DNA from: Chlorobiaceae bacterium
GTDB lineage: Bacteria > Bacteroidota > Chlorobiia > Chlorobiales > Chlorobiaceae
NCBI GenBank assembly: GCA_013334335.1
Contig: JAAXXR010000012.1
Coordinates: 1-44,789 of the forward strand
Length of the DNA stretch: 44,789 bases
Direction of reading: 5' to 3'
Shown here: one piece after another, positions 1 to 44,789 of the stretch
Position numbering within the stretch: the first letter of the stretch is position 1
Layout: every line of letters begins with the position of its first letter
The notes under the pieces: generated by a model
The model's database searches: none
The model's input: the letters and a program-made list of their open reading frames with translations, nothing else
What the model was told of the DNA's origin: nothing
Position numbers and translations under genes: made by a program

Positions 1-72
1 CAATTTGTTGTGAGCGTCCCCTGTTTGTCCTGGGTCGACGTGCGTCAGGGAGGAAACGTTTGAAAAAAGGGG

Positions 73-109
73 CGGTTAGGTGCATATTAGGGGGAGTATC
101 CCCAAACCG
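73..109 (+). promoter_or_regulatory. Possible leader hairpin upstream of purN
   Basis: The first 123 bases hold no gene that I can support. Inside them, CGGTT (73-77) can pair with AACCG (105-109), and GGGG (91-94) with CCCC (100-103) around AGTAT, giving a nested hairpin that ends 14 bases before the purN start. There is no T-tract, so it is not a standard terminator. It could be a leader structure or chance. Confidence 0.25.
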
Positions 110-123
110 TTGCACGTACCTGA

Positions 124-723
124 ATGGCTGACAACATAACACGACTGGCGGTGTTCTGCTCGGGAACGGGTTCCAACTTCAGGGCCCTCCACGAAGCGAT
201 CCATGAGCGGGAACTGCCGGCTGAGATCGTGCTGTGCGTCTCAAACCGCCCGCAGTGCGGTGCGTTCGAGTTCGCAGAGGAAAAGGGGGTGGAAACCCTG
301 CACCTGTCCGAAAGGCAGTTCGGTTCTTTCGAGGAGTTTGAAGAGGCGATGCTCAGGGCGTTGAAAGCGCGGGGGATCGGCCTCGTCCTCCTGGCCGGCT
401 ATATGCGCAAGGTGCCCGATGCGGTGGTGGCAGCCTATGCCGACCGGATCCTGAACGTTCATCCGGCTCTCCTCCCGAAATTCGGCGGAGAAGGCATGTA
501 CGGCATCCGCGTCCACACGGCCGTGATCGCGGCCGGCGAAAGCGAAAGCGGCGCCACGGTCCATCTCGTCAACAAAGAGTACGACAAGGGACGGATACTC
601 TTGCAGCGAACGGTTCCGGTGCTTCCGGGCGACACCCCCGAGTCCCTTGCCGGTCGGGTGCTGGCATGCGAGCACCTCCTCTATCCCGACGCTCTGGAAC
701 AACTGCTTGCAGGAGAACCATGA
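124..723 (+). CDS. purN: Phosphoribosylglycinamide formyltransferase
   Basis: The 199-residue protein matches the folate-dependent GAR transformylase, which moves a formyl group from 10-formyl-THF to glycinamide ribonucleotide in step 3 of purine synthesis. The N-terminal FCSGTGSNFRAL segment is the phosphate-binding loop. The catalytic block NVHPALLPKF carries the Asn-His pair, followed by G-x-H-T-A-V-I and the EYDKGRIL segment with the catalytic Asp. Length is normal for the family (about 190-215). The start at 124 gives the usual short lead into the first beta strand; no good Shine-Dalgarno is visible. Its stop overlaps the queE start (ATGA), so the two are probably cotranscribed and translationally coupled. 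purF, another gene of the pathway, lies further right at 5415. Confidence 0.96.
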   Translation: MADNITRLAVFCSGTGSNFRALHEAIHERELPAEIVLCVSNRPQCGAFEFAEEKGVETLHLSERQFGSFEEFEEAMLRALKARGIGLVLLAGYMRKVPDAVVAAYADRILNVHPALLPKFGGEGMYGIRVHTAVIAAGESESGATVHLVNKEYDKGRILLQRTVPVLPGDTPESLAGRVLACEHLLYPDALEQLLAGEP

Positions 724-1382
724 GCAACGGCCCTGACATCCTCGTCAGCGAGATCTTCCACTCCATCCAGGGTGAATCCACGTTCGCAGGATGGACCTGC
801 GCCTTCATCCGTCTTGCAGGGTGCGGTCACGGTTGCCGCTTCTGCGACACCACCTATGCAGAAGCGTTGGGTCAAACCATGACGGTCAGAGCAGCCTTGG
901 AACAGGCGATGGCCTTCGGCGCGGCCTGCATCGAGGTCACCGGCGGAGAGCCGCTCTTGCAGCCGGGCTCCTACCCCCTGCTCGAAGCCCTGTGCGACCG
1001 TTGCCCGCACGTGCTGCTCGAAACCGGCGGATTCCTCCCTGTGGACAGGGTCGACCCGCGCGTACGGATCATCCTCGACGTCAAGGCTCCTTCTTCCGGC
1101 GTCGCGGAGGAGAACTGCCTCGACAACCTGCCGCTCGCCCTTCGCTCGCCCAGCCGCTTCGAGTTCAAGTTCGTTCTCGCTTCCCGGGAGGATTATCTCT
1201 GGGCCCGGGAGTTCATCAGCGCCCACCGGCTGGCCGGAAGCTGTACAATCCTCTTCGGTGCGGTGTTCGGCAAACTTGAACTGCAGCGACTCGCCGAATG
1301 GATCCTCGAAGACCGACTGCCCGTCCGGATGCAGCTTCAGTTGCACAAGTACATCTGGCCACCTGAAACGAGGGGGGTGTAA
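720..1382 (+). CDS. queE: 7-carboxy-7-deazaguanine synthase
   Basis: This radical SAM enzyme (220 aa from the ATG at 720) converts 6-carboxytetrahydropterin to 7-carboxy-7-deazaguanine in the preQ0/queuosine tRNA modification pathway. The N-terminal EIFHSIQGE motif is the QueE signature. CGHGCRFCDT supplies the Cx3Cx2C ligands of the SAM [4Fe-4S] cluster, and EVTGGEPLLQ is the GGEP SAM-binding motif. I chose 720 because it starts just before the signature and overlaps the purN stop as ATGA; the frame stays open upstream to 666 but would add a non-homologous leader. Length fits the family. The following glycosyltransferase starts one base after its stop, so purN-queE-GT2 looks like one transcription unit. 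No other queuosine gene is in the window. Confidence 0.94.
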   Translation: MSNGPDILVSEIFHSIQGESTFAGWTCAFIRLAGCGHGCRFCDTTYAEALGQTMTVRAALEQAMAFGAACIEVTGGEPLLQPGSYPLLEALCDRCPHVLLETGGFLPVDRVDPRVRIILDVKAPSSGVAEENCLDNLPLALRSPSRFEFKFVLASREDYLWAREFISAHRLAGSCTILFGAVFGKLELQRLAEWILEDRLPVRMQLQLHKYIWPPETRGV

Positions 1383-1383
1383 G

Positions 1384-2370
1384 ATGACCGCCCTCACGGT
1401 GATCGTGCCGCTGTTCAATGAACGGGAATCGCTCCCTGAACTGAAGCGTCGGCTGTTCGAGGCACTCGATAACCCTGCGCTCCCCGAGAGCTTCGGAGAG
1501 CATACCGGATTCGAAGTGATCATGGTTGACGACGGTTCTACCGACGGTTCGGCGGATCTCGTCAGGGAGATGATCACCGAACGGCCTGAAATACGGTTGA
1601 TCTCGTTCAGGAGGAACTATGGGAAGACCGCCGCGCTGTCGGCAGGATTCCGGGCGGCATCTGGCGAGATGGTCATCACGATGGACGCCGACCTGCAGGA
1701 CGATCCGGGCGAGTTCCGTCCGCTCCTCATGAAGCTGCGCGAAGGGTACGACATGGTGAGCGGCTGGAAGCTGGAGCGCAAGGACCCCCTCTCCAAAACC
1801 CTGCCGTCGAAGCTCTTCAACTCTTCGACCCGCCTTTTCAGCGGCATTCCGCTGCACGACTTCAACTGCGGCCTGAAGGCCTACCGGAGGAGGCTGGTGG
1901 CGTCGCTCGACCTGCATGGGGAGATGCACCGCTACATCCCGGTGATCGCCCACTGGAACGGCTACCGGGTGACGGAGATGCCTGTCAGGCACCATCCCCG
2001 CAAATACGGCAAAAGCAAGTTCGGCGCGGCGAGGTTCTTCGCCGGCCTGTTCGACTTCCTCTCGGTGATGTTCATCACCCGATACCTGCGCCGACCCATG
2101 CACTTTTTCGGGATGATGGGACTCGGCAGCTTCATGACCGGACTGCTGATCAGTCTCTACGTGACGCTCGACAAGCTGATGAACCATCGTCCGGTGAGCA
2201 ACCGCCCGATCCTTTTCCTCGGCATCCTCCTGATCATCCTCGGCGTTCAGCTCTTTTCGACCGGCCTGCTCGGCGAGATGCTCTCGACACGCCCGGCGAG
2301 ATCGGCCGGTTATGCCGTTCGCGAAACAGCGAACCTCGACGAGGAGATCGTCCGGAAACTTGAGGTATAG
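1384..2370 (+). CDS. GT2 family polyprenyl-phosphate glycosyltransferase (DPM1/GtrB-like)
   Basis: A 328-residue GT-A fold glycosyltransferase with a C-terminal membrane anchor. TVIVPLFNERESL opens the nucleotide-binding fold, MVDDGSTDGS is the family motif near residue 44, and DADLQDDP carries the metal-binding DxD. Two hydrophobic helices near the C-terminus (about residues 243-265 and 280-305) match the GtrB/ArnC/DPM1 arrangement, in which a sugar is moved from a nucleotide donor to undecaprenyl phosphate on the cytoplasmic face. The sugar cannot be read from sequence. The ATG at 1384 lies one base after the queE stop with a GAGGGGGG purine run upstream. It might serve cell-surface polysaccharide synthesis together with the rml/manC cluster at 11405-16414, but that is inference. 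Confidence 0.85.
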   Translation: MTALTVIVPLFNERESLPELKRRLFEALDNPALPESFGEHTGFEVIMVDDGSTDGSADLVREMITERPEIRLISFRRNYGKTAALSAGFRAASGEMVITMDADLQDDPGEFRPLLMKLREGYDMVSGWKLERKDPLSKTLPSKLFNSSTRLFSGIPLHDFNCGLKAYRRRLVASLDLHGEMHRYIPVIAHWNGYRVTEMPVRHHPRKYGKSKFGAARFFAGLFDFLSVMFITRYLRRPMHFFGMMGLGSFMTGLLISLYVTLDKLMNHRPVSNRPILFLGILLIILGVQLFSTGLLGEMLSTRPARSAGYAVRETANLDEEIVRKLEV

Positions 2371-2475
2371 CTTCGGGACAACGCCAGCGGGTCGGGTTGA
2401 GTGAACTGGCTGAACAACAAGAATGCACCATTAAATTTGATTTGCTGTGAACCACCCTCATGTTAACACCCGCCT

Positions 2476-3321
2476 ATGAAACGTATCGGCGCACATGTCA
2501 GCATCGCCGGTGGTGTCCAGAACGCCCCGGTCAACGCCCGTGAGATCGGAGCCAGAGCCTTCGCCATGTTCACCCGGAACCAGCGCCAGTGGCACTCGGC
2601 CGCGCTGACCGCCGATTCTGTCGAGGCCTTCAGAAACAACTGCGCCGAATCGGGCTTCCTTCCGCAACATATCCTGCCGCACGACAGCTACCTGATCAAT
2701 CTCGGCCATCCGGAGCCGGACAAGCTGCAAAAATCGCGTGAAGCTTTTATCACGGAGATGCAGCGCACCGAAACCCTTGGCCTCGTCATGCTGAACTTCC
2801 ATCCCGGAAGCCACCTGAACCTGGTGAGCGAAGACGAGTCGCTCCGGCTGATCGCTGAGTCGGTGAATCTGGCGCTCGAAACAACCCGCGGCGTGTCGGC
2901 GGTCATCGAAAACACGGCAGGGCAAGGGAGCAACCTTGGATTCCGGTTCGATCAGATCGCACGGATTATCGGGAGGGTTGAGGATAATTCGAGGGTCGGC
3001 GTCTGCCTCGACACCTGCCATCTTTTCGCGAGCGGCTACGACATCCGGACTCCTGTCGCCTTTGACGCCATGCTGGAGGAGTTTGACCGGACGATCGGGC
3101 TGCGCTACCTGAAAGGCATGCACCTGAACGACGCCAAACAGCCGCTGGGGAGTCGGGTCGACCGGCACGCCTGCATCGGCAAGGGAATGATCGGCATGGA
3201 GGCTTTTGCTTACATCATGCGGCACCCATCGCTCGAGGAGATCCCCCTGATTCTCGAAACACCCGACGCCGATGGCTGGAAGGAAGAGATCCGAATGCTC
3301 TATGGATTTGCTGAACAGTAA
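2476..3321 (+). CDS. nfo: Endonuclease IV (AP endonuclease)
   Basis: This 281-residue TIM-barrel enzyme cleaves 5' of abasic sites in base-excision repair. Family motifs appear in order: [11 protein letters not shown] at the N-terminus, [56 protein letters not shown] and ILETPD. They include the His, Glu and Asp ligands of the three-zinc site. Length equals the bacterial family norm (about 280-285). It starts 105 bases after the glycosyltransferase and could be in the same run, though the spacing suggests its own promoter. It converges with ftsX on the other strand across a 96-base gap, in which AAGGGAA and TTCCCTT could form a weak shared hairpin. Confidence 0.96.
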
Positions 3322-3417
3322 GGGTCTGAACGGAAGAAAGGGAACAGGGATCGTGATAAACGAAGTCCTTGCATTTTCTTCCCTTGTGCCTTGAACGCCG
3401 GACTTCAGCTCCTCCCA

Positions 3418-4290
3418 TCAATCCCTCCTCAGAAACCTCCCCACCGACAGGCTGCTGCCGAACATGCCGAGCAGCAGACCGAGAAGTGCGAGTCCTGGAT
3501 AGATGATGAGCGCCGAGGGGTGCAGAACCTGGTACATGCCCGGTTCGTAACGCAAGAGGGCCTGCTCGAACATCAGCCAGATACCAAGGGCGGCAAGACC
3601 ACCGGAGACCAACCCCTGAACCGCGCCCTCGATGAGGAACGGTGCGCTGATAAAGCCGCGGGTGGCGCCGACCAGTCGCATGGTCTTGATCTTTTCCCTG
3701 CGGGCATACATGGCAAGCCTGACCGTGTATGCGTTCATGACGATGGTGGCAATGGCAATGACCGCTCCGATCCCTGCCGTCAGCATCGTGAACAGACGGG
3801 CGTTGCGCTCGAGCGTCAACAGGTGCTCCTGGTTGTACCTGATATCAAGTCCGTAATCAAGCGACGATATCTTCCGTCGGATCCGGTCGATGCCATCCGA
3901 ATCGGCATAGGCGGGCAGAATGGACAACTTCGCCGATCGAGGCAGCGGATTGACCCCGAGTATGCCGACGACGTCCTCCCCGAAATCACGGGCGAACCGC
4001 ACCGCAGCCGCCTCCTTTGAAACGTAGGAGACTCCGCTCACCCCCGGGATATGCCGCATCTGTTCCGTGAGCACGGAGGCCTGGGAGTCGCCGGTGGCTT
4101 CACTGAAAAAGACCTCCATCTCGACGCGGGAACGCACCTCCTGAATCAGGTCGTAGAAGCTGAGTGAGACCGTACCGAACAGCCCGAGCAGCACCAGCGA
4201 AAAAAAGCCGATGACCATGGTGATGGCCGCAGGCACCTTTGCCCGTCCGATTCCTGAAAACCCCTCTTTAATGCTGTACATGAGATCCAT
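3418..4290 (-). CDS. ftsX: Cell division protein FtsX (ABC transporter permease-like)
   Basis: FtsX is the membrane partner of FtsE and regulates septal peptidoglycan hydrolases. The protein has one membrane helix near residues 23-43, a periplasmic domain of about 110 residues, then three helices in the FtsX/MacB-type C-terminal domain. The stretch REKIKTMRLVGATRGFI is the conserved FtsX cytoplasmic loop just after the second helix. At 290 aa it is slightly short compared with E. coli (352) but typical for other phyla. The start is uncertain: ATG at 4290 is listed, with a TTG at 4329 and an ATG at 4281 in the same frame, and none has a convincing Shine-Dalgarno. ftsE is not adjacent in this window, unlike many bacteria. 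Confidence 0.88.
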   Translation of the reverse strand: MDLMYSIKEGFSGIGRAKVPAAITMVIGFFSLVLLGLFGTVSLSFYDLIQEVRSRVEMEVFFSEATGDSQASVLTEQMRHIPGVSGVSYVSKEAAAVRFARDFGEDVVGILGVNPLPRSAKLSILPAYADSDGIDRIRRKISSLDYGLDIRYNQEHLLTLERNARLFTMLTAGIGAVIAIATIVMNAYTVRLAMYARREKIKTMRLVGATRGFISAPFLIEGAVQGLVSGGLAALGIWLMFEQALLRYEPGMYQVLHPSALIIYPGLALLGLLLGMFGSSLSVGRFLRRD

Positions 4291-4346
4291 CGCCAACGCG
4301 TTTGTTTGCTTGAAATCAAACCATAACAAAGAATCAAAAAAAGCTG

Positions 4347-4375
4347 TTGCAAATCAAAGTTTTTTTTCGGATAAT
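4347..4375 (+). promoter_or_regulatory. Sigma70-type promoter of tRNA-Ala
   Basis: TTGCAA (4347-4352) and GATAAT (4370-4375) are separated by exactly 17 bases and lie 14 bases upstream of the tRNA-Ala 5' end. This is close to the housekeeping consensus TTGACA-N17-TATAAT. Confidence 0.6.
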
Positions 4376-4389
4376 TAGACCTACAAATC

Positions 4390-4462
4390 GGGGCTATAGC
4401 TCAGTTGGTAGAGCATTTGCATGGCATGCAAAGGGTCAGGAGTTCGAGTCTCCTTAGCTCCA
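4390..4462 (+). tRNA. tRNA-Ala (anticodon GGC)
   Basis: A full cloverleaf folds by eye. The acceptor GGGGCTA pairs with TAGCTCC (one G-U), the D arm is GCTC-AGTTGGTA-GAGC, the anticodon stem TTTGC/GCAAA encloses ATGGCAT with GGC at positions 34-36, and the T arm is AGGAG-TTCGAGT-CTCCT. The discriminator is A. The 3' CCA is not encoded (the genome reads CAA after the discriminator), so it must be added by CCA-transferase. A promoter lies upstream and a terminator hairpin starts 10 bases downstream, so this is a single-gene unit. Confidence 0.97.
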
Positions 4463-4471
4463 CAATGCAAG

Positions 4472-4513
4472 AGGCGGTCACAGAGGAAACTCCGTGACCG
4501 CCTTTCCTGTTTT
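4472..4513 (+). terminator. Rho-independent terminator of tRNA-Ala
   Basis: AGGCGGTCAC (4472-4481) pairs perfectly with GTGACCGCCT (4494-4503) around a 12-base loop, followed by TTCCTGTTTT. It sits directly downstream of the tRNA-Ala gene. Confidence 0.75.
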
Positions 4514-4610
4514 CGGGCCAACCGGCCCGGATCGCTACCGGACCCAGCTGCCTCACCATCCGGGTTGGCGCGCTGCCTGAAAGGGGTCTCCCCCTGGCCT
4601 TTGCCTTCAG

Positions 4611-5138
4611 TCACGCCCGCCCGATGCCTCTCACCGCCCTCGTCACCATAAAAACGAATCCGACCAGCAGTGATGCCGCCAGTCCTGCGGCGATGTTCAG
4701 CGTTGCTGCCGCAACCACCGCCTTGGGCGTCAGTTCGATAACCGCACCGGTCAACGGCGAGGTAACCGAGTGCATGACGGCCGTCAGGAGGGTAAAAATG
4801 AAACTGGTGGCAATGCTGCCGGCGAAGGAGACGAAGAGTCGTTCACGCGTCCCTTTCGCCACGGCCTGGTGACGCTCGATCTGCTTGAGCGAACCGGGAT
4901 CGATCAGGTTCTTGACGGCCATCGAGGTAAGGGCAATCGCAATCAGCACAGGGACGTAGCAGAAATAGACGGTAAGCCACTCGCGTGCACCGCTGTCGAA
5001 CACCCCTTCGCCGACGAGGTGCGTTGCGACGCCAAGCATCCACGAGGAGGTTATGAAAAATACCGTCCCCCAGAGAAGGGTCACCAGGATCCAGATCCAT
5101 ACCGAGGGAGGAACTGCTTTTTTTGGGAGTTCTGTCAT
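4611..5138 (-). CDS. Integral membrane protein of unknown function
   Basis: I do not recognise this 175-residue protein. Hydrophobicity suggests four membrane helices: about residues 14-36, 55-75, 103-123 and 138-165. Between the second and third there is a basic, polar cytoplasmic-looking segment (KQIERHQAVAKGTRERL). There are no cysteines or histidines arranged as a metal site. The reading frame has the same codon style as neighbouring genes and no overlapping competitor, so I think it is real. It is transcribed away from purF, with a 276-base intergenic region that contains a perfect 13-base dyad (5169-5207). It ends just before the tRNA-Ala terminator, from the opposite direction. Confidence 0.7.
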   Translation of the reverse strand: MTELPKKAVPPSVWIWILVTLLWGTVFFITSSWMLGVATHLVGEGVFDSGAREWLTVYFCYVPVLIAIALTSMAVKNLIDPGSLKQIERHQAVAKGTRERLFVSFAGSIATSFIFTLLTAVMHSVTSPLTGAVIELTPKAVVAAATLNIAAGLAASLLVGFVFMVTRAVRGIGRA

Positions 5139-5168
5139 AAATGTTAAAGGTGTTGAACGTTGTCGGAC

Positions 5169-5207
5169 CGTCTGTCGTTATGAATGATGAAATGATAACG
5201 ACAGACG
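5169..5207. promoter_or_regulatory. Perfect 13-base dyad between divergent genes
   Basis: CGTCTGTCGTTAT (5169-5181) is repeated exactly as its reverse complement ATAACGACAGACG (5195-5207) with a 13-base spacer. It lies 31 bases upstream of the membrane-protein start and about 210 bases upstream of purF. No T-tract follows directly on either strand. It could be an operator for a dimeric regulator or a leader hairpin. I see nothing else definable in 5139-5414. Confidence 0.5.
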
Positions 5208-5414
5208 CTGACATTCAATTCCTTTTTTCGGGCAATCTGTTATTTTACCCTGTTTTTGAAATTTCCCGACGGTGGCGGCTTGTTTTTTTCAGCCAATGCA
5301 TCCTGGGTCAACAACGGGGTGCGCGTATTTATTTTGAGATTCCGCTTGATATATTGAAGCCATTTGTCAATTTTAATGGCGAAAGATTTCACCCAAACTT
5401 AACGTTTTACCCTT

Positions 5415-6908
5415 ATGTGTGGAGTTTTCGGTGTTTTCAATTCTAAAACTCCAGCCGAAGATACCTTCTATGGGCTGTATTCCCTGCAACACAGGGGTCA
5501 GGAAGCGGCAGGTATCGTCGTCGCAGAATACAACAAAGCTAAAAAAAAGACCCTATTCAAGCAGCACAAGGGTCCCGGTCTGGTTTCTGAGGTATTCAGG
5601 GACGAACTGATATTCGAGGCCCTGACCGGATATGCGGCAATAGGCCACAACCGCTACTCCACCACAGGATCATCGAAATCCACCAACAACATCCAGCCAT
5701 TCTCCCTCACGTACCGCTCCGGAAGCCTCGCCATCGCCCACAACGGAAACCTGACCAACTCAAGACATCTCCGCCGGGAACTGACCGAGCAGGGGGTGAT
5801 CTTCCAGGCCTCATCTGACACCGAGATCATCCCGCACCTCGCGGCCAGAAGCAAGGAGAAAGAGCCGCTGCACCAGATTTACGCCGCGCTCAGACAGGTG
5901 GAGGGAGCATACTCCATGGTCATTCTGGCCAACAACCAGATGATCGCGGCTCGGGACCCCTTCGGCGTCAGACCGCTGGCCCTGGGTAAAAAAATCGACC
6001 CTTCGACCGGTGAGCTTGCCTATGTGGTGGCCAGTGAAACCTGTGCTTTTGATATCATCAAGGCCGAATACATCCGGGACATCGAACCAGGTGAAATCCT
6101 CCTGATCGACCACCTGGCGATCGCCAACGAAAAGCCGGTCTCGATATTCCTTCCTCCAACCGAACGCAAGGCCCGCTGCATTTTCGAATTCGTCTACTTT
6201 GCCCGTCCTGACAGCACGATCTTCGAGAACTCGGTCGACAAGATCAGGCGGAATCTCGGCAAGAATCTCGCCAGGGAGTCTTCGGTAGATCATGAGCCCG
6301 GCGAAAAGGAACTGACCGTGGTCAGCGTGCCAGACTCTTCAAACACCGCCGCCCTGGGGTTTGTCCGCGAAAGCAACAAACTGGGCAAGCCTGCCCGCTT
6401 CGAGCATGGTCTCATCCGCAACCATTATGTCGGCAGGACCTTCATCCAGCCGGGCATCCACAGTCGCGAAATCAAGGTCAGGTCGAAATACAACATCGTC
6501 AGGGGCGTCCTGCAGAACCGCTCTATTCTCCTCGTGGACGACTCGATTGTCCGTGGCACGACGGCCAAAATGCTCATCAAGCTGGTTCGTGAAGCGAATC
6601 CGAGCGAGATCCACCTGCATATCAGCTCTCCGCCGATCACCAACCCCTGTTTTTACGGCATGGATTTCCCGACCAAACGGCAACTCCTGACCCACATGTT
6701 CAGCGATTCGGAAAACTCACTTGATGATATCGAAAAGATCAGGGAGTACATCGGCGTCGACTCGCTCAAATACCTCTCGATGCAGGGGCTGCTGAACAGT
6801 GTGCCCAAGTTTGAAAACGAAGCCTGCAGCTATTGTACGGCCTGCTTCAGCGGCGACTATCCGATCAGGGTGACGGATGCCACGACGGACAAGGAGGAGA
6901 ACGATTAG
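5415..6908 (+). CDS. purF: Amidophosphoribosyltransferase
   Basis: This 497-residue enzyme makes 5-phosphoribosylamine from PRPP and glutamine, the first committed step of purine synthesis. Mature protein would start at Cys2 (MCGVFGVF), the Ntn-hydrolase glutaminase nucleophile; YSLQHRGQEAAGI and GHNRYSTTG are glutaminase motifs. ILLVDDSIVRGTT is the PRPP-binding loop. It is the Bacillus-type enzyme with a [4Fe-4S] cluster: candidate ligands are the Cys in RKARCIFEF, the Cys in NPCFYGMD and two of those in CSYCTACFSG near the C-terminus. An oxygen-labile cluster suits an anaerobe. The start is fixed by the catalytic cysteine. No Shine-Dalgarno is visible. The gene is followed by a 49-base palindrome. 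Confidence 0.97.
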   Translation: MCGVFGVFNSKTPAEDTFYGLYSLQHRGQEAAGIVVAEYNKAKKKTLFKQHKGPGLVSEVFRDELIFEALTGYAAIGHNRYSTTGSSKSTNNIQPFSLTYRSGSLAIAHNGNLTNSRHLRRELTEQGVIFQASSDTEIIPHLAARSKEKEPLHQIYAALRQVEGAYSMVILANNQMIAARDPFGVRPLALGKKIDPSTGELAYVVASETCAFDIIKAEYIRDIEPGEILLIDHLAIANEKPVSIFLPPTERKARCIFEFVYFARPDSTIFENSVDKIRRNLGKNLARESSVDHEPGEKELTVVSVPDSSNTAALGFVRESNKLGKPARFEHGLIRNHYVGRTFIQPGIHSREIKVRSKYNIVRGVLQNRSILLVDDSIVRGTTAKMLIKLVREANPSEIHLHISSPPITNPCFYGMDFPTKRQLLTHMFSDSENSLDDIEKIREYIGVDSLKYLSMQGLLNSVPKFENEACSYCTACFSGDYPIRVTDATTDKEEND

Positions 6909-6932
6909 GAGATGATGGCCGTCGTCAATGTC

Positions 6933-6981
6933 TTCCAGAAACAGCAAAGGAGCTCGTCGAGCTCCTTTGCTGTTTCTGGAA
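6933..6981. repeat. 49-base near-perfect palindrome between purF and dksA-like gene
   Basis: A 24-base arm (6933-6956, starting TTCCAGAAACAG) is followed by a single T and its exact reverse complement (6958-6981). It lies between convergent genes, so a two-way terminator is the natural guess, but there is no clear T-tract on either side. Confidence 0.85.
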
Positions 6982-6995
6982 CCGGATGGCACCAG

Positions 6996-7430
6996 TTATT
7001 TCTTTGTCTGCTTGAATTCGATCCTCACGGAAGTGTGGGGAACAGCTTCGAGGCGCTTCTTGGGAATCGGTTTGCCAGATTTCACACAAATGCCATACGT
7101 CTTGTTCCGGACACGTTCGAGCGCCTGGTCGATGTAGTGAAGGTATCGCTCGTCGCGGGCGATGAACATGAAACGCTGTTCGCGGTCCATCGTTTCGGTA
7201 CCGTGGTCGGCCATGTGCATCGAGTAGTTCGAGTTGATCGAATCCTCGACACTCTCTTCCGACAGCGAGGAGCGCAGGATGTCAAGGTCGCGGAGTACCT
7301 CTTCACGCCGCTTCAGCAGGATCTGCCTGAAGTGCTCGAGCTCTTCGTCGGTCAGATATGTTTTGGTCAGTCTCGTTTCCTCTGATGGCTCAGATGAGCT
7401 TTTCGAAACGCTGCTGGTTTTCTTCGGCAT
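6996..7430 (-). CDS. DksA/TraR-family regulator lacking the zinc-finger cysteines
   Basis: A 144-residue protein from the ATG at 7430 (a TTG three codons upstream is possible). A charged N-terminal tail is followed by a long helical hairpin (LTDEELEHFRQILLKRREE onward, then ARDERYLHYIDQALER), the coiled-coil tip that enters the RNA polymerase secondary channel in DksA. The C-terminal globular part keeps the family layout YGICVKSGKPIPKKRLEA, but the four zinc cysteines of classical DksA are reduced to one: CxxC has become C-V-K-S, and the second pair is replaced by H-T-S-V-R-I-E-F. Zinc-independent DksA homologues are known, so function may be retained. It is upstream of nothing obvious on its strand; ileS begins transcription far to the right and ends 64 bases before it. 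Confidence 0.85.
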   Translation of the reverse strand: MPKKTSSVSKSSSEPSEETRLTKTYLTDEELEHFRQILLKRREEVLRDLDILRSSLSEESVEDSINSNYSMHMADHGTETMDREQRFMFIARDERYLHYIDQALERVRNKTYGICVKSGKPIPKKRLEAVPHTSVRIEFKQTKK

Positions 7431-7493
7431 GATGGTCAAAGGTTACAGGTTTCTGTACAAAAGCGTAAAAAAACAGGGAGTATAATAACATCA

Positions 7494-10400
7494 CTATCGC
7501 GATTTTTCAAGCGACAGCCGGCACAATTCACTGTTGACCTGTTCAGTGCCCTCAGATGCCTCTGTCGGGTCCAGGGCCGAGTGCCCGATGGCTGTCGCGA
7601 GGGTCTCTTCCATAATATACGCATCGCTTGCCCTGACTGCCTCCAGAAGTTTTGGCGTAGCCTGAATACGGAGTTCAATCCGGTCGGTGATCTCCAGGCC
7701 GCTCTCCTTCCGGAGTGACTGGATCCTGCTGACCAGCTCACGGGCGAGGCCCAGCATCTCAAGCTCTTCGGTCATCTCGGTATCGAGCGCCACCATGATA
7801 CGGTGCGCGTCGTCCGAGGCGACGAGCCACCCTTCGATATCTTCATGCACGATGTCCACATCCTCACGGGTGAGGCTGAAGATGCGGCCGTCGAGGTCAA
7901 GGTCGAGCACCCCCTCCTTTTCGAGCCTCGAGATCTGCTTGTGTCCCATGATGCGGATCGCTTCGGCGAGCGCCTTCATCTCCTTGCCGAAGCGGGGCCC
8001 GAGGGTCTTGAAGTTCGGCTTTGCCTTCTTGCTGATCACCGAGCCTTCGTCCTCGATGTACTCGATCTTCTGGATGTTGACCTCCTCCATGATGATATCG
8101 GCCACCAGTTCGTACGCCGCCCTGGATGAGGAGTCGTCCACGGCGAGAAGGATGCGCCTGAGCGGCTGGCGGACCTTGATGGAGGCCTTCTCGCGCATGG
8201 TCCTGACCAGCGAGGTGATGATCTGGGCCTTCTTCATGCGCTCTTCGAGCGGACGGTCGACCATTGAGCCCTCGGGCGCCGGATAGTCGGCCAGGTGGAC
8301 CGATTCGGCGGACTCCCTGCCGGAGACACCGTTGAGGTTCAGGTAGATACGCTCGGCGATGAAGGGAGTGAACGGGGCGAGCAGCTTCGCCAGGGTCATG
8401 AGCACCGTGGAGAGCGTCTGGTAGGCCGAGAGTTTGTCTGGCCCCATGCTCCCCTTCCAGAACCGCTTGCGCGAGCGGCGGATATACCAGTTCGACAGGT
8501 CGTCGACCGCGAACTCGTTGATGAGCCTCGATGCTCCGGTAAGGTCGTACTGCTCCATGCGCTGACGCACGTTCTCGACGAGGGTGTTCAGGCAAGAGAG
8601 GATCCAGCGGTCGAGCTCGGAACGCTCCGCAGTCGGGATCTCCGCTTCTGAGAAGGTGAAGGCATCGACGTTGGCGTAGAGCACGAAAAAGTTGTAGCTG
8701 TTGACGAAAGCCCTGAAGAAGCGTCGCTGCTCCTCCTCGATCTCCTCGGCGTTGAAGAGCTTCGGACGCCATGGCGGGCTGGTCACCATGAGGTACCAGC
8801 GGATCGCATCGGCACCGTACTTGCCCATCGTCTCGAACGGATCGACCACGTTCCCCTTCGATTTGGACATCTTCTGCCCGTTCTTGTCGAGAATGTGGCC
8901 ATTGACAATCAGGTTCTTGTATGCCGGACGGTCGAAGATGAGCGTCGCGATCGCATGCAGGGTATAGAACCAGCCGCGGGTCTGGTCGACACCCTCGGCG
9001 ATGAAGTCCGCCGGGAAGGTCTTGTCGAACAGTTCCCGGTTTTCGAAGGGATAGTGCAACTGCGCGAAGGGCATGGAGCCACTGTCGAACCAGACGTCGA
9101 TCAGTTCGGGGGTCCGGTGGTAACGCTTGCCATCCCTGATGAAGTAGACCCGGTCGACGAAGGGCTTGTGCAGGTCGAGTTCGACGGCTCCGCTGTCGAG
9201 CGCTTCGCCAAGCGTCATCGGGTTGCCGTCGATGTCGATGAGCCCCTCGCGAAGTTCGGCCACCGAGCCGACAGCGAAAAGTTTTCCGGAAGCCGGGCCG
9301 TCGCCGATCGAGAACTCCTCGGACACCCAGATGGGCAGTGGCGAACCCCAGAAGCGTTCCCGCGACAAAGCCCAGTCCTTGTTCTCCTCTAGCCAGTTGC
9401 CGAACCGTCCGGTACCGATCTCCGGCGGATTCCAGTTGATGGTTTTGTTCAGTTCGACCATCCGCGCGGCGATCTCGGTGGTGCGGATGTACCAGGACTC
9501 GCGGGCATAGTAGATCACCGGAACGTCATACCGCCATGAGAACGGATAGGTGTGGGTAATGGTCTCCCTCCGGTAAAGCTTGCCCTCCTCCTTCAGGCGG
9601 CGCATGATCGGCTGGTCGGCGTCCTTGAAGAACATCCCCTCGTAATCGGGAACCTCGGCCGTGAAGCAGCCGTTACGGGCTACCGGCTGGAGCATCGGCA
9701 ACTCTTTTTTCTTCGCCAGCTCGTAGTCGTCCGCGCCGAACGCCGGAGCGATGTGCACGATCCCGGTACCGTCGCCGGTCGAAACAAACTCACCGGTAGT
9801 CACATACCAGCATCTCCTTTCGGGGCGGAAATAGTTGAACAGGGGTTCGTATTCGAGGTTTTCGAGATCACGGCCTTTCATCTTCCCGGTCACCTGCCAC
9901 GCGGATTCGTCGCCGATCTTTTCGACGAGCACCTGCAGTCGCGATTCGGCCAGGATCAGTACTTCGCCGGTTTCGGCATGGCGAACCCGGACATAGTCGA
10001 TGTCGGCGCCGACGGCCAGCGCGACATTGGAGATCAGGGTCCACGGGGTGGTGGTCCAGACCAAGAGGCTCCCTTCGGAACCCTTCAGGCGGAACCTGAC
10101 GTAAACGCTCGGGTCCTGCACCTCCTTGTAGCCAAGGGCCAGTTCGTGCGAGCTCAGCACCGTCTCGGACTTGGGATCCTGAGGGACAATCTTGTAATCC
10201 TTGTAGATCAACCCTTTGTCGAAGATGGTTTTCAGAGCCCACCAGACCGACTCGATATAGTTGTTGTCACAGGTGATGTACGGGCTGTCCATGTCGACCC
10301 AGTACCCCATCTGTTCGGTCAGCTTGCCCCAACCCTCGCGGTTGTCCTCGATGTGGTGATAGACCAGATCGCGTGCCTCACGGTTGAACTCCCCTTCGCC

Positions 10401-10742
10401 GTACTCCTCGACCTGTGCCTTATTCTTCAGGCCGAGCTTCTTCTCGACCGAGATCTCTACCGGCAGGCCGTGGGTGTCCCAGCCGGCCTTCCTCGGAACC
10501 CGGAAACCCTGCATGGCCTTGTACCGGCAGACCACATCCTTGATGGTCCGGCTGAAGACATGGTGCACACCGGGCTTGCCGTTGACCGTCGGAGGCCCTT
10601 CGTAGAAGGAGTAGATCCCCTGTGGAGCGTCCTTTTCGAGGCTCTTCCGGAAAATCCGGTGTTCGGCCCAGAACTGCTGGATTTCGGCCTCCATGAAGCT
10701 GTAGGAAAGACTGGAAGGAAACTCGGGATAGGTATCGGGCAT
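7494..10742 (-). CDS. ileS: Isoleucyl-tRNA synthetase
   Basis: A 1082-residue class I aminoacyl-tRNA synthetase charging tRNA-Ile. The Rossmann core begins near residue 48 with [14 protein letters not shown], and the KMSKS loop is [13 protein letters not shown]. The large CP1 editing domain lies between them ([23 protein letters not shown]). After the anticodon-binding domain comes a long C-terminal extension of about 250 residues rather than a short zinc-finger tail. This is the longer, eukaryote-like IleRS type, known from family studies to be associated with low mupirocin sensitivity. The HIGH signature is unusual: position 1 is Gly58 and position 3 is His60, giving G-V-H-H. I recall similar versions in Bacteroidota/Chlorobiota enzymes. 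The start ATG at 10742 precedes the expected N-terminal helix. Confidence 0.96.
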
Positions 10743-10835
10743 GGCTTTGAGGAATCGATCTGGAATTCATTGGCAGAGCGGTCATCGCCGGCACTGCGGA
10801 AAAGACAGAATATACGAGAATCGGCAGGAAAAGAG

Positions 10836-10868
10836 AAAGGCAGGACCTTACTTCGAAAGCCTGCCTTT
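10836..10868 (-). terminator. Terminator hairpin between the 70-aa gene and ileS
   Basis: AAAGGCAGG (10836-10844) pairs with CCTGCCTTT (10860-10868) around 15 bases. Read on the minus strand, the stem is followed by CTCTTTTCC, a weak U-rich tail. It would end transcripts of the 70-residue gene before ileS, or attenuate read-through. Confidence 0.55.
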
Positions 10869-10919
10869 TCAAGGGTCAATCCATCGGCCGCTTGTCCGGA
10901 AACCCGGCACGGCCAAGGT

Positions 10920-11132
10920 TCACTTTTTCTGGTTGAGTGACGCGGTAATCCCGTCGAGAATCTGCTTTGCAACGACCGTCATCGAATCGAGCGTCTGGGC
11001 TACCACCTTGCCCAGCGGAGTCAGCGTATTGTCGAGCATGGTGCCCACGCCGACGAGGATGGTCGCGAAATCGCCTTTCACGACATCGTTACCGCTCTTT
11101 GCTGGAGCGGAAGATTTCATTTCTTCAGCCAT
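10920..11132 (-). CDS. Small amphipathic protein, possibly a chlorosome envelope protein
   Basis: A 70-residue protein with a short polar start (MAEEMKSSAPAKSGNDVV), then one long segment alternating hydrophobic and small polar residues (FATILVGVGTMLDNTLTPLG, then VAQTLDSMTVVAKQILDGI) and a lysine-ending tail NQKK. It has no cysteine, no histidine and no cleavable signal peptide. In a green sulfur bacterium this composition and size recall the CsmB/CsmF group of chlorosome envelope proteins, which coat the bacteriochlorophyll antenna, but I cannot confirm the match from memory. The frame is supported by a start 272 bases from the next gene and by its own downstream terminator hairpin. An alternative is an unrelated small membrane-associated protein. 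Confidence 0.65.
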   Translation of the reverse strand: MAEEMKSSAPAKSGNDVVKGDFATILVGVGTMLDNTLTPLGKVVAQTLDSMTVVAKQILDGITASLNQKK

Positions 11133-11303
11133 ATGATGCCAGGATTTGTGTTGCTTTGTAAAAAAAACTTAATAGGTCAATGTAGTATATAAATCGGTGA
11201 CCTCAAAGCAGGACGAGTAACCAGTAAGCAGTGACAAGGAGGAATCGTCCTGATTCTTCCATCGGACCCATTCGGTCGCTACCCGTCACTGATCCCTCAC
11301 GAT

Positions 11304-11349
11304 GTGACGCCTTCGGCTTCATGTCGCGCTGGAGCTCAACGCCCCCAGA
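11304..11349 (+). repeat. Dispersed intergenic repeat, copy 1
   Basis: This 46-base segment matches the reverse complement of 21286-21331 at 40 of 46 positions by direct alignment, including the shared core CTTCGGCTTCATG and GCTGGAGCTCA. It sits in the 272-base gap upstream of the 70-aa gene and downstream of manC. Confidence 0.75.
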
Positions 11350-11365
11350 GCTTGCAACTCCTTCG

Positions 11366-11379
11366 CGTCACGTGTCACG
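11366..11379. repeat. CGTCACGTGTCACG repeat
   Basis: This 14-mer recurs as its exact reverse complement at 44751-44764, just after the last gene in the window. Here it is followed by CGTTACGCGTCAC, giving a string of GTCAC/GTTAC-type units. Both copies are intergenic and directly beyond a stop codon. Confidence 0.55.
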
Positions 11380-11404
11380 CGTTACGCGTCACCTCTTCCT
11401 CCAT

Positions 11405-12820
11405 TCACGCCCGGCCGTAATTATCCTCGAACCGGACAATGTCGTCCTCCCCGAGATAATCCCCCGACTGCACTTCGATCAGTTCGAGCGGAACCGCACC
11501 GCTGTTCTCCAGACGGTGGCGCGCCCCAACGGGGATGTAGGTCGACTGGTTCGCCCCGAGATCGATCCGTTGATCTTCTACGGTCACCAGCGCCGTGCCA
11601 GTCACCACGATCCAGTGCTCGGCACGATGATGGTGCATCTGCAGTGAGAGCGCCGCTCCCGGCTTGACCGTGATACGCTTGACCTTGAAACGGTCACCCT
11701 GGTCAACCGTTTCATAGGAGCCCCACGGACGGTAGACCCGTCGATGTATCATCGGTTCGTCCCGCTTCTGGCGAACAAGCTCGTCAACGATCTTCTTCAC
11801 CTCCTGCACCCGGTCCTTCGAGGCCACAAGCACGGCATCTGCCGTTTCGACGATCACGTGGTCCTGGATGCCGATTGCAGCGACCAATCGGCTGGTCGCG
11901 TGAACATAGCTGTTTCGGACTTCGTGCATCAGCACGTCGCCGCGTTTGACGTTACCTTCAGCATCGTGGTCCTGTACCTCCCAGAGCGACGACCATGCGC
12001 CCACATCGCTCCAGCCGGCATCAAGGGGCACGACCACTGCGTGGCGGGTCTTTTCCATGACCGCGTAGTCAATCGAATCGGATGAACAGGCGGAGAATGC
12101 ATCCGGATCGAGACGGAGGAAATCAAGATCGCGCTTCGACAGGCGGAGGGCCTCACGGCAGGCGGAGAGAATCCCGGGAGCCGTTGTTTCGAGCTCCTTC
12201 AAATAGGTTTCAGGCCTGAACAGGAACATGCCGCTGTTCCAGAAATAGTCTCCGGATGCGAGGTACTCTTCGGCTTTCGAGCGGTTCGGCTTCTCGACGA
12301 AATCGAGCACCGGACAGGCCTCCCCGGAACGGCCCTGGCCCGAGGCCACCCTGATGTAGCCATACCCCGTCTCGGGCGCCGAAGGAACGATGCCGAACGT
12401 GACCAGAGCTCCATCTTCGGCTGCGGCCCGGCCCTTGACGATCGCTGCGGCGAACGCCTCCTTATCGATCATCACATGGTCTGCCGGCATGAGCAGCATG
12501 AGCGTATCCTGCTCTTTTCCGGCAAGCAGCAGCGCCGCTACGGCAGCAGCAGGAGCGGTGTTCCGTCCGCAGGGCTCCAGCACGATGGTCGGTTGGCCCA
12601 GATCGAGCGCCCTGAGCTGTTCGGCAACCAGAAAACGGTGCTCTTCATTGCACACGCAGGTGATGGGCCCCACATCCTCAACCGACGACATGCGCAGGGC
12701 CGTATCCTGCAACATCGTCCGGTCGCCAACAAGCGGCAGCAACTGCTTCGGATACATGGCCCTCGACAAGGGCCACAGCCTCGTTCCTGAACCACCGCTG
12801 AGAATGACTGGTATGATCAT
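11405..12820 (-). CDS. manC: Mannose-1-phosphate guanylyltransferase / mannose-6-phosphate isomerase
   Basis: A 471-residue bifunctional type II PMI-GMP protein (ManC/CpsB/AlgA) that makes GDP-mannose from mannose-1-phosphate and can isomerise fructose-6-phosphate to mannose-6-phosphate. The N-terminal pyrophosphorylase signature is LSGGSGTRLWPLSR with PKQLLPL; FVEKPNR is the sugar-binding signature. The C-terminal third is a cupin isomerase domain: RPWGSYETVDQGDRFKVKR, then QMHHHRAEHWIVVTGTA, with the His/Glu metal ligands. Length is normal (about 470-480). It is last in the minus-strand rml run, 58 bases after rmlB, so GDP-mannose and dTDP-rhamnose supply are probably expressed together for a surface polysaccharide. 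Confidence 0.96.
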   Translation of the reverse strand: MIIPVILSGGSGTRLWPLSRAMYPKQLLPLVGDRTMLQDTALRMSSVEDVGPITCVCNEEHRFLVAEQLRALDLGQPTIVLEPCGRNTAPAAAVAALLLAGKEQDTLMLLMPADHVMIDKEAFAAAIVKGRAAAEDGALVTFGIVPSAPETGYGYIRVASGQGRSGEACPVLDFVEKPNRSKAEEYLASGDYFWNSGMFLFRPETYLKELETTAPGILSACREALRLSKRDLDFLRLDPDAFSACSSDSIDYAVMEKTRHAVVVPLDAGWSDVGAWSSLWEVQDHDAEGNVKRGDVLMHEVRNSYVHATSRLVAAIGIQDHVIVETADAVLVASKDRVQEVKKIVDELVRQKRDEPMIHRRVYRPWGSYETVDQGDRFKVKRITVKPGAALSLQMHHHRAEHWIVVTGTALVTVEDQRIDLGANQSTYIPVGARHRLENSGAVPLELIEVQSGDYLGEDDIVRFEDNYGRA

Positions 12821-12878
12821 GAGTCGAAACGTTACGGATAAGTTGAAGTATGGATTACAATGCTCTACCTGAAGAGCG

Positions 12879-13928
12879 TCACCGGCCGGCGTACATCTCC
12901 TCGTAGTAGCGCTGATAGGCGCCTGAGGTCACCTCGTCAAGCCACTCCTGGTTCGACAGATACCAGTCGACCGTCTGTTCCAGCCCCTCCTCGAAAGTCA
13001 GCGAAGGCACCCAGCCGAGATCGCGCTGCAGCTTCGACGCATCGATGGCGTAGCGAAGGTCGTGCCCGGCCCTGTCGGTCACGTAGGTGATCAGCGATGC
13101 TGAGGTGCCGGGCTCACGGACAAGCTTCCGATCCATGATCCCGCAGAGCAGCTTGATGAGATCGATGTTGGTCCATTCGTTATGACCCCCAATGTTGTAG
13201 GTCTCTCCGCTCTTGCCCTGATGATAGATCACATCGATGGCACGTGCGTGATCGACCACCCATAGCCAGTCCCGCACGTTCTCGCCCTTGCCGTAGACCG
13301 GGAGCGGCTTTCCGTGGCGGATGTTGTTGATGAACAGGGGTATCAGCTTCTCGGGAAACTGGCAGGAGCCATAGTTGTTCGAGCAGTTGCTGATGACCAC
13401 CGGAAGGCCGTAGGTGTCGCTGAAGGCCCTGACAAAATGGTCCGAAGAGGCTTTGGAGGCCGAATAGGGGCTGTGCGGATCGTAGGGAGTCGTTTCGGTG
13501 AACATCCCTTCGCGGCCAAGCGTGCCGTAGACCTCGTCGGTGGAGACATGGTAGAAGCGCTTGCCCTCGAAATCACCATCCCATGACACCCGGGCTGCAT
13601 TGAGCAGGTTGACCGTCCCGAGCACGTTTGCCAGCACAAACTCCACCGGAGAGGCAATCGAGCGGTCCACGTGCGACTCGGCGGCCAGATGGATGACGCC
13701 GTCGAAGCGGTTTTCAGCGAACAGCTTCGCGAGAAACGCCGCATCGGTGATGTCTCCCTTGACGAAACGGTAGTTCGGGGAGCCGTCGACATCCTTCAGG
13801 TTGGCCAGGTTCCCGGCGTAGGTCAGCTTGTCGAGGTTGGTTATCGTGTAGGACGGATAGGTATTCAGGAGATGCCTGACGACATGTGAGCCGATGAAGC
13901 CAGCTCCGCCGGTTATGAGAATGTGCAT
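12879..13928 (-). CDS. rmlB: dTDP-glucose 4,6-dehydratase
   Basis: An extended short-chain dehydrogenase (349 aa) that converts dTDP-glucose to dTDP-4-keto-6-deoxyglucose, step 2 of dTDP-rhamnose synthesis. The N-terminal ILITGGAGFIGSHVVRHL is the NAD-binding Rossmann motif, HLAAESHVDRSI is the RmlB signature, STDEVYG provides the Thr-Asp-Glu catalytic set, and YSASKASSDH contains the catalytic Tyr-x3-Lys. NCSNNYG and PFHPEKLIPL-like text (QFPEKLIPLFI) complete the family pattern. I chose the ATG at 13928 directly before the Rossmann strand; another ATG four codons upstream (13940) is possible. It lies between rmlD and manC. Confidence 0.97.
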   Translation of the reverse strand: MHILITGGAGFIGSHVVRHLLNTYPSYTITNLDKLTYAGNLANLKDVDGSPNYRFVKGDITDAAFLAKLFAENRFDGVIHLAAESHVDRSIASPVEFVLANVLGTVNLLNAARVSWDGDFEGKRFYHVSTDEVYGTLGREGMFTETTPYDPHSPYSASKASSDHFVRAFSDTYGLPVVISNCSNNYGSCQFPEKLIPLFINNIRHGKPLPVYGKGENVRDWLWVVDHARAIDVIYHQGKSGETYNIGGHNEWTNIDLIKLLCGIMDRKLVREPGTSASLITYVTDRAGHDLRYAIDASKLQRDLGWVPSLTFEEGLEQTVDWYLSNQEWLDEVTSGAYQRYYEEMYAGR

Positions 13929-13974
13929 TGGCTGTAACATTGTTGGTGATTATGAATTGGACTGATCAGCCGGA

Positions 13975-14850
13975 TCAGCCCGGTTCTTCCTTTTCCATCC
14001 CCCCGAGCATCTTCAGCAGCGCCTCGTGCCAATGCGGAATGTCGAGCTCCCAGGCCTCCCTGATCTTCCGTTTGTTCAGCACCGTGAAGTGCGGTCGCCT
14101 GGCGGGTGTCGGATAGTCAGCCGTTTCAATCGGGTTCACCCGGCAGGAAAGACCGGCGGCATGCATGATCGCCGTGGCGAAATCATACCAGGAACAGACC
14201 CCCTCGTTCGAATAGTGATAGGTCTCGGCATACCGGCGCTTCGGGTCGAACCGCTCGAGAATCCTGATGATTGCCGAAGCCAGATCCCGGGCATACGTCG
14301 GGGTCCCCGTCTGGTCAAACACCACACCGAGCGACTCGCGCTCACGCCCGAGCCGGAGCATGGTTTTCACAAAGTTCTGGCCATAGGCCGAATAGAGCCA
14401 TGAAGTACGGATGATCATGTACGAGGGGCCGATCCTGCGGATCGCCTCCTCGCCCTCCCATTTGGACTGACCGTACACCCCACCGGGAGACACCGGATCG
14501 CTCTCGCTATAGGGGCGGCAGCTTTCGCCGTCAAAGACGTAATCCGTGGAGATATGCAGGAGGAGGGCACCGACAGCCTTCGCTGCATTGGCCAGTGCGG
14601 CAGCTCCGTCCCGATTCACCCTGAACGCAGCGGCAACTTCGTTTTCAGCCCTGTCGACTGCCGTATACGCCGCACAATTCACGACAGCGCCGATCTCATG
14701 CTCACGGCAGAATGCCGTAGCAGCGTCGACATCGGTGATATCGAACTCGGGCAGGTCAGTAAAGAAAAAGCGATGGGTTCGCTGTGATGACTGCAGCTCG
14801 TGCAGTTCGGAGCCAAGCTGACCCAGGCTTCCGGTCACCAGTATGTTCAT
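13975..14850 (-). CDS. rmlD: dTDP-4-dehydrorhamnose reductase
   Basis: This 291-residue SDR enzyme reduces dTDP-4-keto-L-rhamnose to dTDP-L-rhamnose with NADPH, the last step of the pathway. MNILVTGSLGQLGSEL is the cofactor-binding start, VNCAAYTAVDRAE is the RmlD signature, STDYVFDG supplies Thr/Asp, and YGQSKWEGE holds the catalytic Tyr-x3-Lys. RTSWLYSAYGQNF and the GTPTYA block follow as in the family. The frame remains open well upstream to 15087, but that would overlap rmlC; the ATG at 14850 fits the family start exactly. It is 49 bases after rmlC and 46 before rmlB. Confidence 0.97.
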   Translation of the reverse strand: MNILVTGSLGQLGSELHELQSSQRTHRFFFTDLPEFDITDVDAATAFCREHEIGAVVNCAAYTAVDRAENEVAAAFRVNRDGAAALANAAKAVGALLLHISTDYVFDGESCRPYSESDPVSPGGVYGQSKWEGEEAIRRIGPSYMIIRTSWLYSAYGQNFVKTMLRLGRERESLGVVFDQTGTPTYARDLASAIIRILERFDPKRRYAETYHYSNEGVCSWYDFATAIMHAAGLSCRVNPIETADYPTPARRPHFTVLNKRKIREAWELDIPHWHEALLKMLGGMEKEEPG

Positions 14851-14899
14851 AGACGACAGTTGATGGGAGACACTTGAAAATTTATCGAAAAGGGCACGT

Positions 14900-15457
14900 T
14901 CAGAACGGCAGGTCGAGCCCCTCGATATCACAGAGTCGAGGCTGCCCGGCATCCTTTGCCGAAAGGCTGACATCCCCCGGCGCAATCCGCCAGTCGACGC
15001 CGATCTCCGGATCGTTCCAGGCAACGCCTGCATCGGATTCCGGTGCGTAATAGGCATCGCACTTGTAACTGAAGAGCGCCGTATCACTGAGCACGGCGAA
15101 CCCGTGGGCGAAACCCGGCGGAATCCACATCATCCGGTGGTTCTCCCCGCTCAGCACCTCGGCGACATGCTTACCCCAGGTTGGCGAGCCCCTGCGGATA
15201 TCGACAGCCACATCGAGCACGGTACCCCTGATGGCGCGGACAAGCTTGCCCTGCGTATGGGGCGATTTCTGGTAATGCAACCCGCGCAGCACCCCATGAC
15301 GCGATAAGGACTCGTTGTCCTGCACGAAACGCCTCGGCCCTGCATGACGCTCGAACACATCGAGGCGGAACGATTCGAAAAAATAGCCTCGTTCGTCACC
15401 GAAAACACGGGGTTCGAACAGCAGGACATCCGGCAATGCGGTCTGAATAACGTTCAT
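14900..15457 (-). CDS. rmlC: dTDP-4-dehydrorhamnose 3,5-epimerase
   Basis: A 185-residue cupin that epimerises C3 and C5 of dTDP-4-keto-6-deoxyglucose, step 3 of dTDP-rhamnose synthesis. Family text is clear: LFEPRVFGDERGYFFESF, then FVQDNESLSRHGVLRGLHYQ with the catalytic His, GTVLDVAVDIRRGSPT, and the WIPPGFAHGFAVLS block. The catalytic Tyr lies in LFSYKCDAYYAP. The start chosen is the ATG at 15457; a TTG three codons upstream would also be open. Order on the minus strand is rmlA, rmlC, rmlD, rmlB, manC, with gaps of 63 bases or less, so a single operon is likely. Confidence 0.97.
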   Translation of the reverse strand: MNVIQTALPDVLLFEPRVFGDERGYFFESFRLDVFERHAGPRRFVQDNESLSRHGVLRGLHYQKSPHTQGKLVRAIRGTVLDVAVDIRRGSPTWGKHVAEVLSGENHRMMWIPPGFAHGFAVLSDTALFSYKCDAYYAPESDAGVAWNDPEIGVDWRIAPGDVSLSAKDAGQPRLCDIEGLDLPF

Positions 15458-15520
15458 GAAATGCAATCAGGAAAAATGATCGATGACAATCTGAAAAGGT
15501 CGTTTTGCAGCATACGAGCT

Positions 15521-16414
15521 TCAGGCCGGACCATCAGGCCCCAGCGTCAGAAGTTTTTTCAGATATTGACCGTACTGGTTCTTGATGAGGGGAGCCATCA
15601 GGCGTTCGAGATCCTCGTCGCCGATCCACCCCCGGCGCCAGGCTATCTCCTCGGGACAGGCAACCTTCAGGCCCTGCCGCTTCTCGACGGTTTCGATGAA
15701 GTTGCCGGCCTGCTGGAACGAATCATGGGTCCCGGTATCGAGCCACGCGAACCCCCTGCCCATAATGGAGCAGGAGAGATCTCCGCGCTGAAGGTAGGCG
15801 TCGTTGACCGACGTGATTTCGAGCTCGCCCCTTGCCGAAGGTCGGATGGTGGCAGCGACATCAACCACATCGTTCGGATAGAAATAGAGGCCGACCACGG
15901 CATAACTGGATTTCGGATTTTCCGGTTTTTCCACGATGGAAATCACCTGTCCCTTCTGATCGAACTCCACCACTCCATAACGTTCCGGGTCGCTGACATA
16001 ATAGCCGAACACCATAGCCTTGCGCTCATCGGTTACACTGCTGACCGCCTGTTCGAGCATAGCGCTGAAACCGTATCCGAAAAAGATATTGTCCCCCAGC
16101 ACCAGGCAGACATCGTCCCCTCCGATAAACTCCCTGCCCAGTATGAAGGCCTGGGCAAGACCGTCCGGAGAGGGCTGAATCGTATAGCTGAGCGATATAC
16201 CCCAATCGCTGCCGTCACCCAGCAGCTTGACGAATGAGGGCTGGTCTTCGGGAGTGGTAATGATGAGAATATCACGTATTCCCGCCAGCATCAGCGTCGT
16301 GAGCGGGTAGTAAATCATCGGTTTGTCGTAGACCGGAAGGAGCTGTTTCGATATGCCTCTGGTCACCGGATAGAGACGGGTGCCGGAACCCCCAGCGAGA
16401 ATGATTCCTTTCAT
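15521..16414 (-). CDS. rmlA: Glucose-1-phosphate thymidylyltransferase
   Basis: A 297-residue nucleotidyltransferase that makes dTDP-glucose from glucose-1-phosphate and dTTP, the entry step of the rhamnose pathway. [20 protein letters not shown] is the nucleotide-binding signature, [17 protein letters not shown] follows exactly as in RmlA, and later motifs include [36 protein letters not shown] and [15 protein letters not shown]. Length is the standard 290-300. It is the first gene of the rml-manC run. The 140 bases upstream, before the CysQ-like gene, include a short dyad TGTCC-TGTC-GGACA (16455-16468) and an AT-rich stretch that may hold the operon promoter. Confidence 0.97.
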
Positions 16415-16554
16415 GCAAGCGATGAATTTCGGATGGACAATACCATGTGCTGACTGTCCTGTCGGACATTTCAGGTTATATGTATGTAATATAGGTAAAT
16501 ATGTCGAGAACTATCGCAAAGATGCTCCCCTTCTGCCGGTCAGCACATTGCGCT

Positions 16555-17343
16555 TCACTTGGCGATGAACCCGGGATTGAGCAGGTCCGGCTTGTTATAG
16601 CTCAGTTCCTCTCCGGTGCGGATATCAAGCACGCTCATGCCGACCGCCTTGAGAATGGCATGACCTGCAGCCGTCTCCCACTCAAACGTAGCCTCAAGGC
16701 AGGGATAGATGTCGGCATCTCCGGCCGCGACCTGACACAACTTCATGGCGCCGCCCTTCGGCACGACATCGATCTTCAGATACCCTTTGCCAGGATCGTC
16801 CATGTAGCTGAGCACCATCTCCTCATTGCAGGAACGGCTGACAAGAATCCGGCACGATCGTGGGCCGAAAAACTCTCCACTTCCGGACGAACGCAACAGA
16901 CGGCTGGTGTCGGCGATCGCGCTGCTTGCATCCCTTATCCGAAAAGCTCCCGATTCCCTGCTGGCACAAAAAAGTTCGTCCTTGGCCGGAGCATACACCA
17001 CCCCGAGCACCGGCTCGTGACCCTCGACGAGCGCGACGCTCACCGTATACTCTCCGGAACAATCCATGAACTCGTCGACATTGTCGAGTGGTGAAACGAG
17101 CCAGAACTGCTGCCAGCCCGACCGGACCTCATAAGGCACACGCTCGCCATGTTCACTCAGGATCGGCAACCCGGTCACAGAAAGGGTCTGCGTGATCAAC
17201 TGATGTGACTCCATACCTGCATCGTCGGGAGCATATCCCTCATCATCCCCACCAACGTGAACCGGTACGCGGCAGTCGTGCCTCGCAATTGCCCTGCCGG
17301 CTTTCAGGCATGCCTCAATGGCTATGATGAGCTCAGGTGTCAT
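16555..17343 (-). CDS. CysQ-like inositol monophosphatase-superfamily protein with altered active site
   Basis: The 262-residue protein is recognisably of the CysQ type (3'(2'),5'-bisphosphate nucleotidase), a family that recycles PAP: DAGMESHQLITQTL, LPILSE, QFWLVSPLDN, and DIYPCLEATFEWETAAGHAIL. However, conserved metal-site positions differ. The canonical D-P-L-D-G-T reads S84-P-L-D87-N-V, the second Glu of S-E-E is His65, and the canonical W-D is W222-E223. Only Glu64 and Asp87 of the usual ligands seem intact. It may be a catalytically weak or repurposed paralogue. I chose the ATG at 17343; the frame is open to 17415. It precedes rmlA by 140 bases on the same strand and diverges from the GH13 gene. 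Confidence 0.8.
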   Translation of the reverse strand: MTPELIIAIEACLKAGRAIARHDCRVPVHVGGDDEGYAPDDAGMESHQLITQTLSVTGLPILSEHGERVPYEVRSGWQQFWLVSPLDNVDEFMDCSGEYTVSVALVEGHEPVLGVVYAPAKDELFCASRESGAFRIRDASSAIADTSRLLRSSGSGEFFGPRSCRILVSRSCNEEMVLSYMDDPGKGYLKIDVVPKGGAMKLCQVAAGDADIYPCLEATFEWETAAGHAILKAVGMSVLDIRTGEELSYNKPDLLNPGFIAK

Positions 17344-17399
17344 GATCGTTTTGATAATGAGAATTCCCCCGTTTGCACCGATCGGCATCCTCCAGTCAC

Positions 17400-17513
17400 G
17401 GACATGCACGGACATGGGCGGAAAACAACGGGCTGCCGCTTTGACAGTAGTTTGTCAAATAGCGTGCCAGTCGACCGTTATCATCCCGACATGCAGTCTG
17501 GACATGCATGTCC
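17400..17513. promoter_or_regulatory. Cluster of GGACATG-type motifs in a divergent intergenic region
   Basis: The 384-base gap 17344-17727 has no gene I can support. It contains GGACATGC at 17400, GGACATGG at 17410, CGACATGC at 17487 and a perfect 14-base palindrome GGACATGCATGTCC at 17500-17513. Repeated half-sites next to a full dyad between divergent genes suggest a regulator-binding region; no regulator is identified. Confidence 0.4.
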
Positions 17514-17727
17514 GGGCCATCGACGGCGAACCGGCGAAAGGTGTGGAATCGACAAGAACGGCACAAACTGTCTCAACATGAGAAACGGATGCGTTACCAG
17601 CCTGACCGCGCATTGCTTTGCGGTTTCACCCGTGGATATTATTGCGTAACTTCTTCAAACAACAGGCAAGCCAACTTCCAGAACCACTGGGGCTTCGCCG
17701 TAAAACCCTGAGTACGCAATACCGGCA

Positions 17728-20700
17728 ATGAGCACCAAAACCAAATCCCAGGCCAAAGAACATTTCTATATCAACCGTACGGCCAGAGACCTTTACCATC
17801 TGGACGATCCTGCCGTGCTGTCGCTTCCTGCCGATCGTCATGAGGCCCTGAAACAGGCTGAAGTACTGACCGAATCGATCAACCGGCGCATCACCCTCCT
17901 GAAGGGTGCCGAAGCAAAAAAGCTGCTCCCTGCGCAGTTCCACGGGATGAAACTGCTGCACGAGATGTTCCACCATATTCTGACCAAGGTCGACACCCTC
18001 TCTTCGGCCGCACTCTCCTTTGCCGAACGTGATACCTCAGCCTGGCACACCAGAGCTTACCTGAGCGGTTTTCTGGATCTCTTTCCGCCAAGCGAGCTGT
18101 ACCGCAGCCCGACAAAAACCGAAAAGTACCTGAACACGACCACGAACCTGCTCAACGCCATCGAAGAGTCCTACCTGGTCTGGCTGAACAACCAGAACCC
18201 GGCGCTGGAACCATTTTCAGACCTCCTGACCGACAGCGAGCTTCGCGAAAACCGCACCTATCCGCACCTGATCTCGGCAATGCAGCACGCCATGTCGGAA
18301 GCCGGGCCCGTAGGCAATGAACAGGTCGACCTCGCGGAACTGCTCACCCGCCCGATGCGGAACGCTCCCGATTCCCTCTTGGCGCAGCTCAGGTACATCC
18401 GCCTGCACTGGACCGACCTGCTCGAGGACTCTCCGTGGTGGGGCCTCCTGGACGACGCCATCACCCTGATCGAAGACGAGGACCGCTACCTCTTTTTCGA
18501 AAAACTGGCCACGGAAGGTGGGGGGCACCGGGGGGGCGGCATGTCGGCAAACGAGTCGCACGTCCCAAGCTATGCAAACCTTGACGATGCGCCGGCCAGG
18601 TACTCCCATGACTCCTCATGGATGCCGGAGGTGGTCATGATTGCCAAAAGCACCTATGTGTGGCTCGACCAGCTCAGCCGGAGCTACGGATTCCCAGTCC
18701 GCCGCCTCCAGGACATACCTGACCGCGAACTCGACCTCCTTGCCGAACGCGGGTTCACCGCCCTCTGGCTCATCGGCCTCTGGGAGAGAAGCCATGCATC
18801 GCAGATGATCAAGCAGATACATGGTAACCCGGAAGCCAAGGCTTCCGCGTACGCCCTCGAGAACTATGAAATCGCTCGTGAGATCGGCGGTTATGACGGC
18901 TACCTCGACCTCAGGAACCGGGCCATCCAACGAGGCATCCGCCTCGCAAGCGACATGGTCCCGAATCACACCGGTATCGATTCCGAGCTCGTCAGACAGA
19001 AACCCGACTGGTTTCTCAGCACCAAGGAACCTCCCTACCCCAATTACAGCTACAACGGCCCCAACCTCAGCAGTGACAGCCGCTACGGCATCCACATCGA
19101 GGACGGCTACTGGAACCGGTCCGACGCTGCGGTGACCTTCAAGCGGGTCGACTACCTGACTGGGGACACGAGGTATATCTACCACGGTAACGACGGCACC
19201 AACATGCCATGGAACGACACCGCCCAGCTCAACTTCCTTGATCCGGAAGTCCGGGAAGGAGTTATCCAGCAGATCCTTCATGTCGCCAGGATGTTCCCGG
19301 TCATCAGGTTCGACGCCGCAATGGTGCTTGCCAAGATGCACATCCAGAGACTCTGGTTCCCGTTGCAGGGCCACACCGCAGGAGTACCGTCACGCGGTGC
19401 CTTCGCCATGAGTATGGCCGACTTCGAGGCGGCCATACCCGAAGAGTTCTGGCGGGAGGTGGTGGACCGGGTCAAGGAGGAGGTGCCGGACACGCTCCTC
19501 CTTGCTGAAGCGTTCTGGATGCTTGAGGGTTATTTCGTCAGAACCCTCGGCATGCACCGCGTCTACAACAGTGCCTTCATGCACATGCTCAAGAAGGAGG
19601 ACAACGCCAGTTACCGGCAGCTCATCAAAAAGACCCTCGAGTTCGACGCCGAAATCCTGAAGCGATATGTCAACTTCATGAACAACCCCGACGAAGACAC
19701 CGCCATCGCCCAGTTCGGCAAGGGGGACAAGTATGTCGGCGTGTGCATGATGATGATTACCCTTCCAGGACTGCCGATGATTGGACACGGACAGGTGGAG
19801 GGGCTGACCGAGAAGTACGGCATGGAGTATGCCCGCGCCTACTACGATGAGTACCCGGACGAGGAGTTGGTCAGTCGGCACTACCGGGAGATCTTCCCCA
19901 TCATGAAGCTGAGGCGGCTGTTTGCAGAGGTGAACAACTTTTACCTGTTCGATGTCTACGGTACTGACGGCAACGTGAACGAACATGTGTTCGCCTACTC
20001 CAACCGGCTCGGAGACGAGCAGGCCCTTGTCCTCTTCAACAACCGCTATGATGCCGCAGAGGGATGGATCCGGTTGTCTGCCGGTTATCTCCGCGACGGT
20101 TCGATCATGCAGACCCGGCTCCTCGACGCGCTTGCGCTGCCTGACGACCAGGATGACTATGTCGTTTTCAGGGATCACGCAAGCCAGCTGGAGTTCATCC
20201 GTTCCTGTACGGGTATCCGCGACAACGGACTCAAGGTATCCCTGCAGGGATACCGCTACAATGTGTTCCTGGACTTCAGGGTGGTGCGCCCCTCAAGGCT
20301 CAAGCCCTACGACAGGGTTTGCGACGACCTTGGCGGACGCGGAGCAGCCTCGATTGAACTCGAAGCGCTCTCCATGAGCCTCAGGCCGGTGCACCGCATC
20401 GTCTCGGCCGGGCTCAAGGCACTCCTTGACGCGCCCCCGGAAGCCATCACGGCTGACGCATCCGCAGCGCTGTTCGGTGAAGCGTGCGAATCCCTGCTGG
20501 CCGACCTTTCCGGCTGTTACGAGGAGATCATGGAACAAGCGCTTTCTCTGCCAGGGAACATTGCCGCGATGGCCTCCTCCAGATACCTCTCCGCCATGAA
20601 ACTCTCGGCCGGGCTTGAGAAAAAGGAGGGTGAAAAGCGCCTCAAGGTCGCGCTCGGCATCACCGAAGAGGGTGACAGTGTCTTTCGTGGCATGGTCCGG

Positions 20701-21204
20701 CACCTGATCGCCCTTGAGTGCATTCAGGAGATGGTCAGCCATAACGGACTGCTTCAGCACCAGCTCATCGACGACTGGCTCCTGGCTGGATCGCTCTCGC
20801 CGCTCTGGACTGAAGAGAACGGATTTCCACTCTCGGGGGTTGACCTGGTGCACCTCTTCTCCTGCCTCCTGCTCCTGAAGAAATCCCGCACGTCTCAGGA
20901 AACTCCGGCGTCTCCCCTGAAAAACGGAATTCGCAGTCTGTTCACCGCTCACGAGCCCCACTTCATGGCATTCATGCGCTTCGAGCACCTGCACGCAAAA
21001 ACCTGGTTCAGGGAACAGCGTTTCACGCTCATGATCTCCTGGCTCTCACTGTATAGCTGGCTCGACGAACTCCCCGCAGATCCTGCAACTGAAACTGCCG
21101 CGAAGGATGCATCACTGAACGCATGGCTTGAAGAGTTCGAGCATCTCGATGCAGCCGCGTTCCTCAGCGGCTATGAGATGCAGGCACTGTTGAAGGAGGA
21201 GTGA
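17728..21204 (+). CDS. Large GH13 (alpha-amylase clan) protein with long N- and C-terminal domains
   Basis: A 1158-residue protein. Residues about 330-800 form a GH13 barrel: YDGYLDLRNRAIQRGIRL precedes region I DMVPNHTG (409-416); region II VIRFDAAMVLAK gives the nucleophile Asp529; region III LLLAEAFWMLEG gives the acid/base Glu594; region IV FMNNPDED supplies the transition-state Asp655 (N-P-D instead of N-H-D). All three catalytic acids are therefore present. Before the barrel are about 320 residues, mostly predicted helices, ending in a Gly-rich stretch (GGGHRGGG) likely to be a flexible joint. After it are about 300 residues that look helical and are not a standard amylase beta-domain. 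No signal peptide is seen, so it is probably cytoplasmic, acting on glycogen, maltodextrin or trehalose-type substrates; specificity cannot be read. Confidence 0.88.
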   Translation: MSTKTKSQAKEHFYINRTARDLYHLDDPAVLSLPADRHEALKQAEVLTESINRRITLLKGAEAKKLLPAQFHGMKLLHEMFHHILTKVDTLSSAALSFAERDTSAWHTRAYLSGFLDLFPPSELYRSPTKTEKYLNTTTNLLNAIEESYLVWLNNQNPALEPFSDLLTDSELRENRTYPHLISAMQHAMSEAGPVGNEQVDLAELLTRPMRNAPDSLLAQLRYIRLHWTDLLEDSPWWGLLDDAITLIEDEDRYLFFEKLATEGGGHRGGGMSANESHVPSYANLDDAPARYSHDSSWMPEVVMIAKSTYVWLDQLSRSYGFPVRRLQDIPDRELDLLAERGFTALWLIGLWERSHASQMIKQIHGNPEAKASAYALENYEIAREIGGYDGYLDLRNRAIQRGIRLASDMVPNHTGIDSELVRQKPDWFLSTKEPPYPNYSYNGPNLSSDSRYGIHIEDGYWNRSDAAVTFKRVDYLTGDTRYIYHGNDGTNMPWNDTAQLNFLDPEVREGVIQQILHVARMFPVIRFDAAMVLAKMHIQRLWFPLQGHTAGVPSRGAFAMSMADFEAAIPEEFWREVVDRVKEEVPDTLLLAEAFWMLEGYFVRTLGMHRVYNSAFMHMLKKEDNASYRQLIKKTLEFDAEILKRYVNFMNNPDEDTAIAQFGKGDKYVGVCMMMITLPGLPMIGHGQVEGLTEKYGMEYARAYYDEYPDEELVSRHYREIFPIMKLRRLFAEVNNFYLFDVYGTDGNVNEHVFAYSNRLGDEQALVLFNNRYDAAEGWIRLSAGYLRDGSIMQTRLLDALALPDDQDDYVVFRDHASQLEFIRSCTGIRDNGLKVSLQGYRYNVFLDFRVVRPSRLKPYDRVCDDLGGRGAASIELEALSMSLRPVHRIVSAGLKALLDAPPEAITADASAALFGEACESLLADLSGCYEEIMEQALSLPGNIAAMASSRYLSAMKLSAGLEKKEGEKRLKVALGITEEGDSVFRGMVRHLIALECIQEMVSHNGLLQHQLIDDWLLAGSLSPLWTEENGFPLSGVDLVHLFSCLLLLKKSRTSQETPASPLKNGIRSLFTAHEPHFMAFMRFEHLHAKTWFREQRFTLMISWLSLYSWLDELPADPATETAAKDASLNAWLEEFEHLDAAAFLSGYEMQALLKEE

Positions 21205-21221
21205 CCGAAGGGTCAAACGAA

Positions 21222-21249
21222 AGCGAGGCGGTCGAGCGACCGCCTCGCT
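21222..21249 (+). terminator. GC-rich hairpin after the GH13 gene
   Basis: AGCGAGGCGGTCG (21222-21234) and CGACCGCCTCGCT (21237-21249) are perfect inverse copies with a 2-base centre, 17 bases after the GH13 stop. There is no T-tract, so it may be an imperfect terminator or a 3'-end stabilising hairpin. Confidence 0.5.
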
Positions 21250-21285
21250 CCTCAGGCATCCGCACGCCACCATAACGCTCCTGTA

Positions 21286-21331
21286 CCTGGGAGCGCTGAG
21301 CTCCAGCTCGGCATGAAGCCGAAGGCTTCAC
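21286..21331 (-). repeat. Dispersed intergenic repeat, copy 2
   Basis: On the minus strand this segment matches 11304-11349 at 40 of 46 positions. Its inner part (21286-21313) also resembles copies 3 and 4 nearby through the consensus TGCCGAG-y-yGGAG-n-y-nrGCGCTCC. Confidence 0.75.
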
Positions 21332-21433
21332 CTCTTCCTGAATCTTCGACGTACAAAGCAACAGCCGTGATCCATACCCCACCACGCCGACGAGTGTTCT
21401 GGGCGATGGTGGGTTGAGGATGAAAACGTAAGA

Positions 21434-21462
21434 TGCCGAGCCGGAGGTTGGCGCTCCTGGGG
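21434..21462 (+). repeat. Dispersed intergenic repeat, copy 3
   Basis: TGCCGAGCCGGAGG followed by TTGGCGCTCCTGGGG. It aligns with copies 2 and 4 over about 29 bases, with the core TGCCGAG and GCGCTCC conserved. Confidence 0.6.
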
Positions 21463-21568
21463 AAAACGGCGCTCAATGGGCTCGTCACCGCTTCCGTGCA
21501 TCGGCACCCGTCACGGCAGCCCCCCCTCCCGCCGCTTGTCGATCAAGACGTGGCGCCGGTGGCGCCAT

Positions 21569-21597
21569 TGCCGAGTTGAAGCTCGGCGCTCCCGGGG
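21569..21597 (+). repeat. Dispersed intergenic repeat, copy 4
   Basis: TGCCGAGTTGAAGCTC followed by GGCGCTCCCGGGG; same core as copies 2 and 3. The arms GCCGAG...CTCGGC are also self-complementary, so each copy can fold into a short hairpin. The 520-base gap 21205-21724 is filled by these repeats plus two terminator-like hairpins and contains no convincing gene. Confidence 0.6.
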
Positions 21598-21638
21598 AAG
21601 ACGTTGCGCCCAGGGGTGACGGATGCCGGTACCAACGG

Positions 21639-21668
21639 AAAAAGGCCACCTTTTCAGGTAGCCTTTTT
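21639..21668. terminator. Bidirectional terminator between GH13 gene and petB
   Basis: AAAAAGGC (21639-21646) pairs with GCCTTTTT (21661-21668), extended past one mismatch by ACCT/AGGT around a TTTC loop. T-rich sequence follows on the plus strand and A-rich sequence precedes it, so it can serve transcripts from both sides. Confidence 0.85.
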
Positions 21669-21724
21669 CTCTTTCGATGTGCTGCCGGGACAGCCTCTTT
21701 TCACTTACCGGTCATTGACTGGCG

Positions 21725-23011
21725 TCACTTGACAAGCGCCGAGTACTCGGCATACACCCTGTAGGTATTGACCAGCAGGAAGGCGAGCACCAGAAGGCCG
21801 ATAATCGTGAAGATCGGGCTGCGCTGCTCTTTCGATGCCTGGCGATCAAGGAACGGCACCATGATCCAGACAATTGCGCCAACCGTGAAGAGGATGATGG
21901 CGACGAGCTCTCCGCCTTCGAACTTGAAGTCCTTAAGCAGCTGGAACTGTGCCCAGAAGTACCACTCCGGCTTGATGCCGATAGGAGCGGAGCTCAACGG
22001 GTCCGCCTTGACACCGATCTCCCAGGGATACAGGGCTGACAGATAGATGAGCAGGGCGAAACCGATCAACCAGCCGATACCGTCCTTGGCCAGGAAGGTC
22101 GGGAAGAACTTTTCGTAGCCCTTGATGAGGCCGGCCTCCTTGTAGCCGATCGGAGACGAGGTGCCGAGGATCTGCACCAGCATCAGATGAGCCGAAAGGA
22201 CCAGAAGAAGAAGTCCGGGAAGCAGGACGACATGCAGGGAGAACATGCGGGTAAGGGTTTCAGCGCTGACTTCGGGCCCACCGCGGAGGATCTCAACCAT
22301 GAAAGCACCGCCGGGAGCCACCTTGGGGACCTCGGTACCGACCTGGGTGGCAAAGAATGCCAGCTCGTTCCAGGGAAGAAGGTAACCGGTGAATCCGAAA
22401 CCGAGGCTCAGGACGAGCAGGATGAAACCGCTGACCCACATGAGCTCACGGGGTTTGCGGTAGGACTTCATGAAGAAGGTGCTGAACATGTGGATGAAAA
22501 GCATCATGATCATGAGGTTGGCGCTCCAGGCGTGGACCTGGCGGATCAGCCAGCCGAACGGGACCTCGCTCTGGATGAAGACGAACGATGCGAATGCTTC
22601 AGCTTCGGTGGGCTTGTAGTACTGGAGAAGCAGGAGGCCGGTGACGACCTGGATCATGAAGAAGAACATGCCGAGACCGCCGAAATAGTACCAGAAGGAG
22701 AGGCGGTGCTTGGGAACCTCTTTTTTCTTCAGGTATTCGATGATGGGCATGACGACATAGAAACGCTCCTGGAACCATGCGCCAAGGGCGCTGACCCTCG
22801 AGCTCTGGTAGGGGTTCGCGTCCGGACGGTCTACCGGAGGTTTGAATACGCCGGCAGGCGAAGATTCGACCTTTGCAGCAGCAGGTTTGGCAGCAACCGG
22901 AGCAGCGGGTTTCGCGGCTCCCGGAGCAGCCGGTTTGGCGGCGGCCGGTGCGGCAGGTTTCGGCTTGGCCGGAGCGCTCCCGGCGGCCGGGTTCTGGGTA
23001 TTTTCAGCCAT
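21725..23011 (-). CDS. petB: Cytochrome b subunit of the Rieske/cytochrome b complex
   Basis: A 428-residue integral membrane quinol oxidase subunit of the bc-type complex that links menaquinol to periplasmic electron carriers. The heme ligands are two His pairs: His160/His174 in [17 protein letters not shown] and His260/His275 in [18 protein letters not shown]. The second pair is separated by 14 residues, as in cytochrome b6. PEWYFW is the Qo-site motif. About eight membrane helices are visible in a single chain (b6 and subunit IV parts fused). The first 50 residues are an Ala/Pro/Lys-rich repeat (AKPAAP units) with no counterpart in most cytochromes b; it is probably cytoplasmic and flexible. 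A GGGAG Shine-Dalgarno precedes the ATG. It follows petC by 35 bases. Confidence 0.97.
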
Positions 23012-23046
23012 TTGTCTTGACTCCCTTGATTTTCAAGTATTGATGG

Positions 23047-23592
23047 TTAAGCTTTTGAGACGACGATGTTGTCGCCATCAATTTTTGCCTTGTAGAGTTT
23101 CAGCGGCTTTGGCTGAGGACCGGAGATGATTTCACCAGTCTGCTTGTACTTTGCTCCGTGACAAGGGCAGAAATACTCTTTAATATCAGCTTTCCAGGTC
23201 ACCAGGCAGCCGAGGTGCGTACAGACAGCGCTGACCGCAGTCAAGGTGCCTCCGACATTGGTGACGATGACCTTGTCCTCGTTGAACTGGAAAATCTTTG
23301 CGCCTCCATCAGGGACCTCAGAGATCTTGCCGACATTAAGCTCATTGACCATCTTGATCTCCTTGGTCGGGGGAATGATGTACTTGACAACCGGGTAGAG
23401 TGTCGTAGCGGCAACAATGGCACCAACACCACCGACAACCTTGTGCAAAAAGCCCCTGCGTTCGAAATCGACACCTTTCAGGACGGTTTCCCTGGGTTTA
23501 CCGCCGGGAACGGAGCCCGCGGCTGAAATTTCAGCACCGTCGCCGAGCGAACTCATCCTTGCCGGGCTTTTAAAATTACCAGTTTGTGCCAT
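23047..23592 (-). CDS. petC: Rieske iron-sulfur protein
   Basis: A 181-residue [2Fe-2S] subunit that takes one electron from menaquinol at the Qo site. Cluster ligands are Cys124 and His126 in CTHLGC and Cys142 and His145 in CPCHG; Cys129 and Cys144 would form the usual disulfide. An N-terminal membrane anchor follows a twin-arginine-like segment (FERRGFLHKVVGGVGAIVAA, residues 43-62), consistent with Tat-dependent insertion known for Rieske proteins. A good AAGGAG Shine-Dalgarno lies 12-17 bases upstream of the ATG at 23592, one of the few clear ones in the window. It is first in a petC-petB operon with no cytochrome c1 or f gene, the arrangement reported for green sulfur bacteria. Confidence 0.97.
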   Translation of the reverse strand: MAQTGNFKSPARMSSLGDGAEISAAGSVPGGKPRETVLKGVDFERRGFLHKVVGGVGAIVAATTLYPVVKYIIPPTKEIKMVNELNVGKISEVPDGGAKIFQFNEDKVIVTNVGGTLTAVSAVCTHLGCLVTWKADIKEYFCPCHGAKYKQTGEIISGPQPKPLKLYKAKIDGDNIVVSKA

Positions 23593-23752
23593 TATGATCT
23601 ATCTCCTTTTTAATGACTTTGTTTGTTGTAACATCAAGAAGACGATAACCGACGAGCTGCACACGGATGCCTGATGTCGCCTGTGCCCCCGGAAATCCGG
23701 TAACGCGGTTGTTTCCATGAAGAGAGAACTCGATCAAGGAACGACTTTGAAA

Positions 23753-24892
23753 TTAAAATTTTTTCCTATTTAACCAATCAAAATGGTGCTTGAAAAAATT
23801 GTAATATCGATACATGGCTGTCGTCTCCCCGTCGCGCAATATGCGACTCGCCGTGAAGAATCTCATCAATGGCGACGTAAGTGCCGACGGATCGAGGAAT
23901 TCCGAAATCCCGCTCATCCCATCGACGCGCTCACCGTCGACGCTGACACTGAAATCCGAGGCAAAACGCAGGTAAAAGGGGCCAGCATCGAGTACCTGGC
24001 GGTGGCTGATGCCGATATCCACCCGTTCTGATTCGAGTTTCAGCAAACGGCCGTGCAATGGTGCGAACACCCCTCTTTTCAGGATCTTCTCGCTGAACCT
24101 GACCTCCTCGACGACCTGCTTCCGGCCGTTCTCGTTGTCGTTGAGCATGAAGACCGCCAAAGGCTCACAGCGCTGACTCCTGAAGAATATGACGTAATAG
24201 ACCAGATCGAAACGCTCCGAAAAGGCCCGCCCCCAGTACCAGCGTTTGAAGTATTCATGCATCGGCATCGAACCGAGGTTGTGGTCGTGGTAGCCCGGTC
24301 CGTTGATCGAGACCGTCCGCTGCTCTCCGGATCCTGGCCCCTCGATGGAAAGCGCGCCGTCAACGTCGGCTTTCGGCACGCAGAGGAGCCATTCATGGTG
24401 ATGCCCGTTGCCCGGATGACAATCGTTTTTCCTGCGGTATTCGTAACGATGCGTCGGCCTGAAGGTGAATGTCCCCTTGACCTTCAGGTGGCGCACGGGA
24501 AATTCGAACTCTATGGAAAGGTGGTATTCATCCCGGTCCTGGTCGTAGGAAAAGCCGTTACGCTCGAAACGGATGCCAATGCCCTCCGTGTTGAGACCGG
24601 ACAAAACGTCGCGCCCCTCCTTGATGAAGTTGACAACCTCGCGCCCTTTTTCGTATAACTGGAAGTTGAAACCGTCGTACTGATCGGGGCGGGGAGAGTC
24701 GGGACGCTGTCGGCCGCGCCACTGGTCATAGTGACGCATGTAGAAAGGGGAAAACGCAAAACCGGAAAACCAGATGAACACCACCGAAATATCCTGCTGC
24801 GGGTCCTCCGCATCAAAATACCACCACTCGTAGGCACCGGGCTTCACGAGCTTGTGCCAAACCTCCTGGGCCGAATCGGTAGTAATGTTCAT
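23753..24892 (-). CDS. crtC: Carotenoid 1,2-hydratase (CrtC-type)
   Basis: A 379-residue protein with the CrtC/AttH-like lipocalin signature: GAYEWWYFDAE near residue 18, GFAFSPFYMRHYD, GHHHEWLLCVPKADVDG and GYHDHNLGSMPMHE, the Trp/His-rich blocks of the family. CrtC hydrates the psi end of carotenes; in green sulfur bacteria it acts on chlorobactene and gamma-carotene derivatives to make the hydroxylated, then glycosylated forms of the antenna carotenoids. There is no obvious signal peptide. A crtC gene next to the Rieske/cytochrome b genes is, to my recollection, the arrangement in Chlorobaculum tepidum, which supports both the function and the lineage. It lies 160 bases upstream of petC on the same strand. 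Confidence 0.85.
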   Translation of the reverse strand: MNITTDSAQEVWHKLVKPGAYEWWYFDAEDPQQDISVVFIWFSGFAFSPFYMRHYDQWRGRQRPDSPRPDQYDGFNFQLYEKGREVVNFIKEGRDVLSGLNTEGIGIRFERNGFSYDQDRDEYHLSIEFEFPVRHLKVKGTFTFRPTHRYEYRRKNDCHPGNGHHHEWLLCVPKADVDGALSIEGPGSGEQRTVSINGPGYHDHNLGSMPMHEYFKRWYWGRAFSERFDLVYYVIFFRSQRCEPLAVFMLNDNENGRKQVVEEVRFSEKILKRGVFAPLHGRLLKLESERVDIGISHRQVLDAGPFYLRFASDFSVSVDGERVDGMSGISEFLDPSALTSPLMRFFTASRILRDGETTAMYRYYNFFKHHFDWLNRKKF

Positions 24893-25036
24893 TCAGCAGG
24901 AAAATAGGTGTACGGCGATCGGCAACGATTCTGGAGACGCATCACTGGAATGGTGGTAAGGGAAGGTGGATGCCGGGAAAAAAGAGAAGGGGCCAACGGG
25001 ATGGACTGGAGGCCTTATAGCCGAAAACCGAAGACC

Positions 25037-25112
25037 TGGTGGACAGAGAGGGAGTCGAACCCCCGACACAAGGATTTTCAGTCCTTTGCTCTACCAACTG
25101 AGCTATCTGTCC
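25037..25112 (-). tRNA. tRNA-Phe (anticodon GAA)
   Basis: On the minus strand the acceptor GGACAGA (25112-25106) pairs with TCTGTCC (25047-25041), the D arm is GCTC-AGTTGGTA-GAGC, the anticodon stem AAGGA/TCCTT encloses CTGAAAA with GAA at positions 34-36, and the T arm contains GGTTCGACTCC. The discriminator A is followed by an encoded CCA, in contrast to the tRNA-Ala gene in this window. Confidence 0.97.
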
Positions 25113-25127
25113 AAATCGCGTGAGGCT

Positions 25128-25156
25128 AATATACGGATTTGCCCGTTACTTCAAAA
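25128..25156 (-). promoter_or_regulatory. Probable promoter of tRNA-Phe
   Basis: On the minus strand TTTTGA (25156-25151) and TATATT (25133-25128) are separated by 17 bases, and the -10 box is 15 bases before the tRNA-Phe 5' end. The -35 box is weak. Confidence 0.45.
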
Positions 25157-25221
25157 CAGAAAATGCGGAATTTGGCGGGTGGTTTTTCCGAAAGCAACGT
25201 CCGCAAGAACCCTTTTTTAGC

Positions 25222-25430
25222 AAAAACCCTGAGCACCGCCAGAGCCACTTCAGGCCACCGAAATGGCATGTCCCCGGCAGATACACCCGGGACGGGCTTC
25301 ACCGGAAAGACGTTGCCGTCAACTTGGACTGGCGGACCTTTGGCGCCTTGGGTCCCATGTTTAAACCGTGCGCCAACGCTCCCCAATTCAGGCCTTTCCG
25401 GAATTCCCTGTTGACGGTGGACTTCTGAGA
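25222..25430 (-). ncRNA. Possible structured RNA downstream of gltX
   Basis: The 338-base gap between gltX and tRNA-Phe has no convincing gene but several nested complementary segments. CCGTCAAC (25316-25323) pairs with GTTGACGG (25410-25417); inside them TTGGCGC (25340-25346) pairs with GCGCCAA (25370-25376). Read on the minus strand there follow GACG-GCAA-CGTC with a GNRA loop (25309-25320, alternative to part of the long stem), TCCCGG/CCGGGG (25292-25272), and CCTGA/TCAGG (25254-25228) followed by GTTTTT, which looks like a terminator. Length of about 200 bases would suit a 6S-like or other regulatory RNA. I cannot match it to a known family. Confidence 0.35.
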
Positions 25431-25450
25431 CCACCTCCTCACGGAACGGT

Positions 25451-26959
25451 TCAGCTCCCCTGGCCGATACGATCGATGCCACGCACAATGCGACGCAGCA
25501 CGGTTTCCTTTCCGAGCACTTCGAGCATATGGTAGAGGCTCGGCCCGAAACTCACGCCAGAAGCCACGATCCTGAGCGGATGGATGAGCAGCGCCGGCTT
25601 CAGGCCTTTCGGTACGACAAACGCCTTGAGGGCCTCCTCGATCGATTCGGCAGTGAACTCCCCGCACGACTCGAGCACGGTGGCAAACTCCTGGAGCAAG
25701 GCGGGAATTTCGGATGTCCAGCGTTTCTGAACGGCTTCCGGCTCGTAGCTCTCAGGTTCAAAGAAGAAATAGCTGCTGAAGGTCACGAACTCGTGTTCGT
25801 AATTCACCCGCTCCCGCATGAGATCCACAACCTTGCCGAGATAGGCGTCAGAGGTGATGAGCGGTTCGGGCATTTCGAAAGGGCGCCCCTTCAGCTCTTC
25901 GAGCAGGAGTGGCTTGATGTTCGAAACGATCTGAGCCACCGGCCGGGTCTTGATGTACTGCTTCTCAAGCCAGTTGAGCTTCTCGACGTTGAACACGGCG
26001 CCGGCGCGGCCGACCCGTTCAAGGGAGAACTTCTGGATGAGCTCGTTCATGCTGAACACCTCCTGCTCGCTTCCCTCGCCCTCGTTCCACCCGAGCAGTG
26101 CGACGAAGTTGACGATGGCTTCGCTGCTGAATCCCTTGCGGATATAATCCTCGACGGCCACATCGCCCTGACGCTTGCTGAGCTTTGATCGGTCGGCATT
26201 CAGGAGCAGGGGGAGATGGGCGAATTTCGGTGGTTCCCAACCGAAAAACTCGTAAAGGAGCAGGTGCTTCGGCATCGACGGCAGCCACTCTTCGCCCCTG
26301 ATGATGTGGGTGAACTCCATCAGATGGTCATCGATGACGCTGGCGAAATGATAGGTCGGAAATCCGTCGGATTTCATCAGCACCTGATCGTCGATCGTGG
26401 CGGAGTCGAACTCGATGGGGCCACGGATGAGATCCTCGAACCAGACCGAGACATAATCGGGCACCTTCATCCTGACGACATAGGGCGCGCCCTCTTCCAT
26501 TTTTTTCCTGACTTCGGAAGACGGCATGTTTCCCCCCATCTCCTCAGGCAGCCACTTGCGGTTGTATTTCGGCTGCAACCCCTGCTTCAACTGGAGCTGC
26601 CGGTTCTCCTCGAGCTCCTCGGCAGTCGAAAAACAGTAATATGCGTTCCGCTCTTCAAGCAGTTGCATGCAGTAATCGCGATAGATCGACAGGCGTTGCG
26701 ACTGGACATAGGGTCCGTAGTTGCCTCCTCGCACCGGGCTCTCGTCAGCGACAATGCCGGCCCACTCCAGGGAACTGATGAGGTTCTTCTCCGCGTCCTC
26801 CACCCTTCTGCTCTGGTCGGTATCCTCGATCCTGATGACGAAGTCGCCATTCATCTTCTTTGCAAACAGGTAGTTGTAGAGCGCGGTACGCAAACCACCC
26901 ACATGAAGGTATCCCGTTGGAGATGGAGCAAATCTCGTTCTAACCCGTTGACCGGCCAT
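25451..26959 (-). CDS. gltX: Glutamyl-tRNA synthetase
   Basis: A 502-residue class I synthetase that charges tRNA-Glu. In green sulfur bacteria the product also feeds the C5 pathway to tetrapyrroles, and so to heme and bacteriochlorophyll. [20 protein letters not shown] holds the HIGH motif as H-V-G-G, typical of GluRS, and [12 protein letters not shown] is the KMSKS loop. RIEDTDQSR and [16 protein letters not shown] are further family blocks. The C-terminal third is the helical anticodon-binding domain of the bacterial type. Length is normal (470-510). The ATG at 26959 starts eight residues before the catalytic strand. It is monocistronic as far as I can see. Confidence 0.97.
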
Positions 26960-27141
26960 GGCAAAAAAAATCCCGTTAAGTTTTTACGACGCTTTCGATG
27001 CGTTTGATCGCATGGAATTTAAAAAAATCTCCCTGCATTTGGTAACCGCAAGATATAAAAGATAAAAGGGCCGTAGGTCACGAATTCGCCCATCCGGGAC
27101 CGATGCAAAAGGCAATGCAAAAAGACGCGAACATAAACTAT

Positions 27142-27170
27142 TTGGTTTCCACGGAAGTTTTAGTTTTAAT
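27142..27170 (+). promoter_or_regulatory. Possible promoter of ftsH
   Basis: TTGGTT (27142-27147) and TTTAAT (27165-27170) are 17 bases apart. If used, transcription would start near 27177, which favours the ATG at 27218 over the one at 27179 as the ftsH start. Confidence 0.3.
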
Positions 27171-27217
27171 TACTTTTAATGTCACAAGTTATCTGGCATC
27201 AACCGAACCACCTCCCG

Positions 27218-29203
<1,986 letters not shown>

Positions 29204-29219
29204 ACCGGGAAAAGTAACC

Positions 29220-29582
29220 ATGCAGACTGTCTACCTGTTGGTCATCGGAATAGCCGCCGGCATACTCTCGGGGATGTTCGGTGTTGGCGGGGGCGTGATC
29301 ATTGTCCCGGCGCTGGTGCTGCTCTTCGGCATGAACCAGCAGAGCGCGAGCGCCACCTCGCTGATTGCCCTGCTGCTCCCCGTCGGCCTGCTCGGGGTTT
29401 TCGAGTACTACCGGCTCGGCAAGATCTCGGTCGACCACCTATGGCTCGGACTTACCATAGCCGTTGGACTGTTTGCCGGTGCGTTCTTCGGCGCAAAAAT
29501 CGCAATTGTCATGTCGAGCGACATGCTTCGCAGGGCTTTCGCTGTTTTTCTCGTTATCGTCGCAATCCGACTCTGGCTTTGA
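29220..29582 (+). CDS. Half-size TSUP (TauE/SafE) family permease
   Basis: A 120-residue membrane protein with about four helices. The N-terminal GIAAGILSGMFGVGGGVIIVP is the TSUP repeat signature (G-x-G-G-G-x-I-x-V-P), and ASATSLIALLLP follows as in that family. Full TSUP transporters have two such repeats and 240-260 residues, so this is one repeat only; a functional unit would need a homodimer or another partner. Family members move sulfite, sulfoacetate, taurine-related compounds or other organic anions, and the substrate cannot be inferred here. A sulfur-compound role would fit a green sulfur bacterium but is speculation. It starts 16 bases after ftsH, probably cotranscribed. Confidence 0.82.
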   Translation: MQTVYLLVIGIAAGILSGMFGVGGGVIIVPALVLLFGMNQQSASATSLIALLLPVGLLGVFEYYRLGKISVDHLWLGLTIAVGLFAGAFFGAKIAIVMSSDMLRRAFAVFLVIVAIRLWL

Positions 29583-29621
29583 ACTGTTGTCGTCATCCCT
29601 TCAACCAAAGCATACACTACT

Positions 29622-29924
29622 ATGGGACAAACTACCACAAAAGCTGACCTGGTGAACGTGATTGCCCAGCGGACGGGTCTGACCAAGAATGAAACCGAAG
29701 CGGTCGTTGATTGCCTGTTCGAAAGCATCATCGACTCGCTCAAATCGGGAAAAAGAATCGAAATACGGGGATTCGGATCATTCAACATCCGTTACAAGAA
29801 TCTACGGCAGGCCAGAAACCCGCGCACCGGTGAAAAGGTGACGGTCAGCCCGAAAAACGTTCCGACGTTCAAGATCTCGAAGGAGTTCAAGCATGCCGTG
29901 AGCGAAAGCCTGAAAATCTCGTGA
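29622..29924 (+). CDS. HU/IHF-family DNA-binding protein
   Basis: A 100-residue nucleoid protein of the HU/IHF fold that bends DNA as a dimer. TKADLVNVIAQRTGLTKNE is the helical dimerisation part, IEIRGFGSFNIRYK the beta sheet, and ARNPRTGEKV the tip of the DNA-binding arm with the conserved R-N-P proline that intercalates. The C-terminal helix contains KISKEFKHAV. The GFGSF plus RNPRTGE pattern and the slightly long N-terminus are closer to IHF-beta than to HU-alpha, but I would not separate the two by eye. It begins 39 bases after the TSUP gene, so ftsH-TSUP-HU may be one unit. Confidence 0.93.
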   Translation: MGQTTTKADLVNVIAQRTGLTKNETEAVVDCLFESIIDSLKSGKRIEIRGFGSFNIRYKNLRQARNPRTGEKVTVSPKNVPTFKISKEFKHAVSESLKIS

Positions 29925-30000
29925 GTTTCGCCATTCGAGGAGCTTTGCCGGCATCTGTACGGCGTCTCCCCCAGCGGTTACACTCCGATGGACCTGAAGC

Positions 30001-30015
30001 CCCCTGCGTCAGGGG
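30001..30015. terminator. Short GC-rich hairpin between convergent genes
   Basis: CCCCTG-CGT-CAGGGG is a perfect 6-base-pair stem with a 3-base loop, between the HU/IHF-type gene and the unknown gene on the opposite strand. There is no T-tract; its role as terminator is a guess. Confidence 0.3.
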
Positions 30016-30036
30016 CAACGAGGGTTTCACTCCGGT

Positions 30037-30426
30037 TCAAAGCTGAAAGGGATCGTCGATAAGCTCGAAAGAGATCTCTTTTTCATGCGCCGAAAAAACG
30101 ATACGGATATAGTGTCGATGCTCCTGCACGAACAGGTCGTTAGCCTTTTCCACCGCGTACAGCAGGACGTGCCCCTTGCCGTTGCCGAATTCTCGGGCAA
30201 GGTCCCGATATCGGCGAAGGACGATGTTTGTCCATGAGGCACCTTCGCGAACAGCCACTTCCCCGTTGCCTTCGCATAAATCCACAATCACCTCGGGCGA
30301 GGAGAGAAATGACATCTCCTTGCCGGCCCAGATGCTGAGAAGGTCAAGCCGGAAAGGCAGAAACATCGAGTTCCCGAAGACCAGCCCCTGGGCGCCCTTG
30401 TCGATCGCATCGATGAATCCGGTCAT
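30037..30426 (-). CDS. Conserved-looking protein of unknown function, 129 aa
   Basis: I do not recognise this soluble protein. It has mixed alpha/beta character: an N-terminal hydrophobic strand-like segment (AQGLVFGNSMFLPFRLDLL), a central acidic part ending in NGEVAVREGASW, an arginine-rich helix (IVLRRYRDLAREFG), and a C-terminal beta-rich stretch (HYIRIVFSAHEKEISFELI). There is one cysteine, and no signal peptide or membrane helix. It is the last gene of the minus-strand run mtaB-apt-nhaD, starting 12 bases after nhaD, which supports it being real and coexpressed. Confidence 0.7.
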   Translation of the reverse strand: MTGFIDAIDKGAQGLVFGNSMFLPFRLDLLSIWAGKEMSFLSSPEVIVDLCEGNGEVAVREGASWTNIVLRRYRDLAREFGNGKGHVLLYAVEKANDLFVQEHRHYIRIVFSAHEKEISFELIDDPFQL

Positions 30427-30438
30427 AATCCACAGCGT

Positions 30439-31893
30439 CTAAAAGTTGAAGAGGAAGAACCAGAGTGCCGCAAAAAGCGGCAGCAGCACCGGAATCGAGT
30501 ATTTATACACGTACTCGATAAAATCCGGCACCTTTGTGCCCGTCTGGGCAGCGATATTCTTGACCATGAAGTTCGGCGCGTTGCCGATGTAGGTCAACGC
30601 TCCGAAAAACACGGATGCGACTGAAATTGCCGCCAGATAGACGCCGGAAGCAACATCTCCGGACACCGGGGAGGGCATGCCGAGGGCAAAACGCCTGACA
30701 TGCTCAACGTTTCCGGCATCAAGGCCGAATTTGCCCGTGGCCCCGGCCAGAAAGTTGAGATAGGTCGGCGCATTGTCGAGAACACCCGACAGGAACCCGG
30801 TGGACCAGAAAAACTTCGAGACGGTGAATTCGGCAGCATGGCTGTGCGCCCAGGCCCCGATCAGCTCCAGGGCCGGGAGCATGGTCGCGAAAATCCCGAT
30901 GAACAGAAAGGCCACCTCCCTTATCGGCTCGAAATTGAACTCATTACCCTTCAAGGCTACCCTGTCGGCCGTCCTGTAGGCGACCAGCGCCACGAGCGCC
31001 ATGATCACCTCCCTGATGCCGAACGGTACATGAAGCAGCCGCTGGAGGCTCGGGAAACCTGGAATCACGGCCGGATCGAGAAAGATGGAGATGATGATGA
31101 TGGCCAGCCAGACGAAGTTCCTCGAACCGGTCAGCTCGATGCGACCCGAAAGCGGCTTCTCTTCCACCGGCTTGCCAGTCAGGGTATCGAAAGCCATGAA
31201 GATCAGGCAGAGTGCAACGACCGTCATCAGCCATGGTATCCAGAGGTGCTGGATCACCCAGAAAAACGGCACCCCCCGGAGATAGCCGAGAAACAGCGGC
31301 GGATCGCCAACCGGAGTGAGCCCCCCGCCGATATTACTGATGATGAAAATGAAAAAAACGACGTGAAAGGGCTTGATGCGACCTTCGTTCATTCTCAGGT
31401 AGGGGCGGATGAGCAGCATGGAGGCCCCAGTCGTGCCGACAAAATTTGACAGGACCGCTCCGAAAAACAGCAGCAGGGTATTGACTAACGGGGAGCCTCG
31501 CCGCTCGACCCTGATGAGGATACCGCCGGAAACGATAAACAGCGAAGCGATCAGGGCAATAAAGGAGAGGTACTCTTCGAGCGTATGGCCGAGCAGGCGC
31601 CAACCGCCGTCGACCATGAGCGCATACCATACGGCTACCACTGAGCCGAGAATCATCGAAACCTTGCGGTAGTGATGCTCCCAGAACCTCGGATAGAGCA
31701 ACGGCCCTGTGGCGATCATCACGAGAAGCACCACGAATGGTGCGACAAGCCAGACAGGTGGCACCATTGCGGCATTCGCACCTGTTTCCGATGCGCATGC
31801 CGGTACTGGCGTCATACAGGCCAGCACCAGCGCGGGCATCAGGAACAGTTGCCAGCCGTACCGGCGATCTCCTGATGCCCGCATGGTCTCCAC
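30439..31893 (-). CDS. NhaD-type sodium/proton antiporter (ion transporter superfamily)
   Basis: A 484-residue polytopic membrane protein with about 12-13 helices. Characteristic blocks are NFVGTTGASMLLIRPYLR, ISNIGGGLTPVGDPPLFLGY and SGVLDNAPTYLNFLAG, as in NhaD-type Na+/H+ antiporters of the ion transporter superfamily; the paired Thr/Asp-Asn motifs sit in the two re-entrant regions. The exact ion is inference. The N-terminus has a hydrophobic segment ending in PACASE, which could be a signal peptide or the first helix. Start: GTG at 31893 with AAGGGG upstream, or ATG at 31884. It follows apt by 5 bases. Confidence 0.85.
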   Translation of the reverse strand: METMRASGDRRYGWQLFLMPALVLACMTPVPACASETGANAAMVPPVWLVAPFVVLLVMIATGPLLYPRFWEHHYRKVSMILGSVVAVWYALMVDGGWRLLGHTLEEYLSFIALIASLFIVSGGILIRVERRGSPLVNTLLLFFGAVLSNFVGTTGASMLLIRPYLRMNEGRIKPFHVVFFIFIISNIGGGLTPVGDPPLFLGYLRGVPFFWVIQHLWIPWLMTVVALCLIFMAFDTLTGKPVEEKPLSGRIELTGSRNFVWLAIIIISIFLDPAVIPGFPSLQRLLHVPFGIREVIMALVALVAYRTADRVALKGNEFNFEPIREVAFLFIGIFATMLPALELIGAWAHSHAAEFTVSKFFWSTGFLSGVLDNAPTYLNFLAGATGKFGLDAGNVEHVRRFALGMPSPVSGDVASGVYLAAISVASVFFGALTYIGNAPNFMVKNIAAQTGTKVPDFIEYVYKYSIPVLLPLFAALWFFLFNF

Positions 31894-31898
31894 CGCGG

Positions 31899-32432
31899 TC
31901 AGTCCCCTTCGAATTCGGTCACCGAATACATGGTGTAGCCCTTTTCAAGGATCCGCTTCTCACCACCGACATCGGGAAGGTTGACGATGAAAGCCATGCC
32001 CGCAACCTCTCCGCCGACTTTCTCGACGAGGGCTGCCGCAGCCAGAGCCGTTCCACCAGTGGCAAGCAGGTCATCGACCAGAAGCACCTTCTGGCCCGTG
32101 CCAATGGAGTCGGTGTGCATTTCGATGGTGTCGCTGCCATACTCGAGCTCATACTCAAGGGCAACCGTGTCCGCCGGCAGTTTGCCCGGCTTCCTGACCG
32201 GCACGAAACCCTTGCCGAGCGTGTAGGCCAGCGCGCCGCCAAGAATGAAACCACGGGCCTCGATGCCGACGATCGTATCGAACTCCAACCCCGCTGAGAG
32301 GTAATGCTGGGTCATGGTGTCGATCACCATGCGGAAGCCAACCGGGTCCTTGATGAGTGTCGTAATGTCTCGGAACATGATCCCTTTCTTGGGGTAGTCG
32401 GGCACCGTACGGATCCTGGACTTGATGGGCAT
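31899..32432 (-). CDS. apt: Adenine phosphoribosyltransferase
   Basis: A 177-residue type I phosphoribosyltransferase that salvages adenine to AMP using PRPP. The N-terminal IRTVPDYPKKGIMFRDIT is the Apt signature, GIEARGFILGGALAY follows, and VLLVDDLLATGGTALAAA is the PRPP-binding loop with the two acidic residues. Length is the family standard (about 170-180). It lies 48 bases downstream of mtaB and 5 bases upstream of nhaD on the minus strand. Together with purN and purF it is the third purine-related enzyme in the window. Confidence 0.97.
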   Translation of the reverse strand: MPIKSRIRTVPDYPKKGIMFRDITTLIKDPVGFRMVIDTMTQHYLSAGLEFDTIVGIEARGFILGGALAYTLGKGFVPVRKPGKLPADTVALEYELEYGSDTIEMHTDSIGTGQKVLLVDDLLATGGTALAAAALVEKVGGEVAGMAFIVNLPDVGGEKRILEKGYTMYSVTEFEGD

Positions 32433-32480
32433 GACAATTGGTATTGGTGTTGACGGAAACTGCTGCCGAATGGAAAAAAT

Positions 32481-33833
32481 TCAAGATAACAGTCTGCCTG
32501 TCAAATGCAAATCCTCTCCCACCCCATCGACGAGCACCTCATGCACGGACCCTCTCATCGCATCCGGGGTGGCGTCTGGATCGAGGTCGACATCCACTCT
32601 CAGATAGTTCTCACTGTAGCCACTCCATCGAACAGTTCCGTCGGGGTTGCCGACCCCCTCCTCGAACAGGACGCGCAGGCTCCTGCCGACAGACAACGAC
32701 GCGAAGTTCTGTTCAAGCCGCCTGGCCAGTCCCGCAAGCCTCGATGCCCTCGAAGCTGCCTCTGCGTGGGGCACCGTCCGGAGCTCCCGTCTGGCAACCT
32801 GCCGGGACAGGGTCGTGCCGGGACGCACCGAGCAGGTAAACACATGCAGGTAAGCTGTCGGCAGTGATTCAAGGAACCGGTACATTTCATCGAACTCCTG
32901 CGCTCCCTCACCCGGATAACCGGTCATGACATCCGCGCCTATGCCGCATCCCGGAATGGCCTCAACCGCCTGGATGAAGCGCTTACGGTACGTTGCGGTA
33001 TCATAGTGGCGCCCCATGGACTTCAGGATGCGGTCAGACCCGCTCTGCAGCGGAAGGTGGAAATGGGGCATGATTTTCCCGGATGCGGCAACCGTACCGA
33101 TCAGATCAAGGTCGAGCAGGTCCGGTTCGACCGATCCGATACGGATCCGGCTGACATCGACCTGTTCGAGCCTCCTGAGCAGATCCGGAAATCTGGTCTG
33201 TCCATCCCGGTAATCCGCGATATTCACCCCGGTCAGCACAATTTCGCGATAACCGGCCCCGGCGATTCCGGCCGCGCGCTCCAGCACCACATCGAGCGGC
33301 ACTGAGCGTGATCGCCCCCGGATGTTGGGAATGGTGCAGTAGGAGCACCCGTGGCTGCATCCGTCCTGGATTTTCAGGAACGCCCTCGTCCGTCCCTTGT
33401 CGGGCCGACAGAGCATCGAACTTCCCGGCAGGGCAACATCGAGATCCCGGACCGGAGAGACCACGACCAGCGGGGCCAGCCCCGGACTTCCAGCCTCGCC
33501 GGTATAATGTGCCAGCTCGAATTTGTCCGTCGTACCAAGTACGAGCGAGACGCCGTCGATACCGGCAACTCTTCCGGGATCAAGTTGGGCATAGCATCCG
33601 ATAACCGCTATCCGGCTTCCCGGATTCTTCCTGATGATCTTCCGTATCTGCTGTCTCGACTTCTGCTCGGCCTGTCCGGTAACGGCGCAGGTATGCACGA
33701 TGAAGAGGTCGGCGCGATCTCCGGGCTCTGCCAGTTGCCACCCCTCCTGGAGCAGCATATCGAGAATGGCGGAGGTTTCTGCATAGTTAAGCTTGCATCC
33801 GAGCGTAACCGCGGTGACGCTTTTTTGTTTCAT
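32481..33833 (-). CDS. mtaB: tRNA (t6A37) methylthiotransferase MtaB
   Basis: A 450-residue radical SAM enzyme that converts t6A37 to ms2t6A37 in ANN-decoding tRNAs. The N-terminal UPF0004 domain starts VTLGCKLNYAETSAI (Cys ligand 1), with further cysteines in VHTCAVTGQAEQKSRQ and IGCYAQLDP that bind the auxiliary [4Fe-4S] cluster. The radical SAM core has CSHGCSYCTIP (Cx3Cx2C). A TRAM-like C-terminal domain ends the protein. The KLNYAET text and INGx-less VTGQA block distinguish MtaB from MiaB. The ATG at 33833 is chosen; a GTG three codons upstream is also open. It heads the run mtaB-apt-nhaD-unknown. Confidence 0.93.
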   Translation of the reverse strand: MKQKSVTAVTLGCKLNYAETSAILDMLLQEGWQLAEPGDRADLFIVHTCAVTGQAEQKSRQQIRKIIRKNPGSRIAVIGCYAQLDPGRVAGIDGVSLVLGTTDKFELAHYTGEAGSPGLAPLVVVSPVRDLDVALPGSSMLCRPDKGRTRAFLKIQDGCSHGCSYCTIPNIRGRSRSVPLDVVLERAAGIAGAGYREIVLTGVNIADYRDGQTRFPDLLRRLEQVDVSRIRIGSVEPDLLDLDLIGTVAASGKIMPHFHLPLQSGSDRILKSMGRHYDTATYRKRFIQAVEAIPGCGIGADVMTGYPGEGAQEFDEMYRFLESLPTAYLHVFTCSVRPGTTLSRQVARRELRTVPHAEAASRASRLAGLARRLEQNFASLSVGRSLRVLFEEGVGNPDGTVRWSGYSENYLRVDVDLDPDATPDAMRGSVHEVLVDGVGEDLHLTGRLLS

Positions 33834-34058
33834 TCCATTCACTGTTCACTTCATTGCCATAACGATGTTTTTCTATAATCCCTCAGACGAAACCGCTTCA
33901 TATGTACATATATTTTTCCTATACCATCGCAAGGAATCAGCCGATACTGCCGCCATTTTTATTATTGTATTAATCGGTTTGATCATATTATATTATTCCA
34001 AAGAGTATGCATTAAAAAAAACGGCATCTCTTTCACTTAAAGTAAAAGATACATTACC

Positions 34059-34505
34059 ATGAGCACAAAAACTTCACCGGACAAATTCGATCTTTACGTT
34101 CTGAATGTCGATGATTTCAAGGCACTGAACAAAGAAAAAAACGAACTTAAGGAAAAAATCGCCGCATTGCGCCTCGAACTCGAGGAAAAGATCCGTCCGT
34201 ACGAGGCCGAACTGAACACCATTATCCGCAAACTTGAGCTCAACCTCGCAAGAATCGAAGGTACGCCAGCCGCAAAGCCCGGTGTCGCCAAGTTCGGTCG
34301 CGGCAAGCTCGGCGCATCGATCAAAAGCCTCCTCCAGGCGAACCCCGACAAGGAGTTCAAGCCCAAGGAGATTGCCGCCGCCCTGCAGACCAAGGGGACC
34401 GCGGTCAGCCTCTGGTTCAACAAGTACGGAAACAACGATCCTGAAATCGACAGGGTTCCCGTTGGGGAAGGCGGCAAGCGCTTCGTCTACAAGATCAAAC
34501 GCTGA
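34059..34505 (+). CDS. Coiled-coil plus winged-helix-like protein of unknown function
   Basis: A 148-residue soluble protein. Residues about 18-68 form a strongly charged heptad-like helix (KALNKEKNELKEKIAALRLE and following), likely a coiled coil. A Lys/Gly-rich linker (KPGVAKFGRGKLGAS) leads to a C-terminal module, IKSLLQANPDKEFKPKEIAA, then ALQTKGTAVSLWF, which has the helix pattern of a small winged helix-turn-helix and ends in a basic wing (GGKRFVYKIKR). I infer a small DNA- or RNA-binding, oligomeric regulator. The 216 bases upstream (33843-34058) are AT-rich and likely hold promoters for this gene and the divergent mtaB. A strong bidirectional terminator follows. Confidence 0.75.
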   Translation: MSTKTSPDKFDLYVLNVDDFKALNKEKNELKEKIAALRLELEEKIRPYEAELNTIIRKLELNLARIEGTPAAKPGVAKFGRGKLGASIKSLLQANPDKEFKPKEIAAALQTKGTAVSLWFNKYGNNDPEIDRVPVGEGGKRFVYKIKR

Positions 34506-34530
34506 TCAAAACACACCCTATCCGCAAAGT

Positions 34531-34562
34531 AAAAAAGGCTGCCCGGGAAGGCAGCCTTTTTT
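34531..34562. terminator. Strong bidirectional terminator
   Basis: AAAAAAGGCTGCC (34531-34543) and GGCAGCCTTTTTT (34550-34562) form a perfect 13-base-pair stem with a 6-base loop CGGGAA, with T runs on both strands, between the convergent coiled-coil gene and rodA. Confidence 0.95.
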
Positions 34563-34599
34563 TTACATCACTGTTTTATCACCGCATATCGCCCTGAAA

Positions 34600-35835
34600 T
34601 CAATAACCGATATTTCTCCGGTTACGGAAAAAATTCATCGCCAGGGCCACCATCATCATGTTCGCAACAATCGAAGATCCTCCGTACGATACAAAGGGAA
34701 GAGGGACGCCTATGACGGGCATCAGACCTATGGTCATACCGATATTGATAAAGACATGAGTCATCAGAAGGGTCGCATATCCAGCAAGCACAAGTTCGAC
34801 AAACTTGTTCTTGATCGCCCCGACCATCCAGACAAGCCTGAGAATAAGTATCATGAAAAATACCAGCAGCAATGTTGAGCCGATCAATCCAAGCTCTTCG
34901 GCAATAACGCAGAAAATGAAATCGGTCCATTGCGCCGGTATATATCGAAGCTGCGTTTGCGTACCCTGAAGAAACCCTTTGCCGGTCAGGCCCCCGGAGG
35001 CAATGGCGATCTTTGACTGGAGTGCGTTGTATCCGGCACCCCTTGGATCGGACATTGGATCGAGAAATATCTGGATACGCTTGATCTGGTGAGGTCTGAG
35101 AATTGATGCCGTGAATTTCCAGGTCAGCAGTCCGCCGGCAAGACCGGCTCCGGTAATGATGAACTGGTGAAGCTCCGCCTTTTTCCTGATCAGGATAAAC
35201 GCCACGATGGACAACACGGCGATAACCATGAGAATGGTGAAATTGAAAAAACCCGATAGCAGGAGGATGATCGGCACGAGAATGACGAGGATGCTGTAGA
35301 GGTTGAAGCCGGCAAGGACCACCATGGGAACCACGAAGGAGAGGCAGGTCAGGGTCGTACCGGTGTCCGGCTGCATTAGCACCAGAGCCGCCGGAACCAG
35401 GGGAATGCACAGTGAGATCAGCAAATGGAGTGGATTGTCCATGTCGGTCTGGTCATCCGAAAGAAAACGCGCCAGCGCAATGATGGTGACCATCTTGGTC
35501 AGTTCCGAAGGCTGGAAGCTGAACATGCCAAAACGCACCCAGCTGGTCTGTCCGGCAACTTTCCGGCCAAAGACAAGTACGGCAAGAAGCAGCAGGATTC
35601 CTGCGCCATACATGATATAGGAGTTTTCCCTGATAAGCCGGTAATCGGTGAAATAGATCACCCCGACGACCAGGGCGCCAACAAGGGTCCATGAGAGCTG
35701 CCGGAAAAACATGCCCGTCTCTCCAGGTCCCTGGGTTGCACTGTGTGTCGCGCTGTAGACGGCCAGGAGACCCATGACGAGCGCTCCGGTCATCGAAATG
35801 ACGAGCCAGGGGTCGAATTTATTAATTTTTTCCAT
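34600..35835 (-). CDS. rodA: Rod-shape determining protein RodA (SEDS peptidoglycan polymerase)
   Basis: A 411-residue SEDS-family membrane protein with about ten helices. SEDS proteins polymerise lipid II glycan strands with a partner class B PBP; RodA acts in cell elongation. Family text: [38 protein letters not shown] with the catalytic Asp, [34 protein letters not shown] and [16 protein letters not shown]. The short loop forms and the [13 protein letters not shown] block favour RodA over FtsW. PBP2 and mre genes are not in the window, although mreBCD-pbp2-rodA clusters are common elsewhere. Start ATG at 35835. It diverges from era. Confidence 0.94.
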
Positions 35836-35936
35836 GTCTTGAACCGGATGTGCATCATGTTATCTTGTTCACAACAGCCGCCGATCCGTCATGCCAACCA
35901 TCCGGGCCGGCAGAAAACATACAACGGAATCTTCAA

Positions 35937-36854
35937 GTGCAGCCATCTTCATTCACCTGCGGCCATGCAGCCTTCGTCGGCGCGCCAAACGCCGGAAAAT
36001 CGACCCTGCTCAACCGCCTGCTCGATCACAAGCTATCTATTGTAACGCCAAAACCGCAAACAACAAGGAAAAAAATAACCGGCATATTCCATGACGACCG
36101 AAGCCAGATCGTCATCCTCGACACCCCGGGAATCATGGAACCGAAGCAGTCCCTGCACGAGTCGATGCTCGAAACCACCCGCCAGGCACTCAGGGATGCA
36201 GACGTCATTGTGGCGCTCATTCCCTTCGCGAAAGGCGAAGAGGCGATCGACCGGAAATTTGCCGACGAGCTGATCGGCAGATGGGTGAAACCGGCAGGCA
36301 AGCCCTTCATCATCGCCCTCAACAAATCCGATCTCGTCTCAGCCGAGACCGTCAGAAAGGTGCAGGAGGAGATCCAGGAGACCTTTTCGCCCGTCGCGAC
36401 CCCAGCCCTTTCGGCGCTCAAGGGCAGCAATGTCAACGATCTCGTGGAGCTCATCAGGCCGCACCTTCCGCTCGACGAACCGCTCTATCCCGAAGAGATG
36501 CTGAGCACCGAACCGGAACGGTTCTTCGCCGCTGAAATCATCCGTGAAAAGATCTTCCTTCTTTATGGGCGGGAGATACCCTATTCGACCGAGGTAACCG
36601 TCGACGAGTTCAGGGAGCAGCACGAAAATGACCCGAGAAAAAAGGAGCTGATCCGCTGCTCGGTCATCGTCGAGCGCAACAGCCAGAAGCAGATCATCGT
36701 GGGGGCAAAAGGTGCCGCCATCAAGAAACTGGGCCAGGCGGCAAGGGCGGATATCGAGGAAATGCTCGGCAGGCCGGTCTTCCTGGAGATCTTCGTCAAG
36801 ATCAGGCCCGACTGGAGAAAGAGGAAAAACCTGCTCAAGAGCTACGGGTATTGA
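35937..36854 (+). CDS. era: GTPase Era
   Basis: Era binds the 3' end of 16S rRNA and helps 30S maturation. G1 is [14 protein letters not shown]2 lies around [12 protein letters not shown]3 is LDTPGI and G4 is NKSDL. The C-terminal KH domain has the [13 protein letters not shown] loop that contacts RNA. The frame is open from an ATG at 35850, giving 334 aa, but that adds 29 residues unlike any Era; the GTG at 35937 gives 305 aa, the family length, with the P loop 17 residues in. I prefer the GTG. Divergent from rodA, whose start is 101 bases away. Confidence 0.95.
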
Positions 36855-36862
36855 AGAAACGC

Positions 36863-36892
36863 AAAAACCCTTCCGGCGACGGAAGGGTTTTT
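36863..36892. terminator. Bidirectional terminator between era and rpsA
   Basis: AAAAACCCTTCCG (36863-36875) and CGGAAGGGTTTTT (36880-36892) form a perfect 13-base-pair stem with a GCGA loop. T runs exist on both strands, fitting the convergent genes. Confidence 0.95.
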
Positions 36893-36918
36893 ACGTTAAC
36901 TGCTGGTTTTGCAGAAGA

Positions 36919-38673
<1,755 letters not shown>

Positions 38674-38788
38674 TAATGTTTTCCTTCCTCTCTGGTGATG
38701 TGCCGTCAGCCGCGAGAGATTTCAGCTGCCGGTTTTAGTGTTTATAAATGCATCCGGTGAAAACAGGCTCGGAAGGGCCCGGATGACT

Positions 38789-39487
38789 TTACCCTTCCAG
38801 AACGTTCATTGCCAGTTGGAAGACCCTCGAAACCTGCTCGTCTATGGTCGACAGCGAGGTGTCCACCACCACGGCATCAGGATGCCGCTTCAGCGGCGCA
38901 TGGGTACGCTCCTCGTCGTCGCGGTCGCGCTTCCGGATCTCCTCCTCGAGCTCTTCGACCGTCGGCGCTGCGTCAACCCCGCCCTTCAGCGACAGTTCGG
39001 CATGGCGGCGCTTTGCCCGTTCACGGGGATCGGCCACCAGGAAAATCTTGAGTTCAGCATCCGGAAACACCACGGTGCCGATGTCACGGCCATCCATGAC
39101 CACCGCCCTGGCTGCTCCCATCTGCTGCTGGAGTTCGAGCAGCCGGTCCCTGACCGGCTTGAGCGAGCTGACGAAGCTCACCTCGCGGCTCACCGAATTC
39201 TCCCGTATCGCTTCTGACACGTCTTCCCCGTCAAGAAACACCCGGTCTCCCCGGAACTCGATGTCCACACCTTCAAGAAGTCCGGCAACCTCACGGTCAT
39301 CGTGGCGAAGGCGGTCGAGCATCCCTGCCCGGAGCACCTTCAGGGTGACGGAGCGGTACATTGCCCCGGTGTCGATATAGGTGTAGCCGAGCTTTCCGGC
39401 AAGGATCCTGGCCGTCGTGCTCTTGCCCGACGCGGCAGGACCGTCAATGGCGATGATGATGGGGCGCTTTCCGATACGATTCTCCAC
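38789..39487 (-). CDS. cmk: Cytidylate kinase
   Basis: This 232-residue enzyme phosphorylates CMP and dCMP. The P loop is [17 protein letters not shown], then [37 protein letters not shown] (the D-G-R-D-I-G-T block) and the LID segment around [15 protein letters not shown]. Length fits the family (about 220-230). The start is probably GTG at 39487; no ATG lies suitably close in frame. It is 115 bases upstream of rpsA in the same orientation, an old and widely conserved gene pair. It diverges from ychF. Confidence 0.96.
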
Positions 39488-39602
39488 AGCATTTTACTTT
39501 AGCCTGTCATTTTATCAAAAATATTTGCTTTTTCCAAACAGATTGATTACATGTTAAAACCGCAGAAGAAGCGGTCCTTTTCGTCAACCAACCCGCCTAC
39601 CC

Positions 39603-40694
39603 ATGTCACTTCGCTGCGGCATTGTCGGACTGCCCAATGTCGGCAAATCGACGCTGTTCAATGCCATTACGGCCAAACAGGCCGAGGCCGCCAACTATCC
39701 GTTCTGCACGATCGAGCCGAACGTCGGCACCGTGCTCGTACCGGACGGCAGGCTCCAGGAGATCGCAAAAGTCGTCAAGACCCCGGTCATCGTGCCGGCC
39801 GTCCTCGAGATCGTCGACATCGCCGGTCTGGTCAGGGGCGCCAGCAAGGGTGAGGGGCTCGGCAACCAGTTCCTTTCGCACATCCGTGAAGTGGATGCGA
39901 TCATCCACGTCGTACGCTGCTTCGACGATCCGGACATCATCCACGTTGAAGGCAAAATCGACCCGGCCGGCGACATCGCCACCATCGAAACCGAACTCAT
40001 GCTTGCCGACCTCGACAGCATGGAGAAACGGCTCGAAAAACTCAGGAAAGGCGCCCGCAAGGAGAAGGAGCAGCAACTGCTGGCCGACCTCGCCGAAAAG
40101 ATCGTGGCCGGCCTCGGTGAAGGCATCCCGGTACGCCGTATCCTGGAGAGCGACGATGAGCGCGAGATGGCAAAACAGTTCTTCCTGCTCACCGCCAAAC
40201 CGGAACTCTATGCCGCCAATGTGGCGGAAGGCGACCTGCCGGACGGCAACGACTATACCGCGATGGTCGCACAGATCGCGGCCGCGAGCGGATCGAAAAT
40301 GCTGATCATCAGCGCAAAGGCGGAGGCGGACATCGCGGAGCTGCCGGAAGAGGAGCGCCCCGACTTCCTTGAGAGCCTCGGCCTCGAGATGTCGGGACTC
40401 GACCGCCTGATCAGGACCGCCTATGACCTGCTCGGCCTGCACAACTACTTCACGGCCGGCGTCAAAGAGGTGCATGCCTGGACCATCCGCAAAGGTGCGG
40501 CAGCTCCGGAAGCCGCCGCGGCGATCCACTCCGACTTCGAGAAGGGGTTCATCAGGGCGGAAGTGATGCACTACGCAGACCTGATCGCCCTCGGTTCGGA
40601 GCAGAAGGTCAGGGAGGCCGGCAAGATGCGTTCCGAAGGCAAGGAGTATATTGTCAAGGACGGCGACGTGATCACCTTCCGCTTCAACGTGTAA
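39603..40694 (+). CDS. ychF: Redox-regulated ribosome-binding ATPase YchF
   Basis: A 363-residue OBG-family P-loop protein that prefers ATP over GTP and binds ribosomes. G1 is [19 protein letters not shown], the following [13 protein letters not shown] is diagnostic of YchF, G3 is [20 protein letters not shown], and the C-terminal TGS domain ends in [15 protein letters not shown]. The usual N-K-x-D specificity motif is replaced, as known for this family. Length is exactly the standard 363. The start is the ATG at 39603, just before the P loop. murI follows 105 bases later on the same strand. Confidence 0.97.
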
Positions 40695-40799
40695 TGAAAC
40701 GCCGCGTGACCTGTTGCACGGCTGGATTGCCGCGTTGGCCCGATGCTCGAACCGCTCTCGACGGTCACCCGGCGTTTCTTCTCATATTTAATTGACCTT

Positions 40800-41618
<819 letters not shown>

Positions 41619-41630
41619 AGACAATGGATA

Positions 41631-41643
41631 ATTGACAGTCAAT
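41631..41643. repeat. Short palindrome ATTGAC-A-GTCAAT
   Basis: A 6-base inverted repeat around one A, directly after AATGGATAATTG. The adjacent AATGGATAAT is the complement of the ATTATCCATT units in the tandem array 50 bases downstream, so the two can pair. Confidence 0.6.
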
Positions 41644-41684
41644 AGTTGAACAGCGAAATCAGGGAGATCTTCCACGACGCCGAT

Positions 41685-41719
41685 CCATTATCCATTATCC
41701 ATTATCCATTATCCATTAA
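41685..41719 (+). repeat. Tandem CCATTAT repeat upstream of ispH
   Basis: Four exact copies of the 7-mer CCATTAT and a fifth copy ending in A instead of T (41685-41719). It lies 70 bases before the ispH start. A 7-base unit is prone to slippage, and length may vary among strains. Confidence 0.95.
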
Positions 41720-41789
41720 TATCGTATCTTTCCTGCCGAAACCGACAATCGCCGGGCACTCGTCCCGGTCAGTACCGAGAGAGCTACCC

Positions 41790-42779
41790 GTGAAAGTAAA
41801 TCTTGACAGAACATCATCCGGATTCTGCATCGGCGTACAGGGAACGATCCATGTTGCGGAACAGAAACTTCGGGAAACCGGCAGCCTCTATTCGCTGGGG
41901 GATATCGTGCACAACGAGGTAGAGGTCCGCAGGCTCGAAGCGCTCGGGCTGATCACCATCGACGAAAACACCTTCTCGCGCATCTACAACACGAGTGTGC
42001 TGGTCCGGGCCCACGGCGAGCCCCCCTCGACCTATGAAACGGCCCGCAACAACAATCTCCGGATCACCGACACCACCTGCCCTGTCGTCTCGAAACTGCA
42101 GCGCACGGCGCGGCTCCTGCACGAACTGGGATACCAGGTCGTGATCTATGGCAAGAGCACCCATCCCGAAGTGATTGGCATCAACGGGCAGTGCGACAAC
42201 AAGGGCGTCATCATCAAGCATGCCGACCTTTCCGACCCGGAAGAGACGGCGGCCCTCGCACTCGACCGGAAAAGCGCGCTGATCTCGCAGACCACCATGG
42301 ACGTTCCCGGCTTTTACGAACTGAAAGCCAACCTCGAAAAGCTCTTCTCCTCGCACACAGGCGAGGAACCTCAACCCTGGCTGGCCATTCGCGACATTGA
42401 TATCACGGCAGACATGACCGGCGTACGTCAAATGCCGCAACTGGTCTTCAAGGACACCATCTGCCGTCAGGTATCGAGCCGAAACAGCAAACTTCGGGAT
42501 TTCGCCCTGTCGAACGACTGCATCGTGTTCGTGGCCGGCAAGAAAAGCTCGAACGGCCAGGTGCTCTATCTGATCTGCAGGGAAGCCAACCCGAACAGCC
42601 ATTTCATCGAGGATGTCGAAGAGATAGATGCGGCATGGTTCACGCTTGCGGATGGCCGCAAGGCAGACAGCGTCGGCGTCTGCGGCGCGACGTCGACCCC
42701 CATGTGGCTACTTGAAAAGGTGGCAAGGCATATCGAGGAAAGGTACGGCAATGACGCGCCGGCGACTCCGGAGGCATGA
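41790..42779 (+). CDS. ispH: 4-hydroxy-3-methylbut-2-enyl diphosphate reductase
   Basis: A 329-residue [4Fe-4S] enzyme, the last step of the MEP pathway, making IPP and DMAPP for carotenoids, menaquinone and chlorophyll tails. Cluster cysteines lie in GFCIGVQ, TTCPVV and [18 protein letters not shown] is the His-Glu block, and [10 protein letters not shown] and ISQTTMD follow as in the family. The start is most probably GTG at 41790, giving [13 protein letters not shown] at the N-terminus as in other IspH; the frame is open to an ATG at 41646, but that would translate the tandem-repeat region. The next gene, an iron-sulfur flavoprotein, begins 13 bases after its stop. Confidence 0.94.
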
Positions 42780-42792
42780 AAAGATATTGAGC

Positions 42793-44748
42793 ATGAACAC
42801 CGTCCAACTCACCATCGACGGCCGCAACCTGTCGGTCGCCCCTGAACTCTCGATCCTCGAGGCCGCCCGACTGAACGGAATCGAGATCCCCACCCTCTGC
42901 TTCAACGAAACGCTGCCCGAACACGGATCGTGCTGGCTCTGCATCGTCGAGCTCAAGGGGCAGAACCGCTTTATCCCGGCCTGCAATACGAAGGTCTCCG
43001 AAGGCATGGTGGTCGAGACCGACAACGCAGAACTGCGGGGCATGCGCCGCCAGAGCCTCGAGCGTCTCATCGAGCAGCACTGCGGCGACTGTCTCGGGCC
43101 ATGCGAACTCTCCTGCCCGGCTGAGTGCAACATCCCCGGATTCGTCTCGGCCATCGCCTCCGGGCGCGACCGTGACGCCATGAGGATCATCATGGAAACC
43201 ATCCCGTTGCCCGGTATCCTCGGCCGCGTCTGCCCCGCGCCATGTGAAGAGGCCTGCCGCCGGCACGGTGTGGATGACCCTGTCTCGATCTGCGCCCTGA
43301 AACGCTTCGCCGCCGACCGCGACGCCCTGGCTCCCGAACCGTTGCTTCCCGAAAGGAAAACGAGCTCCGGCAAACGGGTGGCCATCATCGGAGCCGGGCC
43401 CGCCGGGTTGAGCTCGGCCTACTTCCTGCTCGCCGCAGGCCACGGCGTGACCATCATCGACGCCAATGAACAGCCGGGAGGGATGATGCGCTACGGCATA
43501 CCACGCTTCAGGCTCCCCGAGGCGGTCCTCGATGCCGACATCAGATCCATCCGGGCAATGGGCGCCGAGTTCCGGATGTCGACCCGATTCGGAAGCGACG
43601 TCGACTGGTCGTCACTGTCGAAGGATCACGACGCCCTCCTGATCAGCGTCGGAGCCAGTGTGGCATCGTCCATGGACATTCCCGGCGAAGGGATACCCGG
43701 AGTGACGAGCGGCATCGAATTCCTGAAAAACGCCGCCACCGGAACCGGCGAACCGACCGGGAACTCGGTCATCGTGGTCGGCGGCGGCAACACCGCCGTC
43801 GACGCGGCACGCACCGCACTGAGGCTTGGTGCCGGAAACGTGACCATCATGTACCGCAGAAGCCGTGAGGAGATGCCGGCCAACCGGCTTGAAATCGATG
43901 AGGCGGTTGCCGAAGGGGTCGAGCTCCTGTTGCTCACCGCACCCTCGCAGATCACCAGCACTCCTGGTGGTCTGCTGGTCAGCGCCGTGTCGATGCGGCT
44001 GGCGGAGCCCGACGCCGGCGGGCGGAGGCGCCCGGTGCCGATCGAGGGATCGGATTTTGAACTCAGGGCCGACCTGGTCATCGCCGCAACCGGCCAGCGG
44101 GTCGATATCCCGGTTTCTGCACTTCCGGGCCTCGATATCGAACACAACGGCACCGTCCGCATCGACGCCACCTCCCTGCAGAGCAGCGTGTCCGCCGTTT
44201 TCGCCTGCGGTGACTGTGTCACCGGCCCTGACCTCGCCGTACGCGCCGTCGGTCAGGGCCGTCGGGCCGCCACGGCGATCGACCGCTTCCTCAACGAGCT
44301 TCCCGCAGAAACGCCGTCGGTGGTATTCAATTCGTCGTACGGAGAACGCGACCATGCCCCTACCCCCTTCTATGAACGGGCAACGCCGGCAGCAAGGGTC
44401 CCCGTACCGGAGCTTTCCGCCGACCAACGGCGACGCAGCTTCTCCGAAGTGGTCACCGGCTACGATGTTGATGACGCCGTGAACGAAGCCCGTCGCTGCA
44501 TGCAGTGCCGGTGCCGCGCCGTAGACTCCTGCCGTCTGCGTGAGCTGGCTGGCCAGTTCGGACTCTCAACCGGCGCCGAAAGCCCGGAAAAAGCTGGTTT
44601 TTCCATCGATGGCAACAGAGAGGTCAGGTTCGAACGTGAAAAATGCGTCGACTGCGGGATCTGCGTCCGGACCCTGGAAGCCGCCGGCGGGAAACCGGGC
44701 TTCACCGCCCTGGCCGAAAGCTGCCCGACAGGTGCGATCAGCGCGTGA
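42793..44748 (+). CDS. 2Fe-2S / GltD-like FAD-NAD(P) oxidoreductase / ferredoxin fusion
   Basis: A 651-residue electron-transfer flavoprotein. Residues 1-70 are a NuoG/HydA-type [2Fe-2S] domain with Cys36, Cys47, Cys50 and Cys64. Next is HCGDCLGPCELSCPAEC (96-112) and VCPAPCEEAC, the Fe-S helical domain of glutamate synthase beta chains. The GltD-like core has FAD fold VAIIGAGPAGLSSAY, PGGMMRYGIPRFRLP, and an NAD(P) fold VIVVGGGNTAVDAARTAL. CACG-like FACGDCVTGPDLAVRA closes the FAD site. The C-terminal part holds more cysteines (CMQCRCRAVDSC) and a ferredoxin-like CVDCGIC with a distal SCPTGAI. It would shuttle electrons between NAD(P)H and ferredoxin-type carriers. Start ATG 42793 is 13 bases after ispH. 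Its partner or acceptor is unknown. Confidence 0.85.
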   Translation: MNTVQLTIDGRNLSVAPELSILEAARLNGIEIPTLCFNETLPEHGSCWLCIVELKGQNRFIPACNTKVSEGMVVETDNAELRGMRRQSLERLIEQHCGDCLGPCELSCPAECNIPGFVSAIASGRDRDAMRIIMETIPLPGILGRVCPAPCEEACRRHGVDDPVSICALKRFAADRDALAPEPLLPERKTSSGKRVAIIGAGPAGLSSAYFLLAAGHGVTIIDANEQPGGMMRYGIPRFRLPEAVLDADIRSIRAMGAEFRMSTRFGSDVDWSSLSKDHDALLISVGASVASSMDIPGEGIPGVTSGIEFLKNAATGTGEPTGNSVIVVGGGNTAVDAARTALRLGAGNVTIMYRRSREEMPANRLEIDEAVAEGVELLLLTAPSQITSTPGGLLVSAVSMRLAEPDAGGRRRPVPIEGSDFELRADLVIAATGQRVDIPVSALPGLDIEHNGTVRIDATSLQSSVSAVFACGDCVTGPDLAVRAVGQGRRAATAIDRFLNELPAETPSVVFNSSYGERDHAPTPFYERATPAARVPVPELSADQRRRSFSEVVTGYDVDDAVNEARRCMQCRCRAVDSCRLRELAGQFGLSTGAESPEKAGFSIDGNREVRFEREKCVDCGICVRTLEAAGGKPGFTALAESCPTGAISA

Positions 44749-44750
44749 GT

Positions 44751-44764
44751 CGTGACACGTGACG
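44751..44764. repeat. CGTGACACGTGACG repeat
   Basis: Exact reverse complement of 11366-11379. It starts two bases after the final stop codon and is followed by further short GC-rich repeats (CGCACGCACGCG) up to the window edge. Confidence 0.5.
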
Positions 44765-44789
44765 CACGCACGCGCCACGACTTTCTTAA

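Follow-up and report, generated by a model that had tools for sequence, protein, structure and literature searches.

A giant GH13 protein with two helical flanking domains in Chlorobiaceae, a candidate glycogen-remodelling enzyme

The window analysed here, a 44,789-nt stretch of DNA from a member of the Chlorobiaceae, carries on its forward strand an uninterrupted open reading frame (17728..21204) that encodes a 1158-residue protein, which we call the giant GH13. Because full-length relatives with 57-76% identity are found across the Chlorobiaceae, a spurious or chance reading frame can be ruled out. The sole Pfam match of the protein is PF00128, over residues 334-696 (38.2 bits, against a curated cut-off of 22 bits), and this match, together with an Asp-Glu-Asp triad in regions II, III and IV, places it in GH13. 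We aligned 119 relatives, some of them partial, drawn from the Chlorobiaceae, from elsewhere in the phylum and from a Myxococcota phylum. Region I reads D-M-V-P-N-H (residues 409-414; 18952..18969). The nucleophile D529 (19312..19314) and the general acid/base E594 (19507..19509) align with the GH13 triad; their surroundings are conserved as I-R-[FL]-D-A-A-M in 114 of the 119 members (I-R-F-D-A-A-M in the protein itself) and as L-L-L-A-E-A-F-W in 118. Region IV is N653-P654-D655 (19684..19692), with Pro in place of the usual His, and N-P-D-E stands at this position in 117/119 members; as it is near-invariant, we regard it as a family trait rather than a sequencing error. An earlier sequence-only reading of the locus had reported the complete triad D529, E594 and D655, the N-P-D variant and the absence of a signal peptide. 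The alignment agrees with the first two, and the N-terminus shows no hydrophobic signal sequence.

Just past the stop codon lies a perfect 12-bp inverted repeat with a 4-nt loop (21222..21249), which is not followed by a T run and is possibly a terminator hairpin. Upstream, the nearest reading frame (16555-17415, reverse strand) is divergently oriented. Given this hairpin and the divergent neighbour, the giant GH13 is probably transcribed alone in the window.

An AlphaFold2 model of the whole protein, built from 37 relatives, had a mean pLDDT of 78 and a pTM of 0.60, with the catalytic loops at low confidence, and it places helices at residues 17-263 and 861-1156 and the barrel and strands from about 300 to 853. 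The protein can thus be divided, all on the forward strand, into an all-helical N-terminal domain (residues 1-290; 17728..18597), a GH13 barrel with a C-terminal beta-domain (residues 291-852; 18598..20283), recognized by PF00128 and by VIA, and a C-terminal helical domain (residues 853-1158; 20284..21201) that shows weak conservation and that family members can dispense with. The sequence-only reading had described two helical flanks around a barrel making up less than half of the protein; the helical character and the approximate limits stand, and the barrel with its beta-domain spans 562 of the 1158 residues, while the N-terminal part is nearer to 290 than to the 320 residues proposed. That the flanks resemble no usual amylase module is also upheld, since neither has convincing sequence relatives in the PDB: the N-helical flank retrieved none, and for the C-helical flank the matches were limited to designed helical proteins and one myosin construct (E 0.03-0.7).

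Modelled alone with 54 relatives, residues 1-295 gave a more confident AlphaFold2 prediction (pLDDT 90.6, pTM 0.85). A Foldseek search of the PDB with this model returned no match at E<=0.001, and the best VIA match in the PDB was weak (Z 3.7, rmsd 4.4, 94 residues). Such weak or missing matches are no proof that the predicted N-domain fold is new, and nothing among them supports a known fold. The barrel aligned with GH13 structures in VIA (Z 17.0, rmsd 4.0, 318 aligned residues; Z 16.9, rmsd 4.5, 385 aligned residues), and these matches are unable to pick out a subfamily because many GH13 structures fall within Z 14.5-17.

Conservation differs along the protein. The mean column identity of the barrel across relatives is 67%. 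Most relatives have the N-domain, with the first ~200 residues eroded in several, and the C-helical part is variable, being absent or diverged in several members of ~900-1000 aa. The protein is not confined to Chlorobiota: its N-domain is common across the Bacteroidota phylum and in a Myxococcota phylum, whereas the C-helical part is poorly conserved. An HExxH motif (residues 78-82; 17959..17973) sits within an N-domain helix and is kept in many members of the same phylum and lost elsewhere; a zinc metallopeptidase-like N-domain, with HExxH and a third ligand, was rejected because many members with an otherwise preserved domain have lost or changed the motif. An origin of the two helical parts by duplication was likewise discarded, as hhalign found nothing (probability 0.3%). 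Lysine-rich C-terminal tails occur in 10/119 members, and histone-H1-like tails of this kind end giants outside the Chlorobiaceae (L095, L097, L098, L099, L101, L104, L106, L113). A DUF1508 domain (E 5.6e-18) was detected in one relative.

By sequence, the nearest solved relatives of the barrel are 4gkl and 3dhu, both named alpha-amylases. These proteins, from Thermotoga neapolitana (AmyB) and Lactobacillus plantarum, respectively, are treated as GH13_48 enzymes; in GH13_48 and GH13_49, region IV closes with N-H-D, as in most GH13 subfamilies, and a conserved Cys immediately precedes the nucleophile (PMC11239784). The giant GH13 resembles GH13_48 in its barrel, in its C-terminal beta-domain and in the G-Q that ends region VII, a trait of both subfamilies that is present here as H-G-Q in 117/119 members. 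It differs in having N-P-D (117/119) rather than N-H-D and Phe, or rarely Leu, where those subfamilies place Cys ahead of the nucleophile, and it differs from GH13_48 also in its two helical flanks. The [WY]-[GA] ending of region II and the Asp before the acid/base that mark GH13_49 are replaced by I-R-F-D-A-A-M and A-E-A. Set apart in this way by the features described for GH13_48/49 (PMC11239784), the family is plausibly a new GH13 subfamily on sequence grounds, as the sequence-only reading had suggested, and no full-length match to a characterized GH13 subfamily appeared. A literature search found no paper describing the family.

Could the protein be an ordinary intracellular maltogenic amylase or alpha-glucosidase, close to GH13_38/48/49 and fitted with accessory domains? 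The two best PDB sequence matches and the G-Q ending would suit such an enzyme, as would the best NCBIfam match, haloarchaeal MalA, although at 42.6 bits this lies far beneath its cut-off of 875 and no NCBIfam cut-off was reached by the giant GH13. However, the region IV His is Pro throughout and Phe, not Cys, precedes the nucleophile; moreover, the degree of barrel conservation and the glycogen-gene context described below exceed what would be expected of a general amylase. We consider this explanation improbable.

The classical glycogen enzymes are also distinct from the giant GH13. What it would have in common with GlgB (GH13_8/9) and GlgX (GH13_11) is its suggested function, the branching or debranching of glycogen, and GlgX, too, occurs fused to GH77. 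Unlike them, the giant GH13 has no N-terminal CBM48 (PF02922), a domain also absent from the families listed for 37 members, and neither TIGR01515 (GlgB) nor TIGR02100 (GlgX) was among its NCBIfam matches. Its nearest paralogue in the same genome is a 504-aa GH13 protein (L160:4932-6446, contig C112), with 30% identity over 404 columns. The two have in common the W-L-x-x-L-S barrel start and a P-W-x-D-T-x-Q-L-N motif, whereas the paralogue has N-H-D and the Cys before the nucleophile and lacks both flanking domains. This paralogue co-occurs with the giant GH13 in many genomes.

The comparison with GlgE (GH13_3) bears on a further explanation, that the giant GH13 is a GlgE-like transferase or phosphorylase using a sugar phosphate such as maltose 1-phosphate. 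The two share the GH13 fold, a link to the glycogen pathway and a Pro ahead of the region IV Asp: N-P-D recalls the N-T-P-D found in the host's own GlgE-like protein, and the host genome has both a TreS-maltokinase gene and the adjoining GlgE-like gene. GlgE structures are among the fold matches of the barrel (Z 15.9, rmsd 4.4, 386 aligned residues), tied with many other GH13 structures, and the Z values of many subfamilies lie within 2 of each other. Similarity in sequence is merely local, covering 116 columns (hhalign E 8.8e-6) against 404 for the 504-aa protein, and the genome already possesses GlgE itself. To our knowledge, no helical N-domain of this kind occurs in GlgE. We therefore regard use of a sugar phosphate as very unlikely.

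The family is close to universal in the host's own lineage. Among 296 sampled genomes of the phylum, as grouped by the tool, with strong matches defined as E<1e-100 and contig-split genes included, the giant GH13 was found in 64/65 Chlorobiaceae, in all ten genomes from sister families of the order and in 42 others. It was also detected in 28 of 237 sampled genomes of a second phylum, that of L076, to which the tree gives the label Myxococcota. Of the sampled Chlorobiaceae genomes, G280 alone lacks the giant GH13; it is 88% complete and carries GlgX.

This distribution is best viewed beside the glycogen enzymes that these bacteria encode. The host genome (99.6% complete) has six GH13 genes, encoding the TreS-maltokinase, the GlgE-like protein, the giant GH13 and proteins of 655, 641 and 504 aa; the GlgE-like protein was named from its sequence motifs and its position beside TreS-maltokinase, NCBIfam giving no equivalog. 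A phosphorylase match is present, whereas neither GlgX (TIGR02100, E<=1e-30) nor GlgB (TIGR01515, E<=1e-15) was found in this genome, nor any recognizable GH57, GH77 or GH133. Across the order, GH77 had no match in any sampled Chlorobiales genome, GH133 was found in 0/77, and the GlgB model TIGR01515 passed its cut-off in 0/77; this cut-off is strict, being missed by several control genomes, and the absence of GlgB is read also from the lack of strong sub-threshold matches. Phosphorylase matches, by comparison, occur in 66/77 Chlorobiales genomes. GlgX is present in only nine of the 65 Chlorobiaceae, eight of which keep the giant GH13. The sister families have strong GH57 matches as well as GlgX-like matches and retain the giant GH13 nonetheless; the single sister-family GH57 that was examined (L165) has middle and C-terminal domains of the amylase/4-alpha-glucanotransferase type.

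Gene neighbourhoods connect the family with glycogen at four loci. In L108, a member of the same phylum within a well-supported clade, the giant gene is followed on one strand by glgC and glgA, and the open frames of the giant and glgC overlap by 22 bp. Two members from the Myxococcota phylum (L145 and L148) have a complete C-terminal GH77 domain fused to the giant, with the GH77 motifs RIDHFR and EDLG kept. A GH57-DUF3536 gene is divergent from the fusion gene in L145; in L148, the fusion gene has glgC and glgA in its vicinity, with an intervening GH57-DUF3536 gene. In L141, the giant gene overlaps by 25 bp a gene (1088-5716, reverse strand) for a 1543-aa protein combining GH57-DUF3536, GH77 and phosphorylase. 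L108 and L141 occupy separate parts of the tree, and the long branches of L145 and L148 are unsurely placed. A GH57-DUF3536 enzyme from Pontibacter was reported to show weak hydrolysis or 4-alpha-glucanotransferase-like action and next to no branching activity (PMC11206854). The fusion itself has a precedent in NCBIfam NF011083, named GlgX/4-alpha-glucanotransferase, in which GH13 and GH77 stand in the same order. All other searched loci, those of the Chlorobiaceae included, had no GlgC, GlgA, GH77, phosphorylase or GH57 gene nearby, so the glycogen link rests on these four. Recurrent neighbours emerging from clustering (a histidine kinase, a PLP enzyme, a sugar dehydrogenase-like protein and protein kinases) were judged uninformative, and a role in defence was set aside, PADLOC giving only a marginal match (E 0.003) to a model described as GlgB.

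Taken with the fold, the GH13 triad implies a retaining double-displacement reaction on an alpha-glucoside. It is the gene context that points to glycogen or maltodextrin as the substrate, narrowing the cytoplasmic candidates of the sequence-only reading, which had also included trehalose and sugar phosphates, to storage glucan. We consider it likely that the giant GH13 has some role in glycogen remodelling. As to the reaction, we tentatively prefer a cytoplasmic retaining alpha-glucan transferase, and a branching one in particular, a reading that falls somewhat short of probable. We favour branching for two reasons: nearly all of the order seems to lack an occupant of the GlgB slot yet almost invariably retains the giant GH13, and in L108 the giant, glgC and glgA stand in an operon-like order. 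Against it stand the GlgX-GH77 precedent, which favours debranching, the naming of the nearest solved relatives as alpha-amylases, the missing CBM48 and the fact that most neighbourhoods examined, including every one from the Chlorobiaceae, contain no glycogen gene. The 504-aa paralogue could fill the GlgB slot instead.

Debranching or chain transfer follows close behind, because GlgX is known to be fused to GH77 and because those slots are empty in most Chlorobiaceae. According to this alternative, the giant GH13 would act in glycogen breakdown after phosphorylase, as a debranching and/or 4-alpha-glucan-transferring enzyme replacing GlgX, MalQ and GH133. The absence or scarcity of these enzymes in the Chlorobiaceae, in an order where phosphorylase is widespread, would be explained, as would the domain order shared with the named fusion and the presence of GlgX in the one Chlorobiaceae genome that lacks the giant GH13. 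However, eight GlgX-positive Chlorobiaceae keep it, as do the sister families with their GH57 and GlgX-like matches, and the L108 operon with glgC and glgA suggests synthesis. We see debranching as a serious alternative, if an unlikely one.

Under the preferred branching reading, D529 would attack a glucan chain to form a glycosyl-enzyme, with E594 serving as acid/base, and the chain would then be handed to another glucan. The outcome would be an alpha-1,6 branch, the giant GH13 standing in for the GlgB that is seemingly missing from the host order. The N-helical domain may serve to hold glycogen in position or to assemble the enzyme, and the C-helical part would be accessory. A bolder and more doubtful proposal is that the family represents a third, unrecognized type of glycogen branching enzyme that falls outside GH13_8/9, is marked by N-P-D in region IV and by an N-domain fold unseen in solved structures, and carries out the branching of glycogen in green sulfur bacteria. 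In one such bacterium, Chlorobium limicola, glycogen has been reported to contain alpha-1,6 branches (PMC11269200), yet the host genome has no recognized branching enzyme, and a near-universal GH13 protein with links to glycogen operons offers one concrete candidate for this step in the Chlorobiaceae. Should the activity be confirmed, GH13 would gain a subfamily with an altered region IV and a new accessory domain, which would aid the annotation of many genomes in at least two phyla.

Two other GH13-type proteins were observed in the course of this work. One Chlorobiaceae genome (G197) encodes a 603-aa CBM48-GH13 protein (L162:1489-3300) whose score with the GlgB model, 255 bits, falls short of the cut-off; from its sequence, this protein could provide branching in G197 alone. 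In the host genome, the 641-aa GH13-like protein (L161:3979-5904, contig C71) apparently lacks N-H in region I and has E-N-H-N in region IV, and its gene adjoins sugar-kinase-like and sodium/solute symporter-like genes.
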